Shown: positions 1 through 64,000 of the stretch, one piece after another
Numbering within the stretch: the first letter of the stretch is position 1
Layout: each line of letters starts with the position of its first letter
DNA from: Caulobacter sp. 602-2
GTDB lineage: Bacteria; Pseudomonadota; Alphaproteobacteria; Caulobacterales; Caulobacteraceae
NCBI RefSeq assembly: GCF_011043625.1
Contig: NZ_JAAKGT010000002.1
Location: 1 to 64,000 of the forward strand
Reading direction: 5' to 3'
DNA length: 64,000 bases
Made by a program: the position numbers and the translations under genes
Notes under the pieces: model-generated
The model's input: only the letters and a program-made list of their open reading frames with translations
What the model was told of the DNA's origin: nothing
Databases searched by the model: none

Positions 1-3
1 TTT

Positions 4-37
4 CTGGGGGAGGTGGCCCGAAGGGCCGGAGGGGGTC
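4..37. repeat. R1-type GC-rich palindromic intergenic repeat
   Basis: The segment reads CTGGGGGAGG, then the hairpin core GGCCCGAAGGGCC, then GGAGGGGGTC. The same block recurs at about 35630-35663 and 47839-47880, and in the opposite orientation at 4977-5021. It is noncoding, and the window therefore starts inside an intergenic region. Confidence 0.75.
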
Positions 38-58
38 CGCCCCGAACGGAGGAAACCG

Positions 59-709
59 ATGGCGCTGATCCTGCACGCCCACCCGCTCTCGTCGTTCTGC
101 CACAAGGCGCTGACGGCGCTGTACGAACTCGGCCTGCCGTTCGAGCAGCGGATGGTCGACTTCGGCGATCCGGCCTCGGCGGCAGCGTTCCGCGCCCTAT
201 GGCCAATGGCTCGCATGCCGGTGCTGGAGGATACGGGCCGTGGCGCGATCGTGCCGGAAAGCTCGATCCTGATCGAATACCTTCAGATCCATCACCCGGG
301 CGCCGTCTGCCTGATCCCGCAGGATCGCGACCTGGCGCTGGAGGTGCGGGCCAGGGACCGGTTCTTCGACCTGTCCGTGCAGGTCCCGATGCAGAAGATC
401 GTCAACGATCGCATCCGGCCGGCGAACGCCAAGGATCCGCACGGCCTGGCCGAGGCGCGCGCCCACCTGGCGACCGCGCTCGACATCGTCGAACGCGACA
501 TGGAGGGCCGCACCTGGGCGGCCGGCGAGACGTTCTCGATGGCCGACTGCGCCGCGGCTCCCGCGATGTTCTATGCCGACAAGGTCATGCCGCTGGCGCC
601 GCAGCGCCCCAACGCGGCGGCCTATCTCGAACGGCTGAAGGCCCGGCCCTCCTATGCGCGGACGCTGAAGGAGGCCGAGCCCTACATGCGCTTCTTCCCG
701 ACGGCTTAG
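59..709 (+). CDS. Glutathione S-transferase family protein
   Basis: This 216-residue protein has the two-domain layout and length of a soluble glutathione S-transferase. Residues 1-75 form the thioredoxin-like domain: the active-site region HPLSSFCHK (8-16), the cis-proline loop MPVLED with Pro54, and the glutathione-contacting Glu67-Ser68 pair. The rest is the all-helical C-terminal domain. Family members conjugate glutathione to electrophiles or isomerise and reduce small substrates in the cytosol; the substrate here cannot be read from sequence. GGAGG at 48-52 supports the ATG at 59. The second GST at 912-1529 is on the opposite strand and convergent, and differs clearly in sequence. Confidence 0.93.
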   Translation: MALILHAHPLSSFCHKALTALYELGLPFEQRMVDFGDPASAAAFRALWPMARMPVLEDTGRGAIVPESSILIEYLQIHHPGAVCLIPQDRDLALEVRARDRFFDLSVQVPMQKIVNDRIRPANAKDPHGLAEARAHLATALDIVERDMEGRTWAAGETFSMADCAAAPAMFYADKVMPLAPQRPNAAAYLERLKARPSYARTLKEAEPYMRFFPTA

Positions 710-762
710 GGTCTGGCCTCAACTGATCCGCCCCACGACCCAGCATTTCAACCATCTATGAG

Positions 763-882
763 CTTGTCATCCCGGCCGTAGCGCAGCGAAGCGCCGGGAT
801 CTCCCACCGTTTTCGGATCTGCAGGCGTGGGAGATCCCGGCTCTACGGATCGCTGACGCGCTCCTTCGGCCGGGATGACAAG
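763..882. repeat. R2-type nested inverted repeat
   Basis: An outer pair of 16-base perfect inverted arms (763-778 and 867-882, reading CTTGTCATCCCGGCCG and its complement) encloses an inner pair of 15-base perfect arms (793-807 and 827-841). A second copy lies at 46105-46244. It fills the gap between two convergent GST genes, so it could also end transcription, but there is no U-tract. It looks like a dispersed REP/BIME-like element. Confidence 0.75.
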
Positions 883-911
883 TCTCTTGGAGCTTTCAAT
901 CAGTACGGGCC

Positions 912-1529
912 CTAAACCGCGGCCTCCCAGGCCAGGAACTCCGGCGTCTCCAGCAGGCGCTCGCAATAGGCGCCGGCCGCGCCGGTGTCGCCATAGTCCG
1001 ACAGGTGCACGCCATAGGTGCGGAAGCGGGTGGCGACTGGGGTGTAGAAGGCGTCGGCGATCGACCACTCGCCCAGCAGGAACGGCCCGCCCGAACGCTT
1101 CAGCAGCTGGTTCCAGCGCTCGGTGATCTTGCGCACGTCCTTCTGGGTGGCTTCCGACAGGTCGGCCTTCTTGATCAGGCCAAGATCCATCGGGCACTCG
1201 CCGCGCAACGACGAAAAGCCCGAATGCATCTCGGCCGCGGCCGAGCGGGCCAGGGCGCGAAGCTCTGGATCGGTCGGCCACAGCTTGGCCTCCGGGAACT
1301 TCTCGGCCAAGTATTCGCAGATCGCCAGCGAGTCCCAGACCACCAGGTCGCCGTCCTTGAGGGCCGGGGCCAGCTTGCTGGGCGAGTGCTTGGCGATGTC
1401 GGCCTCGGTGGCGTCGCCGCGCCGCAGCTCGATCTCGATCTCCTTGAAGGGCGCGCCGACGCGCTTGAGCACGAGCCAGGGCCGCAGCGACCAGGTCGAC
1501 CACTTCTTGGTGCCGATGACGAGTTCCAT
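912..1529 (-). CDS. Glutathione S-transferase family protein
   Basis: This is a 205-residue GST-fold protein. The N-terminal thioredoxin-like domain carries the serine-rich active-site stretch STWSLRPW (11-18), the cis-proline segment KLAPAL with Pro54, and the Asp66-Ser67 pair that binds the glutathione gamma-glutamyl group. A helical C-terminal domain follows. The STWSLRPW motif suggests a serine-type bacterial GST related to beta/zeta-like or YfcF-like members. The reaction is not predictable. It is transcribed towards the first GST, across the R2 repeat, and away from the MFS gene at 1624. Confidence 0.9.
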   Translation of the reverse strand: MELVIGTKKWSTWSLRPWLVLKRVGAPFKEIEIELRRGDATEADIAKHSPSKLAPALKDGDLVVWDSLAICEYLAEKFPEAKLWPTDPELRALARSAAAEMHSGFSSLRGECPMDLGLIKKADLSEATQKDVRKITERWNQLLKRSGGPFLLGEWSIADAFYTPVATRFRTYGVHLSDYGDTGAAGAYCERLLETPEFLAWEAAV

Positions 1530-1595
1530 GACGGTCTCCTGTTCGATGCAGACTGGCCTTCCGGCTTAACGCGCGTCTACAGTCGCCTCAACGAT

Positions 1596-1613
1596 TAGAA
1601 CAACCGTTCGAGG
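1596..1613. promoter_or_regulatory. Candidate operator upstream of MFS gene 1
   Basis: The 18 bases TAGAACAACCGTTCGAGG lie 11 bases ahead of the MFS start at 1624. A close copy, TAGAACAAACGTTTGAAG, sits at 3353-3370 ahead of the paralogous MFS gene. The shared core is centred on a CG step and is a perfect palindrome in the second copy. A shared TetR- or LacI-type repressor is an inference. Confidence 0.45.
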
Positions 1614-1623
1614 AGGAACGCCC

Positions 1624-2958
1624 ATGGCGGAGACGGCAACCCCGTCGCCGGTGATCGCCCCCGTGTCGAGCGGCTATCGCCGCTACGCCCTCTGGGTGCT
1701 GCTGATCATCTACACGCTGAACTTTCTCGACCGGCAGGTGGTCAACATCCTGGCCGAGCCGATCAAGCGCGACCTGGGGCTGGCCGACTGGCAGCTGGGC
1801 ATGATGACGGGCCTGGCGTTTGCGATCTTCTACACGGTGCTGGGCATCCCGATCGCGCGGCTGGCCGAGCGCAAGAACCGGCCGCGGATCATCGCCGCCT
1901 CGATCCTGGCCTGGAGCGCCTTCACCGTGCTGTGCGGCTTCGCCCAGAACGTCTGGCAACTGATCGCCGCCCGGATCGGCGTGGGCGTCGGCGAGGCCGG
2001 CTGCACGCCGCCGGCCCACTCGCTGATCACCGACTATGTGCCCAAGGAAAAGCGGGCCAGCGCCATCGCCTTCTACTCGATCGGCACGCCGCTGGGCACG
2101 CTGGCGGGCATGGCCATGGGCGGGCTGATCGCCGACGCCTACGGCTGGCGCGCGGCCTTCATGGTCGCCGGCGCGCCCGGCGTGCTGTTCGCCATCATCG
2201 CCGCCTTCACCCTGGTCGAGCCCCGCAAGCAGCTGGCGGCGGATCTGGCCGGCCGCGCCGCCCACCAGGTCAGCTTCGGCGCGGCCCTGGCGGTGCTGAT
2301 GACCAAGAAGACCTTCTGGCTGGTGGCCTTCGCCGCCTCGATCAAGGCCTTCGTCGGCTATGGTCAGGCGCCGTTCATCGCCTCGTACTTCTTCCGCAAC
2401 CACGGCGCGGACGTCGCCGCCCTGGCCGCGCAGTTGGGGCTGAAGTCGGCCGGGTTCCTGGGCTTGGCGCTGGGCCTGATCGGCGGCACGGCCGGCGTCA
2501 TCGGCGCCTGGCTGGGCGGGCAGCTGGCCGACAAGCTGGGGGCCAAGGACCTGCGGGCCTACGTCACCGTGCCGGCGATCGCCTCGCTGGTCACCCTGCC
2601 GTTCTACATCGCCGCCGTCAGCCTCGACTCGGTGACCGCCGCCATCGGCATCCTCACCATCCCGATCCTCTTGGGCACGCTGTGGTACGGACCCGTCTAC
2701 GCCACGGCCCAGAGCATCGTCGACCCGTCGATGCGGGCCACCGCCTCGGCCGTGCTGCTGTTCGTGATCAACCTGATCGGCCTGGGCCTTGGCCCCGTGG
2801 CCGTGGGCGCGCTGAGCGACATGTTCGCCGGACCGATGGGGCTTGGCGAAGCGCAGGGCGTACGCTGGGCGCTGATCGTCTCGACCATGTTCGGCCTGGT
2901 GGCGTTCGCGCTGTTCTGGGCGGCGCGCAAGACGATCCGCGAGGACATGGTGGGGTAG
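1624..2958 (+). CDS. Spinster-like MFS transporter
   Basis: The 444-residue protein has the hydrophobic pattern of a 12-helix major facilitator. Near residue 32 is NFLDRQVVN, a variant of the N-terminal signature of spinster/sphingolipid-transporter-like MFS proteins. The loop between helices 2 and 3 reads IPIARLAERKNR, and GVGVGEAGCTPP is the helix 4 to 5 region of this subfamily. It is an inner-membrane secondary transporter, probably for an organic anion or lipid-like substrate. GAGGAGG at 1610-1616 is the ribosome site. It is closely similar to the protein at 3384-4877 along its length, so the two are likely a local duplication separated by one small gene on the other strand. Confidence 0.9.
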   Translation: MAETATPSPVIAPVSSGYRRYALWVLLIIYTLNFLDRQVVNILAEPIKRDLGLADWQLGMMTGLAFAIFYTVLGIPIARLAERKNRPRIIAASILAWSAFTVLCGFAQNVWQLIAARIGVGVGEAGCTPPAHSLITDYVPKEKRASAIAFYSIGTPLGTLAGMAMGGLIADAYGWRAAFMVAGAPGVLFAIIAAFTLVEPRKQLAADLAGRAAHQVSFGAALAVLMTKKTFWLVAFAASIKAFVGYGQAPFIASYFFRNHGADVAALAAQLGLKSAGFLGLALGLIGGTAGVIGAWLGGQLADKLGAKDLRAYVTVPAIASLVTLPFYIAAVSLDSVTAAIGILTIPILLGTLWYGPVYATAQSIVDPSMRATASAVLLFVINLIGLGLGPVAVGALSDMFAGPMGLGEAQGVRWALIVSTMFGLVAFALFWAARKTIREDMVG

Positions 2959-2991
2959 TCAGAGAACCTCTCCCTCTGGGGGAGGATCTCT

Positions 2992-3165
2992 TCAGCGGCC
3001 TTCGCGCGGGAAGCAGTAGGCGAAGGGGTACGGGTCGGCGGGAACGCCGATGTCCCAGCGCTCCAGCGCCTTCATCGAGCGGGCGTGGTTGAACTGGGCC
3101 AGCGAGACGATCTCGGCGTCCCGGGCGGGCGTTTCCTGACGGGTCTTGCGGGGGGCGGCTTGCAT
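2992..3165 (-). CDS. Small conserved-looking protein, 57 aa
   Basis: A 57-codon frame starts MQAAPRKTRQETPARDAE and ends CFPREGR. It carries a stretch that looks like a short helix (VSLAQFNHARSMKALERWD) followed by an aromatic, proline-rich tail PADPYPFAYCF. GGAGGT lies six bases ahead of the ATG on the minus strand, which is strong support for translation. It lies between two paralogous MFS genes and is transcribed against both. The family is not recognised. No signal peptide or membrane segment is present. Confidence 0.6.
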   Translation of the reverse strand: MQAAPRKTRQETPARDAEIVSLAQFNHARSMKALERWDIGVPADPYPFAYCFPREGR

Positions 3166-3352
3166 GAGAGACCTCCGACGCGACGGCCGTTCGAGCGACC
3201 TTGTATGACGCCACTAGGCGCTCTCTTTCCTGAACCTTCCCGCCCTCGGCCGTTATCTGCGGTTCATCCCCGCGCCGCAAAGCCGCCACCATTCCCAAGC
3301 TTCGAAAAGGGGGGTGGCGCTCTGCCTGACCTTGGGTCACAGTCGGCGCAAA

Positions 3353-3370
3353 TAGAACAAACGTTTGAAG
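3353..3370. promoter_or_regulatory. Palindromic operator candidate upstream of MFS gene 2
   Basis: TAGAACAAACGTTTGAAG contains the perfect 10-base palindrome CAAACGTTTG (3358-3367). It ends 13 bases ahead of the MFS start at 3384, where a bound repressor would block transcription or initiation. The related site is at 1596-1613. The regulator is not in this window. Confidence 0.5.
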
Positions 3371-3383
3371 GGAGAGAGTCAGG

Positions 3384-4877
3384 ATGGGCCAGGCGCGTGC
3401 GCCGGGCGGCGAGCCGCCGCTCTATTCGAAGGGCTACAAGGCCTCGGTGCTGGCGCTGCTGCTGGCGACCTACACCTTCAACTTCATCGACCGCACGATC
3501 ATCGCCACCATCGGCCAGGCCATCAAGGTCGACCTGCACCTGACCGACACCCAGCTGGGCCTGCTGGGCGGCCTCTACTTCGCCCTGCTCTACACCATCC
3601 TCGGCATTCCGATCGCCCGCCTGGCCGAGCGCTGGAACCGGGTCAGCATCATCTCGATCTCGCTGGTCATCTGGTCGGGCTTCACCGCCCTGTGCGGCAC
3701 CGCGGCCAGCTTCGCGCAGCTGGCGCTCTACCGCTTCGGGGTCGGGGTCGGCGAGGCCGGCTGCTCGCCGCCCAGCCACTCGCTGATCAGCGACTACTAC
3801 GCGCCCAAGCAGCGCGCCTCGGCCCTGTCGATCTACAGCTTCGGCATTCCGCTGGGCACGATGTTCGGCGCCGTCGCGGGCGGGTGGCTGGCCCAGGAAC
3901 TGTCCTGGCGGGCGGCCTTCGTCATCGTCGGCCTGCCCGGCATCCTCCTGGCCCTGCTGGTCAAGCTGGTGGTCAAGGAGCCGCCGCGCGGCCATTCCGA
4001 CGTCGTCGAAACGCCGCTGGAGCCGGAGGCCGTCACCCCCGCCGAACCGGCCAAGCCGGCCTTCTCGCTGAAGAAGGAGTTCTCCGAACTCTGGGCCGTG
4101 ACCAAAATCCTGTTCGGCAAGTGGCCGGTGCTGCACATGGTGCTGGGCGTGACCATCGCCTCGTTCGGCTCCTACGGCTCGGGCGCGTTCGTGCCGCCCT
4201 ACTTCGTGCGCGCCTTCGGCCTGGGCCTGGCGCAGGTCGGCCTGATCGTGGGCCTGATCGGCGGCTTCTCGGCGGGCCTGGGCACGCTGGTCGGCGGCTT
4301 CCTCAGCGACTGGGCCGGCAAGCGCAGCGCCAAGTGGTACGCCCTGACCCCGGCCATCGGCCTCATTCTCTGCACGCCGATCTACATCATCGCCTACCTG
4401 CAGACCGAGTGGCAGATGACCGCCCTGATCCTGCTGATCCCGGGCGTCTTCCACTACGTCTACCTCGCCCCGACCTTCGGCGTGGTGCAGAACTCGGTCG
4501 AGCCGCGCCGCCGCGCCACCGCCACGGCCCTGCTGTTCTTCTTCCTCAACCTGATCGCCCTGGGCGGCGGGCCGGTGTTCACCGGCTGGCTGATCGACCA
4601 CCTGGCCGGCTTCCACCTCAACCATCCAGACGCGAGCGGCATCTTCGGGGCCCTCGGCGGCATGTTCTCGCCCGGCCCGATCGACTTCGCGAGCGCCTGC
4701 CCCGGCGGGATCGCCCCCAAGGGCGCGCCGATCGAGGCGGCCAAGGCCTGCGGCGGCGCCATGGCCCGCGCCACCCAGCAGGGCATCATCGTCTCGCTGT
4801 GCTTCTACGCCTGGGCCGGGGTGCACTACGCCCTGGCGGCCATCGGCATGGTCAAGCACATGAAGGCGCGGGGGTGA
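3384..4877 (+). CDS. Spinster-like MFS transporter (paralogue)
   Basis: The 497-residue protein is a 12-helix major facilitator, paralogous to the one at 1624-2958. It shares the NFIDRTIIATIGQAIK region, IPIARLAERWNR in the loop after helix 2, and GVGVGEAGCSPPSHSL in helix 4 to 5. It is about 50 residues longer, mainly through a hydrophilic insert after helix 6 (roughly residues 195-235, rich in Glu, Pro and Ala) and a longer segment before the last helix. It acts in the inner membrane; the substrate is unknown. The ATG at 3384 follows GGGAGAGAG at 3370-3378. Confidence 0.9.
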   Translation: MGQARAPGGEPPLYSKGYKASVLALLLATYTFNFIDRTIIATIGQAIKVDLHLTDTQLGLLGGLYFALLYTILGIPIARLAERWNRVSIISISLVIWSGFTALCGTAASFAQLALYRFGVGVGEAGCSPPSHSLISDYYAPKQRASALSIYSFGIPLGTMFGAVAGGWLAQELSWRAAFVIVGLPGILLALLVKLVVKEPPRGHSDVVETPLEPEAVTPAEPAKPAFSLKKEFSELWAVTKILFGKWPVLHMVLGVTIASFGSYGSGAFVPPYFVRAFGLGLAQVGLIVGLIGGFSAGLGTLVGGFLSDWAGKRSAKWYALTPAIGLILCTPIYIIAYLQTEWQMTALILLIPGVFHYVYLAPTFGVVQNSVEPRRRATATALLFFFLNLIALGGGPVFTGWLIDHLAGFHLNHPDASGIFGALGGMFSPGPIDFASACPGGIAPKGAPIEAAKACGGAMARATQQGIIVSLCFYAWAGVHYALAAIGMVKHMKARG

Positions 4878-4886
4878 CACTCAAAA

Positions 4887-5021
4887 CCCTCCCCCTGAAG
4901 GGGAGGTGTCGGCGAAGCCGGCGGAGGGGGATGTGACCGCGTCCATCAACGACGTCATCAAACGCGTCAGAACCTTCCCCCTCCGGCCGTTCGGGCCACC
5001 TCCCCCTTCGGGGGGGGGAGG
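4887..5021. repeat. Pair of oppositely oriented R1/R3-like palindromic repeats
   Basis: Two palindromic units face each other across about 45 bases: 4887-4931 (CCCTCCCCCTGAAGGGGAGG then GGCGAAGCC) and 4977-5021 (CCGGCCGTTCGGGCCACC then CCCCCTTCGGGGGGG). The second is the R1 block in reverse. They occupy the space between the MFS gene and purB and could fold into a long structure in the transcript. Confidence 0.7.
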
Positions 5022-5090
5022 ATCCGGCGAAGCTAAGTAATAACCCGCTTCCCTTGACTCCGCGGCCCCGCGCGACGAAACCCCCGGCCC

Positions 5091-6401
<1,311 letters not shown>

Positions 6402-6406
6402 ACGGC

Positions 6407-7156
6407 GTGAGCGAGCCGCCGATCCTTCGTCTCAATCCGGCGCTGGATCCGGCGGCCCTCGCGGCCGCCTACGCCCGGGACGGCATGGTCCGCATCCCGG
6501 CCATCTTCGAGCCGGCGGTGGCCGACATCCTGGCCCGGATGCTCGAAAAGGCCATCGACTGGGACGTCGTCTGCTCGACCGAGACCGGCAAGGCCGAGGT
6601 GCTCGATCGCGCGACGATCCAGAAACTGGGCGGGGCGGCCGTGGCCGAGAAGCTGAAGGCCGCCACCCTGCGGGCCCGCAGCGGGTTCGCCTATGTCTAT
6701 CTCGGCTACCCGATGATCACCGCCTACCTGGCCGGGCGCGACAAGGGCCATCCGATCCACGACCTGACCGAGTTCCTCAACGGACCCGAGATGGTCGCCT
6801 TCGGCGCGCAGGTGATCGGCGTGCCTGGACTGACCAAGCTGGACGCCCAGGCCACGCTCTACCGGCCGGGCGACTTTCTCACCCGCCACGACGACACCGG
6901 CGACGGCGACCGCCGCGCGGCCTACACCATCAGCCTGACGCGCGAATGGCGAAGCGACTGGGGCGGCCAGCTGCTGTTCCACGACGACCTGGGCGACATC
7001 GAGCGCGGCTACGCGCCGGCCTTCAACACCATGACCATCTTCAAGGTGCCCAGGCAGCATTCGGTGGCCCCCGTCGCGCCCTATGCCGGCGCGCCGCGGC
7101 TGATGATCACCGGCTGGCTGAAGGACAGCCCGCCCGACGGCGCGCCGCGGGCCTGA
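6407..7156 (+). CDS. 2OG-Fe(II) oxygenase, prolyl-hydroxylase-like
   Basis: The 249-residue protein starts with GTG five bases after the purB stop. The C-terminal half is a double-stranded beta-helix oxygenase core: the iron-binding HDD motif (His161, Asp163), the distal iron ligand His218 in RQHSV, and Arg231 in RLMITGW, placed to bind 2-oxoglutarate. LYRPGDFLTRHDD and TREWRSDWGGQLLF are typical of the prolyl 4-hydroxylase-like group related to yeast Tpa1/Ofd1. It should hydroxylate a protein or small-molecule substrate using O2 and 2-oxoglutarate. Why it sits with purB is unclear. Confidence 0.82.
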   Translation: MSEPPILRLNPALDPAALAAAYARDGMVRIPAIFEPAVADILARMLEKAIDWDVVCSTETGKAEVLDRATIQKLGGAAVAEKLKAATLRARSGFAYVYLGYPMITAYLAGRDKGHPIHDLTEFLNGPEMVAFGAQVIGVPGLTKLDAQATLYRPGDFLTRHDDTGDGDRRAAYTISLTREWRSDWGGQLLFHDDLGDIERGYAPAFNTMTIFKVPRQHSVAPVAPYAGAPRLMITGWLKDSPPDGAPRA

Positions 7157-7170
7157 GCGGCGCGGGCGAG

Positions 7171-7671
7171 ATGACCGGCGAGGTCCACAAGCGCGGCTTT
7201 CCCCCCGTCGTCGATCCGGACGTGCGCCTGCTGGTGCTGGGCAGCCTGCCGGGCGACGCCTCGCTGGCGGCGGCGCAATACTACGGCCATCCCCGCAACG
7301 GCTTCTGGCGGCTGGTCGGCGCGGCGATCGAGCAAGACCTGCCGGCCCTGCCCTACGAGGCGCGCCTGGCCGCCCTGCTGGCGGCCGGCGTCGGGCTGTG
7401 GGACGTGCACGCCGAGGCCGTGCGCCCCGGCAGCCTGGACGCGGCCATCAAGGACGCCGCCGACAACGACCTTCTGGGCCTGATCGACAGCCTGCCGCGC
7501 CTGCGGGCAGTGGCGTTCAACGGCGGCGCGGCGGCCAAGGCCGGCGCGCGCCTGCTGGCGGGACGACCCGACCTGGCGCTCGTTCCCCTGCCCTCGTCGA
7601 GCCCCGCCCATGCGGCCATGGGGTTCGAGGCCAAGCGCGAAGCCTGGCTGACGCTGCGGGCGTACCTCTAG
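7171..7671 (+). CDS. DNA-deoxyinosine (hypoxanthine) glycosylase, UDG superfamily
   Basis: The 166-residue protein matches the hypoxanthine-DNA glycosylase branch of the uracil-DNA glycosylase superfamily. Motif 1 is VLGSLPGDASL (about 26-36), followed by YYGHPRNGFWRL, and the C-terminal motif is PLPSSSPAH. Members excise hypoxanthine, the deamination product of adenine, and start base-excision repair. It starts 14 bases after the oxygenase gene. Co-transcription with purB is notable because IMP and dITP are the cellular source of hypoxanthine in DNA. Confidence 0.82.
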   Translation: MTGEVHKRGFPPVVDPDVRLLVLGSLPGDASLAAAQYYGHPRNGFWRLVGAAIEQDLPALPYEARLAALLAAGVGLWDVHAEAVRPGSLDAAIKDAADNDLLGLIDSLPRLRAVAFNGGAAAKAGARLLAGRPDLALVPLPSSSPAHAAMGFEAKREAWLTLRAYL

Positions 7672-7673
7672 CC

Positions 7674-8045
7674 TCAGCCCGCGGGCTTGACCGGAACCTT
7701 CGAGACCTTGGTCTGCAGGTAGTCGAACTGGCCCTCGCCAACCCAGGCCTCGTCGACCGACAGCACGGCGTTGAACCGGGCGGTCTGGCCGCCGTGCGGG
7801 AACTCACCCGCCAGCGCCACCCGCAGGCCGAAGGGCGCGTCGCCGGTCGGCGAAACCTCGCCCGACACCTCGAACCGATGCTTGCCGCCGATCACCGCCT
7901 GGTTGATCTCGGCCACGCCGTTGGCGCGGTCGGCGGCGAACTGCAGGTCCAGCCGCACGATCGGCGCGCCGGGCATGCCCAGCTTGCCGACCACCAGTTG
8001 GACGGCCGATGCGTCCGCGCCGCACATTTCGCTGCCGTCGGCCAT
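7674..8045 (-). CDS. DUF1842-like protein, copy 2
   Basis: The 123-residue protein has alternating hydrophobic strands, no signal peptide and no membrane segment. It is clearly paralogous to the product of 8220-8639: both have a PGAPIV(R/N)L stretch, an AEI-QAV-GG-HRF-VSG motif in the middle, and end with G-FDYL-T followed by VPVK. I relate both to the DUF1842 family from memory. The function is unknown. GGGGGAG lies ahead of the ATG. It ends three bases from the stop of the convergent glycosylase gene. Confidence 0.72.
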   Translation of the reverse strand: MADGSEMCGADASAVQLVVGKLGMPGAPIVRLDLQFAADRANGVAEINQAVIGGKHRFEVSGEVSPTGDAPFGLRVALAGEFPHGGQTARFNAVLSVDEAWVGEGQFDYLQTKVSKVPVKPAG

Positions 8046-8219
8046 GCCTGAACTCCCCCGAGCGCCGAGCGGTCGCCCCCTGCGCCGCTTCGATCGTCTT
8101 GGCCGAGTTAAAGCACACGCCGCCGGCTTCGCCGTGCGATTTCACACAACGCCGATCAATGAGAACGGCAAAGGTCCGGCCGGCGCCCGGCCGGACCTCG
8201 CTCTACGTCGCCGAAGGGG

Positions 8220-8639
8220 TCAGACCCGCTTGACCGGCACGTTGTCGATATGGGTGTTCAGGTAGTCGAAGCCGCCGTGGCCGTTCCAGGTCTTGTCGAC
8301 CACCAGCCCGGCGCGGAAGTTCGCCAGGAAAGAGCCGATGGCGGGCGGCGGCACGCTGTAGACGAACTGGCCTTGCAGGGCGACCAGCAGCTGATCCTGG
8401 CCCAGGCCCGTGTGGTAGATGTGGCCCGAGACCGGGAAGCGATGATTGCCGCCCTGCACGGCCTGGGTGATCTCGGCGATGCCGCTGACATTGCCCGAGG
8501 GCGCGTCGACGGTCAGGGCCAGGTTGACGATCGGAGCGCCGGGCGTGCCGACGTCGCCGACCACGACCTTGACCAGGTAGAGGCCGACCGGGCCGATCTC
8601 GGCCGATTGGGAATGCAGGTTGCCGACGTCGTCAGCCAT
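8220..8639 (-). CDS. DUF1842-like protein, copy 1
   Basis: The 139-residue protein is the upstream member of a tandem pair with 7674-8045, separated by 174 bases. Shared features are PGAPIVNLAL, AEITQAVQGGNHRFPVSG, and the C-terminal GGFDYLNTHIDNVPVK. It is about 16 residues longer, mostly through a longer N-terminus and a PPPAIGSF insert. The strand-rich pattern with aromatic and Gly residues suggests a small beta-sandwich. GGAGGA precedes the ATG. The DUF1842 assignment is from memory; the role is unknown. Confidence 0.72.
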   Translation of the reverse strand: MADDVGNLHSQSAEIGPVGLYLVKVVVGDVGTPGAPIVNLALTVDAPSGNVSGIAEITQAVQGGNHRFPVSGHIYHTGLGQDQLLVALQGQFVYSVPPPAIGSFLANFRAGLVVDKTWNGHGGFDYLNTHIDNVPVKRV

Positions 8640-8801
8640 GTTTGCGTCCTCCGGGTTATCGGAGCGGTCGCTTGTTCGCCGCCCCGTTGTCGACGATGCG
8701 CCTCACGGGCGAATTCGCCGCCCGATAAAGCCTGAGGACGATTGCAGTTTTTTGACAACCTAAAGGTGCGCAAATTCACAGATGCGCGATAGCGACCAAA
8801 G

Positions 8802-8839
8802 AAAAAGGCCCGGCCGGTGCGAAACAGGCCGGGCCTTTT
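8802..8839 (-). terminator. Intrinsic terminator of the zeta-inhibitor gene
   Basis: A perfect 13-base stem (AAAAGGCCCGGCC, 8803-8815, with its complement at 8827-8839) closes an 11-base loop. On the minus strand it is followed by a T-rich run. It lies 22 bases past the stop of the gene at 8862-9179. Confidence 0.85.
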
Positions 8840-8861
8840 CGTTCGCCTTTCGGCAAGCGGC

Positions 8862-9179
8862 TTACTCGCCGGCGCGAACCTGTTCGCGGGCGAAGGCCAG
8901 CAGCTCGGCCATCTTCATGCGGACCTCGCCTTCCGAGGCCGCAACGCCCGAGCCCTTCAGGTCTTCGAAGACCTTGCGGAACACGTCTTCGTCGCCGGGC
9001 TGCTCGAAGTCCGACTTGACGACGGCGCGGGCGTATTCCTCGACCGTGGCCAGGCCCATCAGGCCGGCGGCCCATTCGCCCAGCAGGCGGTTGCGGCGCG
9101 CGGTGGCCTTGAACTCCAGCTCCTGGTCGTTCGCGAACTTGCGTTCGAAAGCCTGCTCGCGGTCGTCGAAGGTCGTCAT
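8862..9179 (-). CDS. F1-ATPase inhibitor, zeta subunit (DUF1476)
   Basis: The 105-residue protein has the hallmark N-terminus MTTFDDREQAFERKFANDQE and the ARRNRLLGEWAAGLMG helix of the DUF1476 family. From studies of Paracoccus, this family is the alphaproteobacterial zeta subunit that blocks ATP hydrolysis by F1F0-ATP synthase under de-energised conditions. The protein is small, acidic, helical and cytosolic. The start is fixed by family alignment; upstream in-frame codons run into the purC leader. It is divergent from purC across a 386-base gap and ends at a strong terminator. Confidence 0.9.
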   Translation of the reverse strand: MTTFDDREQAFERKFANDQELEFKATARRNRLLGEWAAGLMGLATVEEYARAVVKSDFEQPGDEDVFRKVFEDLKGSGVAASEGEVRMKMAELLAFAREQVRAGE

Positions 9180-9565
9180 GAAAGCCCCAAGTTTCCCGAA
9201 ACGCTTCCCGCCGAAGGGTGCAACCCAGGGCGGTAGTACGGCGCTCCAGTGTAAGAGAGTAGTTCGGTTTCGTCCCCTGCGAACATGGTATGTCCGCGAG
9301 ACGAAGTGTTCTTGTGGCGGCTCCATATCCCGCCCAGCGGCGGGGGGCAATCGCCCGCGACGCCGCAGGGCGAAGGTTTACCACGATGGCAGCCCGCGTT
9401 TGCGGAAAAGGCTGCGTTCGGGTAGGTTCCGCCGGACATTTTTCAGTGAGCGGCCTTGAGTCGAACGCCGCGCGCAGCTATCCGCCGCGCGCGCTTTTCG
9501 TTTTCTCGGGAGTCATCCGGGCAAGGACGGCGCGCTTATTCGCAGGAAGGGCCTCGACGAGAGCC
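9180..9565. other. Divergent noncoding region between zeta-inhibitor gene and purC
   Basis: These 386 bases hold the promoters of two divergent genes. I see no convincing gene, tRNA or riboswitch. Base composition is locally lower in GC around 9240-9300 and 9400-9440, as expected of promoter DNA. The codons just before purC remain open in the purC frame, but the SAICAR synthetase homology begins at [10 protein letters not shown], so I treat the upstream part as leader. Confidence 0.5.
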
Positions 9566-10321
9566 ATGACCCGTCGCAAGAAGATCTACGAAGGCAAGGC
9601 CAAGATCCTGTACGAGGGCCCCGAGCCCGGCACCCTGATCCAGTACTTCAAGGACGACGCCACCGCGTTCAACGCGCAGAAGAAGGCCGTCCTGGAAGGC
9701 AAGGGCGTGATCAACAACCGCATCAGCGAGTACATCATGACTCGCCTGAACGCGATCGGCGTGCAGAACCACTTCATCCGCCGCCTGAACCTGCGCGAGC
9801 AGCTGATCAAGGAAGTCGAGATCGTTCCGCTGGAAGTCGTCGTGCGCAACATCGCCGCCGGCTCGATCGCCACGCGCCTGGGCCTGACTGAAGGCCAGCC
9901 GCTGCCGCGCTCGATCATCGAGTTCTACTACAAGGACGACAAGCTCGGCGACCCGATGGTCTCCGAAGAGCACATCACCGCGTTCAACTGGGCCGCCACC
10001 CAGGAGATCGACGACATGATGGCCATGGCCCTGCGCGTGAACGACTACCTGTCGGGCCTGTTCGGCGGCGTCGGCATCACGCTGGTGGACTTCAAGATCG
10101 AGTTCGGCCGCGTCTACGAAGGCGACTTCTCGCGGATCATCCTGGCCGACGAGATCAGCCCCGACAGCTGCCGCCTGTGGGATTCGGCGACCAACGAGAA
10201 GCTGGACAAGGACCGCTTCCGCCGCGACCTCGGCAACGTCATCGAGAGCTACACCGAAGTGGCCCGCCGCCTCGGCATCATGAAGGAAATGCCCACCGTC
10301 ATCCAAGGCGGCGTGCACTAA
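9566..10321 (+). CDS. purC: SAICAR synthetase (phosphoribosylaminoimidazole-succinocarboxamide synthase)
   Basis: The 251-residue enzyme joins CAIR and aspartate with ATP to give SAICAR, the substrate of PurB. The N-terminus [14 protein letters not shown] is the glycine-rich ATP loop. [11 protein letters not shown] and LVDFKIEFG are the two family signatures, and [14 protein letters not shown] is the conserved C-terminal substrate and metal site. The length is typical. It is the first gene of the purC-purS pair; a stem-loop and 66 bases separate it from purS. Confidence 0.97.
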
Positions 10322-10331
10322 GGTCAGTCAG

Positions 10332-10355
10332 GACGCCTCCCTGGCGGGAGGCGTC
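10332..10355 (+). other. Perfect stem-loop between purC and purS
   Basis: GACGCCTCCC (10332-10341), the loop TGGC and the complement GGGAGGCGTC (10346-10355) form a 10-base perfect hairpin 11 bases after the purC stop. No T-run follows, so it is more likely an mRNA-stabilising or attenuating element within the purC-purS transcript than a full terminator. Confidence 0.6.
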
Positions 10356-10387
10356 GCGGCGCTTTGCGTCGCTGGGGAGATTTTGCG

Positions 10388-10627
10388 TTGAAAGCCACCG
10401 TCCACGTGTTCCTGAAGCCCGGCGTGCTCGACGTCCAGGGCAAGGCCGTCGAGAACGCCCTGCACGGCCTGGGCTGGCCGTCGGTCAAGGACGCCCGCGT
10501 CGGCCGGGTCATCGAGTTCGACCTCGACGCCGCCGACGCCGAGGCCGCCAAGGCCGAGGTCAAGGCCATGTGCGACAAGCTGCTGGCCAACACGGTCATC
10601 GAAAGCTACCGCATCGATATCGCCTGA
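10388..10627 (+). CDS. purS: FGAM synthase subunit PurS
   Basis: The 79-residue protein is the small bridging subunit of the three-part FGAM synthase (PurS-PurQ-PurL), which converts FGAR and glutamine to FGAM. It shows the family pattern KATVHVFLKPGVLDVQG, GRVIEFDLD and a C-terminal CDKLLANTVIESY. The start is a TTG at 10388, preceded at seven bases by GGGGAGA (10374-10380). No ATG fits the family start, and the upstream GTG-like codons lack a ribosome site. Its partners purQ and purL lie 5 and 8 kb downstream. Confidence 0.93.
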   Translation: MKATVHVFLKPGVLDVQGKAVENALHGLGWPSVKDARVGRVIEFDLDAADAEAAKAEVKAMCDKLLANTVIESYRIDIA

Positions 10628-10635
10628 GGCGGGTC

Positions 10636-11298
10636 GTGGGAGAGGCCAGCCTCCATCCCACCCGCCAGCGGATGCTCGACGTCTTCGGCGTCGAGCGCCT
10701 GCACGACTTCCGGGGGCCGGCCTGGACGCGGATCGAACTGATCCCCGACGCCACGGCCCCCGACCGTCTTCCCCAGCCCTTCACCGCCTCCGCCCGCCTC
10801 CTGCGCGAGCTCGACACCGCCCGCGCGGTCGTCGCCGCCATGTTCGGCCGATCCGAGCGCGTGACCCTGGAGCTGGGCTGGAGCTCCCACGAAAAGCCGC
10901 CGTTCAAGCGCCTGTCGCACCTGGGCTTCGACCTGCCGCGCGATCCGGCCTGGCGCCTGCGCCCCGATCCGCAGGACGCGCCCGACTGGTGGTGGAACCT
11001 CGCCTATGTCGAGACGCCCGCCGCCGCCGACGCCCTGGCCCCCTTCCTGCTGGCCGCGGTCGGCGGCTTCCAGAAGCGCGGCCTGATCAACCTGTCGGTC
11101 GGGATCGTCGACTTCGAGACGGGCCTGGCCCTTGAGTTCTACGACGCCAAGGGCATGACCCCCATGGCCGTCACGCCCGAGCGCCTGGCGCCGGTCTACT
11201 GGCGGTTCCGCGACTGGGTGCGCGACGTCGAGATCGAGCGCTGCGACGCCCTGCTGGCGCCCTGGCGGGACGCCGCGCCCCGCCTGACCGTGGTCTGA
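10636..11298 (+). CDS. DUF3885-like protein
   Basis: The 220-residue protein probably starts with GTG at 10636, eight bases after the purS stop. The C-terminus LEFYDAKGMTPMA, then VYWRFRDWVRD and a terminal charged helix, matches the pattern of DUF3885: a YDDRG-type strand and a DW motif. The middle holds a Trp-rich PDWWWNLAYVE segment. It appears soluble and cytosolic. The family is uncharacterised; some members lie in toxin/immunity loci, but nothing here shows that. It is probably co-transcribed with purS. Confidence 0.65.
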   Translation: MGEASLHPTRQRMLDVFGVERLHDFRGPAWTRIELIPDATAPDRLPQPFTASARLLRELDTARAVVAAMFGRSERVTLELGWSSHEKPPFKRLSHLGFDLPRDPAWRLRPDPQDAPDWWWNLAYVETPAAADALAPFLLAAVGGFQKRGLINLSVGIVDFETGLALEFYDAKGMTPMAVTPERLAPVYWRFRDWVRDVEIERCDALLAPWRDAAPRLTVV

Positions 11299-11437
11299 GC
11301 CGGCTCGCCAGAAATCGCCCGCCGGTTGTGCGCCCGCGCACATTGCAGAACGACGTTACGCGATATTGACGACCAAGCTCCAGCGTGAGCTACTTTTCAG
11401 GTTGCATTCCAAGCAAACACTCTGAAAGCGCGCACGG

Positions 11438-11938
11438 ATGTGCCCAGACCCCGCCCGCCCGGAGCCCTGCTCGGCCACGCCGCTGCGGGCGACCCTGCCG
11501 CAGCTGATCGGCTGCGGGCTGGGCCTGGCCCTGGGTCTGGCGGTCGACTGGGCCAATGGCGCGGGCGCGATGCTCGCGGGTCTCTGCACGCGCTCGGGCG
11601 GCTATGGGCCGGCCTTCATGGCGATCTGCGAGCTGGGACATCTGGGCATGGTCGTCGGGGCGCTGGCGGGTTGCTGCGCCAGCCTGGCCCGACAGGCGCC
11701 GTGGCGAGCCGAGGCCCCGGCGCGCGACCGCGTCCTGCTGGCCTCGGGACTGGCGCTGGGCGGCATGCTGCTGGCGATGGCGGGCCTGAGCGCCCTCCCT
11801 GCCTGGGGCGGCGAAAGCCTGGGCGCGACGCTCGCGGCGATGCTGGCGGCCATGGTCGCGGGACACGGGCTGGGCCTGCTGGCGCACGGATGGATTTCTA
11901 GCGGCGCCGCGCGCGCGCGACACGGGGGACGGGCGTGA
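11438..11938 (+). CDS. Four-helix membrane protein at head of tyrosinase cluster
   Basis: The 166-residue protein has about four membrane segments (roughly 20-38, 58-82, 99-121, 128-150). His68, His143, His150, several Met and a Cys-Cys pair (79-80) lie in or near them. The family is not recognised. Its TGA overlaps the ATG of the tyrosinase gene by one base (TGATG at 11936-11940), so the two are translationally coupled. A role in metal handling or in positioning the enzyme is an inference from context only. The ATG at 11438 has a weak ribosome site. Confidence 0.62.
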   Translation: MCPDPARPEPCSATPLRATLPQLIGCGLGLALGLAVDWANGAGAMLAGLCTRSGGYGPAFMAICELGHLGMVVGALAGCCASLARQAPWRAEAPARDRVLLASGLALGGMLLAMAGLSALPAWGGESLGATLAAMLAAMVAGHGLGLLAHGWISSGAARARHGGRA

Positions 11939-13185
11939 TGCGTGTGGAGATCGACATCGAGGGCGAGCTGCCCGACGGCCGGGTGTTCCTGACCTGGGCC
12001 CCCGTCAAGGCGACCGCGCGGGTGATCGACGGCGGCGCGGGCGGCGACGTGGACGTCCTGCTCGAGAACGGCGGCTCGGCCGGCGGCGGCAAGGTGGTGT
12101 TCGACACCAAGCGCCGCCACGACGGCGATCCGAGCCTTCGCCTGCGCCTGCCGCGCAACGGAACGCCCGTCGCGTTCTGGGTGGCCGGCGAGTTCGGCGA
12201 ACCCAGCAAGAGCTACGGCGACGCCGGCATCAAGGCCAGCGTCGGCGGCGCGGTCGTCGGCACGACGCCGCTGATGGTGCGCATCCGCAAGGACGCTCAG
12301 ACCCTGACCGAGGCCGAACGCGACCGCTTCCTGGTGGCGCTGGCCCGGCTGAACGACGCCGGCGCGGGCCCCTTCCGGGCGTTCCGCGACATGCACACCA
12401 ACCTCTCCAGCCGCGAGGCCCACGGCGGCCCCGGCTTCCTGTCCTGGCACCGCTCGTACCTGCTGGACCTCGAGCGCGAACTGCAGGCCATCGACCCGAG
12501 CGTGGCCCTGCCCTACTGGCGCTTCGACAAGCCCGCGCCCAACATCTTCGACTCGCACTTCCTGAGCATGCCGGCGGCCTCGCCGACGGCCGGCGACCTG
12601 GTGCGATTTCCGCCCGGCCATCCGCTGGAGCACTGGTCGACCGACAGCTTCACCGGCGTGATGCGGCGGCCCAACTTCGACGTCAGCGCCGCCCCGCCGT
12701 CGCGCCGCGCCGGCCGCGCCTACGTGCTGACCGAGCGCGAGACCCTCGACCTGGGGGTCACCTTCCGCCAGCTGCGGGCGATGGAAAGCGCCCCGCACGG
12801 GCCGGCCCACGTCAGCTTCTCGGGCTTCATCAGCTCGATCCCAACCGCGGCGAAAGACCCGCTGTTCTTCCTGCTGCACGGCAATGTCGACCGGCTGTGG
12901 GCCAAGTGGCAGTGGGCCAACCGGCGCTTCGACACGGCCGATCCGGACGCCTTCCAGGCCGGCGGCCCGCTCGGCCACCGGCTGCCCGACACCATGTGGC
13001 CCTGGAACGGCGTCACCGGCGGCGAGCGCCCGCCCACGGCGCCGGGCGGGCCGCTGAAGGACTCGCCCGTGACCCGGCAGCCCGGCCCCAAGCCCACCGT
13101 GGGCGTCATGCTCGACTACCTCGGCGTCAGGAGCGGCCTGGACCAGGGCTTCGCCTATGACGACGTCCCCTTCGAAGCCGCCTGA
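11938..13185 (+). CDS. Tyrosinase (type-3 copper phenol oxidase) with N-terminal beta domain
   Basis: The 415-residue protein has all six copper ligands of the tyrosinase family. CuA is His153, His162 and His171, the last two in HGGPGFLSWHRSYLLDLERE (162-181). CuB is His287 and His291 in APHGPAHV and His314 in DPLFFLLHGNVD. Enzymes with this centre hydroxylate monophenols or oxidise catechols with O2. Residues 1-115 are an extra strand-rich domain that starts EIDIEGELPDGRVFL and is not part of a classic tyrosinase; it may bind a partner or serve as a built-in caddie. No signal peptide is seen. It is translationally coupled to the membrane protein before it; the HEAT protein follows after 15 bases. 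Confidence 0.9.
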   Translation: MRVEIDIEGELPDGRVFLTWAPVKATARVIDGGAGGDVDVLLENGGSAGGGKVVFDTKRRHDGDPSLRLRLPRNGTPVAFWVAGEFGEPSKSYGDAGIKASVGGAVVGTTPLMVRIRKDAQTLTEAERDRFLVALARLNDAGAGPFRAFRDMHTNLSSREAHGGPGFLSWHRSYLLDLERELQAIDPSVALPYWRFDKPAPNIFDSHFLSMPAASPTAGDLVRFPPGHPLEHWSTDSFTGVMRRPNFDVSAAPPSRRAGRAYVLTERETLDLGVTFRQLRAMESAPHGPAHVSFSGFISSIPTAAKDPLFFLLHGNVDRLWAKWQWANRRFDTADPDAFQAGGPLGHRLPDTMWPWNGVTGGERPPTAPGGPLKDSPVTRQPGPKPTVGVMLDYLGVRSGLDQGFAYDDVPFEAA

Positions 13186-13200
13186 CGCGGGAGCCAGACG

Positions 13201-14028
13201 ATGAAGGCCAGTGACTATCGCCGGCAGTACGAGGCCCAGCTCGCCGCCTCGTCCTCGTTCACCGACGGCCTGCGCGCCGCCGCCGCGCCCGAGATCGACG
13301 CCGAGGACGACATCCCTTCCCTGCTGGCCATCGCCGCCGACAAGACCGCCTCGGAGGACGATCGCCAGGCAGCGCTGGAGCAGGTGCACGCCGCCACCTT
13401 CCTTGGCCAGGCGTTCGACGGCCATCGCGCCGAGTATCTGGCGGCGCTGCGCAAGCTGATCACCGACGACGCGCCGGCCCTGCGGCGCCTGGCGCTGGAA
13501 TGGCTGAGCGCGGTCAAGGACGACGTCGCCCAGAAGGCCCTGGCCGAGGGCCTGAAGAACCCGGCCAAGGCGCTGGTCTCGGCGGCCAACGCGCTGGAGT
13601 TCCTCAGCCTCGACGAGCACAGCGCCGTGACCCCGCTGGCCCGGCTGGTGCTGGAGCGCGACAAGGACCTGGAGACCAGGGTCGCGGCCCTGCGCACCCT
13701 GACCGCCGACCCGAACGCGGCCGACCTGTTCGAGCGCTTCATGCGCGACAAGGACGAGTTCAAGGAAGTGCGCCAGATCAGCGCCGTCGGCCTGCAGAAG
13801 CTGAACGAGAACCTGTTCCAGAAGGTGGCCCAGCAGATCGCCGTCGACGACCACGACTTCGACGACATCAGGGCCACCGCCCTGAACGGCCTGGCGCGCA
13901 GCCCGATCGCCGAGCAGTTGCTGAGCAATCCGGCCGTGCGGGCCTCGGCCAAGGCGATCGGCGAGAAGCTGTCCTCGAACGCCTTCTCGGCCCTGCTCTC
14001 GCGCATCAGGCCCGGGTCGGACGCCTGA
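13201..14028 (+). CDS. HEAT-like helical-repeat protein of tyrosinase cluster
   Basis: The 275-residue protein is almost wholly alpha-helical. It shows repeated helix pairs of about 30-40 residues with the pattern of HEAT-like repeats, for example ALRRLALEWLSAVKDD, ALVSAANALEFLSLDE and RVAALRTLTADPNA. Such solenoids act as binding scaffolds. There is no signal peptide. It lies 15 bases after the tyrosinase gene and one base before the next gene, so it is part of the operon. An assembly or chaperone role for the copper enzyme is inferred. Confidence 0.75.
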   Translation: MKASDYRRQYEAQLAASSSFTDGLRAAAAPEIDAEDDIPSLLAIAADKTASEDDRQAALEQVHAATFLGQAFDGHRAEYLAALRKLITDDAPALRRLALEWLSAVKDDVAQKALAEGLKNPAKALVSAANALEFLSLDEHSAVTPLARLVLERDKDLETRVAALRTLTADPNAADLFERFMRDKDEFKEVRQISAVGLQKLNENLFQKVAQQIAVDDHDFDDIRATALNGLARSPIAEQLLSNPAVRASAKAIGEKLSSNAFSALLSRIRPGSDA

Positions 14029-14029
14029 G

Positions 14030-15127
14030 ATGCCCGCCGGGGCCACGATCGACGCCACGGCGCCGGCCGACGAACGGCAGGCGGCCATCGACCTAGCCCT
14101 CGCCGGCCCGGACGCGTCGGCGGCCCTGACCCGGCTGCTGGCCGAGGACGGACCGCTCTATCGCGACCTGGGCGCGTCGGAGGCCGAACGCCTGCGCGGA
14201 CGGGTGCTGGCGGGCTTCGCGGTCGCCGGCCTGCCGCCGGCCGCCCTGCCCCAGGTGCTGGCCGAGCTGGAGACGGGGCTGAACCCCCAGGTGGTGGCCG
14301 GAGCCGCCCTGGCGCTGGCGGGAACCACCTCGCCGCCGATCGAGGCTCTGGACCTGCTAGCGGCCGCCGCCCTGCGCATCCGGCCGGTCGACGACCTGAC
14401 GGCGCTGGGCGCGGGTCCGCCCGCCAGCGCGGCCGCGCAGGTCGTGCGCGCCATGGCCGGCTACGGTCCGCCGGCCGCCTCGCGACTGCGGGTTCTGCGG
14501 GCCGAAGGCGGCTGGTCGGCGGCGGTGACCACCGCTCTCTCCGAAGCCATCGCCACGGCCGAAGCCGCCGCGCCGAAAGGCTGCTGCGGCGGACGGTCCG
14601 GCGCCGTCCCCGCCGCACCCGCCGTCACGCCCGGAGCCGTCGACGACGTGCAGATCCAGGACCAGACGGGCGCGGTGATGCGCTTTGGCGACCTGTTCGC
14701 CGGCCGGCCGGCGGCCATCGCCTTCTTCTACACGCGGTGCATGAACCCGCAGAAATGCTCGCTGACCATCTCGCGCCTGGCGACCGTGAAGGCGCGGCTG
14801 AGGGCGGCGGGACTGGACGAGCAGGCCAGCGTGGCGGCCTTCACCTACGACCCCGCCTATGACACCCCGCGCCATCTGGAGACCTACGGCCGCGACCGCG
14901 ACTTCCCGTTCGACGCCCGCTGCCGGCTGCTGCGCACCACCGGACCACTGGAACCGCTGCAGGCCCATTTCGAGCTCGGCGTCGGCTTTGGCCCGGCCAC
15001 GGTCAACCAGCACCGCATCGACCTGGCCGTGATCGACGCTGCGGGCCGCATCGCGCTCAGCCACGCCCACCGGCTGTGGGACGACGGCGAGGTGTTCGAG
15101 ACGCTGGCCGGGCTGATCCGCGCCTGA
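14030..15127 (+). CDS. HEAT-like / Sco1-SenC-like fusion, putative copper chaperone
   Basis: The 365-residue protein has two parts. Residues 1-180 are Ala/Leu-rich helices resembling the HEAT protein encoded just before. After a linker with a Cys185-Cys186 pair, residues 200-365 form a thioredoxin-fold domain like Sco1/SenC: strands IAFFYTRC, Cys237 and Cys243, and the distal His328 in VNQHRIDL, the three copper-ligand positions of Sco proteins. The cysteines are spaced CX5C instead of the usual CX3C. It probably delivers or loads copper onto the neighbouring tyrosinase. It starts one base after the preceding stop. No export signal is seen, unlike classic Sco1. Confidence 0.75.
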   Translation: MPAGATIDATAPADERQAAIDLALAGPDASAALTRLLAEDGPLYRDLGASEAERLRGRVLAGFAVAGLPPAALPQVLAELETGLNPQVVAGAALALAGTTSPPIEALDLLAAAALRIRPVDDLTALGAGPPASAAAQVVRAMAGYGPPAASRLRVLRAEGGWSAAVTTALSEAIATAEAAAPKGCCGGRSGAVPAAPAVTPGAVDDVQIQDQTGAVMRFGDLFAGRPAAIAFFYTRCMNPQKCSLTISRLATVKARLRAAGLDEQASVAAFTYDPAYDTPRHLETYGRDRDFPFDARCRLLRTTGPLEPLQAHFELGVGFGPATVNQHRIDLAVIDAAGRIALSHAHRLWDDGEVFETLAGLIRA

Positions 15128-15203
15128 CCCCTCTTTCGAGGCGCCCCTTTCGGAACCACCGGGCGGCGCCTACCTCCAGGACAAGCACAACCGGGAGGAC
15201 GTC

Positions 15204-15689
15204 ATGGCGGCATTCGAGCTGGCCCAGGTCAATATCGGCCGGCTGAAGGCGCCGATCGACCATCCGTCGATCAAGGACTTCGCCGACAACCTCGACCGCA
15301 TCAACCTGCTGGCCGAGGGCTCGCCCGGGTTCGTGTGGCGGCTGAAGGGCGACGGCGGCAACGCCACCGACCTGCCCATCGGCGGCGACCCGCTGCTGAT
15401 CCCCAACCTGTCGACCTGGACCGACATCCCGTCGCTGGGCGCCTATGTCTATCGCTCGGCCCATGTCGTGATCATGCGCCGCCGCCGCGAATGGTTCGAG
15501 CCGGCCGAGGGGCCGCACATGGCCCTGTGGTGGGTTCCCGCCGGCCATCGCCCCACCGTCGAGGAGGCGATGGAGAAGCTGGCCCTGCTGGCCGCCCACG
15601 GCCCGACGCCCGCAGCCTTCACCTTCCGCCAGCCCTTCCCGGCCCCGGCCGGCGAGGCGGTCGGGCCCGTGCTGGACGAATGCGCGTGA
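15204..15689 (+). CDS. DUF3291 family protein
   Basis: The 161-residue protein starts MAAFELAQVNIGRLKAPIDH and has DNLDRINLLAEGSPGFVWRL, the conserved opening of DUF3291, a predicted dimeric alpha+beta barrel. YVYRSAHVVIMRRRREWF and HMALWWVPAGHRPT are the other conserved blocks. Related folds include small oxygenases and heme-binding proteins, but no activity is known. GGGAGG at 15191-15196 lies ahead of the ATG. It is 76 bases past the Sco-like gene and may be the last member of that cluster. Confidence 0.8.
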   Translation: MAAFELAQVNIGRLKAPIDHPSIKDFADNLDRINLLAEGSPGFVWRLKGDGGNATDLPIGGDPLLIPNLSTWTDIPSLGAYVYRSAHVVIMRRRREWFEPAEGPHMALWWVPAGHRPTVEEAMEKLALLAAHGPTPAAFTFRQPFPAPAGEAVGPVLDECA

Positions 15690-15744
15690 GTTTCAGCGCC
15701 TGCGCCGCTGACATCCGCTTCGAACGGTGCTACAGGCCCGCGCC

Positions 15745-16407
15745 ATGAAAGCCGCCGTCGTCGTCTTCCCCGGTTCCAACTGCGATCGTGACTGCAAGGT
15801 CGCCGTCGAACGCTCCACCGGCGCCCGCGTCGAAATGGTCTGGCACCAGGAGACGGCCCTGCCGGACGACCTGGACCTGATCGTCCTGCCCGGCGGCTTC
15901 TCCTACGGCGACTACCTGCGCTGCGGCGCCATGGCCGCCCAGAGCCCGGTGATGAAGGAAGTCGTCACCGCAGCCAACCGCGGCGTGGCCGTCGTGGGGA
16001 TCTGCAACGGCTTCCAGGTGCTGACGGAAGTCGGCCTGCTGCCCGGCGCCCTGCTGCGCAACGCCAAGCTGAAGTACATCTGCAAGCCGGTCGAGCTGGA
16101 CATCGTCAACGCCCAGACCCGCTTCACCGCCGCCTTCGGCGAGCAGCGCGACGCGGTCATGACCGTGGGCAACGGCGAGGGCAACTTCTTCGCCGACGAA
16201 GAGACGCTGAACCGCATCGAAGGCGAAGGCCAGGTCGTGTTCCGCTACAAGGACAATCCCAACGGCTCGGCCCGCGACATCGCCGGCATCGTCAACGCCG
16301 GCGGCAACGTCCTGGGCCTGATGCCCCACCCTGACCGTTCGTTCGACGCCGACCTCGGCTCGGAAGACGGCGCGATCCTGTTCCGCAGCGTCTTCCAGAG
16401 CGCCTGA
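15745..16407 (+). CDS. purQ: FGAM synthase, glutaminase subunit PurQ
   Basis: The 220-residue class I glutamine amidotransferase supplies ammonia to PurL. Cys87 in GICNGFQ is the nucleophile and His195 in MPHPDRSF the catalytic histidine. The third residue of the triad, usually Glu in HPE, is Asp197 here, a conservative change. FPGSNCDRD at the N-terminus and [15 protein letters not shown] are standard PurQ motifs. The ATG at 15745 matches the family start; codons upstream are in frame but not conserved. Its partner purS is 5 kb upstream and purL 2 kb downstream. Confidence 0.96.
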
Positions 16408-16409
16408 CG

Positions 16410-17231
16410 TCAGGCCGCGGGCGGGATCAGCTTCCAGCCCGCGCCGTCGCGCACCACGCGCGCAATCCTCCAGTCGGACGGCTTGCGCTCGGGCGCGTCC
16501 GCCAGCTTGGCCAGCGCAGTCGGCAGGACCTTCACCTCCAAGGTACTGTCGTCGGCCCAGCGCGGGTCGCAGGCCGACGGCGCATCGAGCTCGACCAGCT
16601 TGAAGGCGCCGTCCCGGTAGTCGGCGATCTGCAGGCCGTTCAAGCCCTCGCCGCCCACGTCGTCCCCCGCCGCGGCGAACGCGCGCCCGCTCGGCGAGCT
16701 CAGGGGCGCTCCCGCCAGTACGACCTCGCGGCCACCCGCATCGACCAGCGTCCAGGCCTCGCTCTCCCCTCGAGCGCCATGCACGACATCGATCGGCGCG
16801 TCGGCGACCCGTCCAAGATAGCGATAGGCGCCGGACATGTCGTTGTGCTCCTCCCGCGTGCGATCGACGAACCGAACGCCCGAGACGGTCAGCACCTCGC
16901 CCTCGCGGCGTACACGCCCTCGGGTGGACAGCACGGCCGGCGCCTCGGCGCGGTTCTTGGCCGCCATGTCCTCCCTCTGCATCGCCAGGAAAACCGCCGG
17001 ATCGTACGGGACGTCAGCGTAGCGCCCGGGCGGCGAAGGCGCCGCAGGGGTCCCGTGGCACAGGGAGCGCTTTTGCCCGACCTTGAAGACCTCGCCCGTG
17101 AACGGAACTTCCGGCGCGGCCTCGACGACGCCGCCTGAAGGCGAGGCGGCCGCCTTGGGGTCGGTCTCGCGCCCGCAACCGACGGCCACCGCCGCCACCA
17201 GCACCATGACGCCCGCGTATTTCCAGCCCAT
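16410..17231 (-). CDS. Putative lipoprotein
   Basis: The 273-residue protein opens with a short signal segment and the lipobox VAVGC (Cys19), so it is likely a lipid-anchored envelope protein. The start at 17231 follows AAGGGGGGG; a longer frame begins 11 codons earlier without a ribosome site. The mature part is hydrophilic with two well-spaced cysteines (CHGTP and SACDP) and a repeated VRR/VSGVRFVD strand pattern. No family is recognised. It is convergent with purQ; the two stops are three bases apart. Confidence 0.68.
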   Translation of the reverse strand: MGWKYAGVMVLVAAVAVGCGRETDPKAAASPSGGVVEAAPEVPFTGEVFKVGQKRSLCHGTPAAPSPPGRYADVPYDPAVFLAMQREDMAAKNRAEAPAVLSTRGRVRREGEVLTVSGVRFVDRTREEHNDMSGAYRYLGRVADAPIDVVHGARGESEAWTLVDAGGREVVLAGAPLSSPSGRAFAAAGDDVGGEGLNGLQIADYRDGAFKLVELDAPSACDPRWADDSTLEVKVLPTALAKLADAPERKPSDWRIARVVRDGAGWKLIPPAA

Positions 17232-17298
17232 CGCCCCCCCTTCAGGTTGAGACGAAGGAACCACGCGCGCGATCGACGCTCAAGCTGAATGCGCCCAC

Positions 17299-17330
17299 GA
17301 AAAAGGGCCGGCGGAGCGACGCCGGCCCTT
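17299..17330 (-). terminator. Intrinsic terminator of the small Gln-rich gene
   Basis: AAGGGCCGGCG (17303-17313), a six-base loop and the complement (17320-17330) form an 11-base perfect stem. On the minus strand it ends in five T (complement of 17300-17304). It lies 33 bases downstream of the gene at 17364-17510. Confidence 0.85.
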
Positions 17331-17363
17331 CCTCCGATGGAGCGCTGCTAACGCTGCCTAAGA

Positions 17364-17510
17364 TCAGCGGTCGCGATCGCGCTCCGGCTGCTTTTCCTGG
17401 CCGCCCGGGTTGCGGCCCTGCTCGTTCTGGCGCTGCTGCTGTTGCTGGCCCGGCGCCTGTCGCTGCGGGTTCTGCTGTTGCTGCTGCGGATTGCGGGTTT
17501 GTTCGCCCAT
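17364..17510 (-). CDS. Small Gln/Asn/Arg-rich protein, 48 aa
   Basis: The 48-residue protein starts MGEQTRNPQQQQQNPQRQ and ends KQPERDRDR. It is made almost only of Gln, Asn, Arg, Pro, Gly and Glu and must be disordered. GAGGAG lies nine bases before the ATG on the minus strand, and a strong terminator follows the stop. Both make translation likely despite the size. No family is recognised; a nucleic-acid-binding or low-complexity role would be a guess. Confidence 0.6.
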   Translation of the reverse strand: MGEQTRNPQQQQQNPQRQAPGQQQQQRQNEQGRNPGGQEKQPERDRDR

Positions 17511-17648
17511 GGGCCTTACTCCTCTTCGTTCCGCGCGCTGCGATGCGCACGGGAAGAAGAACGGGCGCGAGACTCGCCCCGTTCCCCCGGCGTAGCTGCC
17601 TTAGTTCCTGCTTAGCTTCTGTTTTCGCGAGAGTTTTCGCGCCAGGCG

Positions 17649-18041
17649 TCAGATCGCCGGACGGATGTCGGTATGGGCGAAGTCGTCGCCCTTGAAGAGC
17701 AGCGGCGCATTCAGCGACTTGGCGAGGGCATAGGAGAAGCTGTCGCAGATATTCAAGCGCGCCGGATGCCGCCCTTTTCCGAATTGCTTCATGGCCTCGG
17801 TCGCCAGCCGCCACTGCGCCTCGTCGACTGGAACGACCTTCAGGCGATAGGTCTGGATAAACTCCTCGAGGACTTCGAGAGGAGCCATACCAACCTGCTT
17901 GCTGAGCAGAACCGCCGAACATTCGGTCAAGGTCGCCGTCGAAACCACTGCACCTCCAGCCGTGGCCAGGACTCGAGAAAATCGCTCCCGCTCAGGCTCG
18001 CCGGCCAGGATTGCGTAGATCGCCGACGTATCGACGACCAT
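17649..18041 (-). CDS. vapC: VapC-type PIN-domain toxin ribonuclease
   Basis: The 130-residue PIN-domain protein has the four acidic metal-binding residues of VapC toxins: Asp4 in [11 protein letters not shown], Glu40 in LTECSAVL, Asp100 in [14 protein letters not shown] and Asp119/120 in LLFKGDDF. VapC toxins cut specific RNAs and stop growth until neutralised by VapB. The ATG overlaps the vapB stop by one base (TGATG), so translation is coupled. The pair sits between purQ and purL. Confidence 0.92.
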
Positions 18042-18301
18042 CAGCGCGGAAGCCCGCACTCATCGTACATCTCGGCTTCGATCTCTTCGCGGGTCAGATC
18101 GTTGCGCGGCATGGCGTCGAGCTTGGCGAAGAAGGCTGCGATCTCGCGCTGGCGCTCAGCGGTAATCTCGGGCTCCGCCCCCAGCGCCTTCAGCGTATCG
18201 GCCAGGGCGTTATGGATCGCGTCGGTCAGGCTGACGCCCGTGGCTTCGGCCACCTGGCGGGCCAGGGCCTCGGTCTCGGCGCGCTTGATGCTGATGCCCA
18301 T
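18041..18301 (-). CDS. vapB: VapB-type antitoxin (Rv0623-like)
   Basis: The 86-residue protein starts [20 protein letters not shown] and continues [17 protein letters not shown], the ribbon-helix-helix pattern of the Rv0623/PSK-type antitoxin family. The charged C-terminal half (about 45-86) would wrap the toxin. As usual for such pairs it should bind its own promoter; two TTCTAGAA palindromes lie directly upstream. GAAGGTGG precedes the ATG. It is divergent from purL with 67 bases between the start codons. Confidence 0.9.
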
Positions 18302-18335
18302 TTCTAGAACCACCTTCAGCTTTCTAGAATATAGC
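18302..18335 (-). promoter_or_regulatory. vapBC promoter with two TTCTAGAA operators
   Basis: The palindrome TTCTAGAA occurs at 18302-18309 and 18322-18329, exactly 20 bases (two helical turns) apart. On the minus strand a -10-like TATATT overlaps the outer copy. A degenerate third site, CTTCTAGC, lies at about 18352-18359. This is the arrangement expected for cooperative autorepression by a VapB(C) complex; the region also abuts the purL start. Confidence 0.65.
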
Positions 18336-18368
18336 GGAATCCCCGCAGCCGCGCTAGAAGGCGCGCCC

Positions 18369-20588
18369 ATGAGCGCACCGACCAACGCCCCCGCCAAGTC
18401 CCCCGCCAAGACGATGGCCGATACGGCCGCCGAGTTCGGCCTGAAGCCCGAGGAATACGCGGTCGTCCTCGACCGTCTGGGCCGCGAGCCCAACCTCGTC
18501 GAGCTGGGCGTGTTTTCGGTGATGTGGTCCGAGCACTGCTCGTACAAGTCGTCCAAGAACCAGCTGAAGAAGTTCCCGATCAGCGGCCCGCGCGTGATCT
18601 GCGGTCCGGGCGAGAACGCTGGCGTCATCGACATCGACGACGGCGACGCGATCATCTTCAAGATGGAAAGCCACAACCACCCCTCGTACATCGAGCCCTA
18701 CCAGGGCGCGGCGACGGGCGTGGGCGGCATCATGCGCGACGTCTTCACCATGGGCGCGCGTCCCATCGCCCTGCTGAACGCCCTGCGCTTCGGCGAGCCC
18801 GCTCACCCCAAGACCAAGCGCCTGGTGGACGGCGTGGTCGCCGGCATCGCCGGCTACGGCAACTGCGTGGGCGTGCCCACGGTGGCCGGCGAGACCAACT
18901 TCCACAAGGGCTACAACGGCAACATCCTGGTCAACGCCATGTGCGTGGGCCTGGCCAAGGCCGACAGCATCTTCTACTCGGCCGCTCCGGGCCCGGGCCT
19001 GGCGGTCGTCTATTTCGGCTCCAAGACCGGCCGCGACGGCATCCACGGCGCGACCATGTCGTCGGCCGAGTTCTCGGAGGACAGCGAAGAGAAGCGCCCG
19101 ACCGTGCAGGTCGGCGACCCCTTCGCCGAAAAGCTGCTGATCGAGGCCACCCTGGAGCTGATGGCCACCGGCGCCGTCGCCGCCATCCAGGACATGGGCG
19201 CTGCTGGTCTTACGTCGTCGTCGGTCGAGATGGCCGGCAAGGGCGGCGTCGGCATCGAGCTGAACATGGACATGGTCCCGCAGCGCGAGACCGGCATGTC
19301 GGCCTACGAGATGATGCTGTCGGAAAGCCAGGAGCGCATGCTGGCGGTCCTCAAGCCCGGCCGCGAGCAGGACGGCCACGCCATCTTCGAGAAGTGGGGC
19401 CTGGACGCCGCCGTCATCGGCTACACCACCGACACCGGCCGCCTGGTGCTCAAGCACCACGGCGAGACCGTCTGCGACGTGCCGCTGGCCCCGCTGTTCG
19501 ACGACGCGCCGCTCTATGACCGTCCCTGGACGGAACCGAAGGTCGACGCCCGCCTCGACCCGGCCAAGGTGGCCGCGCCGCAGAACTGGGAAGAGGCCGT
19601 GCTCAAGGTCCTGGGCTGCCCCGACATGGCCTCCAAGCGCTGGCTGTGGGAGCAGTACGATCGTCACGTGATGGCCGACACCCTGGAAGACAGCGCCACC
19701 GGCTGCGACGCCGGCATCGTGCGCATCCACGGCACCGGCAAGGCCGTGGCCGTGACCAGCGACTGCACCCCGCGCTATGTCCAGGCCGACCCGTACGAAG
19801 GCGGCAAGCAGGCCGTGGCCGAAGCCTGGCGCAACCTGACGGCCGCGGGCTCGCTGCCCATCGCCATCACCGACAACCTCAACTTCGGCAGCCCCGAGAA
19901 GCCCGAGACCATGGGCCAGATCGTGCGCGCCACCGACGGCATGGCAGAGGCCTGCCGCGTGCTCGACTTCCCGGTCGTGAGCGGCAATGTCAGCCTCTAC
20001 AACGAGACCAACGGCGTCGCCATTCCGCCGACCCCGACCGTCGGCGCCGTGGGCCTGCTGGCCGACTACGACCTGCGCACGGGCTTCGGCAACGTGGCCG
20101 AGGGCGACACCCTGGTGCTGATCGGCGAGACGCACGGCGAACTGGGCGCCTCGATCTATCTGCGCGAGATCCTGGGCCGCGAGGACGGCGCCCCGCCGCC
20201 GGTCGACCTGGCGGTCGAGAAGAAGAACGGCGACTTCGTCCGCGGCCTGATCGGCTCGGGCCTGGTGGCCGGCGTGCATGACCTGTCGGACGGCGGCCTG
20301 CTGGTCGCCGCGGCCGACATCGCGCTGGCCAGCAAGGTAGGCGTCACCCTGAACGCCACCAGCCACGCCCACGCCCACCCCTACCTGTTCGGCGAGGACC
20401 AGGCCCGCTACCTGGTGGCGACGCCCGATCCGGACGCCTTGCTGGAAGCGGCCAAGGAAGCCGGCGTGCACGCCAATCTCGCGGGCGTGGCCGGCGGCGA
20501 GGCCTTCGCCTCGACCGACCTGTTCTCGATCCCGCTGGCCAAGCTGCGCGAGGCGAACGAAGCCTGGCTGCCGGCGTTCATGGGCTGA
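18369..20588 (+). CDS. purL: FGAM synthase, synthetase subunit PurL
   Basis: The 739-residue small-type PurL uses ATP and ammonia from PurQ to convert FGAR to [20 protein letters not shown] (47-62) contains the conserved Glu55-His56, and KMESHNHPS and [12 protein letters not shown] form the ATP and metal site. Two AIRS-type halves repeat these elements; [12 protein letters not shown] and [14 protein letters not shown] belong to the second half. The ATG at 18369 gives a slightly extended N-terminus ([13 protein letters not shown]). It is separated from purQ by a lipoprotein, a small gene and vapBC. Confidence 0.97.
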
Positions 20589-20629
20589 TCGCCGAGAGCG
20601 GCGAGAGTATCGAGAAGAGAGTGTTCCTG

Positions 20630-20992
20630 ATGCGCCTGCCGCTGATCGTCGCCGCCCTGCTGACCCTGGCCGCCTGCGCCCCGACGGCTCCTCCGCCGGC
20701 GGGGCCCGCCCAGACCGCCTCGGCCGGCGACTCCGCCGAGGCCTGCGCCGCGCGCGGCGGCCAGATCGAGATGGTCGGCCGCCGCGGCCTGCCCACCTGC
20801 GTCGTGCCCTATGCCGACGCCGGCAAGGCCTGCACCGACAACGCCCAGTGCCAGGGCGGCTGCATCGTCGAGGGCAACCTCGAACCTAACGACGCCCCGG
20901 TGACCGGCCAGTGCAAGCGTTCTAACGTGCAGTTCGGCTGCTACGCCAAGGTGGTCAACGGCAAGGCGGTCGGCGCGATCTGCGTCGACTGA
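20630..20992 (+). CDS. Small Cys-rich lipoprotein
   Basis: The 120-residue protein has a signal segment with lipobox LAAC (Cys16), then a Pro/Ala linker and a mature domain with seven or more cysteines, including CTDNAQCQGGC and a final YAKVVNGKAVGAICVD. The spacing suggests a disulfide-bonded periplasmic fold. I start it at the ATG at 20630, with GAGAAGAGAG upstream; a GTG at 20621 is also possible. No family is recognised. It ends one base before the convergent RhiA-like gene. Confidence 0.68.
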   Translation: MRLPLIVAALLTLAACAPTAPPPAGPAQTASAGDSAEACAARGGQIEMVGRRGLPTCVVPYADAGKACTDNAQCQGGCIVEGNLEPNDAPVTGQCKRSNVQFGCYAKVVNGKAVGAICVD

Positions 20993-21655
20993 CTAGATCG
21001 CCCCGTAGGTCACCGAGAAGCCGCCGTCGGCCGCCTGCAAGACGGTGGCCTTGGCCCGCTCGCGGCCGGTGAAGTCGATGACCGCCCCGGCCCTGGCCGA
21101 CAGGTCCAGCACCTTGCCGCGCACGTAGCGCCCTTCGATCAGGTGGAACACCGGCCGCGGCCGGATCTGATAGGTGACCTGCGGCCGGGCCGCGAACACC
21201 GCCGCCGGCACGGGCTCGTTGCTGTCGATCTGCTTGGTCATGCCCAGCACCACCCCGTCGCCGTTGGGAAAGTCGGCCTTGGTGCGGATCGCGAAGTGGC
21301 CGGGCTCGGCCGCGCCGGAGGTCAGCTCCTCGGCGAAGCCCCGGCTGCCGCCCTGATCGTCCATGTGGGTGATGGTGACGAGGTCGCGGGCCAGCGGGTT
21401 CACCGGCACCGCGAACAGCCCCTTGATCACCCGGTCGACCTGCACGACGGCGGGAAAGTCGACCAGGGCCTGGACCGCCTCGCTGAAGGTGGTGGTGCGG
21501 GGCGCGCCCGGCTCGACATAGTCGAACGCCGCGCAGACCGCGGGCAAAGCCGCAACCGGCGCGCCGTCCTGGGTGACGTCCGGCGGCGCAGGCAGCAGCC
21601 CATAGCTGCGAACCGCATCGCCGCCGTTCACGATCTCGATCGTCCAGACCGCCAT
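20993..21655 (-). CDS. RhiA-like beta-rich protein, copy 2 of tandem pair
   Basis: The 220-residue protein starts MAVWTIEIVNGGDAV and ends with an A-T-IDF-----KATVLQAADGGFSVTYG block. It is paralogous to the gene just upstream on the same strand (21671-22330); both begin MA-WTIE-VN and end with a T-or-F-V-YGA motif. The overall plan resembles the RhiA (rhizosphere-induced) family, strand-rich proteins with an opening strand VNxS and a late G-VLDL strand. No signal peptide is present. GGAGGGGG lies ahead of the ATG. The role is unknown. Confidence 0.68.
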   Translation of the reverse strand: MAVWTIEIVNGGDAVRSYGLLPAPPDVTQDGAPVAALPAVCAAFDYVEPGAPRTTTFSEAVQALVDFPAVVQVDRVIKGLFAVPVNPLARDLVTITHMDDQGGSRGFAEELTSGAAEPGHFAIRTKADFPNGDGVVLGMTKQIDSNEPVPAAVFAARPQVTYQIRPRPVFHLIEGRYVRGKVLDLSARAGAVIDFTGRERAKATVLQAADGGFSVTYGAI

Positions 21656-21670
21656 GCCCCCTCCGCCGGC

Positions 21671-22330
21671 TCAGTTCGCGCCGTAGACGACGGCGAAGAC
21701 CCCGTCGGCCCTGGCCGTGATCGTCGCCTTCAGGTCGTCGACGTCGAAGTCGATATCGACCAGCGACGGCGGATGCAGCGCCAGCGCCTCGCCGCGCAGC
21801 GGGCGTCCCTGCGCCAGGTGGAAGCGGCGCGACGGCTTGATCACGAACACGCCGCCGGGCTTGGGCGCGAAACCGGCGATCGGATACGGCAGGTCGCTGT
21901 CGCCGAACTTGCCCAGCCCGACCGTCGATGGCGGCGGGAAACCCTCCCTCACCAGCGGATCGGACGTGTGCAGCGAGACCGTGCCGTACTCCGACTGCCC
22001 ATGCTCGACGGGTCCGAAGATGCCGCTGTTGAAGTCGGTGAGCAGGCTGACGCTGTCGCGCGCCCGGGCGTCGACCGGAACATTGGCGCTTTCCACCAGC
22101 ACCACGCCCGGCGCGGGCTTGGCGCCGTTCAGGTCGACATAGATGGAGATGCTCTCGCTGAACGTCGAGCGTCGCCGCTCGCCGGGCTGCACGCCCGGAT
22201 AGGTGATCCAGGCGCAGGGATGCACCGCGACCGCCTGGCCGGCGAAGCGCACCTCCGGCGGCTGGCTGAAGACGAAGAAGTCCTGCGCAGCCGCGGTTTC
22301 GTTGACCACCTCGATCGTCCAGATCGCCAT
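21671..22330 (-). CDS. RhiA-like beta-rich protein, copy 1 of tandem pair
   Basis: The 219-residue protein starts MAIWTIEVVNETAAAQDFF and continues VFSQPPEV, with a conserved AWITYPGVQPGE strand-loop. Near the end come FHLAQGRPLRGEALAL and DLKATITARADGVFAVVYG. This order of motifs matches the RhiA-like family as I know it. It heads a two-gene unit; the second copy starts 15 bases after its stop. A third, more distant member is at 31598-32365. It is divergent from the response regulator gene across a 308-base gap. No transmembrane segment is seen. Confidence 0.68.
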   Translation of the reverse strand: MAIWTIEVVNETAAAQDFFVFSQPPEVRFAGQAVAVHPCAWITYPGVQPGERRRSTFSESISIYVDLNGAKPAPGVVLVESANVPVDARARDSVSLLTDFNSGIFGPVEHGQSEYGTVSLHTSDPLVREGFPPPSTVGLGKFGDSDLPYPIAGFAPKPGGVFVIKPSRRFHLAQGRPLRGEALALHPPSLVDIDFDVDDLKATITARADGVFAVVYGAN

Positions 22331-22638
22331 CTTTCGCCCCTGCCCGCGGCGCGACCTCGCGCCGAAACAAACACAATCTATGCAAGAAACAATTATTTCC
22401 GCAATTGAAGATGGTTCGCCGCGACGCCCCCGGCGCGTTCGGGTCGAAAATGTCATGCGGGCGTCAGCCTGGCGACCGGAGCCCTCTGCCATCTAGGCTG
22501 CAGTCCTCGCCCGGCCGCTACCGAGCCCCCTTCCCGCCCCAGCCGTGGCGGTCGGCGCGGGGACGCTGTATCAAAGCTGTTCGAGGAGGCCTTGCGCCTC
22601 CGCCGCACGAACACCGCGCCGCCGGGCCAGCCGCCATC
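22331..22638. other. Divergent noncoding region, RhiA-like pair / two-component genes
   Basis: These 308 bases contain an AT-rich stretch at about 22365-22415 (for example CAATTATTTCCGCAATTG), unusual for this sequence and probably the promoter zone of the minus-strand RhiA-like pair. A GAGGCCTTGCGCCTC hairpin lies at about 22588-22602 before the response regulator. I see no gene here. Confidence 0.45.
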
Positions 22639-23322
22639 ATGAAGATCCTGATCGTCGAGGACGAACCCAAGACCGTCGCCTATCTGCGCAAGGGGCTGAC
22701 GGAACAGGGCTACTCGGTCGACTTCGTCGGCGACGGCGAGGACGGCCTGCACCTGGCCCAGACCCTCGACTACGACGCCATCGTTCTGGACGGCATGCTG
22801 CCGGGCCTCGACGGCGTGGCCATGCTGGAGCGCCTGCGCCAGACCCGCCAGACGCCGGTGATCATGCTGACCGCCCGCGACAGCGTCGACGACCGCCTGC
22901 GCGGCCTGGGGGCCGGCGCCGACGACTACCTGGTCAAGCCGTTCTCGTTCCTGGAGCTGCTGGCGCGGCTGCAGGCCATCACCCGGCGCGGGCGGGGCGA
23001 GGCCACCACCATCACCGTCGGCGACCTGCATCTGGACCTGCTGGCCCGCCGCGCCACCCGGGCCGGACGCCGCCTGAACCTGACCGCCAAGGAATTCGCC
23101 CTGCTGGCCGTGCTGGGCCGGCGCCAGTCGCAGATCGTCTCCAAGACGATCATCACCGAGCTGGTCTGGGACATCAATTTCGACACCAACACCAATGTGG
23201 TCGAGGTGGCCATCAAGCGGCTGCGGGCCAAGATCGACGGCATGTTCGAGACCAAGCTGCTGCACACCGTGCGCGGCATGGGCTACGTGCTCGAGCACCG
23301 CCCCGACGGAGGCCCCGAATGA
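22639..23322 (+). CDS. OmpR-family response regulator (CzcR/CusR-like)
   Basis: The 227-residue protein is a receiver domain plus a winged-helix DNA-binding domain. Asp51 in IVLDGMLPG is the phosphorylation site, Glu8-Asp9 hold the metal, and DDYLVKPFSF contains the conserved lysine. The effector domain has NLTAKEFALLAVLGRR, VWDINFDTNTNVVEVAIKRLRAKID and TVRGMGYVLE, the pattern of heavy-metal regulators. It overlaps the kinase gene by ATGA. It may control the RND pump 2 kb downstream. Confidence 0.93.
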   Translation: MKILIVEDEPKTVAYLRKGLTEQGYSVDFVGDGEDGLHLAQTLDYDAIVLDGMLPGLDGVAMLERLRQTRQTPVIMLTARDSVDDRLRGLGAGADDYLVKPFSFLELLARLQAITRRGRGEATTITVGDLHLDLLARRATRAGRRLNLTAKEFALLAVLGRRQSQIVSKTIITELVWDINFDTNTNVVEVAIKRLRAKIDGMFETKLLHTVRGMGYVLEHRPDGGPE

Positions 23323-24746
23323 CCCCCGCCTCGATCGCCCCCAAGTCCATAGCCGGCCGCCTGGCCCTGATGTTCGCCATCGCCACCACCCTGGTGTCGG
23401 TGCTGGCGGGCGTGGCCATCTTCGGCTTCCAGAGCCTGGAGCTGCGCCGCCACCAGGCCGAGGAGCTGAACGCCCGCATGGAGATCATCGACGCGATGAT
23501 CCGCCACGCCGGCGATCCCAAGCGCTGGCCGATGCTGGGCGACAAGCTGGAATCGTTCACCCCCGCCAATGGCAGCACCCGCTACCGCGTCGACTGCCCC
23601 GACGCCCGCTTCCGCTTCGCCCCTGACGACGCCCTGGCCCGGGCGCGCGACGGCGTCGACCTGATCCATTTCGACGGCAAGCGCTACATGACGCTGACCC
23701 GGCGCGTGCCGCCCTATCTGGAACGGCCGGAAGTGCGGCTGGTGATCGCCACCGACACCGCGCCGTTCGACGCCTCGCGCCGCGTGCTGGGCGTCGGGGT
23801 GCTGGCCGTGTCGCTGGTGACCATCGCCCTGGTCAGCCTGCTGGGCTGGTGGGTGGCGCGCAAGGGCCTGGCCCCCGTCGACCGCCTATCGCAGCGCGCC
23901 CGCGCGCTGAACCCCAACGATCTTGGCCTGCGCATGCCCACCCACGACCTGCCGACCGAGCTGGTGGGCCTGATGACCGCCTTCAACGGCGCGCTCGACC
24001 GGCTGCAGGACGCCTACGAGCGCCTGGCCTCGTTCAACGCCGACGTCGCCCACGAGCTGCGCACGCCGCTGGGCAACCTGATCGGCCAGACCCAGGTGGC
24101 CCTGTCGCGCCCGCGCGACGCCGGCGAGCTGGAAGAGGTGCTGCATTCCAATCTGGAAGAGCTGGACCGCCTGCGCTGCATCATCAACGACATGCTGTTC
24201 ATGGCCCGCGCCGACCAGGGCGCGCTGGCGGCCAATCTGGAGACGGTGTCGCTGGCGGCCCTGACCCACAAGACCGCCGACTTCCTCGACGTGCTGTTCG
24301 AGGACGCCGGCGTCGCGCTGGAGGTGGTCGGCGACGGCCTGGTGGCGGCCGACGCCTCGCTGCTGGGCCGGGCGGTGACCAACCTGCTCGACAACGCCAT
24401 CCGCCATGGGGTCGACTGCAAGACCGTGCGCGTGACCATCGAGCCGCAGCCAGACGGCAAGGTCTGCCTGGGCGTGCGCAACCGCGGCGGCCCCATACCC
24501 GAGGCGCACCTGGCGAGGCTGTTCGACCGCTTCTATCGCCTCGACCGCGCCCGCGAGCACAGCCACGACGTCCACGGCCTGGGCCTGGCCGTGGTCAAGG
24601 CCATCGTCACCATGCACGGCGGCGCGGTGTTCGCCCGCTGCGACGAGGGCGAGGTGCTGATCGGCTTCACCCTGCCCGGCGGCGCGGCCCCCTCCGGCGA
24701 TCCCCAGGAGCCCGCGACGCGCAGGGGCCAGCCGGTTCAGGCCTGA
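23319..24746 (+). CDS. Sensor histidine kinase (CusS/CzcS-like)
   Basis: The 475-residue membrane kinase has two transmembrane segments (about 15-37 and 157-180) flanking a periplasmic sensor of some 115 residues, then a HAMP linker, a dimerisation domain with His245 in ADVAHELRTPLGN, and an ATPase domain with NLLDNAIRHG (N box) and HGLGLAVVKAI (G box). The architecture fits heavy-metal or envelope-stress sensors. It is translationally coupled to the response regulator before it. The ligand is unknown. Confidence 0.92.
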   Translation: MTPASIAPKSIAGRLALMFAIATTLVSVLAGVAIFGFQSLELRRHQAEELNARMEIIDAMIRHAGDPKRWPMLGDKLESFTPANGSTRYRVDCPDARFRFAPDDALARARDGVDLIHFDGKRYMTLTRRVPPYLERPEVRLVIATDTAPFDASRRVLGVGVLAVSLVTIALVSLLGWWVARKGLAPVDRLSQRARALNPNDLGLRMPTHDLPTELVGLMTAFNGALDRLQDAYERLASFNADVAHELRTPLGNLIGQTQVALSRPRDAGELEEVLHSNLEELDRLRCIINDMLFMARADQGALAANLETVSLAALTHKTADFLDVLFEDAGVALEVVGDGLVAADASLLGRAVTNLLDNAIRHGVDCKTVRVTIEPQPDGKVCLGVRNRGGPIPEAHLARLFDRFYRLDRAREHSHDVHGLGLAVVKAIVTMHGGAVFARCDEGEVLIGFTLPGGAAPSGDPQEPATRRGQPVQA

Positions 24747-24810
24747 CCGCCGCGAGACCCCCATAGGCGACCCGTAACCTTGGCGCTAAGGTCCGCGTCC
24801 AGGGGGGCGC

Positions 24811-25188
24811 ATGTCGGGTTTCACGGATCTTGAAAAGGCCGCGCTGAGCGCGATCTGCGACGCCAGGCCGGGCATAGCGCGGCAACTGCGCTCGCTGCTG
24901 GCGACGATGCAGTTGGCCGAGCGCGAGAACACCGGCCACGGCTTCTACACCTGCTTCGACGTCGACCGGGCCCAGCCGCCCCTCGACTGGCCGACGCGCA
25001 CGCTGGAAAGCCCGACCGCCGAGGTCGCGGTCGACGGCAGGACCCTCCTGATGGGGTTCATCCTCTGGCTCGAGGACGGCTTCCCCACATGCCTGGAAGG
25101 CTTCCAGCACGGCACGCCCGAGGGCGAGGACATCGACCTCAAGCCCAAGGACCTGGCCGCCCTGGTCTGGACCCGCCCGGCCGACTGA
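24811..25188 (+). CDS. Hypothetical protein, 125 aa
   Basis: The soluble, acidic protein has an N-terminal helix pair and a GFYTCFDVDR strand, then a C-terminal LMGFILWLEDGFPTCLEGFQHG motif. The GF-LWLEDG---CLEGF block recalls a small family common in proteobacteria that I cannot name. GGGGGG lies ahead of the ATG. It follows the kinase gene by 64 bases and may be in its transcript. Confidence 0.65.
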   Translation: MSGFTDLEKAALSAICDARPGIARQLRSLLATMQLAERENTGHGFYTCFDVDRAQPPLDWPTRTLESPTAEVAVDGRTLLMGFILWLEDGFPTCLEGFQHGTPEGEDIDLKPKDLAALVWTRPAD

Positions 25189-25219
25189 CCCGCCCCAGAC
25201 CCGCAAACCGGAGACGCCC

Positions 25220-25708
25220 ATGATCGCCGCCCTGCTCGCCGCCATCGCCCTCCAGGCCGCGGCGCCGCCCGCCTCCATTCCGGTCCAGCCGCAAGCCGCC
25301 ACCCCGCTGGCGCTGGACCCGGCCGCCGTGAAGGCGGTCGAGGCGGTGGCCTACGACTATGTCGACGGCCAGCTGGAAGGCGACGTGGCGCGCGTCACCC
25401 GCTCGCTGCACCCGGACCTCGCCAAGCGCGCCATCCGCGCGCGCCCGGATCCGGACGAGACCCTGGGCCTGCGCCGCATGAACCGCGACGAGCTCGTGGG
25501 CCTGACCCGGCAAGGCGCCCTGAAGACCCCGCGCGAGAAGTGGGACCGCAGCGTGCGCGTGCTCGACGTGGCCGGCAACGTGGCGGTGGCGCGGGTCGAG
25601 ACCCCGTGGTTCGTCGACCACCTCAACCTTGGCCGGTTCGGCGACCGCTGGGTGATCGTCAACGCGCTCTGGTACCCCAAGCCCCAGCCGCCGGCGGCCA
25701 AGCCCTAG
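25220..25708 (+). CDS. NTF2-like / lumazine-binding-like secreted protein
   Basis: The 162-residue protein has a hydrophobic N-terminal signal-like stretch (IAALLAAIALQAAA), a short Pro/Ala linker, and an NTF2-type cone domain: AVEAVAYDYVDGQLEGD, HPDLAKRA, AVARVETPWFVDHLNLG and a final DRWVIVNALWYPK strand. This is the pattern of the putative lumazine-binding (Lumazine_bd_2) family, whose members may be carriers or enzymes. It ends in a CTAG tetramer shared with the stop of the convergent efflux gene. Confidence 0.8.
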   Translation: MIAALLAAIALQAAAPPASIPVQPQAATPLALDPAAVKAVEAVAYDYVDGQLEGDVARVTRSLHPDLAKRAIRARPDPDETLGLRRMNRDELVGLTRQGALKTPREKWDRSVRVLDVAGNVAVARVETPWFVDHLNLGRFGDRWVIVNALWYPKPQPPAAKP

Positions 25709-27090
25709 GACGAGGCGACGTTCCAGCCGCCGCCAAGCGCGCGGATCAGGTCGACGCTGGCCGCCAGGCGGCGGGTGCGCAGGTCCAGGGCCGAGCGGCG
25801 GGCGTCCAGTTCGGCGGTCTGGGCGGTGACGACGTCGAGATAGCTGGCCGCCCCCTCGCGATACCGGGTCGTGGCCAGGGCGCGGGTGCGGGCGGCGGCG
25901 TCGACCGCCTCGTCCTGGCGGGCCTGGGCGGCGGCCAGGCGGTTGGCCAGCGCCATCTGGTCCTCGACCTCGCGGAAGGCGTCCAGCACGGTCTGGCGAT
26001 AGCCGGCGGCGGCCTCGTCGAACACGGCGCGCGTGCGGGCGACCTCGGCCTTGCGTGCGCCGCCGTCCAGCAGCGGCAGGGCCGCCGCCGCCGGCCCCAG
26101 GGCCCAGACGCGGTTGGCCGTGGTCAGCAGCTCCCCGCCCGTCGACTGCCAGCCGCCGCTGGCGGCCAGGGTCACGGTCGGGAACCAGGCGGCGCGGGCC
26201 ACGCCGATGCGGGCGTTGGCCGCGGCCACCCGGCGCTCGGCCGCGGCGATGTCGGGCCGGCGCTGCAGGACGAGCGAAGGCGTCGTCACCGGCGTCCTCG
26301 GCGCATCCGACAGGCCGTCGATCGCAGCGACCGAGAAGCTGGAGGCCGGCTCGCCGACCAGCACCGCCAGGGCGTGCTCCAGCAGGGCGCGATCGGCCAG
26401 GGCCTGCTCCTGCTGGGCCAGCGCGGTGGCCAGCTGGGTCTCGGCCCGGCCGGTGTCGAGCGCACTGGAGGCGCCGCCCACCTGGCGTCGCCGGGTCAGG
26501 TCCAGCGCCTGGCGATAGGCGTCGGCGGTCGACGACAGCACCGCGATCTGGGCGTCGGCCCCGCGCAGCTGGAAATAGGCGTCGGCCAGCTGGGCCTGCA
26601 GGCTCAAGCGCACGGCGGCCAGGTCGGCGGCGCTGGCGTCGGCGTCGGCCCGGCCGGCCGCGACCTGGCTGCGCACGCGGCCCCACAGGTCCAGCTCGTA
26701 GGCGGCCGAGGCGCTGAGGCCGACCGGATCGGTGCGACCGGCGGAGGTCGTGCGCTGGCTGGCCGCGCCCGCGTCGATCCCCACCGTCGGATAGAGGTCG
26801 CTGCGCGCCTGGCGGGCCAGGGCGCGGGCCTGGTCATAGCGCGCCAGGGCTTGGGCGAGGCTGGCGTTGCCGCCCGACAGGCGCTGCTCCAGGCCGTCCA
26901 GCACCGGATCGGCGAACACCGCCCACCAGTCGCCGGCCTGGGCCGTGTCGGCGGCGCCCGCCGGGGTCCAGGGTCCGGTGTCGCGGAAGGCGGCCGGGGT
27001 CGAGACAGCCGGCGGCGCATAGGCCGGCGCCGTGCTGCAGGCCGCCAGGCCCAGCAGCGCCAGGGGCAGGACAGCCTCAGCCGCGCGCAC
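25705..27090 (-). CDS. NodT-family RND outer-membrane efflux lipoprotein
   Basis: The 461-residue protein is a TolC-like outer-membrane channel of the NodT group. A lipobox LAAC (about residues 16-19) precedes a linker and two repeated coiled-coil/strand units: the first with NASLAQALARYDQARALARQ, the second with RRPDIAAAERRVAAANA, a near-universal signature. It forms the exit duct for the RND pump. It overlaps the adaptor gene upstream by 14 bases and the convergent gene at its stop by CTAG. Confidence 0.93.
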   Translation of the reverse strand: MRAAEAVLPLALLGLAACSTAPAYAPPAVSTPAAFRDTGPWTPAGAADTAQAGDWWAVFADPVLDGLEQRLSGGNASLAQALARYDQARALARQARSDLYPTVGIDAGAASQRTTSAGRTDPVGLSASAAYELDLWGRVRSQVAAGRADADASAADLAAVRLSLQAQLADAYFQLRGADAQIAVLSSTADAYRQALDLTRRRQVGGASSALDTGRAETQLATALAQQEQALADRALLEHALAVLVGEPASSFSVAAIDGLSDAPRTPVTTPSLVLQRRPDIAAAERRVAAANARIGVARAAWFPTVTLAASGGWQSTGGELLTTANRVWALGPAAAALPLLDGGARKAEVARTRAVFDEAAAGYRQTVLDAFREVEDQMALANRLAAAQARQDEAVDAAARTRALATTRYREGAASYLDVVTAQTAELDARRSALDLRTRRLAASVDLIRALGGGWNVASS

Positions 27091-28291
27091 CGGCGCCTCC
27101 CACGGCCTGGGCGGTCTTGTTCTGGGCGGGCTTGGGCTGGATGGCGCGCACGCTGTCGCCGTCGGCGATGGCGTCGGGCGGGCTGCTGACCACCCATTCG
27201 TTGGCCGCCAGGCCGCCGGCCAGCTCCAGTTCCGAGCCGTGGTCCTTGGCGATCGTGACCTTGCGGATGTGAACCTTGCCGTTGTTGTCGACCACGGCGA
27301 TCGCCGTGCCCTCCTTGCGGAACAGCAGGGTGTTGGCCGGCACGCGCAGGGTGGCGGGCGCGGCCTGGGCCAGGCCGCCCTTGCCCAGATCGAGGCTGAC
27401 CTGGGCGTAGGCGCCGGGCTTCAGCAGGCCCGCGGCGTTGTCGACCTCCAGCTGCACCAGCATGGCGCCCGACTGGGCGTCGACGGCGTCGGCGGCGCGC
27501 ACCAGCCGCGCCTGGAACGACTGGCCGGGCTGGTCGGGCGTGGCGAAGCTGGCGGTCATGCCCGGACGGATCGAGGCGGCCATGCTCTGGGGCACGCTGA
27601 CATAGAGGCGCAGGCGGCGGGTGTCCGACACCGTGAACAAGGGCGACGGCGCGCCGCCCCCGGCGCTGATCAGGGCGCCCAGGTCGGTGTCGCGGCTGGT
27701 CACCACGCCGTCGAACGGCGCGACGATGCGCTTGAAGGCGGCCAGGCTCTCCAGCCGGCGCACATTGGCGGCGGCCTCGTTGCGCATGGCTTCGCGGGCG
27801 GCCAGGTCGCCCTGCTTCTCGTCGGCCTCCTGCTGGGAGACGGCGTTCTCGCTCACCAGGCGCTTCCAGCGGGCGGCTCCGACCGCGGCGAGGTCACGCT
27901 GGGCCGAGGCCGTGGCCAGCGCGGCGCGGGCGGCGACCAGCTGCTGGTCCACTTCCGGGGCGTCGATCTCGGCCAGCACCTGACCGGCCTTCACCGGCTG
28001 GCCGATGTCGACGTACCAGCGACGCAGATAGCCGTCGGTGCGGGCGTAGACCGGGGCCTGGTTCCAGGCCTGCAGGCGGCCGGGCAGCACCAGCGCGCCG
28101 TCCTCGCCGGCGGTCGGCCGCACGACGCTGACGGTGACGACGCCGGCGTCCTGGCTGGCGGCGGCCAGGTCCTTGCCGCTCATGAAGCGGGCGGCCGCGC
28201 CCGTCGCCAGGATCAGGGCGAAACCCGCGGCGCCGACCAGCGCCAGACGGCGCAGCCGACGCGGATCGGTCTTGGGCAGGGTGTCAGGCAT
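27077..28291 (-). CDS. RND efflux periplasmic adaptor subunit
   Basis: The 404-residue membrane fusion protein has an N-terminal signal anchor (about 14-35), a lipoyl half (WYVDIGQPVKAGQVLAEID), a long helical hairpin rich in Gln, Ala and Glu, the second lipoyl half (APFDGVVTSRDTDLGALIS) and beta-barrel and membrane-proximal domains. It links the inner-membrane pump to the outer-membrane channel. It overlaps the RND gene by eight bases and the channel gene by 14, a tight three-gene operon. Confidence 0.93.
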   Translation of the reverse strand: MPDTLPKTDPRRLRRLALVGAAGFALILATGAAARFMSGKDLAAASQDAGVVTVSVVRPTAGEDGALVLPGRLQAWNQAPVYARTDGYLRRWYVDIGQPVKAGQVLAEIDAPEVDQQLVAARAALATASAQRDLAAVGAARWKRLVSENAVSQQEADEKQGDLAAREAMRNEAAANVRRLESLAAFKRIVAPFDGVVTSRDTDLGALISAGGGAPSPLFTVSDTRRLRLYVSVPQSMAASIRPGMTASFATPDQPGQSFQARLVRAADAVDAQSGAMLVQLEVDNAAGLLKPGAYAQVSLDLGKGGLAQAAPATLRVPANTLLFRKEGTAIAVVDNNGKVHIRKVTIAKDHGSELELAGGLAANEWVVSSPPDAIADGDSVRAIQPKPAQNKTAQAVGGAGARG

Positions 28292-31200
28292 GGACGGATC
28301 CTTCGGTGGACGGCGCTTCCGCGCGGGGGCGGCGGCCGTGGACGATGGCGAAGATGGTCGGAACGAACAGCAGCGAGGCGCAGGTGGCGAAGATCAGGCC
28401 GCCGATGACGGCGCGGCCCAGCGGGGCGTTCTGCTCGGTGCCCTCGCCCAGGGCCAGGGCCATGGGCCCCATGCCGATGATCATGGCCAGGGCGGTCATC
28501 AGCACCGGGCGGAAGCGGGTGACCCCGGCCTCGAAGGCGGCCTGCACCGCGTCGCCCGTGGCCGCCAGCCGCTCACGGGCGAAGCTGACCACCAGGATCG
28601 AGTTGGCCGTGGCCACGCCCATGCACATGATCGCGCCAGTCAGGGCCGGCACCGACAGCGGCGTGCCGGTGGCGAACAGCATCCAGGCGATGCCCGCCAG
28701 GGCGGCCGGCAGGGCCGAGATGATCACGAACGGGTCCAGCCAGGACTGGAAGTTGATGACGATCAGCAGGTAGATCATCACGACCGCGCCCAAGAGGCCC
28801 CAGCCCATGCCCGAGAAGGCGGTGTTCATGGTCTGGTACTGGCCGCGCAGGGTGACGCGCACCTTGGCCGGCTTGTCCTTCTCCAGGCTCTTGAGAACCT
28901 TCTGGACGTCGGCGGCCACGCCGCCCAGGTCGCGGCCTTGCGTGGCCGCATAGACGTTGACCATCGGCTGGATGTTGTACTGCGAGACCACGGCCGCCGT
29001 CGTGCCGCGGCTCAGCGCGCCCAGGCCGCCCAGCACCTGCGGCGCCTCGTTGGGCACGCGGCTGCCGGTGACCGGGATGGCGCCCAGCTTCTCGAAGCTG
29101 TCGATCAGGTATTCCGGCGTCTGGGCCACGATCGGGTAGGACACCCCGTTCTGCGGGTTCAGCCAGAACACCGGCGCGGTCTGGGCGCTGCCGGCCACGG
29201 CGCCGGCCAGGCTGGCGGTGACGTCGCGCTCGTCCAGGCCCAGGGCGTGGATGCGGGTGCGGTCGGCGTCGAAGCGCAGCTGCGGCGAGGCCGTGGGCTG
29301 CTGGATGCGCACGTCGGCGATGCCCTCCACCCCGCGGATGGCCCGCAGGATCTTCTGGGCGTAGGCCTGGTTGGTCGCCGCATCCCCGCCGGCCACCTGG
29401 ATGTCGATCGGCGCGGGGCTGCCGAAGTTCAGGATCTGGCTGGTGACGTCGGCGGGCAGGAACGAGAAGGTCGCGTTCGGGAAGGCCTTGGGCAGTTCCT
29501 GGCGCAGCGCCTTGACGTAGTCGTCGGTCGGCTTGTGGCCCTTCTTCAGGCTGATCAGGATGTCGCCGTCCATCGGGCCGATGGTGCCCGAGGCGTTGTA
29601 GGCGACGTTGATGCCGCTGGTGGACAGGCCGATGTTGTCGACCATGGTGTCGATCTCGGCGCTGGGGATGACCGTGCGCACCTGGCGCTGGATGCGGTCG
29701 AACAGCGCCGCCGACTCCTCGATGCGATAGCCGGTGGGCGCGCGGACGTGCATGGCGATCGAGCCGGAGTCCACGGCCGGGAAGAAGTTGCGCCCCAGGA
29801 ACGGAACCAGAGCCAGGCTCAGCACCGCGAACGCCAGAAAGCCGGCGACGAACTTGCCGCGCGCGCCCAGGGCGAAGCCCAGCAGGCCGGCATAGGCGTC
29901 GCGCACCTTGGCGAACACCCGCTCGAAGCCGCGCTGGAAGCGCACCAGGCGGTTCTTGGACGGCGCCTCCTGGTCGTGCGGCGCGTGCGGCTTCAGCAGG
30001 AAGGCCGCCATGGTCGGCACCAGCGTCCGCGACAGCAGGAACGAGGCGATCATGGCGAACACCACCGACATCGCCATCGGCACGAACAGGAAGCCCGACA
30101 CGCCCGGCAGGAAGAACATCGGCACGAAGACGATGCAGATGCAGAGCAGGGAAACGAAGGCCGGCGTGACGATCTGGGCCGCGCCGTCGAGGATCGCGGT
30201 CTTGACGTCCTTGCCGTGCTCCAGGTGCCAGTTGATGTTCTCGATGGTCACCGTGGCGTCGTCGACCAGGATGCCGACGGCCAGGGCGAGGCCCCCCAGG
30301 GTCATGACGTTCAGGGTCTGGCCGAAAGCGGCCAGGGCCGCCACCGCCGCCAGCACGGCCAGCGGGATCGACACGGCGATGATCACCGTCGAGCGCCAGC
30401 TGCCCAGGAACAGCAGGATCATCAGCGAGGTCAGCACCGCGGCCAGCGCGCCCTCGTGGACCACGCCCTCGACGGCGGCCTTCACGAAGGTCGACTGGTC
30501 GTTCAGCGGCGTGATCGACAGGTTGTCCGGCAGCTGGGCCTTCAGTTCGGGCAGCGCGCCCTTGATGCCGTCGACGATGGCGATGGTCGAGGTCGCGCCC
30601 GACTTCAGCACCGTCATCAGCACCGAACGCTGGCCGTCCACGTGGACGACGTTCTGCTGCGGGGCCGAACCGTCGCGCACGTGGGCCACGTCGCCCAGGC
30701 GGATGGTGGCGCCGTTGACCGTGCGCACCGGCAGGGCGTTCAGCTCGTCGACCGAGCCGGGGGCGTTGTTGAGGCGCAGGCTGTACTGGAACTCGCCGAT
30801 CTTGACGAAGCCGGCGGGCGTGATCTGGGTCTGGGCGGCGATGGCCGCGCCGACGTCGGTGGCCGACAGCCCCTTGGACAGCAGGGCCTGCGGATCGATG
30901 TCGACCTGGATCTGGCGGGTCTTGCCGCCGAACGGGAACGGCACGGCCGCGCCGGGCACCGTCACCAGGCGCGTGCGGATGAAGTTGACGCCGTAGTCGA
31001 ACAGCTGCTGCTCGCTCATGCCCTGACCCGACAGGGCCAGCTGCACGATCGGCACGGTCGAGGCGTTGTAGTTCAGCACCAGCGGCGGGGTGGTGCCGGT
31101 CGGCATCTGGCGCAGCAGGGTCTGCGAGACGGCGGTGATCTGGGCGTTGGCCAGGCGGATGTCGGCGCCGGGCTGGAAATAGACCTTCACCACCCCGATG

Positions 31201-31466
31201 CCCTGCAGCGAGGTGGCCTCGATGTGCTCGATGTCGTTGACCGTGGTGGTCAGGGCCCGCTGGTAGGGCGTCAGGATCCGCCCCGACATGTCCTCCGGCG
31301 ACAAGCCGTTATAGGTGAAGGCCACCGCCACGACGGGGACGCGGATCTCCGGAAAGATGTCGGTCGGGGTGCGCAGGATCGCCAGCACGCCGACGATGAG
31401 GATCATCGCGGCCATGACGACGAAGGTGTAGGGACGCGCCAAGGCCGTCCGCACAAGCGAGATCAT
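28284..31466 (-). CDS. RND efflux inner-membrane pump (HAE-1/AcrB-like)
   Basis: The 1060-residue pump has the usual 12-helix plan with two large periplasmic loops. The N-terminus RPYTFVVMAAMILIVG is the first helix; GILVDDATVTIENI holds the proton-relay aspartate pair in helix 4. IVHGRRPR follows the last helix. Substrates of such pumps are drugs, solvents or metals; no heavy-metal motif is obvious, so a drug/organic role is more likely. It is the first gene of the operon with the adaptor and channel genes. Confidence 0.95.
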   Translation of the reverse strand: MISLVRTALARPYTFVVMAAMILIVGVLAILRTPTDIFPEIRVPVVAVAFTYNGLSPEDMSGRILTPYQRALTTTVNDIEHIEATSLQGIGVVKVYFQPGADIRLANAQITAVSQTLLRQMPTGTTPPLVLNYNASTVPIVQLALSGQGMSEQQLFDYGVNFIRTRLVTVPGAAVPFPFGGKTRQIQVDIDPQALLSKGLSATDVGAAIAAQTQITPAGFVKIGEFQYSLRLNNAPGSVDELNALPVRTVNGATIRLGDVAHVRDGSAPQQNVVHVDGQRSVLMTVLKSGATSTIAIVDGIKGALPELKAQLPDNLSITPLNDQSTFVKAAVEGVVHEGALAAVLTSLMILLFLGSWRSTVIIAVSIPLAVLAAVAALAAFGQTLNVMTLGGLALAVGILVDDATVTIENINWHLEHGKDVKTAILDGAAQIVTPAFVSLLCICIVFVPMFFLPGVSGFLFVPMAMSVVFAMIASFLLSRTLVPTMAAFLLKPHAPHDQEAPSKNRLVRFQRGFERVFAKVRDAYAGLLGFALGARGKFVAGFLAFAVLSLALVPFLGRNFFPAVDSGSIAMHVRAPTGYRIEESAALFDRIQRQVRTVIPSAEIDTMVDNIGLSTSGINVAYNASGTIGPMDGDILISLKKGHKPTDDYVKALRQELPKAFPNATFSFLPADVTSQILNFGSPAPIDIQVAGGDAATNQAYAQKILRAIRGVEGIADVRIQQPTASPQLRFDADRTRIHALGLDERDVTASLAGAVAGSAQTAPVFWLNPQNGVSYPIVAQTPEYLIDSFEKLGAIPVTGSRVPNEAPQVLGGLGALSRGTTAAVVSQYNIQPMVNVYAATQGRDLGGVAADVQKVLKSLEKDKPAKVRVTLRGQYQTMNTAFSGMGWGLLGAVVMIYLLIVINFQSWLDPFVIISALPAALAGIAWMLFATGTPLSVPALTGAIMCMGVATANSILVVSFARERLAATGDAVQAAFEAGVTRFRPVLMTALAMIIGMGPMALALGEGTEQNAPLGRAVIGGLIFATCASLLFVPTIFAIVHGRRPRAEAPSTEGSVHA

Positions 31467-31521
31467 CGAAGCATCCGTCGTTCCGGAGAGGTTGCGACGG
31501 ATGTAGCGGCGCCATCGGGTC

Positions 31522-31543
31522 GTCAGGCTGACGCCTGCCTGAC
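31522..31543. promoter_or_regulatory. Inverted-repeat operator candidate upstream of RND operon
   Basis: GTCAGGC (31522-31528) and GCCTGAC (31537-31543) form a 7-8-7 perfect inverted repeat 56 bases ahead of the RND start. The loop repeats CTGAC-like elements. No dedicated TetR or MarR gene lies next to the operon. Confidence 0.45.
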
Positions 31544-31597
31544 AAGGCGGTCAGCAACGGTGGACAACCTTCGCCTTGGGCGACGCCGGCCGGGTCC

Positions 31598-32365
31598 TCA
31601 GGCGTAGGTGACGTTCGCCAGGGTGAAGACGAACGGCCTGGCCTCCGCCCCCTGGCCGCCGCCGGTCATGACGATGTCGGCGCCGGCGATGCCCATCAGG
31701 TTGATCTCGGTCAGCGTCGAGACCGCTTCGCCGCCATTGGCCTCGCCAGCTTCGATCCGGGCGGCCGCGCCGATCCAGATCGTCGGCTTGAAGGTCAGGG
31801 TGACGGTGGTGTGCGGCGCGAGGGACGTCCGCGCATAGGGCTCGCCATCCCGGAAGACGGTGGCTGCGACGAAGCCCTGAGGCAGCTGGTTCATCAGGGC
31901 GATCGCGCGCGGAGGGCCCGGCTGGTCGGCGATCCGAAGCAGCGTGCCGGACGGGGCGGCCACGACCTCGGCGACCTGGCCCCCGGCGATGTCCAGCTGC
32001 GGCGAGACGTTGCCGCTGGGGTCGACCACGCCCAGCGTGACCGCGACGGGCCAGGTGAACGGGTGGCTCCAGCCGGGGCCGCAGTTGTCGATCACCCGCC
32101 AGGCCTGCCCAACCTCGTCCAGCCCCGGCGACGGCGGCTGGCCGAACAGCAGCACGCGCACGTTGCCGGCGTCGTTCGAGCGGTTGACGAAGTTCAGCTT
32201 CACCTCCGGCCCCGGCGAGCCGGCCGTCAGGGCGGCGGGAGCCGCCTCCGACACGGTCTCGGCGGCCGGCGCCTCGGCCGGCGGGGCCGCGACGTCCTCG
32301 GCCAGGGCCGAGACGAGGCCCTGATCGCTCGCGCCGTTGGCGCTCTTGGCGGTGATGGTGTCCAT
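31598..32365 (-). CDS. RhiA-like protein, distant third copy with Ala-rich N-terminus
   Basis: The 255-residue protein has a disordered Ala/Glu/Pro N-terminus (1-45) and then a strand-rich domain starting VKLNFVNRSNDAGNVRVLLF, followed by QAWRVIDNCGPGWSHPFTWP and a late TLTFKPTIWIG block. These positions match the RhiA-family plan and the tandem pair at 20993-22330 (VN opening strand, AW----PG, late F-P strand). GGGAGG precedes the ATG. No signal peptide is seen. The function is unknown. Confidence 0.66.
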   Translation of the reverse strand: MDTITAKSANGASDQGLVSALAEDVAAPPAEAPAAETVSEAAPAALTAGSPGPEVKLNFVNRSNDAGNVRVLLFGQPPSPGLDEVGQAWRVIDNCGPGWSHPFTWPVAVTLGVVDPSGNVSPQLDIAGGQVAEVVAAPSGTLLRIADQPGPPRAIALMNQLPQGFVAATVFRDGEPYARTSLAPHTTVTLTFKPTIWIGAAARIEAGEANGGEAVSTLTEINLMGIAGADIVMTGGGQGAEARPFVFTLANVTYA

Positions 32366-32452
32366 GGCCCTGCCTCCCCGGCGAAGGCGCTCTGCGCCCT
32401 TCGCAATCTCAGGCAGCATACAACCCTACGAAGATTACCCAAAGGCGCCGTT

Positions 32453-32953
32453 TCAGCCGCGCCCGCGTCTGGCCTCGATCAGGGCCGCACGGTCGCGCAC
32501 CGTCTGTCCCGCGGCCGGGCCGGCGGCGTAGGTGAAGGTCTCGCCGTCGATCGGGCGGCCGCTGACGGCGTCGACCACGATCGGCTCGGCCGCCCGGCCG
32601 GTGGTCCGGTCGACCAGCTGCCCGGCGATCCCCTCATCGGCGAAGTGGCGGTTGCCGAAGGCCAGCAGCGCGGTCAGCACCGGGGCGAAGTCGCGGCCGC
32701 GCGCGGTCGGCACATAGGCGTGGCGCACCGGCCGCTCCTGATAGGGCCGTCGCTCGAGAAAGCCGGATTGTACTAGTCCGGCCAGGCGCTTGGCGAGGAT
32801 GTTGGGGGCCACGCCGAGGCTCTTCTCGAACTCGTCGAAGCGGGTCAGCCCCTGCAGGGCGTCCCGCAGGATCATCAGGCTCCAGGTGTCGCCGACGCGT
32901 TCGAGCGTGCGGCCGACGGGGCACTGTCCGGGATCGAAGGCGCGCGTGGTCAT
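32453..32953 (-). CDS. HxlR-family transcriptional regulator
   Basis: The 166-residue winged-helix protein carries the HxlR core: CPVGRTLERVGDTWSLMILRD, LTRFDEFEKSLGVAPNILAKRL and RPVRHAYVPTARGRDF. These regulators sense electrophiles or redox signals and bind direct or inverted repeats in divergent promoters. The C-terminal 60 residues (from about 105) extend beyond the core and resemble a DUF-like tail common in this group. I use the ATG at 32953; a start nine codons earlier lacks a ribosome site. It is divergent from the SDR gene, its likely target. Confidence 0.9.
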   Translation of the reverse strand: MTTRAFDPGQCPVGRTLERVGDTWSLMILRDALQGLTRFDEFEKSLGVAPNILAKRLAGLVQSGFLERRPYQERPVRHAYVPTARGRDFAPVLTALLAFGNRHFADEGIAGQLVDRTTGRAAEPIVVDAVSGRPIDGETFTYAAGPAAGQTVRDRAALIEARRGRG

Positions 32954-32990
32954 GAGATGAAGATAGGCGGTCGATAGCAAAATGAAAGCC

Positions 32991-33033
32991 AGTCACTTGC
33001 AATTCGAAAGTAACTAGCCATCTGCAAGTCACC
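32991..33033. promoter_or_regulatory. Three AGTNAC repeats at 18-base period, HxlR operator candidate
   Basis: AGTCACT (32991), AGTAACT (33009) and AGTCACC (33027) are spaced exactly 18 bases apart between the divergent HxlR and SDR genes. The outer flanks also form an inverted repeat, ACTTGCA (32995-33001) with TGCAAGT (33023-33029). This matches the kind of site an HxlR dimer binds. Confidence 0.6.
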
Positions 33034-33078
33034 CCGCCGCGACGAGCGTGGCGGCCAGCATCCCGAGGGGATCCAGAC

Positions 33079-33876
33079 ATGAGCAACAAGCAGTTTTCCG
33101 GCACGGCCCTGGTGACCGGCGCCTCGACCGGCATCGGCGCCACCTATGCCGACCGCCTGGCCCGCCGCGGCCACGACCTGGTGCTGGTGGCCCGCGACGC
33201 GGCGCGCCTGGCCAATCTGGCCGAACGCCTGCGCAGCGAGACCGGCGTCAAGGTCGATGTCCTGCAGGCCGACCTGACGAACGCCGTCGACCTGGCCCGC
33301 GTCGAGGCCCGCCTGGCCGACGACGCGAGCATCGACTTTCTGATCAACAACGCCGGCGCGGCCCTGGGCGGCGACTTCGTCGAGCAGGACGTCGACAAGG
33401 TCGACAACCTGATCCAGCTGAACGTGGTGTCGGTGACGCGCCTGGCCCACGCGGCCGCCGTCGCCTTCCAGGCCCGCGGGCGCGGCGCCATCGTCAACAT
33501 CTCGTCGGTGGTGGGCCTGCTGCCCGAGTTCCGCTCGCCGGTCTACGGCGCGACCAAGGCCTATGTGACCTACTTCACCCAAGGCCTGCGCAGCCAGCTG
33601 CCCGAGACGGTGAAGCTGCAGGCGGTGCTGCCCGGCGCCACCCGCACCGAGATCTGGGACCGCTCCGGCGGCAGCGTCGACGCGCTGGATCCGTCCACGG
33701 TGATGGAGGTCGGCGACCTGGTCGACGCAGCCCTGGCGGGCTTCGACCTGGGCGAACTGATCACCATCCCCTCGCTGCCCGAGACGGCCGACTTCGCCGC
33801 CTATGACGCGGCCCGCCTGAACCTGGCGCCCAACCTGTCGCGCGACCGGCCCGCGCCCCGCTACGGCGTGGCCTGA
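33079..33876 (+). CDS. Short-chain dehydrogenase/reductase
   Basis: The 265-residue classical SDR has the cofactor motif TGASTGIG (13-20), NNAG (90-93), the catalytic serine region NISSVVG, and Tyr156/Lys160 in YGATK. Arg39 in LVARDAARL favours NADP(H). It is a cytosolic oxidoreductase of unknown substrate. The divergent HxlR regulator 125 bases upstream suggests induction by a reactive compound the enzyme reduces. Confidence 0.93.
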   Translation: MSNKQFSGTALVTGASTGIGATYADRLARRGHDLVLVARDAARLANLAERLRSETGVKVDVLQADLTNAVDLARVEARLADDASIDFLINNAGAALGGDFVEQDVDKVDNLIQLNVVSVTRLAHAAAVAFQARGRGAIVNISSVVGLLPEFRSPVYGATKAYVTYFTQGLRSQLPETVKLQAVLPGATRTEIWDRSGGSVDALDPSTVMEVGDLVDAALAGFDLGELITIPSLPETADFAAYDAARLNLAPNLSRDRPAPRYGVA

Positions 33877-33956
33877 GCCCCCCCGGCGGCGGCGGCCAGA
33901 CCACGGAACGAAAGCCGCCGCCGGCCGCTCCCCCTTGTGAAACCGGGAGGCGCAAC

Positions 33957-34148
33957 ATGGCCGTCATAGCCAATCTCGACGAGTTCATCCTGGAAGAGAC
34001 CGAGCACGGCATCTTCCTGACGCTCACCGCCGACGACGACCAGACCATGCGCGTCAAGGTCACGCTCGACGACCTCGAAGAGATCATGGAGGTCATAGAC
34101 GAGGTGTTCGGCGTCGAGGTCGAGGCGGCCAACGACGAGGCCGAGTGA
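33957..34148 (+). CDS. Small acidic protein, 63 aa
   Basis: The 63-residue protein starts MAVIANLDEFILEETEHGIF and has VKVTLDDLEEIMEVIDEVF, giving a predicted strand-strand-helix with a very acidic C-terminus. GGGAGG precedes the ATG. No family is recognised; the size and charge are seen in small regulators and decoys. A hairpin with a T-rich tail about 75 bases past the stop could end its transcript. Confidence 0.66.
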   Translation: MAVIANLDEFILEETEHGIFLTLTADDDQTMRVKVTLDDLEEIMEVIDEVFGVEVEAANDEAE

Positions 34149-34158
34149 TCTTTCCAAT

Positions 34159-34321
34159 CCTTCTCCCCTTGCGGGAGAAGGTGTCGACGAAGTCGACGGT
34201 TGAGGGGTCGCATGTACGAGAACGCCGCGACGGCTGATCGGCTGTCGCGGCGTCTTGTTTTGAGAGACCCCTCACCCGACCTCCCTTCGGGAGGCCACCC
34301 TCTCCCGCAAGGGGAGAGGGG
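34159..34321. repeat. R3-type repeat with inverted ends
   Basis: The left end CCTTCTCCCCTTGCGGGAGA (34159 on) and the right end CTCTCCCGCAAGGGGAGAGG (to 34320) are near-perfect inverted copies about 160 bases apart. Inside is the hairpin CGCCGCGAC...GTCGCGGCG (34223-34252) followed by TCTTGTTTT, which can act as a terminator for the plus-strand gene before it. A second copy with perfect ends is at 52218-52358. Confidence 0.75.
34223..34261 (+). terminator. Hairpin with T-rich tail inside R3 repeat
   Basis: CGCCGCGAC (34223-34231) pairs with GTCGCGGCG (34244-34252) around a 12-base loop, followed by TCTTGTTTT. It lies 75 bases after the small acidic gene and faces the stop of the convergent cation transporter gene. 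Confidence 0.55.
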
Positions 34322-34324
34322 GTG

Positions 34325-35263
34325 CTACGCGACCTCCACCGTCAGGTGGCGCAGCTCGTGCACTGGCAGGAGCCGCTCGCGCACGGCCTGGGCCGGCAGG
34401 CCCGCGACGCTGACGATGGCCGCATGGGCCTGCGGTCCCACTTTCCAGACGTGCAGGTCGAGGATCTGCCCGCCGGCGGGGCCTTCCAGCAGTTCGCGCA
34501 TCTCCTCGGCCACGTGTTCGTCGGTGGCGTCCAGCAGCACGGCGGCGGTGTCGCGCATCAGGCCCCAGGCCCAGCGGGCGATGACCACGGCGCCGACCAC
34601 GCCCATGATCGGGTCCAGCCACGTCCAGCCGAACTGGCGGCCGGCGATCAGGGCGACGATGGCCAGCACCGAGGTCAGGGCGTCGGCCAGCACGTGCATG
34701 TAGGCCGAGCGCAGGTTGTTGTCGTGGCCATGGCCGTGTCCATGGTGATGGCCGTGATCATGAGCATGATGATGGTCATGGCCATGGTGGTGGTGGCCGT
34801 GATGTCCGCCCGACAGCAGGGCCGCGCTGGCCAGGTTCACCAGCAGGCCGACCACGGCGATGACGATGGCCTCCATGAAGGCGATCGACGACGGCTCGAA
34901 CAGGCGGCGCACCGATTCCACGCCCACGCCGATGGCGATCACCGCCAGCACCAGGGCCGAGGCGAAGCCGGCCAGGTCCCCGACCTTGCCGGTGCCGAAG
35001 CTGTAGCGGCGGCTCGTGGCGTGCTTGCGGGCATAGGCATAGGCGGCGGCCGCCACGGCCAGGGCCCCGGCGTGGGTGGCCATGTGGAAGCCGTCGGCCA
35101 GCAGGGCCATCGAGCCGGTCCACCACCCGGCCAGGATCTCGACCACCATCATCACCGCCGTCAGGCCCACCACCCACAGCGTGCGGCGGGCGTTGGCGTC
35201 GTGGTCGGCGGCGAGGAAGACGTGGTCGTGCGGATGCGGGGGCGCGGTGACGGCGGCGGTCAT
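34325..35263 (-). CDS. dmeF: Cation diffusion facilitator DmeF (Co/Ni efflux)
   Basis: The 312-residue transporter has six predicted membrane helices and a very His-rich loop before helix 5 (more than 15 His in GGHHGHHHHGHDHHHAHDHG and what follows). LLADGFHMATHAG and HVLADALTSVLA carry the metal-binding Asp/His pairs of helices 2 and 5. CDF proteins export divalent metal against protons. The start at 35263 has GAGGT just upstream, overlapping the dmeR stop; a start four codons earlier has no ribosome site. It pairs with the RcnR-type repressor gene, as in other DmeRF systems. Confidence 0.9.
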   Translation of the reverse strand: MTAAVTAPPHPHDHVFLAADHDANARRTLWVVGLTAVMMVVEILAGWWTGSMALLADGFHMATHAGALAVAAAAYAYARKHATSRRYSFGTGKVGDLAGFASALVLAVIAIGVGVESVRRLFEPSSIAFMEAIVIAVVGLLVNLASAALLSGGHHGHHHHGHDHHHAHDHGHHHGHGHGHDNNLRSAYMHVLADALTSVLAIVALIAGRQFGWTWLDPIMGVVGAVVIARWAWGLMRDTAAVLLDATDEHVAEEMRELLEGPAGGQILDLHVWKVGPQAHAAIVSVAGLPAQAVRERLLPVHELRHLTVEVA

Positions 35264-35271
35264 GTCGGACC

Positions 35272-35547
35272 TCATTTGGAATAGCGGCGGAAGGCCTCGA
35301 TCACCTCGGCCGCGCCCTTCTCGCGCTCGGCGTCGGAAAGCCCAGGCGCGGCGACGTGCTCGCGCAGGTGGGCCTCGACGATCTCGTCGAGCAGGCCGTT
35401 GAGGGCGCCCCGGGTGGCGGCCACCAGGTGCAGGGTCTTGGCGCAGTCGTGGTCATCGGCGATCGCGCGCTCGATCGCCGCGACCTGGCCGGCGATGCGG
35501 CGAACGCGCTTGAGCAGGGCGTCGTTGTCGGTGGAAAGGTGAGCCAT
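35272..35547 (-). CDS. dmeR: RcnR/FrmR-family metal repressor DmeR
   Basis: The 91-residue all-helical regulator has His3, Cys35, His60 and His64, the complete nickel/cobalt ligand set of RcnR; formaldehyde sensors keep only Pro2/Cys35/His60. LLKRVRRIAGQVAAIERAI is the family signature of helix 1. Metal binding should release it from DNA and switch on dmeF, which follows in the same operon. The likely operator, a C-tract flanked by ATAC/GTAT, is 4 bases before its own start. Confidence 0.92.
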   Translation of the reverse strand: MAHLSTDNDALLKRVRRIAGQVAAIERAIADDHDCAKTLHLVAATRGALNGLLDEIVEAHLREHVAAPGLSDAEREKGAAEVIEAFRRYSK

Positions 35548-35550
35548 AGC

Positions 35551-35567
35551 ATACCCCCCTATAGTAT
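35551..35567. promoter_or_regulatory. DmeR operator candidate (C-tract flanked by inverted ends)
   Basis: ATACCCCCCTATAGTAT has a C6 tract with ATAC and GTAT ends, the layout of RcnR/CsoR-type operators (a G/C tract flanked by AT-rich inverted repeats). It lies just ahead of dmeR, over the likely -10 region. Confidence 0.6.
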
Positions 35568-35620
35568 ATTCAAAAGCAAGGAAACCCGCCCCGCCCGGGG
35601 ACAGGCGAGCCGTCCCAGAT

Positions 35621-35665
35621 CCTCCTCCTCTGGGGGAGGCAGCCCGAAGGGCCGGAGGGGGTCGG
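35621..35665. repeat. R1-type repeat
   Basis: CCTCCTCCTCTGGGGGAGGC followed by AGCCCGAAGGGCC and GGAGGGGGTCGG is the same block as 4-37. It sits in the noncoding stretch between dmeR and the gene at 35704. Confidence 0.75.
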
Positions 35666-35703
35666 CGCCTGCGACAACGATCCCAACCAGCAAGGAACCC
35701 GTC

Positions 35704-36036
35704 ATGCCCAAGTCCAAGCCCCCGCGCAGGCGCCTGCGCCGCACCGCCCACTCCCCGAAGATCGAGGCCGCCTATCGCGGCATGATCGCCGCCTGCGATC
35801 AGAACATCGCCCTGATCCAGAGGACCATTTCCGATGTCGAGCGCGTCGCCCACGATGCGCCGCCCGAGGAAGTGCAGAGCTTTCGCCAGGAGATGGAGGA
35901 AGGCGTGCGCTGCTGGACCAGCATCCGCAACATGCACCTCGATTACCTGAGCCGCCCCCCCCGAACCCAGCTGGCCCGGCATCGAGCAGGCCCTGAAGAG
36001 GGCCGGGATCACCAGGCCGGGGCGCTAGGCCGATGA
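35704..36036 (+). CDS. Hypothetical protein, 110 aa, with C8 tract near the 3' end
   Basis: The protein begins with a basic segment KSKPPRRRLRRTAHSPK, followed by a helical region with NIALIQRTISDVERVA and EVQSFRQEMEEG. After a run of eight C at 35955-35962 the frame ends RPPRTQLARHRAG to a stop at 36036. One C fewer gives RPPEPSWPGIEQALKRAG with a stop at 36026, a more protein-like tail. Either a sequencing or replication slip or a contingency tract is present. The family is not recognised. Confidence 0.6.
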   Translation: MPKSKPPRRRLRRTAHSPKIEAAYRGMIAACDQNIALIQRTISDVERVAHDAPPEEVQSFRQEMEEGVRCWTSIRNMHLDYLSRPPRTQLARHRAGPEEGRDHQAGALGR

Positions 36037-36042
36037 TCCGCG

Positions 36043-36960
36043 CTACCGCGCGACCTCCGCCAACCGCTCGTCGAAGGCCCGCGTCGCCAGGATCACGGTG
36101 GCCACCGACGCCCTGAAGAAGGGCTGTGGGATGGTTTCGAAGTCGTCGGTGGGCTGATGGTATTCGGGATGGTCCTCGACCCCGAAATAGACCCAGGGCA
36201 CGCCCTTGTCGGCGAAGGCGCCGTGGTCGGACTGGCTGGTCCAGTTGTTTTCCTTGCCGTCGGCGTCGGTGTCGTGGCCCAGCTTCAGCTTGACCGGCGC
36301 GGCCTTGGCCACCGCGTCGAGGATCGGCTTCAGGGCCGGCTGCGGCCCGGCGCCGGCGGCGTAGAGCTCGCCCTTGGCGTTCTTGCTGAGCATGTCGAAA
36401 TTGACGTTCAGGCCGATGGCCGACAGCGGGATCGGCGGCTCGGCGACGAAGGCCTTGGCGCCGCGCAGCCCGCCCTCCTCGGCGTCCAGCGCGACGATCA
36501 GCACGTCGTGCCTGGGCGGGGCGGCCTTGAACGCCTCGGCCACCGCGAGCAGGCCGGCCACGCCCGAGGCGTTGTCGTCGGCGCCGTTGTAGATCTGGCC
36601 GTTCTTGACGCCGACATGGTCGTAGTGGGCGGTGACCACCAGGGCCTTGCCGTCGGGCGCGGTTCCCTTGATGCGGGCGACCAGGTTGACGCCGGTGATC
36701 GGCGTTCCGTCCTTGCGGGTGTAGCCGAACGGCCGCTCGAAACCCTCGCCGATCGGGGAAAGGCCGATCAGCTTGAAGCGCTCCAGGATGTAGGTCCGCG
36801 CCAGCTGCGATCCCGGCGTGCCCGGCGCCCTTCCCTGCATGGCGTCGGCCGAGAGGACCTTCACGTCGTCGAGGGCCAGGTCCCCGGGCGCGGCCAGGAC
36901 CGGCGCGGCGAGGCCGGAGACAAGGGTCGCCAGGACGGCGGCGGCGAACGTCGAACGCAT
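36043..36960 (-). CDS. M28-family metallopeptidase, exported
   Basis: The 305-residue protein has a signal peptide (about 1-23, ending PVLAAP) and the M28 aminopeptidase core. Metal ligands are visible at HYDHVG (His112/His115 region), Asp128 in GADDNASG, Glu161/Glu162 in DAEEGG, the Asp in NVNFDM and His268 in YHQPTDD. It should be a zinc aminopeptidase or related hydrolase in the periplasm. The stop lies six bases from the preceding convergent gene. Confidence 0.92.
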   Translation of the reverse strand: MRSTFAAAVLATLVSGLAAPVLAAPGDLALDDVKVLSADAMQGRAPGTPGSQLARTYILERFKLIGLSPIGEGFERPFGYTRKDGTPITGVNLVARIKGTAPDGKALVVTAHYDHVGVKNGQIYNGADDNASGVAGLLAVAEAFKAAPPRHDVLIVALDAEEGGLRGAKAFVAEPPIPLSAIGLNVNFDMLSKNAKGELYAAGAGPQPALKPILDAVAKAAPVKLKLGHDTDADGKENNWTSQSDHGAFADKGVPWVYFGVEDHPEYHQPTDDFETIPQPFFRASVATVILATRAFDERLAEVAR

Positions 36961-37065
36961 TGGAACTCCCTGCCGACGGCGGACGGTCTTCGCCGTCGCT
37001 CAACGCGGCTTTCACCCGTTTTGATCATCGGCCGGCGCGCCGTGCAACCGGCGAGCCCAGAACGG

Positions 37066-37719
37066 CTATCGCCCGCCGCTGGCGAAGTCGTCCGCCCTGG
37101 CCTCGCGCAGCCAGCGATAGCCGCGCTCGTTGCCCTCTTGCGTCCGGCTGGCGGCGATGCTCGCCTGCAGCGCCGCAAGGCTCGCGGCCGTGCAGCTGTT
37201 CTTGCCCTCGCCCCAGGCCAGGCCCGGCCACAGCCGCCGCTCGACCGTCTGTTCCGGCGTGGGCTCGCTCCACGGCGCCCGGAAACCGTCCGGACCGCAC
37301 AGCCCGGACCATCCGCGCACGCGCGTCATACGGCCTTCGGCGTCCGTCTCGACCGGCTCCAGCCCCATGTAGCCGTAGAAGGTCCCCTCGTCGGCGTCCC
37401 GCATCTGCAGGACCACCGGCGCGCGCAGACCCACCACATAGGCCCGCGCCGTCCAGCTCACGTCCGCCGGGGCGCCCGTCATGCCCAGGATCTCCCCGTC
37501 GCGGACCAGGACGGCCCCGTCGCGGGCGCAGGCGGGCCAGCGGCGAAAGGGCCTGTCGTTCCTGGGCGCGCGGCAGTCGGCCTCGTCGGGGATCCACCAG
37601 CCCGTCTTCAGTCGCGCGCCGCCCGTCTCGGGCGTCAGCCAGGGCGTCTCCGAAGTCACCATGGCGCAACCGCCCAGTCCGAGCGTGAGCGCCGCGAGCG
37701 CCGGCATCAGGGAACGCAT
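37066..37719 (-). CDS. Putative lipoprotein
   Basis: The 217-residue protein has a signal segment and lipobox LGGC (Cys18). GAGGTG precedes the ATG at 37719. The mature part has LKTGWWIPDEADC, RRWPACARDGAVLVRDG and a WSGLCGPDGF motif, with four or five cysteines and many Trp. I do not recognise a family. It is 105 bases upstream of the M28 gene on the same strand. Confidence 0.66.
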   Translation of the reverse strand: MRSLMPALAALTLGLGGCAMVTSETPWLTPETGGARLKTGWWIPDEADCRAPRNDRPFRRWPACARDGAVLVRDGEILGMTGAPADVSWTARAYVVGLRAPVVLQMRDADEGTFYGYMGLEPVETDAEGRMTRVRGWSGLCGPDGFRAPWSEPTPEQTVERRLWPGLAWGEGKNSCTAASLAALQASIAASRTQEGNERGYRWLREARADDFASGGR

Positions 37720-37902
37720 CACGCACACCTCACGAAAGATTCACAGATGCGTGATCGCTACGTGAGACCGCGTTATCGTCAAGCGCGATCGCCGCCCGGC
37801 CTTCGCCTTTCGAGCGATTGCTTCCAGCCGCGACGCCCGCCATATGCGCGATCTTAAGGTTTACGGGGCATACAGCCCCTTCGAGGATCGGAGAATCCGC
37901 CC

Positions 37903-38139
37903 ATGCCCATGTCGCCCGACGTGCTCGAAGCCCGCCTGAACGCGGCCTTTCCGGATTCCGAGATCGTGCTGACCGACCTGGCCGGCGACGGCGACCACTA
38001 CAAGGCCCGCATCGTCTCTCCCGCCTTCCGCGGCCTCAACCGCGTCAAGCAGCACCAGATGGTCAACCGCGCCCTGGCCGACGTGCTGGGCGGCGAGCTG
38101 CACGCCCTGGCGCTCGAAACCGCGGCCCCGGCGGAGTAG
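37903..38139 (+). CDS. bolA: BolA-family protein
   Basis: The 78-residue protein has the BolA core: LEARLNAAFPDSEIVLTDLAG, DGDHYKARIVSPAFRGLNRVKQHQMV and ALADVLGGELHALAL. BolA proteins bind [2Fe-2S] clusters together with CGFS glutaredoxins and act in iron regulation and stress; the partner grxD is one gene downstream. A GGGGC-ATACA-GCCCC hairpin lies at 37866-37880 in the leader. Confidence 0.93.
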   Translation: MPMSPDVLEARLNAAFPDSEIVLTDLAGDGDHYKARIVSPAFRGLNRVKQHQMVNRALADVLGGELHALALETAAPAE

Positions 38140-38145
38140 GCGGCC

Positions 38146-39036
38146 TTGCGCTATCGTCCTTTCGGCAAGGCGGGCATGGCGATCTCGGCGGTGACGCTGC
38201 GGCTCGCCGACCATCCGCGCATGAGCGGCAAGGACTGGCGCAACCTGATCTTCACGGCCCTGGAAACGGGCATCAACAGCTTCGAGGTGCACGGCTCGTC
38301 GAACGCCCTGCTGGAGGGCGTGGGCGAGTCGCTGACCACGATCGAGCGGCGGCTGCTGTTCGTCGGCTGGCGCCTGCGCAGCAGCGGCGAGCTGCTGAGC
38401 GCCCAGGCGATCCACGACGTGGTCGACGTGGCCGTCGAGCGCTGCGGCCTTTCCCACGTGGACCTGGTCACGGTCGACGATCCCGGCGGCGCCTTCCCGC
38501 CGACGGCGATGGCCGCCCTGATGGGGCTGCGCCAGTCGGGGCTGATCCGCTCGCTGGGCCTGGCCAGCCGCGGCGAGAGCCAGGACCGGCACCTGGCGAC
38601 CGGCATGTTCGACGCCCTGGCCTCGCCGTTCAACCTGTCGTCCGGCTGGGCCGAGCGCAATCGCATCCGCGCCGCCGTCGCCCGCGACGTGGCGGTGATC
38701 GGCGAGGATTTCTGGCCCCAGGCCATCCGCGAGCGCGAAGCCAAGCCGATCTTCAAGAAGCCGTCGCTGTGGCGGCGCCGCACCGACCCGCTGGCCAATC
38801 TGGGCGGCTACGACTTCCTCGACAGCACGGCCGGCTGGACGGGCCAGGAGCTTTGCCTCGGCTACGCCCTGACCGAGCCGTCCCTGGCCACCGTGCAGGT
38901 GATCACCACCAAGCGCGACAAGCTCGAGGCTCTGGCCTCGGTGGTCGAGCGCGACCTGCCGACCGGCTGCGCCGCCCAGATCGAGATGGCGCGGTTTTCG
39001 GCCGAACAGGCCGCCGGGACCAAGCGCCGCGCTTGA
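38146..39036 (+). CDS. Degenerate aldo/keto-reductase-like protein
   Basis: The 296-residue protein starts with TTG at 38146, six bases after the bolA stop, and follows the aldo/keto reductase barrel plan: RYRPFGKAGMAISAVTL, ETGINSFEVHGSSNAL, HVDLVTVDDPGG. The catalytic tetrad does not survive: the Asp and Tyr of the DxxxxYG motif are replaced in SFEVHGSS, the Lys strand reads LLFVGWRL, and the active His of the HRPD-type motif is Asp. It is therefore probably not an active reductase. Its place between bolA and grxD suggests a role tied to that pair. Confidence 0.75.
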   Translation: MRYRPFGKAGMAISAVTLRLADHPRMSGKDWRNLIFTALETGINSFEVHGSSNALLEGVGESLTTIERRLLFVGWRLRSSGELLSAQAIHDVVDVAVERCGLSHVDLVTVDDPGGAFPPTAMAALMGLRQSGLIRSLGLASRGESQDRHLATGMFDALASPFNLSSGWAERNRIRAAVARDVAVIGEDFWPQAIREREAKPIFKKPSLWRRRTDPLANLGGYDFLDSTAGWTGQELCLGYALTEPSLATVQVITTKRDKLEALASVVERDLPTGCAAQIEMARFSAEQAAGTKRRA

Positions 39037-39089
39037 CCAGGGGCCTTCCGGCGCCTAGCTGAGGGGTTACCGCCAAGGAATTCCTCCCC

Positions 39090-39431
39090 ATGACTGACGT
39101 CGCCGCCTCCCCCGCCATCGAATTCATCGCCAAGACGGTGGCCGAACACCCCGTCGTGCTGTTCATGAAGGGCGTGCCCGACCAGCCGCGCTGCGGCTTC
39201 TCGTCGGTGGCCGTGCAGATCCTCGACCACCTGGGCGTCGAGTTCGTCGGCGTCGACGTGCTGCAGGACGACGAGCTGCGCCAAGGCATCAAGACCTTCA
39301 CCGACTGGCCGACCATTCCCCAGCTCTACGTCAAGGGCGAGTTCGTCGGCGGCAGCGACATTGTCCGCGAGATGTTCCAGTCGGGCGAACTGAAGTCGTT
39401 CCTGATCGAGCAGGGCGTCATCTCGGCCTGA
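39090..39431 (+). CDS. grxD: Monothiol glutaredoxin (CGFS type)
   Basis: The 113-residue protein has [19 protein letters not shown] with the CGFS active site at Cys35 and [19 protein letters not shown], the glutathione-binding loop. CGFS glutaredoxins carry and hand over [2Fe-2S] clusters, often as a complex with BolA, whose gene lies nearby. The length and motif order are typical. The next gene starts four bases after the stop. Confidence 0.96.
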
Positions 39432-39435
39432 CCGG

Positions 39436-39855
39436 GTGAGCCGCCTCTTCGTCCCGCCCGCGGACGCCTTCCCCCTGACCTTCGAGCCGAAGGCGTCGGA
39501 CATCGACGCCAACGGCCACGTCAACAACGTGGTCTATCTGGGCTGGGCCCAGGACCTGGCGATCGCTCATTGGGAAGCCTGGGCCTCGGAAGAGGAACGG
39601 GCTCCCTGGAGCTGGGTCGCCCGCCGCCACGAGATCGACTATCGCCGCGAACTGCTGCCGCACGAGATCGCCACCGGCTACACCTGGGTCGGCGAACTGA
39701 AGGGGCCGCGGTTCGAGCGCTATGTCCGCATCGACGGTCCCGACGGCGAGATGTGCGCCCAGAGCCGCACCGACTGGGTGCTGATCGACATCGCCGCCAA
39801 GCGCCCCGCCCGCGTGCTGCCGTGGATGGTCGAGCGCTTCACGCCGAAGGGCTGA
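39436..39855 (+). CDS. Acyl-CoA thioesterase, 4HBT hotdog fold
   Basis: The 139-residue hotdog protein starts with GTG four bases after grxD. The motif DIDANGHVNNVVYLGW has catalytic Asp24, as in 4-hydroxybenzoyl-CoA-type thioesterases. It should hydrolyse an acyl-CoA in the cytosol. Its TGA abuts the TGA of the convergent gene (TGATCA at 39853-39858). Confidence 0.85.
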   Translation: MSRLFVPPADAFPLTFEPKASDIDANGHVNNVVYLGWAQDLAIAHWEAWASEEERAPWSWVARRHEIDYRRELLPHEIATGYTWVGELKGPRFERYVRIDGPDGEMCAQSRTDWVLIDIAAKRPARVLPWMVERFTPKG

Positions 39856-40233
39856 TCAGCCCTTTCCCATCGGGTTGAGCAGCCTCACGGCCGTCGCGCC
39901 GGTGATCCCCAGCTCGCCCCAGCCGAACTTGACCTCCGCCTGGCCGGGCGCGCCGGCCTTGCAGGTTTCGACGCGCCGACGGGCGAAGGCCAGGTCGGGG
40001 ATCGCGTCCTTCCGGTCGACGAAGAACCTCAGATCCTCCTTGCGCAGGCAGCCCTGCGACGACAGGCGGATCACCAGGCCGTCGGCCTCGGCGCGCGCGC
40101 CCAGCAGCGGCTCCAGCTCGCCGAACATCTCCGGATCGCCCGGCAGCAGACGCGGCGGACGCGTCGGAACGCTCGCGCACCCTGAAAGCAGCAGGCCGGC
40201 CAGAAGCACCCGGCGGTTGAAAAAGACGCCCAT
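39856..40233 (-). CDS. Putative lipoprotein, paralogue of the 49681 gene product
   Basis: The 125-residue protein has a signal segment and lipobox LSGC (Cys19). The core ADGLVIRLSSQGCLRKEDL, FFVDRK, a second Cys in VETCKAG and the end AVRLLNPMG match the protein at 49681-50073 residue by residue in the same order. The mature domain is a small two-cysteine fold. No family name is known to me. The start at 40233 gives the lipobox its normal position. Confidence 0.7.
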   Translation of the reverse strand: MGVFFNRRVLLAGLLLSGCASVPTRPPRLLPGDPEMFGELEPLLGARAEADGLVIRLSSQGCLRKEDLRFFVDRKDAIPDLAFARRRVETCKAGAPGQAEVKFGWGELGITGATAVRLLNPMGKG

Positions 40234-40286
40234 GGCCCGCAAGGTCGCCCGGCGCGGGGGAGCGCGCAACCTTGGGGCACGTTGCA

Positions 40287-41426
40287 ATGTCGATTAAGTC
40301 GCTGGCCTGGACGGCCGCCGCGCTGTGTCTGGGGGCCGCGGGATCCGCGCACGCCGAAAACCCGAAGCTGGACGCCGAGATCGCGCGGCTGATGGCTCTC
40401 GGCAAGGTCCCCGGCGTGGCCGTCGCCGTAATCGAGGACGGCAAGGTCGCGCACGTCACGGCCCAGGGCGTCCGCAACGAGAAGGGCGACCGCCTGGCGC
40501 CGCAGACCGTGATGTACGCCGCCTCGATCACCAAGGCGACCTTCGCCTACTACGTCATGATGCTGGTCGACGAAGGCAGGCTCAACCTCGACACGCCGAT
40601 CGCCACCTACCTTCCAAAGCCCCTGCCCGACTACAAGGCCTATGCCGACCTGGCGGGCGACGAGCGCTGGCGCAAGATCACACCCCGCATCCTGCTCACC
40701 CACTCGGCGGGGTTTCCAAACTTCCGCTGGCTGAACCCCGACGAGAAGCTCGACATCAAGTTCGAGCCGGGCGCCCGCTACGCCTATGCCGGCGAGGGCG
40801 TCAACCTGATGCAGTTCGTCATCGAGCAGGGTCTGGGCGTCAAGGTCGGCGAGGACATGGACAGGCGCCTGTTCAAGCCCCTAGGCATGACCCGCTCGGG
40901 CATGGTCTGGCGCGACGACTTCGCCCCCGACATCGCCGACGGCCGCGACGAGGCTGGCAAGTGGCAGCCGCACGACGACCGCTCCAGCGTCAAGGCGGCC
41001 GGCTCGCTGGACACCACCATCGACGACATGGGCAAGCTGGCGGCGGCCATGGCCAGCGGCTGGGGCCTGTCGAAGAAGGCCCGCGCCGAATTCGCGCGCG
41101 GCAGCCTGCCGATCGTCTCGCGCTCTGAGTTCCCCACCCTTTCCGAAGAGACCAATCCGGACAACGCCAGGATCAAGCTCGCCGCCGGCGTCGGGGTCGT
41201 CACCTTCGAGGGACCGCAGGGGCGGGCCTTCTTCAAGGGCGGCCACAACGACATCACCGACAACATGATGGTCTGCGTAGAGAAGGGCCGCCGCTGCGTG
41301 GTGATCCTCACCAACAGCGGCGACGGCCAGCGGATCTTCCCGTCCCTGGTCAAGGCGGCGCTGGGCGAGACCGGCATGCCCTGGGCCTGGGAGTACAGCC
41401 GCCTGATGCCGGTGGAGGCGCCCTAG
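40287..41426 (+). CDS. Serine hydrolase, beta-lactamase / penicillin-binding-protein-like
   Basis: The 379-residue exported protein has a signal peptide (about 1-23, AHA cleavage) and the class C/EstB-type core: Ser80-x-x-Lys83 in AASITKATF, the Tyr167 motif in RYAYAGEG and LLTHSAGFPN. It may be an esterase, a D-peptidase or a beta-lactamase-like enzyme of the envelope. A TTG in frame at 40272 is less likely than the ATG. It ends in CTAG shared with the stop of the convergent EamA gene. Confidence 0.9.
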   Translation: MSIKSLAWTAAALCLGAAGSAHAENPKLDAEIARLMALGKVPGVAVAVIEDGKVAHVTAQGVRNEKGDRLAPQTVMYAASITKATFAYYVMMLVDEGRLNLDTPIATYLPKPLPDYKAYADLAGDERWRKITPRILLTHSAGFPNFRWLNPDEKLDIKFEPGARYAYAGEGVNLMQFVIEQGLGVKVGEDMDRRLFKPLGMTRSGMVWRDDFAPDIADGRDEAGKWQPHDDRSSVKAAGSLDTTIDDMGKLAAAMASGWGLSKKARAEFARGSLPIVSRSEFPTLSEETNPDNARIKLAAGVGVVTFEGPQGRAFFKGGHNDITDNMMVCVEKGRRCVVILTNSGDGQRIFPSLVKAALGETGMPWAWEYSRLMPVEAP

Positions 41427-42337
41427 GCGCCCGGACGCTCCAGCGCCTCCGGATCCTCGACCACGGCGTTCTCCGGCGTGGTGGTCAGGATCGCGCCGGC
41501 CGAGGCGGCGACGATGCAGGCGATGGCGATCCACTGCTGCGTCGAAAGGTGCTCGGACAGCACGATCAGGCCGGCCATGGCGCCGATCGCCGGCTCGGCG
41601 CTGAGCATCACCCCGAAGGTGCGCTTGGGAATGCGCTTGAGGGCCACCATCTCCAGCGAATAGGGCACGGCGCTGGAGCAGATGGCGACCACCAGACCCA
41701 GCAGCATCAGGTGCGGGTCGAGCAGGGCCGCGCCCGCCGACGCCACGCCGAACGGCACGACGATCAGGGCCGCCACGCTCATGCCCATGGCCACCGAGCG
41801 GCCGCCGTGCAGGTGGCCCAGGCGCTTGCCCGCGATGATGTAGAGCGCCCAGCAGACGGCCGCGGCCAGGGCGAAGCCGACGCCCACGGGGTCGAGCGGC
41901 GCGGCGCCCAGCTTCAGCGGCAGAAGCAGCAGCAGGCCGAAGGCCGCCAGGCCGATGCACAGGAAGTGACTGGCCTTGCGCGCATGCAGCAGCGACAGGG
42001 TCAGCGGCCCCAGGAACTCGATGGCCAGCGCCACGCCCAGCGGGATGGTCCGCAGCGCCATGTAGAAGCAGAGGTTCATCACCCCGGTCGCCGCGCCGTA
42101 GAAGGCCACGGCCAGCATGTCCTGGCGGGTGATCTTGAACCGCCAGGGCCGCCACAGAAGCAGCAGCAGCACCGCCGCGAAGCCGACGCGATAGGCCGAA
42201 ACGCCCTGGGCGCCGACCGCCGGAAACAGGGACTTGGCGAACGACGTGCCGCCGGCCAGCGTCACCATGCCCCCGAACAGAGCGGCGTACGGCAACAGCG
42301 CGTCGAGCGCGGGACGGCGGAGGGCGGCGGCGGACAT
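41423..42337 (-). CDS. EamA/RhtA-family exporter (DMT superfamily)
   Basis: The 304-residue membrane protein has ten predicted helices in two EamA repeats. FYMALRTIPLGVALAIEFLG and the second repeat with YSLEMVALKRIPKRTFGVML match RhtA, the threonine/homoserine exporter. It is divergent from an Lrp/AsnC regulator with a perfect palindrome between them, the arrangement expected when an amino-acid-sensing regulator controls an amino-acid exporter. Confidence 0.9.
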   Translation of the reverse strand: MSAAALRRPALDALLPYAALFGGMVTLAGGTSFAKSLFPAVGAQGVSAYRVGFAAVLLLLLWRPWRFKITRQDMLAVAFYGAATGVMNLCFYMALRTIPLGVALAIEFLGPLTLSLLHARKASHFLCIGLAAFGLLLLLPLKLGAAPLDPVGVGFALAAAVCWALYIIAGKRLGHLHGGRSVAMGMSVAALIVVPFGVASAGAALLDPHLMLLGLVVAICSSAVPYSLEMVALKRIPKRTFGVMLSAEPAIGAMAGLIVLSEHLSTQQWIAIACIVAASAGAILTTTPENAVVEDPEALERPGA

Positions 42338-42371
42338 GCGGGCAAACTAGTCGCGTAAGACTGGCGCTTCT

Positions 42372-42386
42372 CGCCGAAATTCGGCG
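42372..42386. promoter_or_regulatory. Perfect 7-1-7 palindrome, Lrp-type operator candidate
   Basis: CGCCGAAATTCGGCG is a perfect palindrome midway in the 84-base gap between the divergent EamA exporter and Lrp-family regulator genes. A second, looser inverted pair CCGCC...GGCGG spans about 42391-42416. Confidence 0.65.
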
Positions 42387-42421
42387 TATACCGCCCAAAA
42401 CAGTCATTCTTGGCGGCTCAA

Positions 42422-42904
42422 ATGACGAAATCCGTCACTCTGGACAACTTCGACCACAAGCTTCTCGAACTGGTCCGCCAGAACAACCTCGAACCGGCGC
42501 GCAGCCTGGCCGAGAAGGTCGGGCTGTCGGAAAGCGCCGTGCTGCGCCGTCTGCGGCGGCTGCGCAAGGAAGGCGTGATCGTCGCCGACGTCGCCATCGT
42601 CGACCCCGCGCGCCTCAATGCTGGCCTGACCATGCATGTGCTGGTCGAGATGGAGCGCGAGGGCAGCGCGCTTTTCAACGCCTTCGCCGCCGGCGTGGCC
42701 GCTCGCAAGGAGGTGCTAAGCGCCTGGCACGTGACGGGCAGCACCGACTTCCTGCTGACCGTCACCGTCCCGACGATGGAGGCCTACGAGGCCTTCACCA
42801 ACGAGGTGCTGAACGACGACCGGCGGGTGCGCTCGTTCATGACCCTGGTCGGCATCCGCGAGATCGTCCGGCAGGATCCCTCGCGCGCGCCGTTGGTGGA
42901 ATAG
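42422..42904 (+). CDS. Lrp/AsnC-family transcriptional regulator
   Basis: The 160-residue regulator has an N-terminal winged helix-turn-helix (FDHKLLELVRQNNLEPARS, VGLSESAVLRRLRRLRKEG) and a C-terminal RAM domain (HVTGSTDFLLTVTVPTMEAYE). Such proteins form octamers that bind amino acids. The ATG at 42422 fits the family; a TTG four codons earlier is possible. It is divergent from the amino-acid-exporter-like gene it probably controls. Confidence 0.93.
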   Translation: MTKSVTLDNFDHKLLELVRQNNLEPARSLAEKVGLSESAVLRRLRRLRKEGVIVADVAIVDPARLNAGLTMHVLVEMEREGSALFNAFAAGVAARKEVLSAWHVTGSTDFLLTVTVPTMEAYEAFTNEVLNDDRRVRSFMTLVGIREIVRQDPSRAPLVE

Positions 42905-43002
42905 CCTCGAGGGTAGAGCCGCAGCGAACAATGTTCGCGAAGGTTGTTGACGTCCGCCCGCGCGAGTGTCGAAATCCACCGCAACAGGCAGGAGGAAGCC
43001 CG

Positions 43003-43434
43003 ATGAGGACGCGCGTCATCGCGATCGGACTGGCCATGTCGCTGGCGGCGGGCGGCGCCGTCGCGTCGAGCTGGCACTGGGCCAAGGCGCCCACCCAGGA
43101 AGAGGCCATGCGTCTGGCCACCGAAAAGGCCCAGACCAAGGCCAGGCGCATGGGCACATGCTTCAAGCCCGCGGTCACGGTCGACCGATGCCAGGCGACG
43201 GCCGACGGCTTCCGCTGCCGCGCCGACAGCGCCTCCGACTTCCGGGCCTGCGGGGTGCGCGTCGGTTGGGTGTATGAGCCCCCCTTGCCGACGAACCGGG
43301 TCCCGATGCGGCCCCTCAGCCGCGGCTACGAGCCGCAGTGGACCCAGCCGTCCCCCTACATGAGCTACTCGCCCTATGCGTCGACGACCCGGGAGCTCGA
43401 TCAGTTCCCGCCGCCGACGGCGGTGAGACCCTAG
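43003..43434 (+). CDS. Exported hypothetical protein
   Basis: The 143-residue protein has a signal peptide (about 1-25, GGAVASS) and GGAGGAAG ahead of the ATG. A middle region contains three cysteines (MGTCFKPAVTVDRCQ, FRCRADS) and a conserved GVRVGWVYEPP strand; the C-terminal 45 residues are Pro/Ser/Tyr-rich and likely disordered. The family is not recognised. Its stop shares CTAG with the stop of the convergent sialidase gene. Confidence 0.65.
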   Translation: MRTRVIAIGLAMSLAAGGAVASSWHWAKAPTQEEAMRLATEKAQTKARRMGTCFKPAVTVDRCQATADGFRCRADSASDFRACGVRVGWVYEPPLPTNRVPMRPLSRGYEPQWTQPSPYMSYSPYASTTRELDQFPPPTAVRP

Positions 43435-44612
43435 CGTCCGACCTTCAGAGCTGGCAGCGGCACGCGGGTGACCTGCACGTCCTCCTTGTTGGCGGCGTAG
43501 CCGACCCACAGCGCGCCGTTCCACACCACGCTCTTGGGATAGTGATAGCCCGGCCGCTTGTACTTGCCCTCGAAACGCAGCGGTTGCAGGTCGCCCTGGC
43601 CGCGCAGGCGGAAGCTGCGGTCGAAGGTCCGGCCGTCGGCGGACAGGGTCACCGCCAGCGGCATGCGCGGCCGGTCGCTGTTGGGCGCGTTGACCAGATA
43701 GGCCGTTCCGTCCGGCAGGTTGCCGGCGCTCTGCTTGGCCCGGGCGTCGGGCATGTCGGTCATCGCCGGGGTGGTCCACGAGACGCCGCGATCGCAGCTC
43801 TCCGACGCCAGCTGGCGAAAGCTCAGTTCTTCGTCGCGGAACACCATCACTGCGCAGCCATCGGCGCGGCGGAACAGGCTGGGCTCGATCTCGCGGCTGA
43901 GGCGGCGCTCGTGCGCGGCCGCCGCGTTCGAGGCGTCGCGCGGCAGATTCTCCATCCGCCCCTGCGTCCAGCCCGACACGCCCAGCGGGTCGTCGGTGAA
44001 GAACGGCTTGGCGATCATGCCGGGACGCAGGTGAAAGGCGGTCATCACCCGGCCGTCGATGTCGTGCGGGTCCTGCTCGATCACCCCCTCGACCGGCGCG
44101 CCGTCGGCGCCCATGACCCGCCGGGGCGCGCTCCAGGCTGCGCCGTCGCGGCTGGTGCGGTACTCGGCATGGCCGCCGGCGCCCGACTGGAAGCCGTCGG
44201 GCCAGACATTGGCGTAGGCCACGAGGGTCTCGCCGTCGGTCCACCAGCCGCCGCTGGAGCGCATCAGCCCGCCCTCCCCGGCCGGCGCCAGCATCTTGGG
44301 CGCGCTCCAGGTCCGGCCGTCGTCGCTGACGGCGTAGGCGACCCAGGTGTCGGCCGAATCCTCGTCGCGAGCCGAGCTCTGCCACTGGGCGTAGAGACGG
44401 CCCTTGAAGGGGATCAGCACCACGCCGTTGCTGAACTTGTCCGAGCCTTCCGTCGGCGCGAAGACCGTGAAGGTCTCGGCTCCCGAGGCGGATGAAAGGC
44501 CAAGGTCCGGCTTGCCCGCCTGGAACAGGCCCGGCGCCACCTCGTAGGGCGCCGCGCCCGCCGTCAGGGCCACGGCCGCGACGGCCGCCGCCAGGTTCCG
44601 GATCGTCGTCAT
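43431..44612 (-). CDS. Exported sialidase-like / BNR-repeat glycosidase
   Basis: The 393-residue protein has a signal segment (about 1-22) and a six-bladed beta-propeller pattern with several Asp-boxes: VSDDGRTWSAP, SRDGAAWSAPRR, CDRGVSWTTPAM and LSADGRTFD. This is the sialidase/neuraminidase fold. A conserved Arg triad cannot be fixed by eye, so the substrate is open. A NagR-like operator about 60 bases upstream suggests control by amino sugars. Confidence 0.82.
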   Translation of the reverse strand: MTTIRNLAAAVAAVALTAGAAPYEVAPGLFQAGKPDLGLSSASGAETFTVFAPTEGSDKFSNGVVLIPFKGRLYAQWQSSARDEDSADTWVAYAVSDDGRTWSAPKMLAPAGEGGLMRSSGGWWTDGETLVAYANVWPDGFQSGAGGHAEYRTSRDGAAWSAPRRVMGADGAPVEGVIEQDPHDIDGRVMTAFHLRPGMIAKPFFTDDPLGVSGWTQGRMENLPRDASNAAAAHERRLSREIEPSLFRRADGCAVMVFRDEELSFRQLASESCDRGVSWTTPAMTDMPDARAKQSAGNLPDGTAYLVNAPNSDRPRMPLAVTLSADGRTFDRSFRLRGQGDLQPLRFEGKYKRPGYHYPKSVVWNGALWVGYAANKEDVQVTRVPLPALKVGR

Positions 44613-44673
44613 CGGGCCTCCCACGCGAACGCTTTGGACCCAGCCTCCACAGTGAACGGTAACATTCAATTCT

Positions 44674-44685
44674 GACAACGTTGTC
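44674..44685. promoter_or_regulatory. GACAACGTTGTC palindrome, LacI/NagR-type operator candidate
   Basis: This perfect 12-base palindrome, in the context TGACAACGTTGTCC, lies between the divergent sialidase and antiporter genes. It closely resembles the NagR box known from GlcNAc utilisation in Xanthomonas and Caulobacter relatives (TGACA-RC-GYTGTCA). No NagR gene is in the window. Confidence 0.6.
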
Positions 44686-44764
44686 CAAAACGATGTTCGT
44701 TGCTAGCGTCCCGGCAGGGATGAAACGCGACCGCGACACGCGGCGTATCGAGGGGAATGGCCGC

Positions 44765-46075
44765 ATGACGACGGCTGAGTTGAGCGTCGCCTTTTTCCTG
44801 CAGATGGCGGTGATCGTCGCGGCCTGCCGCGCGATGGGCTGGGTGGTGAAGCGTTTCTTCGACCAGCCGCAGGTGGTGGGCGAGATGATCGCCGGCGTGA
44901 TCCTGGGGCCGTCGCTGTTCGGGCTGCTGGCGCCCGACCTTCAGCACATGCTGTTCCCCAAGGAGAGCAAGTCGATCCTTTATGTCGGCGCCCAGCTGGG
45001 CGTGGGCCTCTACATGTTCCTGGTCGGCGTCGGCTTCCGCAGCGACCACTTCAAGGCCAACGCCAAGAGCGCCATGGCCGTGTCGCTGTCGGGCATGGCC
45101 GCGCCGTTCCTGGTGGCGATTCTGCTGACGCCGTGGCTGATGAGCCTGAACCTGTTCGGCGCCGGGGTGCAGTCGCTGCAGGCCACCCTGTTCATGGGCG
45201 CGGCGATCTCGATCACCGCCTTCCCGGTGCTGGCCCGGATCATCCAGGAGCGCGGCCTGACCCGGACGCCGCTCGGTTCGCTGTCGCTTTCGGCGGGCGC
45301 GATCGACGACGCCGGCGCCTGGACGGTGCTGGCCATCGTTCTGGCCAGCCTCGGCGGCGGCGCGGTCGTGGCCCTGAAGGCGATCATCGGCGGCGGCCTG
45401 TTCGCGCTGTTCATGCTGACCCTCGGCCCCAAGCTGCTGGCCCCGCTGGGCCGCTGGGCCGAGCGCGAGGGCAAGGTCACCCCCACCCTGCTGGGCGTGA
45501 TCGTGGTGCTGTTCATGCTCAGCGCCTGGGCCATGGACGCGGCGGGCCTGCACTCGGTGTTCGGCGGCTTCATCCTCGGCGCGGCCATGCCGCGCGGCCT
45601 GCTGACCCGCGAGCTGAAGAAGCAGCTGGAGCCCTTCGCTCTCGCGCTGCTGGTGCCGATGTTCTTCACCTTCTCGGGCCTCAACACCCAGCTGACCATG
45701 GTCAACAGCTGGGCCCTGGCCGGCGTCGCCCTGGTTATCCTGGCCGGCTCGATCGCCGCCAAGGGCCTGGCCTGCTGGGCCGCCGCTCGCCTGACCGGCC
45801 AGGACAACGCCACGGCCATGGGCATCGGCGCGCTGATGAACGCCCGCGGCCTGATGGAGCTGATCATCATCAACATCGGCCTGCAGAAGGGCATCATCGG
45901 CCCGGCGCTGTTCTCGATGCTGGTGCTGATGGCGATCATCACCACCCTAATGGCCAGCCCGCTGTTCGAGATCGTCTACGGGCGCAAGGCGCGCGAAAGC
46001 GGCGAACTGGGCGCGCTCAACGAAGACGAGGATGAAGAGCCGGCGCGGGGAACCGCCCCGGCGGCGGCGCGGTAG
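44765..46075 (+). CDS. CPA2-family cation/proton antiporter (KefB-like)
   Basis: The 436-residue membrane protein has about 12 helices. FDQPQVVGEMIAGVILGPSL is the family opening, ITAFPVLARIIQERGL and GAIDDAGAWTVLA contain the conserved ion-binding Asp pair. It lacks the C-terminal RCK/TrkA domain of KefB proper, ending in an acidic NEDEDEEPARG tail. It should exchange Na+ or K+ for protons at the inner membrane. The ATG at 44765 fits the family; a longer frame upstream is unlikely. Confidence 0.9.
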   Translation: MTTAELSVAFFLQMAVIVAACRAMGWVVKRFFDQPQVVGEMIAGVILGPSLFGLLAPDLQHMLFPKESKSILYVGAQLGVGLYMFLVGVGFRSDHFKANAKSAMAVSLSGMAAPFLVAILLTPWLMSLNLFGAGVQSLQATLFMGAAISITAFPVLARIIQERGLTRTPLGSLSLSAGAIDDAGAWTVLAIVLASLGGGAVVALKAIIGGGLFALFMLTLGPKLLAPLGRWAEREGKVTPTLLGVIVVLFMLSAWAMDAAGLHSVFGGFILGAAMPRGLLTRELKKQLEPFALALLVPMFFTFSGLNTQLTMVNSWALAGVALVILAGSIAAKGLACWAAARLTGQDNATAMGIGALMNARGLMELIIINIGLQKGIIGPALFSMLVLMAIITTLMASPLFEIVYGRKARESGELGALNEDEDEEPARGTAPAAAR

Positions 46076-46104
46076 AGCGTAGACCCACTTAGCCTCCCCG
46101 ACTT

Positions 46105-46244
46105 CGTCATCCCGGAAAGCCCGCAGGGCTTATCCGGGACCCAGGGGCCGGCGCATTACGATGGCGACCATCGGTTGGATGATCCAGGCGCGGAGCCCAG
46201 TCCTCTGGGTCCCGGCTCTGCGCTTCGCTACGGCCGGGATGACG
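46105..46244. repeat. R2-type nested inverted repeat, second copy
   Basis: Outer arms CGTCATCCCGG (46105-46115) and CCGGGATGACG (46234-46244) enclose inner arms CCGGGACCCAG (46134-46144) and CTGGGTCCCGG (46205-46215). The plan is the same as 763-882. It fills the gap between the antiporter gene and htpX. Confidence 0.75.
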
Positions 46245-46265
46245 GCTGTGTTCTGATCGGAAAGC

Positions 46266-46297
46266 AGAAAAGGCGGCGGGGATGTCCCCGCCGCCTT
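46266..46297 (-). terminator. Intrinsic terminator downstream of htpX
   Basis: AAGGCGGCGGGG (46270-46281), loop ATGT and its complement (46286-46297) form a 12-base perfect stem, followed on the minus strand by TTTCTGCTTT. It lies 14 bases past the htpX stop and could also slow transcription from the other side. Confidence 0.8.
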
Positions 46298-46310
46298 CTT
46301 CGTCGCTGGC

Positions 46311-47243
46311 CTAGCTCCAGGGCCCTGGCCGGCGGCTCGGGCCGCTGGTCGGTACGGCCGTCTCCAGCCGCTGACGCGTCCCCTGCCCGATCGCCAGCTT
46401 CAACAGGGCCTCGATCCGGTTGTGGGTGGCCGGGTGGGTCGAGAACAGGTTGTCGGCGCCGCGACCGGCCAGGGGGTTGATGATGAACATGTGGGCCGTG
46501 GCCGGATTGCGCTCGGCCTCGTGGTTCACCACCCCGCCGCGGGCGTAGGCGTCGATCTTCTCCAGCGCGCGGGCCAGACCCCGGTTGTCGCCGGCGATCT
46601 GCGCGCCCACGCGGTCGGCCTCGTACTCGCGCGAGCGGCTGATCGCCATCTGCACCAGCATGGCCGCGATCGGGGCCAGGATGGCCAGCGCGATCGCGCC
46701 GATGATCCCGCCCGGACGCTCGTCGTCCTCGCGCGAACCGCCGAAGAAGAAGGCGAAGTTGGCCAGGGCCGAGATCGCGCCGGCGATGGTCGCCGTCACG
46801 GTCATGGTCAGGGTGTCGCGGTTCTTCACGTGAGCCAGTTCGTGGGCCATGACGCCGCGGATCTCGTCGCGGTCGAGCATGGCCAGAAGGCCCGTCGTGG
46901 CGGCCACGGCGGCGTTCTGCGGGTTGCGGCCGGTGGCGAAGGCGTTGGGCTGGTCGCTGTCGATGATGCAGACCCGCGGCATGGGCAGGCCGGCGCGCTG
47001 CGCCAGGTCCGCCACGTCGCGGGCGTAGTTGCGGACCAGCGGCTCGGGATGACTTTCGTCGACCTCGACGGCGCCGTAGGCGCGCAGCACGATCTTGTCG
47101 GCGTTCCAGTACGAGAACACGTTCATGCCGGCCGCCAGCACGAAGGCGATCAGCATGCCGGTCGGGCCGCCGATCATGTAGCCGGCCCCGACGAACAGGG
47201 CCGTCAGGCCCGCCAGCAGGGCGAAGGTCTTGAAGTGGTTCAT
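46311..47243 (-). CDS. htpX: Membrane zinc metalloprotease HtpX
   Basis: The 310-residue M48 protease has two N-terminal membrane helices (about 8-25 and 28-45), the zinc motif HELAH at His134-His138, a further helix pair and the third ligand in [11 protein letters not shown]. It degrades damaged inner-membrane proteins. The start [12 protein letters not shown] is the family start. It lies 19 bases after a zinc-ribbon protein gene on the same strand, so the two are probably co-transcribed. Confidence 0.95.
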
Positions 47244-47262
47244 GGTCCTCTGAGCGGGATCG

Positions 47263-47622
47263 TCAGTCGAAGATGTCGAAGAGATCGAAACGCTTCTTCT
47301 TGTGGTGGCCGTGACGGCGATAGTCGTCGTCGTGGTCGTAGCGCTTGTGGCCGTCATGACGCTTTTGGCCGTCGCGCCAGTTGTCGTCGTAGCGGCGCGG
47401 TTCAGGGCGCTGCTCATAAGTCGGCTGCGGCCGGCCGAAGGGCGAGGGACCGGACGGCGGCGCGGAGCCTTGAGCGTCCTCGCGCTCCATCGCCATCAGC
47501 TTTTCCAGCTCACCGCGATCAAGCCACACGCCCCGGCACTTGGGGCACATGTCGAACTCGACGCCGGCGCGCTGCACGGCCTGCATGGAGCCGTCGCAAT
47601 TGGGGCACATCAGAAGAGGCAT
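47263..47622 (-). CDS. zf-TFIIB zinc-ribbon protein with His/Lys/Asp-rich tail
   Basis: The 119-residue protein has one zf-TFIIB zinc ribbon: Cys6, Cys9, Cys26 and Cys29 in [10 protein letters not shown] and [20 protein letters not shown]. After residue 50 it is low-complexity: a Pro/Gln/Arg stretch, then a tail of Asp, His, Lys, Arg and Tyr ending [12 protein letters not shown]. Such proteins are of unknown function. Linkage to htpX suggests a role in protein quality control. Confidence 0.85.
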
Positions 47623-48036
47623 GGGTCGTTCGGGTCCCTGGTCCAAGAATGGAGACGGGGTTCCCGATGTCGGATCCGGCACGAGGGGGAGGGACACCCG
47701 GACCCAGACATCGAGAACACCCGATGCGGTCCGACATCACGCGCGTCCTTCAGGGGGGAGGTGAAGACGCTGCGCCAGAGGGGCCCGGCCCGCTCATTGG
47801 AGATAGGAGGGGGTTTTCGGGTTTCAAGGGGTAGATCCTTCCCCCGTTGGGGGAGGTGGCCCGGAGGGCCGGAGGGGGCGGCCGTCTTCAGCCGCCGCGA
47901 CGCGGGCCGATTTCGTGGCCGCTCCCCTCTCCGTCGGCTTCGCCGACACCTCTCTCAGATGGAGAGGGACCATAAACAAAAAAAGGCCCCGGATCGCTCC
48001 AGGGCCTTTTCCGATCTCTTGCGAGTTCGACGCGTC
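47623..48036. other. Noncoding region with R1 and R3-like repeats
   Basis: These 414 bases hold the zinc-ribbon gene promoter on one side, an R1 repeat at about 47839-47880, a single palindrome of R3 type at 47921-47969 (CTCCGTCGGCTTCGCCGAC and flanks) and the rpsD terminator. I see no gene. Confidence 0.6.
47978..48010 (-). terminator. Intrinsic terminator of rpsD
   Basis: AAAAGGCCC (47981-47989) pairs with GGGCCTTTT (48002-48010), and the minus strand continues into a run of T. It lies 26 bases past the rpsD stop. Confidence 0.85.
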
Positions 48037-48654
48037 TTACGAGGCGTAGAATTCGACGACGAGGTTCGGTTCCATCTTCACCGGATACGGAACTTCCGAG
48101 AGTTCCGGAGCGCGGACGAAGGTGGCCGACAGGCCCTTGGCGTCGACCGAGACGTACTCGGCGAAGTCACGCTCGTTCGAGGCCACGGCTTCCAGGACCA
48201 GAGCCATGTTGCGCGACTTTTCGCGGACCGCGATCACGTCGCCCGGCTTGCAGCGGTACGACGGGATATTCACGCGCTTGCCGTTCACGGTCACGTGGCC
48301 GTGGTTCACGAACTGGCGAGCGGCGAACACGGTCGGCACGAACTTGGCGCGGTAGACGATGGCGTCCAGGCGCGACTCGAGCAGAGCGATCAGGTTCTCC
48401 GAGGTGTTGCCCTTGCGGCGAGCAGCTTCCTCGTAGGTGCGCGAGAATTGCTTCTCGGTCAGGTTGCCGTAGTAGCCCTTCAGCTTTTGCTTGGCGCGCA
48501 GCTGCAGGCCGAAGTCCGACACCTTCTGCTTACGGCGCTGGCCATGCTGGCCCGGACCGTAGGAGCGTTGGTTGACGGGGGACTTCGGACGGCCCCACAG
48601 GTTTTCACCCATGCGGCGGTCGATCTTGTACTTGGCGCTATGGCGCTTCGACAT
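48037..48654 (-). CDS. rpsD: 30S ribosomal protein S4
   Basis: The 205-residue protein has the S4 opening [39 protein letters not shown] and the S4 RNA-binding domain ([36 protein letters not shown]). It binds 16S rRNA early in 30S assembly. The length is exact for the family. It stands alone with its own terminator, away from the alpha operon, as is normal in Alphaproteobacteria. Confidence 0.98.
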
Positions 48655-48802
48655 AGGTCGGTCTTTCAAACGATCCGGGCCGGACCTCCGGAAGGAGGAC
48701 GATCTCAACGGCGGCTTCGGGTCAATCCGTCATAAAGCTATCGCGCCGCGCGGCGAGCCGGCGGCGTGAAGGCGCGGTTTATGGCGGAGGGGCGCCGCAG
48801 AG

Positions 48803-49216
48803 TCAATCCGACGAGGCCAGAGCCCAGTCGGGCGTCTGGGTGAACTGCACGCGCTTTTCTCCCGCGGCGCGCACCGCCTGGTAGACCCGCATGACGTCGA
48901 CATGGCTCGCATCGGGATGAGCCTCGATCATCACCGCCCCCAACGTGAGACGGTTACGCTTCAGGTCGGCGATGATGGCGTCCAGCCCTCCGGGCGCGTT
49001 AGCGAAGGCCCGCCCGCGTGCATCGACCTGGATGACGAAAGGCTGCTTGCACTTGCAGGCCTGAACGTCCGGCGGCCCCAGCGACAGCAGTTCGGCCCGC
49101 TCGCCCGTGGAAGCGAAGGCGACACCCGTCATGACCGCCAGCAGCACCCCGATCATCGGCGCCAGGTTCGGCGTCGACATGGGCCTGGCGTCGAACCGCC
49201 CCGCCAGCCGCCCCAT
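48803..49216 (-). CDS. ExbD/TolR-like protein lacking the membrane aspartate, copy 2
   Basis: The 137-residue protein has an N-terminal TM helix in the ExbD position and a soluble periplasmic domain (DVMRVYQAVRAAG, VQFTQTPDWAL). In ExbD/TolR the helix reads TPFIDVMLVLL with an essential proton-carrying Asp; here it reads APMIGVLLAVMTG, with Gly23 at that place. Two extra cysteines lie in ACKCKQPF. No exbB is nearby. The ATG overlaps the stop of copy 1 (TGATG). Confidence 0.75.
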   Translation of the reverse strand: MGRLAGRFDARPMSTPNLAPMIGVLLAVMTGVAFASTGERAELLSLGPPDVQACKCKQPFVIQVDARGRAFANAPGGLDAIIADLKRNRLTLGAVMIEAHPDASHVDVMRVYQAVRAAGEKRVQFTQTPDWALASSD

Positions 49217-49617
49217 CAGTAAAGGTCCTCACTGATCAGGCTAACCTTGATCCCGGCGTCGTCGAGGCGCCCCGCCGCCGTGGCGACGACGTCGTAGCGC
49301 ACATCGGGATCGGCCCGGAGCACGACGCCGTCGAGCCCGTGGGTCCGCGCTTCGCGAACCGCCACGGCCACGGCGGCGGCGGCGCTGGCCGCCCGGCTCG
49401 CGCCCACATAGGCCTGGCCATCGCGCTGGAAGGTGATCTGGATCGTTCGGGGCGTGGGCGCGCCCGGCGCCATGAGGTGGCAACCCGGGATATCGAGCGC
49501 CAAGGCCTTGTCGAGCCCGACCGAGCCGGTCGCCACCACCGTGAACACAGCCAGCAGCACGCCGATCATGGGCGCCAGGTTGGGCGTCGACAGCGGCTTG
49601 GCGTCGAACTTCGTCAT
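49216..49617 (-). CDS. ExbD/TolR-like protein lacking the membrane aspartate, copy 1
   Basis: The 133-residue protein shares STPNLAPMIGVLLAVFTV with copy 2 and an ExbD-type periplasmic domain (VLRADPDVRYDVVATAAGRLDDAG). Gly19 replaces the helix Asp of ExbD. The periplasmic part is otherwise normal, so the protein may dimerise and bind peptidoglycan or TonB-like partners without driving proton flow. Cys45 precedes HLMAPGAP. It overlaps copy 2 by one base and follows the lipoprotein gene by 63 bases. Confidence 0.75.
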   Translation of the reverse strand: MTKFDAKPLSTPNLAPMIGVLLAVFTVVATGSVGLDKALALDIPGCHLMAPGAPTPRTIQITFQRDGQAYVGASRAASAAAAVAVAVREARTHGLDGVVLRADPDVRYDVVATAAGRLDDAGIKVSLISEDLY

Positions 49618-49680
49618 GCCGACACCCTACAACCGGCGCGGGCGCGCCGCCAAGACGCGCCCGCCAGGCTCGCGCTGCTT

Positions 49681-50073
49681 TTACGCGCGCTGCAGCGGAT
49701 TGCGCACCCGCACCTTGTCGGTGCGCTGCACGCCCATGGCGTCGAGGTCGAAGCGCAGCTCCTTGCCCTCCGGCACGAGGGCGCGGCACAGGTCGGGGCG
49801 CTCGCGGGTCAGGGTGACGGCCACGCCGCTCTCCCGGCGGTCGGCCACGACCTTGAAGTCCTCGGCCTTGGTGCAGCCGTTAGACGACACCCGGGCCACC
49901 AGCTCGCCCTTCTCGAGCGCCACGCCGTAGAGGGGCTCCAGGGCGTCGTTGCCGTCGTTGATCTTCACCGAGACGTCGCGCTTGCCGCCGTCGTCGGCGT
50001 CGATGATGACGCAGGCCGAGGTCGACAGGCCCGCGGCGACGACCAGGGCCAGGACGGCCAGTTTCTTCTGCAT
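49681..50073 (-). CDS. Putative exported protein, paralogue of the 39856 gene product
   Basis: The 130-residue protein has a signal segment ending STSAC (Cys21; an imperfect lipobox) and the core GELVARVSSNGCTKAEDF, VVADRR, RPDLCRA and a final VRVRNPLQ, matching the product of 39856-40233 in order and spacing. An acidic linker follows the signal segment. It is upstream of the two ExbD-like genes on the same strand. Confidence 0.68.
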   Translation of the reverse strand: MQKKLAVLALVVAAGLSTSACVIIDADDGGKRDVSVKINDGNDALEPLYGVALEKGELVARVSSNGCTKAEDFKVVADRRESGVAVTLTRERPDLCRALVPEGKELRFDLDAMGVQRTDKVRVRNPLQRA

Positions 50074-50249
50074 GTTTGAACACCCCTCAGCGGCCGAACT
50101 TGGCCTTGGTCCAAGGGAGCGTCCGCCGGCTGAACCCGGGATGAATTACCGAAAATTCACAACCGGGGCGCGTCGCCCGCCAGACGCGCCAGGGTGACGA
50201 ATTCTCCCTATGGGTGTATTTGTCGAAAATCGCCAAAAGGGGGAGCGAC

Positions 50250-51053
50250 ATGGCCGTCACCGACGACGAGATCAACAAGGCCGTGGCCGTGACGGGCCGC
50301 TTCGAGAACGCCGGCGATCCCTGGCGCGGCGTGACCGGCGATTTCGACGGCATGGGGATTTCCTGCGGCGTGCTGCAGTGGAACATCGGCTCGGCCTCGC
50401 TGCAGCCCCTGCTGCTGGCGGCGGGCAAGCCGGTGGTCCTGCGCGAGGCGCCGACGATCGGCGCCCAGCTCTGGCAGGCCTGCAACGCGGGCGTCGCCCA
50501 GGGCCTGGCGATCGTGCGCCAATGGCAGACCGGCAGCCAGCTGAAGGCCACGCCCAAGAAGGAACTGGCCAACCTGATGGGCTCGCCCGAGGTGAAGGCC
50601 CAGCAGTTCAGCCGCATCAAGACCGTGGCGGCCAAGGCCGACGCCCTGGCCGCGACCTGGGCCCAGGCGGCCGGTCGGCCGGCCCGCAGTCTGCAGGAAC
50701 TGATCTGGTTCTTCGACCTGGTCACCCAGAACGGCAGCCTCAAGGGGCTCGACCACGACGACGTGGTGCAGTTCATCAAGACCTCGACGCCGGGCAGGGC
50801 CGACGACGTGGTCTGCGACTGGCTGCTGGCCGCGCCGGCCGCCTGGTGGGGCCGCGTCGACTGCATCAAGAACGCCGGCCTGTGGCGCGACAAGGTCGCT
50901 GCGGCCGACCTGGAGCTGTTCGTGCTCAGCTACCTGCGCGCCTCGCTCAGCACGGCCAAGGCGCGCGGCGTGGTGATGAACCGCAAGGGGGCGCTGGCCT
51001 TCCGCAAGGGCTGGATCAACGGCCAGCTGTTCGACTTCACCGGCCAGTTCTAG
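50250..51053 (+). CDS. Lysozyme/chitosanase-like (GH46-related) hydrolase
   Basis: The 267-residue protein starts TDDEINKAVAVTGRFENAG and DFDGMGISCGVLQWNIGSAS, a pattern I associate with the GH46 chitosanase/lysozyme-like group; Glu19 in GRFENAG would be the general acid and Asp31 or Asp33 the partner. The rest is helical. No signal peptide is present, so it would need another route out or act on lysis. AAAAGGGGGAG precedes the ATG at 50250. It ends in CTAG shared with the convergent gene. Confidence 0.62.
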   Translation: MAVTDDEINKAVAVTGRFENAGDPWRGVTGDFDGMGISCGVLQWNIGSASLQPLLLAAGKPVVLREAPTIGAQLWQACNAGVAQGLAIVRQWQTGSQLKATPKKELANLMGSPEVKAQQFSRIKTVAAKADALAATWAQAAGRPARSLQELIWFFDLVTQNGSLKGLDHDDVVQFIKTSTPGRADDVVCDWLLAAPAAWWGRVDCIKNAGLWRDKVAAADLELFVLSYLRASLSTAKARGVVMNRKGALAFRKGWINGQLFDFTGQF

Positions 51054-51340
51054 GCGGCGTCGAGCACCGTCGGCGGACGCTGCGGGGATCGCCGGCGCCG
51101 CCTGCCGCGCCGCCACAGCGCGAAGCCGGCCAGGAACACCACCGCCGGCGCCAGCATGAAGAGGCCGGTTCCGACCCATTCGGCCAGGCTCAGCGGCGAG
51201 ACCTGCAGCCGCATCCCGACGATCATCATCGCACCCGGCGCCGAAACGCCGGTGACGGCCAGGGCCGCCAGCAGAGCGTCGCGCCAGACCAGCCCCGGCC
51301 GGCTTGAAGCCACACGTTCGATATGGTCGCCGACATCCAT
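51050..51340 (-). CDS. Small two-helix membrane protein
   Basis: The 96-residue protein starts MDVGDHIERVASSRPG and has two hydrophobic segments (about 21-43 and 55-76) followed by a very basic WRRGRRRRRSPQR tail that should face the cytosol. The start lies 11 bases after the fghA stop, so it can be the third gene of the adhC-fghA unit. No family is recognised. Confidence 0.6.
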   Translation of the reverse strand: MDVGDHIERVASSRPGLVWRDALLAALAVTGVSAPGAMMIVGMRLQVSPLSLAEWVGTGLFMLAPAVVFLAGFALWRRGRRRRRSPQRPPTVLDAA

Positions 51341-51351
51341 CGGCGAGCAGG

Positions 51352-52200
51352 CTACAACCGCGCCGCGTGCCAGTCGATATGGTCGCCGATGAAGCTGGCG
51401 ATGAAGAAGTAGCTGTGGTCGTAGCCTTCCTGGCGACGAACGGTGACCTTCAGCCGGGCCTCGGCGCCGGCCTCTTCCAGAAGCTCCGGCTTCAGCTGGC
51501 TTTCGAGGAAGCTGTCGGCCAGGCCCTGGTCGACCAGGATCTCGTCGAAGCCCTGCCCATAACCGTCCGCGATCAGGGCGCAGGCGTCGTGCGCCCGCCA
51601 GGCGGCGCGGTCGGCGCCCAGATAGGCCGTCAACGCCTTGTCGCCCCACGGGCAGTTCAGCGGCGAGACGATCGGCGAGAACGCACTGACCGACTTGAAG
51701 AGCTGCGGGTTGCGCAGGGCGATCGTCAGGGCGCCGTGCCCGCCCATCGAGTGGCCGAAGATTCCGCGCCGGGCCGGGTCCAGCGGGAAGGCGCCGTCGA
51801 CGGCCTCCAGCAGGTCCTTGGTGACGTAGGAATACATCCGGAAGTGCGGCGCCCAGGGCTGTTCCGTGGCGTCGACATAGAAGCCCGCGCCTTGGCCCAG
51901 GTCATAGGCGGCGTCGTCGGCGACGGCATTCCCTTGAAGGTCTGGCCCGCGCGGGCTGGTGTCGGGCGCGACGATGGCCACGCCATGCCTGGCGGCCCAG
52001 GCATAGGCCCCGGCCTTGGTGGTGAAGTTGTCTTCCGTGCAGGTCAGGCCCGACAGCCAGACGAGATAGGGGAACGGCCCCTCGCCGTCCGGCGTCCAGA
52101 CGCTGAACTTCATCAGCGTGCCGGTGCTGGCGCTGTCGTGCCGGCAGTAGCGCAGCGTCCCGCCCTGGGTGCGGTGGGTGTTGAGGACTTCGACGGTCAT
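51352..52200 (-). CDS. fghA: S-formylglutathione hydrolase
   Basis: The 282-residue alpha/beta-hydrolase has GHSMGGHGAL with nucleophile Ser151, Asp224 in LVDQG and His262 in GYDHSYFFI, the D-type esterase triad. LSGLTCTEDNFTTKAGA is the family's substrate loop. It completes formaldehyde detoxification by splitting S-formylglutathione into formate and glutathione. It lies downstream of adhC, separated by an R3 repeat. Confidence 0.96.
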   Translation of the reverse strand: MTVEVLNTHRTQGGTLRYCRHDSASTGTLMKFSVWTPDGEGPFPYLVWLSGLTCTEDNFTTKAGAYAWAARHGVAIVAPDTSPRGPDLQGNAVADDAAYDLGQGAGFYVDATEQPWAPHFRMYSYVTKDLLEAVDGAFPLDPARRGIFGHSMGGHGALTIALRNPQLFKSVSAFSPIVSPLNCPWGDKALTAYLGADRAAWRAHDACALIADGYGQGFDEILVDQGLADSFLESQLKPELLEEAGAEARLKVTVRRQEGYDHSYFFIASFIGDHIDWHAARL

Positions 52201-52217
52201 GGGACTACCTGAACGAT

Positions 52218-52358
52218 CCTTCTCCCCTTGCGGGAGAAGGTGGCCTGCGAAGCAGGTCGGATGAGGGGTCGCACCGGTCTGGACCGTGCGCGGCTAATCG
52301 CACCTTCAACCCCTCATCCGTCGCCTGCGGCGACACCTTCTCCCGCAAGGGGAGAAGG
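52218..52358. repeat. R3-type repeat with perfect inverted ends
   Basis: The first 23 bases (starting CCTTCTCCCCTTGCGGGAGA) and the last 23 bases are exact reverse complements, 141 bases end to end. The interior has a GCCTGCGAAGCAGGTCGG palindrome. It separates adhC from fghA. The other copy is at 34159-34321; short single palindromes are at 47921-47969. It resembles a MITE or BIME; no target-site duplication is obvious. Confidence 0.78.
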
Positions 52359-52365
52359 AAAAGGA

Positions 52366-53475
<1,110 letters not shown>

Positions 53476-53550
53476 GGCAGGCTCCGATGGGTTCTTGGCC
53501 ACTGTGGTACGCCGATGCGAGCCCGACGATAATCCCGCATGGTGCAAAAC

Positions 53551-53572
53551 ATTGTTGCCTCACAGGAACAAT
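53551..53572. promoter_or_regulatory. LysR-type operator candidate between adhC and its divergent regulator
   Basis: ATTGTT (53551-53556) and AACAAT (53567-53572) form an inverted repeat extended by GCCT/AGG inside, 18 bases before the LysR start. The T-N11-A layout is typical of LysR binding sites. Confidence 0.6.
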
Positions 53573-53589
53573 AGGCGCACCACGGCCGC

Positions 53590-54459
53590 ATGAGCCGGTG
53601 GGACGGGATCGACGAATTCGTGGCGACGGCCGAGGCCGAGAGCTTCTCGCAGGCCGCGCGGCGGCTCGGCCTTTCCACGTCGGGCGTCAGCCGCGAGGTG
53701 GCGCGGCTGGAGGAGCGGCTGCAGACCCGCCTGCTCTATCGCACCACCCGGCGGGTCAGCCTGACCGACGCGGGCCGGGCCTTCCTGGCGCGCTGTCGCG
53801 ACCTGATCCAGGACCGCGACGAGGCCCTGGCCGCCGTCGGCGAGGAGGACGGCGAGGTCAAGGGGCTGCTGCGCATGACCTGCTCGTCGGCCTATGGCGA
53901 GCGCTACGTCGTGCCGGCGGTCAACGCCTTCGCCCTGGCTCACCCCAAGCTGTCGCTGCACATCGAACTGGACGACACGGTGCGCGACATCGTCAGCGAG
54001 GGCTTCGACCTGGCCATCCGCTTCGGCCGCCTGACCGACAGCCGCCTGATCGCCAAGCGCCTGGCCTCGCGCACCCGCCGGCTGTGCGCCTCGCCGGACT
54101 ACCTGGCGCGGGCCGGAACGCCGACGACCATCGCCGACCTGGAAGCCCATGCCGGCGTGCTGGGCGCGGCCGACGCCTGGCCGTTCAGGGAAGGCGAGCG
54201 CGAGATCGCCTTCAAGCCCCAGGGCCGCTTCCGCTGCAACAGCGGCCAGGCGGTGCTGGACGCGACGCTGCAGGGCCTGGGGATCTGCCAGTTGCCCAAC
54301 TTCTACGTCGACCCCGCCATCACCGACGGGCGGCTGGTCGCGCTGCTGGACGACAACACCCCGGCCGACGAGGGCGTCTGGGCGGTCTATCCGCACCTGC
54401 GCCTGCTGCCGGCCAAGGTGCGGCTGCTCGTCGAGCACCTGGAGCGGGAACTGGGGTGA
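53590..54459 (+). CDS. LysR-family transcriptional regulator
   Basis: The 289-residue protein has an N-terminal winged HTH (FVATAEAESFSQAARRLGLS, GVSREVARLEERLQTRLLYR) and a substrate-binding domain of periplasmic-protein type (MTCSSAYGERYVVPAVNAF, ICQLPNFYVD). It is divergent from adhC and so probably regulates formaldehyde detoxification. It ends 12 bases before the stop of the convergent receptor gene. Confidence 0.92.
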   Translation: MSRWDGIDEFVATAEAESFSQAARRLGLSTSGVSREVARLEERLQTRLLYRTTRRVSLTDAGRAFLARCRDLIQDRDEALAAVGEEDGEVKGLLRMTCSSAYGERYVVPAVNAFALAHPKLSLHIELDDTVRDIVSEGFDLAIRFGRLTDSRLIAKRLASRTRRLCASPDYLARAGTPTTIADLEAHAGVLGAADAWPFREGEREIAFKPQGRFRCNSGQAVLDATLQGLGICQLPNFYVDPAITDGRLVALLDDNTPADEGVWAVYPHLRLLPAKVRLLVEHLERELG

Positions 54460-54471
54460 GCAGGACCCTTC

Positions 54472-57198
54472 CTAGAGCAGCTTGCGCAGGCTGAGCCGCA
54501 CCGTCCGGCCCATGGGATCCATGTAGTCCTCGGCATAGGCGGGCGGCGTGAGGCCCTTGTCGTTGCGGACCTCCTGTTTCTCGTCGAACAGGTTGTCGAC
54601 CGCCAGCGTCACCCGCGAGCCCTTCAGCCATTCGCAGCGCTGCACCCACTCCCTGCGCTGCCCGAGGTCGGCGAAGCCCGACAGGCTGAGGGTCGGAATG
54701 TCGGAGAAGAACAGATCATCGCCGCGCAGGCCGCCGTCGACCCAGGTGGACGAGCGCCAGGCGCCGCGCAGGCCGCCGCCGAAGCCGTCCTTGGACAGGT
54801 TGGCCTGGAGGTTGACCTCGTGGCGCGGCGTGCCGCCCCGGCGTCCCAGCGAGGCGCCGTCCAGAAGGTCCAGGGCGGCCATGCCGTCGCGGATCACCAC
54901 CTCGTCGCGCAGCCGCCACAAGTGGTTCAGCGAGACGTTGAAGAACCCCTGCCCCGGCGGTCCGCCCGACCGCATCATGAAGCCTGGACCGCTGATCTGC
55001 ATGCCGCCGCCGCCCGGCCGGCCGCCGGCGGCCGGCGGCGGACCGCCCCAACGCAGGTTGTAGTTCATGCCCCAGCGCAGTTCCTCGCGGTCGGCATGGG
55101 CGAAGTTCACCGGCCGGGTGTCGACCGAGGTCAGCCGCCCCAGTTCGTTGCGGGTGAAGCGGCTGGGGAAAGCCGCCTCCAGCTCCGGCGAGACGGCCGG
55201 GAAGCTGGCGATCTGGTCCTCGACGCGGCTGGCTGTGTAGTTGCCCCACAGCGACAGCTCGCGCTTCTCGAACGGTCGGTAGTTGAAGCCCAGCTTGACG
55301 ACCTGGCGGCTGTCGGGCGCCAGGTTGGGATTGCCGCCCTCGATGCGGGTGACGTTGACCGTCTCGTTGGTGGCGAAGTCGTACATCGACACGTTGGGCG
55401 TCAGCTGCACCGGGTCGTTGACCTGCTGGGGCGAAGGCTCGCCCTCCTCGGTGCTGTAGTTCAGCGACAGGCTCATGCGCCTGATCGGCGACCACGAGAC
55501 GCCGCCGCCCACCGTCATCAGGCCGCCGATGTCGGAGAACTGCTCGTACAGCGCGTTGCCGTTCACCGACACCCCGCCCAGGAAGCCCAGCACCCCGTCG
55601 CGTTCGGCGATGGGGGCGTCGGCGCTGGCCTGCAGCGTGGCTCGGTCGCGGGTCAGGGCGCGCCGGGTGAAGACGTTCGAGCGCACGCTCTCGGACTCCA
55701 CCTTGCGGCTGTCGACCCCGCCCTTGAACGTGGCGCGCAGGCGGCCGGCGGGCAGCTGCGTCACCGTGCCGTTCATGGTCAGCTCGGCCTTGGCGTTGGT
55801 GGTGATGGAGTCGGCGGTGTCCTGGGCGTTGTAGCGCAGCAGGTTGCGGGGGATCGGGCCGAACGGATTGACCTCGGGGTCGCTGGCCGCCACCGCCGCG
55901 CGATAGGCCGTGGTGTCGAGCCCCCTTCCCGTGCGCGTGGCGCTGTCGGTCAGGTCGACATTGCCGGCGAAGGTCCAGCGCCAGCCGGCCATCATGCCCA
56001 GCGCCGTCATGGCCGCCTCGAACTTGTCGGTGTCGGTCTTGCGGCGCAGGCCGTCGGGCACGTCGAGATAGCGATAGAGCGGAACGTCCCTGGCGAAGGG
56101 CGAATAGGGACTGTCGGCCCTCAGCACCAGGTCCACGCCCGTCAGGCCGTGATAGCTGACGCGGCTGGTGCTCTCGACATTGCCGCTGAAGGTCGTGGTG
56201 ACGTTGCCCAGCGCGCCCAGCATCAGGTTGCGGGTGTAGGCGCCCTGGATCGCGCCCTCCTCGCCCCTCGCCAGCAGGGTGCGCGAGGCGGTCAGGTCGT
56301 CGCTGGCCGCCCGTCCGGCGCCGGCGACGAAGTCGGCCAGGCCCGGCGCGCCGCCCGCGGCCAAGGCCGGCACGGCCGCCACGCTCACCACCGAACCGGC
56401 CAAAGCCGAAAGGGCCGGATCGAGCTCGCCCCCGGTCTCCAGGCCGATATTGCCCTGGATGTCGTAGGGCTTGCTGCTGGTGCGCTCGATGTCGCGCTCG
56501 GCCTCGTACAGGGGCGTCTCGCGGCGATAGCGGACGTTGACGGTCCAGCGCGCGTCGGCGTCGACCTTGAAGAGATTGCCCTTCTGCTCGTTGAAGGTGC
56601 GGCCGCCCTCGGTGGCGAAGCGGAACTCGTCCTCCAGGTTCAGCGACCGGAAGTCCTTCTTCAGGACCAGGTTCACCACCCGCTGGTCGGCGCGGTAGCC
56701 ATAGGCCAGGGCCGCCTCTTCGCGCAGGATGTCCATGCGCTGGATCGCCTCGGGCGGCAGGCCGGCGATCTCCTGGAAGCCCGAAATCCGCTGGCCGTTG
56801 ACCAGGGTCACCGGACCCTCGCCGCCGCGTCCGCGCGAGGTGACGGTCAGCGGCTCCAGCAGGGTCATCAGTTCGGCGATGCTGCCCGCGCCGTAGGCCT
56901 TGATGGCCGCCTCGTCGAGCGAGATCTCGGGTTCGACCGGACCTTCGGTCTTGCCGCGCGGCGTCGACTGCACGGTCACGCCTTCGACGGCGTCCTCGGC
57001 GGCGACGACGGGGATGAGCGCGGGCTTGGCCTCTTCGGCCCTGGATTCGGGGGCCCTGGCTTCGGGGGGCCTGGCCTCGGGGGCCTTGGCGTCTGGGGCC
57101 TTGACCTCGGGGGGCTTGGCCTCCGACGGCGGCGCCGTCCCCACGACCATGGCCGCGACCATACCCTGCAGAAGCACGCCACCCAGCGCCATCGCCAT
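54472..57198 (-). CDS. TonB-dependent receptor with Lys/Pro-rich N-terminal linker
   Basis: The 908-residue outer-membrane protein has a hydrophobic N-terminus, an [K/R]-[A/P]-P-E repeat linker (about 27-59), a plug domain (about 92-182; VTLVNGQRISGFQEIAGLPP, REEAALAYGYRADQRVVNL) and a large C-terminal beta-barrel. It should import a bulky ligand using energy from TonB. No TonB box is obvious. The signal peptide is short, and the true start could differ slightly. The C-terminus LSLRKLL lacks the usual final Phe. Confidence 0.88.
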   Translation of the reverse strand: MAMALGGVLLQGMVAAMVVGTAPPSEAKPPEVKAPDAKAPEARPPEARAPESRAEEAKPALIPVVAAEDAVEGVTVQSTPRGKTEGPVEPEISLDEAAIKAYGAGSIAELMTLLEPLTVTSRGRGGEGPVTLVNGQRISGFQEIAGLPPEAIQRMDILREEAALAYGYRADQRVVNLVLKKDFRSLNLEDEFRFATEGGRTFNEQKGNLFKVDADARWTVNVRYRRETPLYEAERDIERTSSKPYDIQGNIGLETGGELDPALSALAGSVVSVAAVPALAAGGAPGLADFVAGAGRAASDDLTASRTLLARGEEGAIQGAYTRNLMLGALGNVTTTFSGNVESTSRVSYHGLTGVDLVLRADSPYSPFARDVPLYRYLDVPDGLRRKTDTDKFEAAMTALGMMAGWRWTFAGNVDLTDSATRTGRGLDTTAYRAAVAASDPEVNPFGPIPRNLLRYNAQDTADSITTNAKAELTMNGTVTQLPAGRLRATFKGGVDSRKVESESVRSNVFTRRALTRDRATLQASADAPIAERDGVLGFLGGVSVNGNALYEQFSDIGGLMTVGGGVSWSPIRRMSLSLNYSTEEGEPSPQQVNDPVQLTPNVSMYDFATNETVNVTRIEGGNPNLAPDSRQVVKLGFNYRPFEKRELSLWGNYTASRVEDQIASFPAVSPELEAAFPSRFTRNELGRLTSVDTRPVNFAHADREELRWGMNYNLRWGGPPPAAGGRPGGGGMQISGPGFMMRSGGPPGQGFFNVSLNHLWRLRDEVVIRDGMAALDLLDGASLGRRGGTPRHEVNLQANLSKDGFGGGLRGAWRSSTWVDGGLRGDDLFFSDIPTLSLSGFADLGQRREWVQRCEWLKGSRVTLAVDNLFDEKQEVRNDKGLTPPAYAEDYMDPMGRTVRLSLRKLL
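57022..57120 (-). repeat. Coding minisatellite in the TonB receptor linker
   Basis: On the plus strand the DNA repeats a roughly 15-base unit of the form GGGGGCCTTGGCCTC, which encodes the KAPEA-like pentapeptides at residues 27-59 of the receptor. About six units are seen. The copy number may vary between strains. Confidence 0.55.
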
Positions 57199-57375
57199 GC
57201 CCCCTACCCTACGCCCCGACGCTATGCCGCCGGTTATCCCACAACCTGGACCACGGTTGCGGATATTGACCGGATAGCGGCGTTTTCGCCATCACGGAAA
57301 TTAAAGCATCGTAAGGTGGGAAACCGGTTACTGCGGCGAGACAGGGCCAGGCCTTTCGAAACCCGGCCGCCGGGT

Positions 57376-58179
57376 TCAGTCCTCGCCCTTGTCCGCGGCC
57401 TTCTGCGCCAGCTTGGCCAGCACCCGGCCCCGGCCCTTCGACAGCGCCGTGATCACCCCGCGGAAGGTGCGAACCTCCTGGTCGGTCAGGCGGGCGCGGG
57501 CCAGCGGGACGCGCAGGTTGCGCACCATCGACGGCTTCTTTTCGGGCGGATGATAGAAGCCGGCCTTGTCGAGCTCGTTCTCGAGGTGCTCGTAAAGGCC
57601 CATCATCGCAGCCTGGTCGGCCGGTCCCTCGACGTTCAGCTCGAATTTCTTCCAGGGACGATCATCGACCGTCATCTTCCATTCGTAGGCGTTGATCGAC
57701 ACGGCCTGGGCCAGGTTGAGCGAGCGGAAGCGCTCGTCGATCGGGATCGAGACGATAGCCTGGCACAGCGCGATGTCGTCGGTCTCCAGCCCCGCGCGCT
57801 CGCCGCCGAACAGCAGGCCCACCTTGCGGCCCTGCTCGACTTCCTGCGCCAGGTGGCCGGCGGATTCGCGCGGGGTGTAGACCGGCAGGCGGGTTTCACG
57901 CGGCCGGGCCGTGGTGGCGTAGACCAGGTGCAGGTCGGCGATCGCCTCGGCCAGGGTGTCGAACACCTTGGCGTCGTCCAGCGGCCAGCTGGCGCCCGAG
58001 GCGCTGGCCCAGGCCCGCTCCTGGGGCCAGCCGTCGCGCGGATTGACCAGCCGCAGTTCGTAGAGGCCGAAATTGGCCATGACCCGGGCGACCGAGCCGA
58101 TGTTTTCGGCCAGTTGCGGGGCGTTGAGGATCACGCAGGGAGGCGTGCGGACGATTTCGGAGTTCGTTTCGGCGGTCAT
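57376..58179 (-). CDS. trmJ: tRNA (cytidine/uridine-2'-O-)-methyltransferase TrmJ-like
   Basis: The 267-residue SPOUT methyltransferase has VILNAPQLAENIGSVARVMAN, LVNPRDGWP, LLFGGERAGLETDDIALC and SLNLAQAVSINAYEW, the three knot motifs of the TrmH/TrmJ group. It methylates the 2'-OH of position 32 in tRNA. The C-terminal extension (from about 165) is typical of TrmJ. It is divergent from the beta-lactamase-like gene. Confidence 0.92.
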   Translation of the reverse strand: MTAETNSEIVRTPPCVILNAPQLAENIGSVARVMANFGLYELRLVNPRDGWPQERAWASASGASWPLDDAKVFDTLAEAIADLHLVYATTARPRETRLPVYTPRESAGHLAQEVEQGRKVGLLFGGERAGLETDDIALCQAIVSIPIDERFRSLNLAQAVSINAYEWKMTVDDRPWKKFELNVEGPADQAAMMGLYEHLENELDKAGFYHPPEKKPSMVRNLRVPLARARLTDQEVRTFRGVITALSKGRGRVLAKLAQKAADKGED

Positions 58180-58267
58180 GGGCGTCCCTTTGCCGTCCAG
58201 CCATACTTTGACGCAAGTCCGAACCGTCGTCTGGCGCGTTTAGCCTCCGCTCACGCTTGGAGGCCCC

Positions 58268-59299
58268 ATGCATCGCCGCGCCCTGCTCGCCGCCCTCGCC
58301 GCGCCCGTCCTGCCGGCGGCCCTGGCCGCCTGCCGCGAGCCGCCGCTGGCCGGTCAGGAGGATCCGACCTTCGACCACGAGGCGATGAGCCACAAGCTGG
58401 CCGCCATCGCCGAACGCGCCCGCCCCGGCGACCTGGGAGTGGCGGTGCAGGACCTGACCACCGCCCAGCGCGCGGCCGTGGCCGGCGAACAGCTCTTTCC
58501 GCTGGCCGGGATCTGGACCGCGCCGCTGGGCGCCGCGGTGCTGGCCGAGGTCGAAGCCAAGGCCCTGTCGCTGCGCGAGACGATCACCGTCGAGGACGTC
58601 GACCTGTCGCCCCCGCCCAGCGGCGTCGCCGACGCCTGGCCGGGCCGACGGCGCTGGACGGTGGAGGAGCTGCTGAAACAGGCCGTCGCCGCCGGCGACA
58701 ACACCGCCGCCGACGTGCTGATGAGGCGGATCGGCGGTCCCGGCGCGGTCACCGCCTGGCTGGACCTCAAGAAGGTCGAGAACCTGCGGGTCGACCGCTA
58801 CGCCCGACAGCTGTTGCCCGAGCAGACGGGCACGGCCTCGTTCAGGGCCGACTGGCGCGGCCAGGCCTGGCGCAAGGCGGTGCTGGCCACGCCCGAGGCG
58901 ACGCGGCGATCGGCCTGGCGCGACTACCTCGCCGACACCCGGGACCAGACGACGCCCCTGGCCGCCGTGCGCTTTCTCGAAGCCCTGAACCAGGGCGAAC
59001 TGACCAGCCAGGAGGACCGCCGCCGGCTGCTGCGGATGATGGAAGCCGCCGCCGGAGACCGCCTGCGGCCCGCCCTGCCCGCCGGCGCGCGCCTGGCCGC
59101 CGTGACCTCGGCCACGCCGTGGGATCTTGGCCTGGCGGCGGCCGACAACACCCTGGCCATGGTGCGCCTGAAGGACGGCCGGCGCTTCGCGCTGGCGATC
59201 TTCCTCAAGGCCTCTCCGCTCGAGGAGGCCGACCGCGACGACCTGGTGCTGGAGGTCATGCGCCTGGTGCTGCAGGCCGCCGAGAAGGCGGGGCGGTAG
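58268..59299 (+). CDS. Class A beta-lactamase-fold lipoprotein without catalytic residues
   Basis: The 343-residue protein has a signal segment with lipobox LAAC (Cys22) and the sequence plan of a class A beta-lactamase, but every catalytic motif is changed. The active S-x-x-K reads GIWT (81-84); SDN reads GDN (143-145); the omega-loop Glu is missing in RVDRYARQLL; and K-T/S-G reads VTS (279-281). The helix pattern around them (FPLAGIWTAPLGAAVL, AGDNTAADVLMRR) is intact. It probably binds rather than cleaves a ligand, perhaps a beta-lactam or peptidoglycan fragment. Confidence 0.8.
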   Translation: MHRRALLAALAAPVLPAALAACREPPLAGQEDPTFDHEAMSHKLAAIAERARPGDLGVAVQDLTTAQRAAVAGEQLFPLAGIWTAPLGAAVLAEVEAKALSLRETITVEDVDLSPPPSGVADAWPGRRRWTVEELLKQAVAAGDNTAADVLMRRIGGPGAVTAWLDLKKVENLRVDRYARQLLPEQTGTASFRADWRGQAWRKAVLATPEATRRSAWRDYLADTRDQTTPLAAVRFLEALNQGELTSQEDRRRLLRMMEAAAGDRLRPALPAGARLAAVTSATPWDLGLAAADNTLAMVRLKDGRRFALAIFLKASPLEEADRDDLVLEVMRLVLQAAEKAGR

Positions 59300-59355
59300 A
59301 GCCTCGACCCTGCCTCCTGCCACAAGGGCGGGAAACACGGGCAGAGGCATGCGCC

Positions 59356-59676
59356 TCAGTGCGACGACGACAGCTTCATCAGCACGAGGCCGCTGACGAT
59401 CAGCACGGCGGCGACCACGCGCGTGACGCTGAGCTGCTCGCCCAGCACCGCGACGCCGACCACGAAGGCGCCGACCGCGCCGATGCCGGTCCAGATGGTG
59501 TAGGCCGTGCCCAGCGGCAGCGACTTCATCGACAGCGACAGCAGGCCGAAGCTGGCGAACATGAAGATGAGCGTGGCGATGCTGGGCCAGGGCTTCGTGA
59601 AGCCTTCCGAGGCCTTCATGAAGAAGGCCCAGACCACTTCCAGCAAGCCAGCGATGATGAGGAATATCCAAGCCAT
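59356..59676 (-). CDS. sugE: SMR-family transporter SugE (Gdx-like, guanidinium exporter)
   Basis: The 106-residue protein has four membrane helices and the SMR signature with the essential Glu in LLEVVWAFFMKASEGFTKP (Glu13 from MAWIF). SLSMKSLPLGTAYTIWTGIG is typical of the SugE/Gdx branch, known to export guanidinium, not broad drugs. The start at 59676 fits the family. A stem-loop with an ACGG tetraloop lies 24 bases before the start codon on this strand. Confidence 0.9.
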   Translation of the reverse strand: MAWIFLIIAGLLEVVWAFFMKASEGFTKPWPSIATLIFMFASFGLLSLSMKSLPLGTAYTIWTGIGAVGAFVVGVAVLGEQLSVTRVVAAVLIVSGLVLMKLSSSH

Positions 59677-59699
59677 GACGGCGTCCCCTTGCAAGAACG

Positions 59700-59713
59700 C
59701 CGGGCCGTCCCGG
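59700..59713 (-). promoter_or_regulatory. ACGG-tetraloop hairpin upstream of sugE
   Basis: Read on the minus strand, CCGGG-ACGG-CCCGG is a perfect five-pair stem with an ACGG loop 23 bases ahead of the start codon. ACGR loops are the mark of guanidine-II (mini-ykkC) riboswitch hairpins, which normally come in pairs; I find only one good hairpin here. Confidence 0.4.
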
Positions 59714-59788
59714 ACTTAAACCCGCCTGAAACGACGGTGGAGGACGTGGCCTCGCTCGGTTGTGGCCGGGGAGATAGTCGCTAACGCC

Positions 59789-62278
59789 TCAGCCTTCAAG
59801 CCTGGACGGCGCCTCGCGCAGGGCGGCCCGATGCCGCACGGAGGCCAGGGCCTGGACCAGCAGGCCCGGATTGAGCGGCTTGGCCACGTGCAGGTCGGCC
59901 CCCGCGGCGTGGGCGGCGGCGACATGCTCGTCCATGGCGTTGGCGGTCAGCATGATCACCAGGATCGGGTCGGCATCGGCGGCCGCCTCGCGGGCGCGCA
60001 GCTCCCGGGTGGCGGTCAGGCCGTCCATCACCGGCATCTGCATGTCCATCAGCACCGCGTCGAACGGCTGGGCCTGCAGCGCCCGCAGCGCCGCCTCGCC
60101 GTCCTCGACCATGGTCAGGTCGACGCCGAACGGCTCCAGCACGATCTCGACCACCTTGCGGTTGCCCGGATGGTCCTCGGCCACCAGCACCCGCAGCCCC
60201 TCCAGCGAGACCGGCCCCTCGTCGTCCTCATGGTCGTGGTCGAGGCTCTCGGTCGACGGCTGCAGCGGCAGGTCGACGATGAAGGTCGCCCCGCGCCCGA
60301 CCACGGCCCGCGCGTCGATCGCCCCGCCCATCATCTCGGCCAGGGCCGCGCAGATCGATAAGCCCAGCCCCGTGCCGCCGAACTGCCGCGTGATCGACTG
60401 GTCGGCTTGGACGAAGCGCTTGAACAATCGCTCGCGCACCGCATCGTCGAAGCCGACGCCGGTGTCGCTGATGCTGAAGCGGATCACCTCGCCCACCTTC
60501 TCGACCGACAGGTCGACGCCGCCGACGCTGGTGAACTTGACCGCGTTGCCCAGCAGGTTCGACAGGATCTGGCTGATGCGGCCCGCATCGCCGTCGTAGC
60601 GGCCGACGGCGTCCGGCGCGACCGACCACGAGAAGGCCAGCCCCTTGGCCTCGGCCGAGGCCCGATGCAGTTCGGCCATGCCGCCGACCAGGCTTTCCAG
60701 GTCGAAGGGCGCGAAGGTCAGCTGGAACTCGCCGGCCTCGATCTTGGAGACGTCGAGGATGTCGCCCAGCACCTGCTCCAGCAGGCGGCCAGACGAGGCG
60801 ACAAGGGCGGCCAGCTCGCGCCGGCGGGCCGGGTCGCTCTCTTCGGCCAGGCGGTCGCCGACGGCGATCACCCCATTCAGCGGCGTGCGCAGTTCGTGGC
60901 TCATGTTGGCCAGGAACACCGACTTGGCCTGGTTGGCCTTCTCCAGTTCGCGCGTGCGCTCGGCGACCCGCACCTCGAGCGAGCGCAGCAGGTCCTCGTG
61001 CACCTCGCGCTGCTTGCGCAAGGCCCGGGCCAGGGCGCCGATCTCGTCGCCGCGGGCCTCGATGCGGGCCGCGGTCGCGCCGTCGTCGTCGCGGTGGGCC
61101 TCGGCCAGGCCGCGCAGGGGCGCGACCACCTCGCGGGCCATCAGGCGATAGAGCAGCACGAGCTGGGCGATCACCCCCACCACGCCGAACAGCAGCACCC
61201 AGGACGCGGTCTTCACCGCGTTCCAGACGATCTGGTCCGAACGGAAGGTCATCAGGAAGTACCAGTCGGGCTCCTTCATCCGGCCGTAGGCCACGACGCG
61301 GTCGCCGCTGCGGTCGCGCAGGGCCCCGACGTCGCCGCCGTGCTCGCGGATCTGGGCGACGAGGTCGGCCACCCGCTCGCGCGACTGCACGCGGGCCAGC
61401 TGGGCGGCGTCGACCACGCCGTCGGCGGCCAGGCCCGGCGCGGCGATCAGCTCGCCGTCCGACGAGACGATCATGTTCTGCCCGCCGGGCAGGGCGTCGC
61501 CCACGGCCCGCAGCAGGAACGAGTCGAGCGACAGGCTGGTGCCCCAGGCCCCGACATGCCGCTCGCCGATGTCGAACGGGGTGACGCAGGCCGCGTTCAG
61601 CCCGCGCCCGCTGGGATTGGAGATCAGCTTGCGCAGCTTGGTGCACTTCATCACCCGCTGCGGATTGTTGGCCGGCAGGGTGAGCTGGGTCATCTCCTCC
61701 TTGGCGATGTCCAGGCTCGGCGGCGCGTCCTGGCGATAGTAGAGCAGCCGGTCCTTGCGCTTGGGACCGAACATCACCAGCCGGGTCTGCGGCGTGAAGA
61801 AGTAGAAGTTGTCGTAGTGGCCGATCTCGGTCTCGCCGGCGTTGGCGACCACCTCCATGGCCGCCACCATCAGGGCCTTGTCCTCGCGGGTCAGCTCCCG
61901 GGCCTGCGGCACGAACCCGCCGATGCCGTAGACATAATGGTTGCCGGTGCGGCCGCCGTCATAGAGGCGCGAGGCGGTGCGGCGGGTGCCGTCGCCGTGT
62001 TCGGGAAACAGCAGGTCGAACTGCCCGTCGATGTCGGGCTCGATCTCACGCAGGCGGCGCATCAGGGCCAGGCTGGCGGCGTCGTGCACCTTGACCAGGT
62101 CCGAGAACAGCCGGTCCTCGGTCTTGACCCGTTCGCCCACATACTCGGCCAGGTGCCGCATCTGCGTCTCGGCGGCGCTCTGCTGCACGAAGTAGAAGGT
62201 CACGGCCGTCACGAGGCCTGTCACCGCGATCGACAGCAGTGTGGCGACGGCCAGCAGGCGACGGGCCAGGGGCGACAT
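59789..62278 (-). CDS. Hybrid sensor histidine kinase with receiver domain
   Basis: The 829-residue protein has a helix at 7-30, a long periplasmic sensor (about 31-355) that looks like a dCache module, a second helix at 356-380, HAMP, the kinase dimerisation domain (His461 in MSHELRTPLNG), an ATPase domain (LGNAVKFTS, GGTGLGLSI) and a C-terminal receiver with Asp745 in LMDMQMPVMDG. Phosphate would pass to an unlinked phosphotransferase. The start at 62278 gives a clean first helix but a weak ribosome site; a frame 26 codons longer is possible. Confidence 0.9.
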   Translation of the reverse strand: MSPLARRLLAVATLLSIAVTGLVTAVTFYFVQQSAAETQMRHLAEYVGERVKTEDRLFSDLVKVHDAASLALMRRLREIEPDIDGQFDLLFPEHGDGTRRTASRLYDGGRTGNHYVYGIGGFVPQARELTREDKALMVAAMEVVANAGETEIGHYDNFYFFTPQTRLVMFGPKRKDRLLYYRQDAPPSLDIAKEEMTQLTLPANNPQRVMKCTKLRKLISNPSGRGLNAACVTPFDIGERHVGAWGTSLSLDSFLLRAVGDALPGGQNMIVSSDGELIAAPGLAADGVVDAAQLARVQSRERVADLVAQIREHGGDVGALRDRSGDRVVAYGRMKEPDWYFLMTFRSDQIVWNAVKTASWVLLFGVVGVIAQLVLLYRLMAREVVAPLRGLAEAHRDDDGATAARIEARGDEIGALARALRKQREVHEDLLRSLEVRVAERTRELEKANQAKSVFLANMSHELRTPLNGVIAVGDRLAEESDPARRRELAALVASSGRLLEQVLGDILDVSKIEAGEFQLTFAPFDLESLVGGMAELHRASAEAKGLAFSWSVAPDAVGRYDGDAGRISQILSNLLGNAVKFTSVGGVDLSVEKVGEVIRFSISDTGVGFDDAVRERLFKRFVQADQSITRQFGGTGLGLSICAALAEMMGGAIDARAVVGRGATFIVDLPLQPSTESLDHDHEDDEGPVSLEGLRVLVAEDHPGNRKVVEIVLEPFGVDLTMVEDGEAALRALQAQPFDAVLMDMQMPVMDGLTATRELRAREAAADADPILVIMLTANAMDEHVAAAHAAGADLHVAKPLNPGLLVQALASVRHRAALREAPSRLEG

Positions 62279-62540
62279 CACGTCCGTATGGCGCCACAAG
62301 GTGTTCAAGCCCGCTCCCCACTCCACGCCCCCTCGCGAGGCGTCCGGCACAGCCACAACCCATTAGGGCGCGGCGCGGTCCATGTCGCCTGCGGTGGAAT
62401 GCCGCGCTCGGACCCTCTCCGCCGCACCACGCAGCCTTTCCCCAGCGGCCGCAACAGTCTATAGGGCTCGCCGTCCGCGCCACGTTTCGGCCCTGTGCGC
62501 CGAGCGTCAGAGCGCGCCACCGCGAGAGGAAGACCCCGCA

Positions 62541-63755
62541 ATGGCCAAGATCAAAGTCGCCAATCCCGTCGTCGACATGGACGGCGACGAAATGACCCGG
62601 ATCATCTGGAAGCTCATCAAGGATAAGCTGATCTTCCCGTATCTGGACCTGGAACTGGACTACTACGACCTGTCGGTCGAGAACCGCGACGCCACCAACG
62701 ATCAGGTGACGATCGACGCCGCCGAGGCCACCAAGAAGCACGGCGTGGCCGTGAAGTGCGCCACCATCACGCCGGACGAAGCCCGCGTGACCGAGTTCAA
62801 CCTCAAGAAGATGTGGAAGTCGCCGAACGGCACGATCCGCAACATCCTGGGCGGCGTGATCTTCCGCGAGCCGATCATCTGCCAGAACGTGCCGCGCCTG
62901 GTGCCGGGCTGGACCCAGCCGATCATCGTCGGCCGTCACGCCTTCGGCGACCAGTACCGCGCCACCGACTTCAAGATGCCGGGCAAGGGCACCCTGTCGA
63001 TCAAGTTCGTCGGCGAAGACGGCGAAGTCATCGAGCACGAAGTCTACAAGGCTCCGGGCGCCGGCGTGGCCATGGCCATGTACAACCTCGACGACTCGAT
63101 CCGCGAGTTCGCCCACGCCTCGTTCGCCTACGGCCTGAACCGCAAGTACCCGGTCTACCTGTCGACCAAGAACACGATCCTCAAGGCCTATGACGGCCGC
63201 TTCAAGGATCTGTTCCAGGAAGTCTACGACGAGCACTACGCCGAGCAGTTCAAGGCGCTGGGCATCCACTACGAACACCGCCTGATCGACGACATGGTCG
63301 CCTCGGCGCTGAAGTGGTCGGGCGGCTACGTCTGGGCCTGCAAGAACTACGACGGCGACGTACAGTCGGACATCGTGGCCCAAGGCTTCGGCTCGCTGGG
63401 CCTGATGACCTCGGTGCTGATGACGCCGGACGGCAAGACCGTGGAAGCCGAAGCCGCCCACGGCACGGTGACCCGTCACTACCGCCAGCACCAGAAGGGC
63501 GAGTCGACCTCGACCAACTCGATCGCCTCGATCTTCGCCTGGACCCGTGGCCTGGCCCACCGCGCCAAGCTCGACGACAACGCCGAACTGGCCAAGTTCG
63601 CCGCCACCCTGGAAAAGGTCTGCATCGACACCGTCGAAAGCGGCTTCATGACCAAGGACCTGGCCCTGCTCGTCGGCGACAAGCAAGGCTGGCTGACCAC
63701 CGAAGGCTTCCTCGACAAGATCGACGAGAACCTGCAGAAGGCCATGGCCGCCTAA
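62541..63755 (+). CDS. icd: NADP-dependent isocitrate dehydrogenase (eukaryote-like type)
   Basis: The 404-residue TCA-cycle enzyme oxidises isocitrate to 2-oxoglutarate. [20 protein letters not shown] is the opening of the eukaryote-like (type II) [43 protein letters not shown] and [20 protein letters not shown] are substrate and NADP motifs. GAGAGGAAG precedes the ATG. A strong terminator follows. It is divergent from the hybrid kinase gene across 262 bases. Confidence 0.97.
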
Positions 63756-63780
63756 GCGGTCCGGACTTCCGGTAAGGACG

Positions 63781-63810
63781 AAGGCCCTCCCTCGCGGGAG
63801 GGCCTTTTTC
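63781..63810 (+). terminator. Intrinsic terminator of icd
   Basis: AAGGCCCTCCC, loop TCGC and GGGAGGGCCTT (63781-63806) form an 11-base stem, followed by TTTCTTT. It starts 25 bases past the icd stop. Confidence 0.9.
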
Positions 63811-63832
63811 TTTGGAACATTGAAGACGTTAA

Positions 63833-63881
63833 GCGGCGCGTCAGCATTGAGGCGCCGCGCGCCACGATGCTGACGCGCCGC
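63833..63881. repeat. Inverted repeat near right edge
   Basis: GCGGCGCGTCAGCAT (63833-63847) and its exact complement (63867-63881) are separated by 19 bases that contain another GGCGCCGCGCGCC-like palindrome. No T-run follows. It lies between the icd terminator and a gene start at the window edge and may be an operator or structured leader. Confidence 0.6.
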
Positions 63882-63933
63882 CCTCGCATCCTGGACGACG
63901 CGCCGCAGCCTCGGCGCCCGTGACGGACGCCCG

Positions 63934-64000
63934 ATGCCACGACCGCTGATCGACCCGCCGCAACGCCGCCGCACCTCGCGCGCGACGAAGCTGGCGGCCG
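63934..64000 (+). CDS. Start of a gene cut by the window edge (possibly TetR-like)
   Basis: An open frame starts ATG at 63934 and reads MPRPLIDPPQRRRTSRATKL to the end of the window. A basic N-terminus of the RRRTSRATKLAA type occurs in TetR-family regulators, but 22 residues are too few to decide. The inverted repeat 53 bases upstream would suit an autoregulated gene. Confidence 0.3.
   Translation, partial: MPRPLIDPPQRRRTSRATKLAA

Follow-up and report, generated by a model that had tools for sequence, protein, structure and literature searches.

How does a tyrosinase obtain its copper when its gene lies next to those of a helical-repeat protein and a Sco-like protein? Tyrosinases handle copper in two well-described ways, by means of caddie proteins or of a C-terminal shielding domain, and some of the enzymes need no known helper. 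The locus considered here lies among the purine genes of Caulobacter sp. 602-2, within the window, that is, the whole analysed stretch of 64,000 nucleotides (Table 1). In the preliminary description, made from the sequence alone, its five genes were listed as one operon, and a fusion containing a Sco-like domain was proposed to load the tyrosinase with copper.

Table 1. Genes of the tyrosinase locus and their positions in the window
Product	Length (aa)	Position	Strand	Evidence
Four-helix membrane protein	166	11438..11938	+	ORF call; no Pfam or NCBIfam family
Tyrosinase / type-3 copper oxidase	415	11938..13185	+	Pfam PF00264 3.6e-30; six Cu-binding His
HEAT-repeat protein	275	13201..14028	+	HEAT_2 PF13646 1.7e-8
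Solenoid-Sco fusion		14030..15127	+	SCO1-SenC PF02630 7.7e-10; AlphaFold2; Foldseek
DUF3291 protein		15204..15689	+	Pfam DUF3291 1.2e-58

All five same-strand reading frames are present as described. The membrane-protein gene overlaps the tyrosinase gene by one base and the subsequent spacings are 15, 1 and 76 bases, so that the first four genes are indeed overlapping or at most 15 bases apart, and the fifth stands off. A DUF3885-family gene (about 10660–11298), absent from the preliminary list, separates purS from the operon. Scanning the region for promoters, terminators and Rfam families gave no useful result. The whole operon is present at the identical insertion site in a close relative from the same genus (G438), and the dN/dS values for this pair are 0.16 for the tyrosinase, 0.23 for the HEAT protein, 0.32 for the fusion and 0.40 for the membrane gene; hence all four genes are maintained by purifying selection.

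With an alignment of six fusions as the query and [AT]FFYT[RT]C[MD] as the fixed peptide pattern, 84,980 species genomes were scanned, yielding 33 loci. Owing to the fixed pattern this number is a lower bound, and one of the loci (L059) is apparently on a contig identical to that of G149 (L029). The tyrosinase and HEAT genes are found upstream of the bait in constant order and on the same strand in 33/33 loci, and the genes mostly overlap or are a few bases apart; the conservation of the pattern residues is built into the search, and the neighbours are unaffected by it. The loci come from the Pseudomonadota (Alpha- and Betaproteobacteria), Actinomycetota (Pseudonocardia, Agromyces, Geodermatophilus, Microbacterium), Acidobacteriota, and Bacteroidota (Pedobacter, Filimonas, Olivibacter and others). 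The tyrosinase was also used as a query in 289 genomes of the class and in plasmids. Its full-length relatives occur in six plasmid records (two of Rhizobium gallicum, one of Rhizobium sp. CIAT894, one of Paraburkholderia caribensis, two of Bradyrhizobium barranii), every one of which carries a SCO-family gene; in the four distinct loci that were read, the tyrosinase comes first, followed by the HEAT-type protein and then the SCO family protein. The fusion, compared with 72,556 plasmid records, produced six matches, exactly the tyrosinase-carrying ones. All six plasmids carry the three-gene block, and the trio is present on conjugative plasmids.

The preliminary description had staked its grouping on co-occurrence of the genes in other genomes, and this check was strongly passed: the recurrence in 33/33 loci supports the claim that the tyrosinase, its HEAT partner and the Sco-type fusion form one functional unit and, together with purifying selection in the close relative, shows that the grouping exceeds chance. 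As judged from sequence comparison, the trio (11938–15127) is genuinely conserved and forms a tyrosinase module that is mobile and self-contained. In one genome (G185, L030), no Sco gene accompanies the tyrosinase and the HEAT-like protein, whose N-termini are both signal-like; hence Sco is not universal in the wider tyrosinase subfamily, and the tyrosinase-HEAT pair may predate the trio, or another copper source may be used in G185.

The outer genes of the locus fared differently. The DUF3291 gene, listed as an operon member, adjoins purQ in many genomes of the genus that have no trio; it is a standing purQ neighbour and was rejected as a component of the system. The first gene, encoding the membrane protein, was retained as a local member only: a strong match was observed solely in the source genome (G000) and in G438 among 61 genomes of the genus, and no homologue was seen in the 38 other trio loci. 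Among the genomes searched, only two close ones have it, and it is not a general component but an optional element of this locus, its translation being coupled to that of the tyrosinase. No fourth conserved gene or pathway partner emerged from 94 neighbouring ORFs, whose matches cover 103 Pfam families, each in at most two members. PADLOC matches among the same neighbours are scattered in the same way, each in at most two members, and a defence island or anti-phage role was rejected. No relatives were found in viral contigs.

The three proteins of the trio have evolved together. Their pairwise distance matrices correlate with r of 0.87, 0.77 and 0.87, the permutation maximum being 0.29. Clades are shared among the three trees, one of them placing Microbacterium within an alphaproteobacterial group; this is best explained by the whole block having been transferred between phyla. 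The compartment is shared as well: in Desertivirga and Daejeonella (L062, L064) signal peptides are present on all three proteins, and in the other trio loci on none of them. Signal peptides were judged by hydrophobicity rather than by a dedicated predictor, and start codons are unsure in GC-rich loci; by this measure, the claim that the window proteins have no export signals holds. Hence the module appears to be cytosolic in most lineages and is predicted to be exported as a whole in one group of the Bacteroidota.

The window tyrosinase has the six copper-binding histidines noticed earlier, H153, H162, H171, H287, H291 and H314, and they are conserved in all 37–38 homologues having sequence at those positions. 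With these ligands and the common central domain the protein is a predicted type-3 copper protein (PF00264), and in the model of a homologue the catalytic domain matches tyrosinases in a Foldseek search. The N-terminal beta domain (about residues 1–113), modelled in a homologue, is a sandwich of nine strands, for which no sequence relative was found in the PDB. There are zero cysteines in the window tyrosinase and in the window HEAT protein; several other tyrosinases of the set also lack them. The residue following HisB1 is Gly in 34 of 38 proteins, and the waterkeeper position (HisB1-4) is occupied by Glu in 29 and by Gln in nine, the window protein having Glu. The former position is commonly Asn in tyrosinases, and Gly with Gln is known from a fungal catechol oxidase (PMC8049008). 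By this analogy, oxidation of diphenols seems slightly likelier than hydroxylation of monophenols, and since most members, including the window protein, keep the Glu waterkeeper, the choice between mono- and diphenolase activity is not firmly predictable. The source genome has a second tyrosinase at another site, with a Tat-like leader; no HEAT or Sco-fusion partners were recognised among its adjacent ORFs.

The HEAT_2 match of the second protein (PF13646) lies above the cut-off, the protein has conserved residues D138 and H140, and its profile matches in the PDB are HEAT and alphaRep proteins. Its relation to the tyrosinase is seen most directly in three Bacteroidota, Olivibacter, Ferruginibacter and Pedobacter (L045, L048, L053), where the two are encoded by a single ORF. 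The model of the Olivibacter fusion (pLDDT 85, pTM 0.84, informed by only three fused rows) has the HEAT part as a helical array and suggests a defined arrangement of the two proteins; docking of HEAT on the tyrosinase relies on these three fused sequences and one model. We infer that the HEAT protein is a partner or scaffold of the tyrosinase. A further apparent fusion, in Agromyces (L046), was rejected, as the tyrosinase match there spans three frames, indicating frameshifts.

The AlphaFold2 model of the third protein, built with 34 homologues, has pLDDT 88.5 and consists of an alpha-solenoid of nine helices (residues 13–179), a disordered linker and a thioredoxin-like Sco domain (208–364). 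The N-terminal half had been called HEAT-like; this is right for its shape, but a sequence relation to the HEAT protein is not detectable. The hhalign probability is 0.3% with no profile link, and Pfam HEAT has no match in this half of the window protein and a weak one in a single homologue (E 0.012). The linker contains two adjacent cysteines, C185 and C186, the latter present in 31 of 38 homologues. Fold and profile both place the second half in the Sco/SenC family (PF02630): the top Foldseek ranks are taken by a Streptomyces Sco, a SCO1/SenC lipoprotein, an Aquifex protein, BsSco and ScoI, then human SCO1 among others, and peroxiredoxins and ResA/TlpA-type proteins appear at lower ranks.

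The candidate copper ligands of this domain have an altered spacing. C237, C243 and H328, singled out in the preliminary description, are present and, like D278, invariant in 38/38 homologues, the pattern [AT]FFYT[RT]C[MD] having been fixed by the search. The published definition of the Sco copper site is CXXXCXnH (PMC9145763), and canonical Sco proteins of the same bacterial family have FGYTYCPDVCP, that is, C-x3-C. The fusion departs from this definition: its motif is FFYTRC-MNPxK-C, or C-x5-C, in 38/38 homologues, with the distal histidine kept in all of them. Given the different spacing, copper binding cannot be assumed. Anchoring on the periplasmic side of the membrane, by a single N-terminal segment or a lipid, is lacking too, as the window protein and most homologues have no N-terminal hydrophobic segment. 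Instead, 13 fusion members, about a third, from the Betaproteobacteria, Acidobacteriota and Bacteroidota, carry at the C-terminus a domain of several helices in which PKCPxC is invariant; this domain matched no known family.

Taken together, these features suggest that the module is a novel, probably intracellular route of copper loading. In the reading we prefer, with a probability of about 0.68, its dedicated role is to load a probably cytosolic tyrosinase with copper by means of a Sco-type protein, with HEAT as the scaffold, the transfer of copper itself being our inference. The Sco domain would bind copper via C237, C243 and H328, as Cu(I) if cytosolic, with the Cys-Cys linker possibly acting as the first acceptor. 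The solenoid half, together with HEAT docked on the tyrosinase, would position the Sco domain so that copper could be passed to the two His3 sites (CuA and CuB) of the enzyme, and the loaded tyrosinase would oxidise diphenols (or phenols) to quinones. More speculatively, the C-terminal membrane domain with PKCPxC, or the membrane protein in the window, may tie the loading to the membrane as the copper source. To our knowledge, Sco domains have otherwise been associated with respiratory oxidases, the chaperones described so far working on CuA centres and in places other than the cytosol, and the general view is that bacterial copper enzymes are kept out of the cytosol. That a type-3 copper enzyme receives its copper in the cytosol, from a chaperone of the Sco type whose C-x5-C...H site is new, is a proposal to which we give even odds.

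Known Sco proteins bind copper by two cysteines and a distal histidine (PMC7558416, PMC9145763) and are also able to act as thiol oxidoreductases (PMC7558416). On a rival reading, the Sco-like domain is a thiol redox protein and not a copper donor. It would convert the met (Cu(II)2) tyrosinase into the Cu(I)2 form that binds oxygen, maintain copper in the reduced state, or clear away quinones or peroxide arising from the enzyme. The thioredoxin fold with its lower-ranked matches to peroxiredoxins and ResA/TlpA-type proteins, the altered C-x5-C spacing, the oxidoreductase role proposed for Sco proteins (PMC7558416) and the link of Sco proteins to oxidative stress defence (PMC6307045) would all fit. 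Nevertheless, we hold it unlikely: the best structural matches are Sco chaperones and not peroxiredoxins, the distal metal-ligand histidine is invariant in 38/38 homologues, and, in the window, neither the tyrosinase nor the HEAT protein has a cysteine that could be reduced or oxidised; this speaks against a disulfide- or thiol-reducing role of Sco towards either of them. A role in reducing copper itself may be compatible with such Cys-free partners.

Still less probable is that the HEAT protein and the fusion serve the substrate side, the scaffold bringing a protein or small-molecule substrate and the Sco-like domain having a secondary part as a metal or redox module. HEAT repeats bind proteins as general-purpose scaffolds, HEAT is directly fused to the tyrosinase in some genomes, and the pair exists without Sco in G185; on the other hand, the 94 neighbouring ORFs include no conserved fourth gene that could be the substrate or a pathway partner. 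The idea that the trio is made of unrelated genes, chance neighbours in the source genome, could draw on the block sitting among purine genes there and on the neighbouring genes differing everywhere, but it has practically no probability left, being refuted by the constant order in 33/33 loci from four phyla, and by the fusions, co-evolution and shared compartment. If true, the Sco-type loading module would be a further copper route for tyrosinases, extend Sco function beyond CuA centres, and imply regulated copper supply to an enzyme apparently working in the cytosol. Being a compact three-gene system found in four phyla and on conjugative plasmids, it makes directly testable how tyrosinases obtain copper and whether bacteria have copper enzymes at work in the cytosol.

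Banci et al. (2007), cited in PMC9145763, reportedly analysed genomes to address what Sco proteins do; no paper on the tyrosinase-HEAT-Sco arrangement was found among the open-access papers searched. A close parallel is MelC1-MelC2 of Streptomyces (e.g. PDB 1wx2), where a tyrosinase likewise has a dedicated helper, the caddie, supplying copper, as we propose for the trio. The trio, however, has no MelC1-like protein, the helper being the solenoid-Sco fusion with the HEAT protein, and the window tyrosinase scores 82.5 bits with the MelC2 profile against a cut-off of 450. No operon protein matches MelC1 (PF06236), and a genome-wide search also found none, but the search controls were not detected either. 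The premise that known bacterial tyrosinases use caddie proteins is partly true, as the Bacillus megaterium and Verrucomicrobium enzymes have none (PMC10526336); a Sco-type fusion is a plausible alternative to caddies.

Tyrosinases bearing a C-terminal shielding domain (Verrucomicrobium, Burkholderia, plants), as well as the helper-free enzyme of B. megaterium, share the type-3 copper site and the catalytic-domain fold with the window protein, which differs in having no C-terminal domain and an extra N-terminal beta-sandwich; a Cys-His thioether is impossible in it, as it has no cysteine. The Aspergillus oryzae catechol oxidase (PDB 4J3P) resembles the trio enzymes, for 34 of 38, in the Gly following HisB1 and, for nine of 38, in the Gln waterkeeper (PMC8049008), whereas most trio tyrosinases, the window one included, keep Glu. 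Finally, the Sco/SenC chaperones (Bradyrhizobium ScoI, human SCO1, Bacillus BsSco) have the same thioredoxin fold with two cysteines and a distal histidine. The trio member differs from them in C-x5-C instead of C-x3-C, in its fusion to a helical solenoid, in the absence, from most of the fusions, of a single N-terminal membrane anchor or lipoprotein signal, and in its gene partner, which is a tyrosinase and not a CuA oxidase.

The fusion's C-terminal multi-helix membrane domain carries an invariant PKCPxC motif in its first helix at all the loci tabulated for it. The domain had no match in Pfam, and it is possibly a metal-handling membrane domain. In Daejeonella oryzae (L064:43-5614), a tandem of three tyrosinase genes is followed by a single HEAT and Sco pair. 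The tyrosinase/HEAT-like locus of genome G185 lacks a Sco gene, and both of its proteins have signal-like N-termini.

Around the trio, the purQ-adjoining DUF3291 gene is widespread in the genus of the window. Two Rhizobium conjugative plasmids have a large DEAD/DEAH helicase gene beside the trio, on the upstream side in one plasmid and on the downstream side in the second.

Finally, a second tyrosinase encoded by the window's genome carries a Tat-like leader (RRDLMAGGAAIVGAMAAGQALA). No trio partners were recognised adjoining this gene, a useful internal control.

Features of the trio loci, their surroundings and related loci
Feature	Position	Remarks
Multi-helix membrane domain	L027, L036, L038, L040-L045, L048, L049, L053, L054	fusion C-terminus
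Tyrosinase and HEAT-like protein	L030:5065-9130 (genome G185)	preceded by cytochrome c-like gene
Second tyrosinase	L114:2652-4409 (own genome, contig C29, about 62651-64408)	- strand
DUF3885 gene	window 10660-11298	purine cluster
DUF3291 gene	window 15204-15689	purine cluster
Large DEAD/DEAH helicase gene	L025:2070-5096; L026:9514-12444	beside trio, two Rhizobium conjugative plasmids
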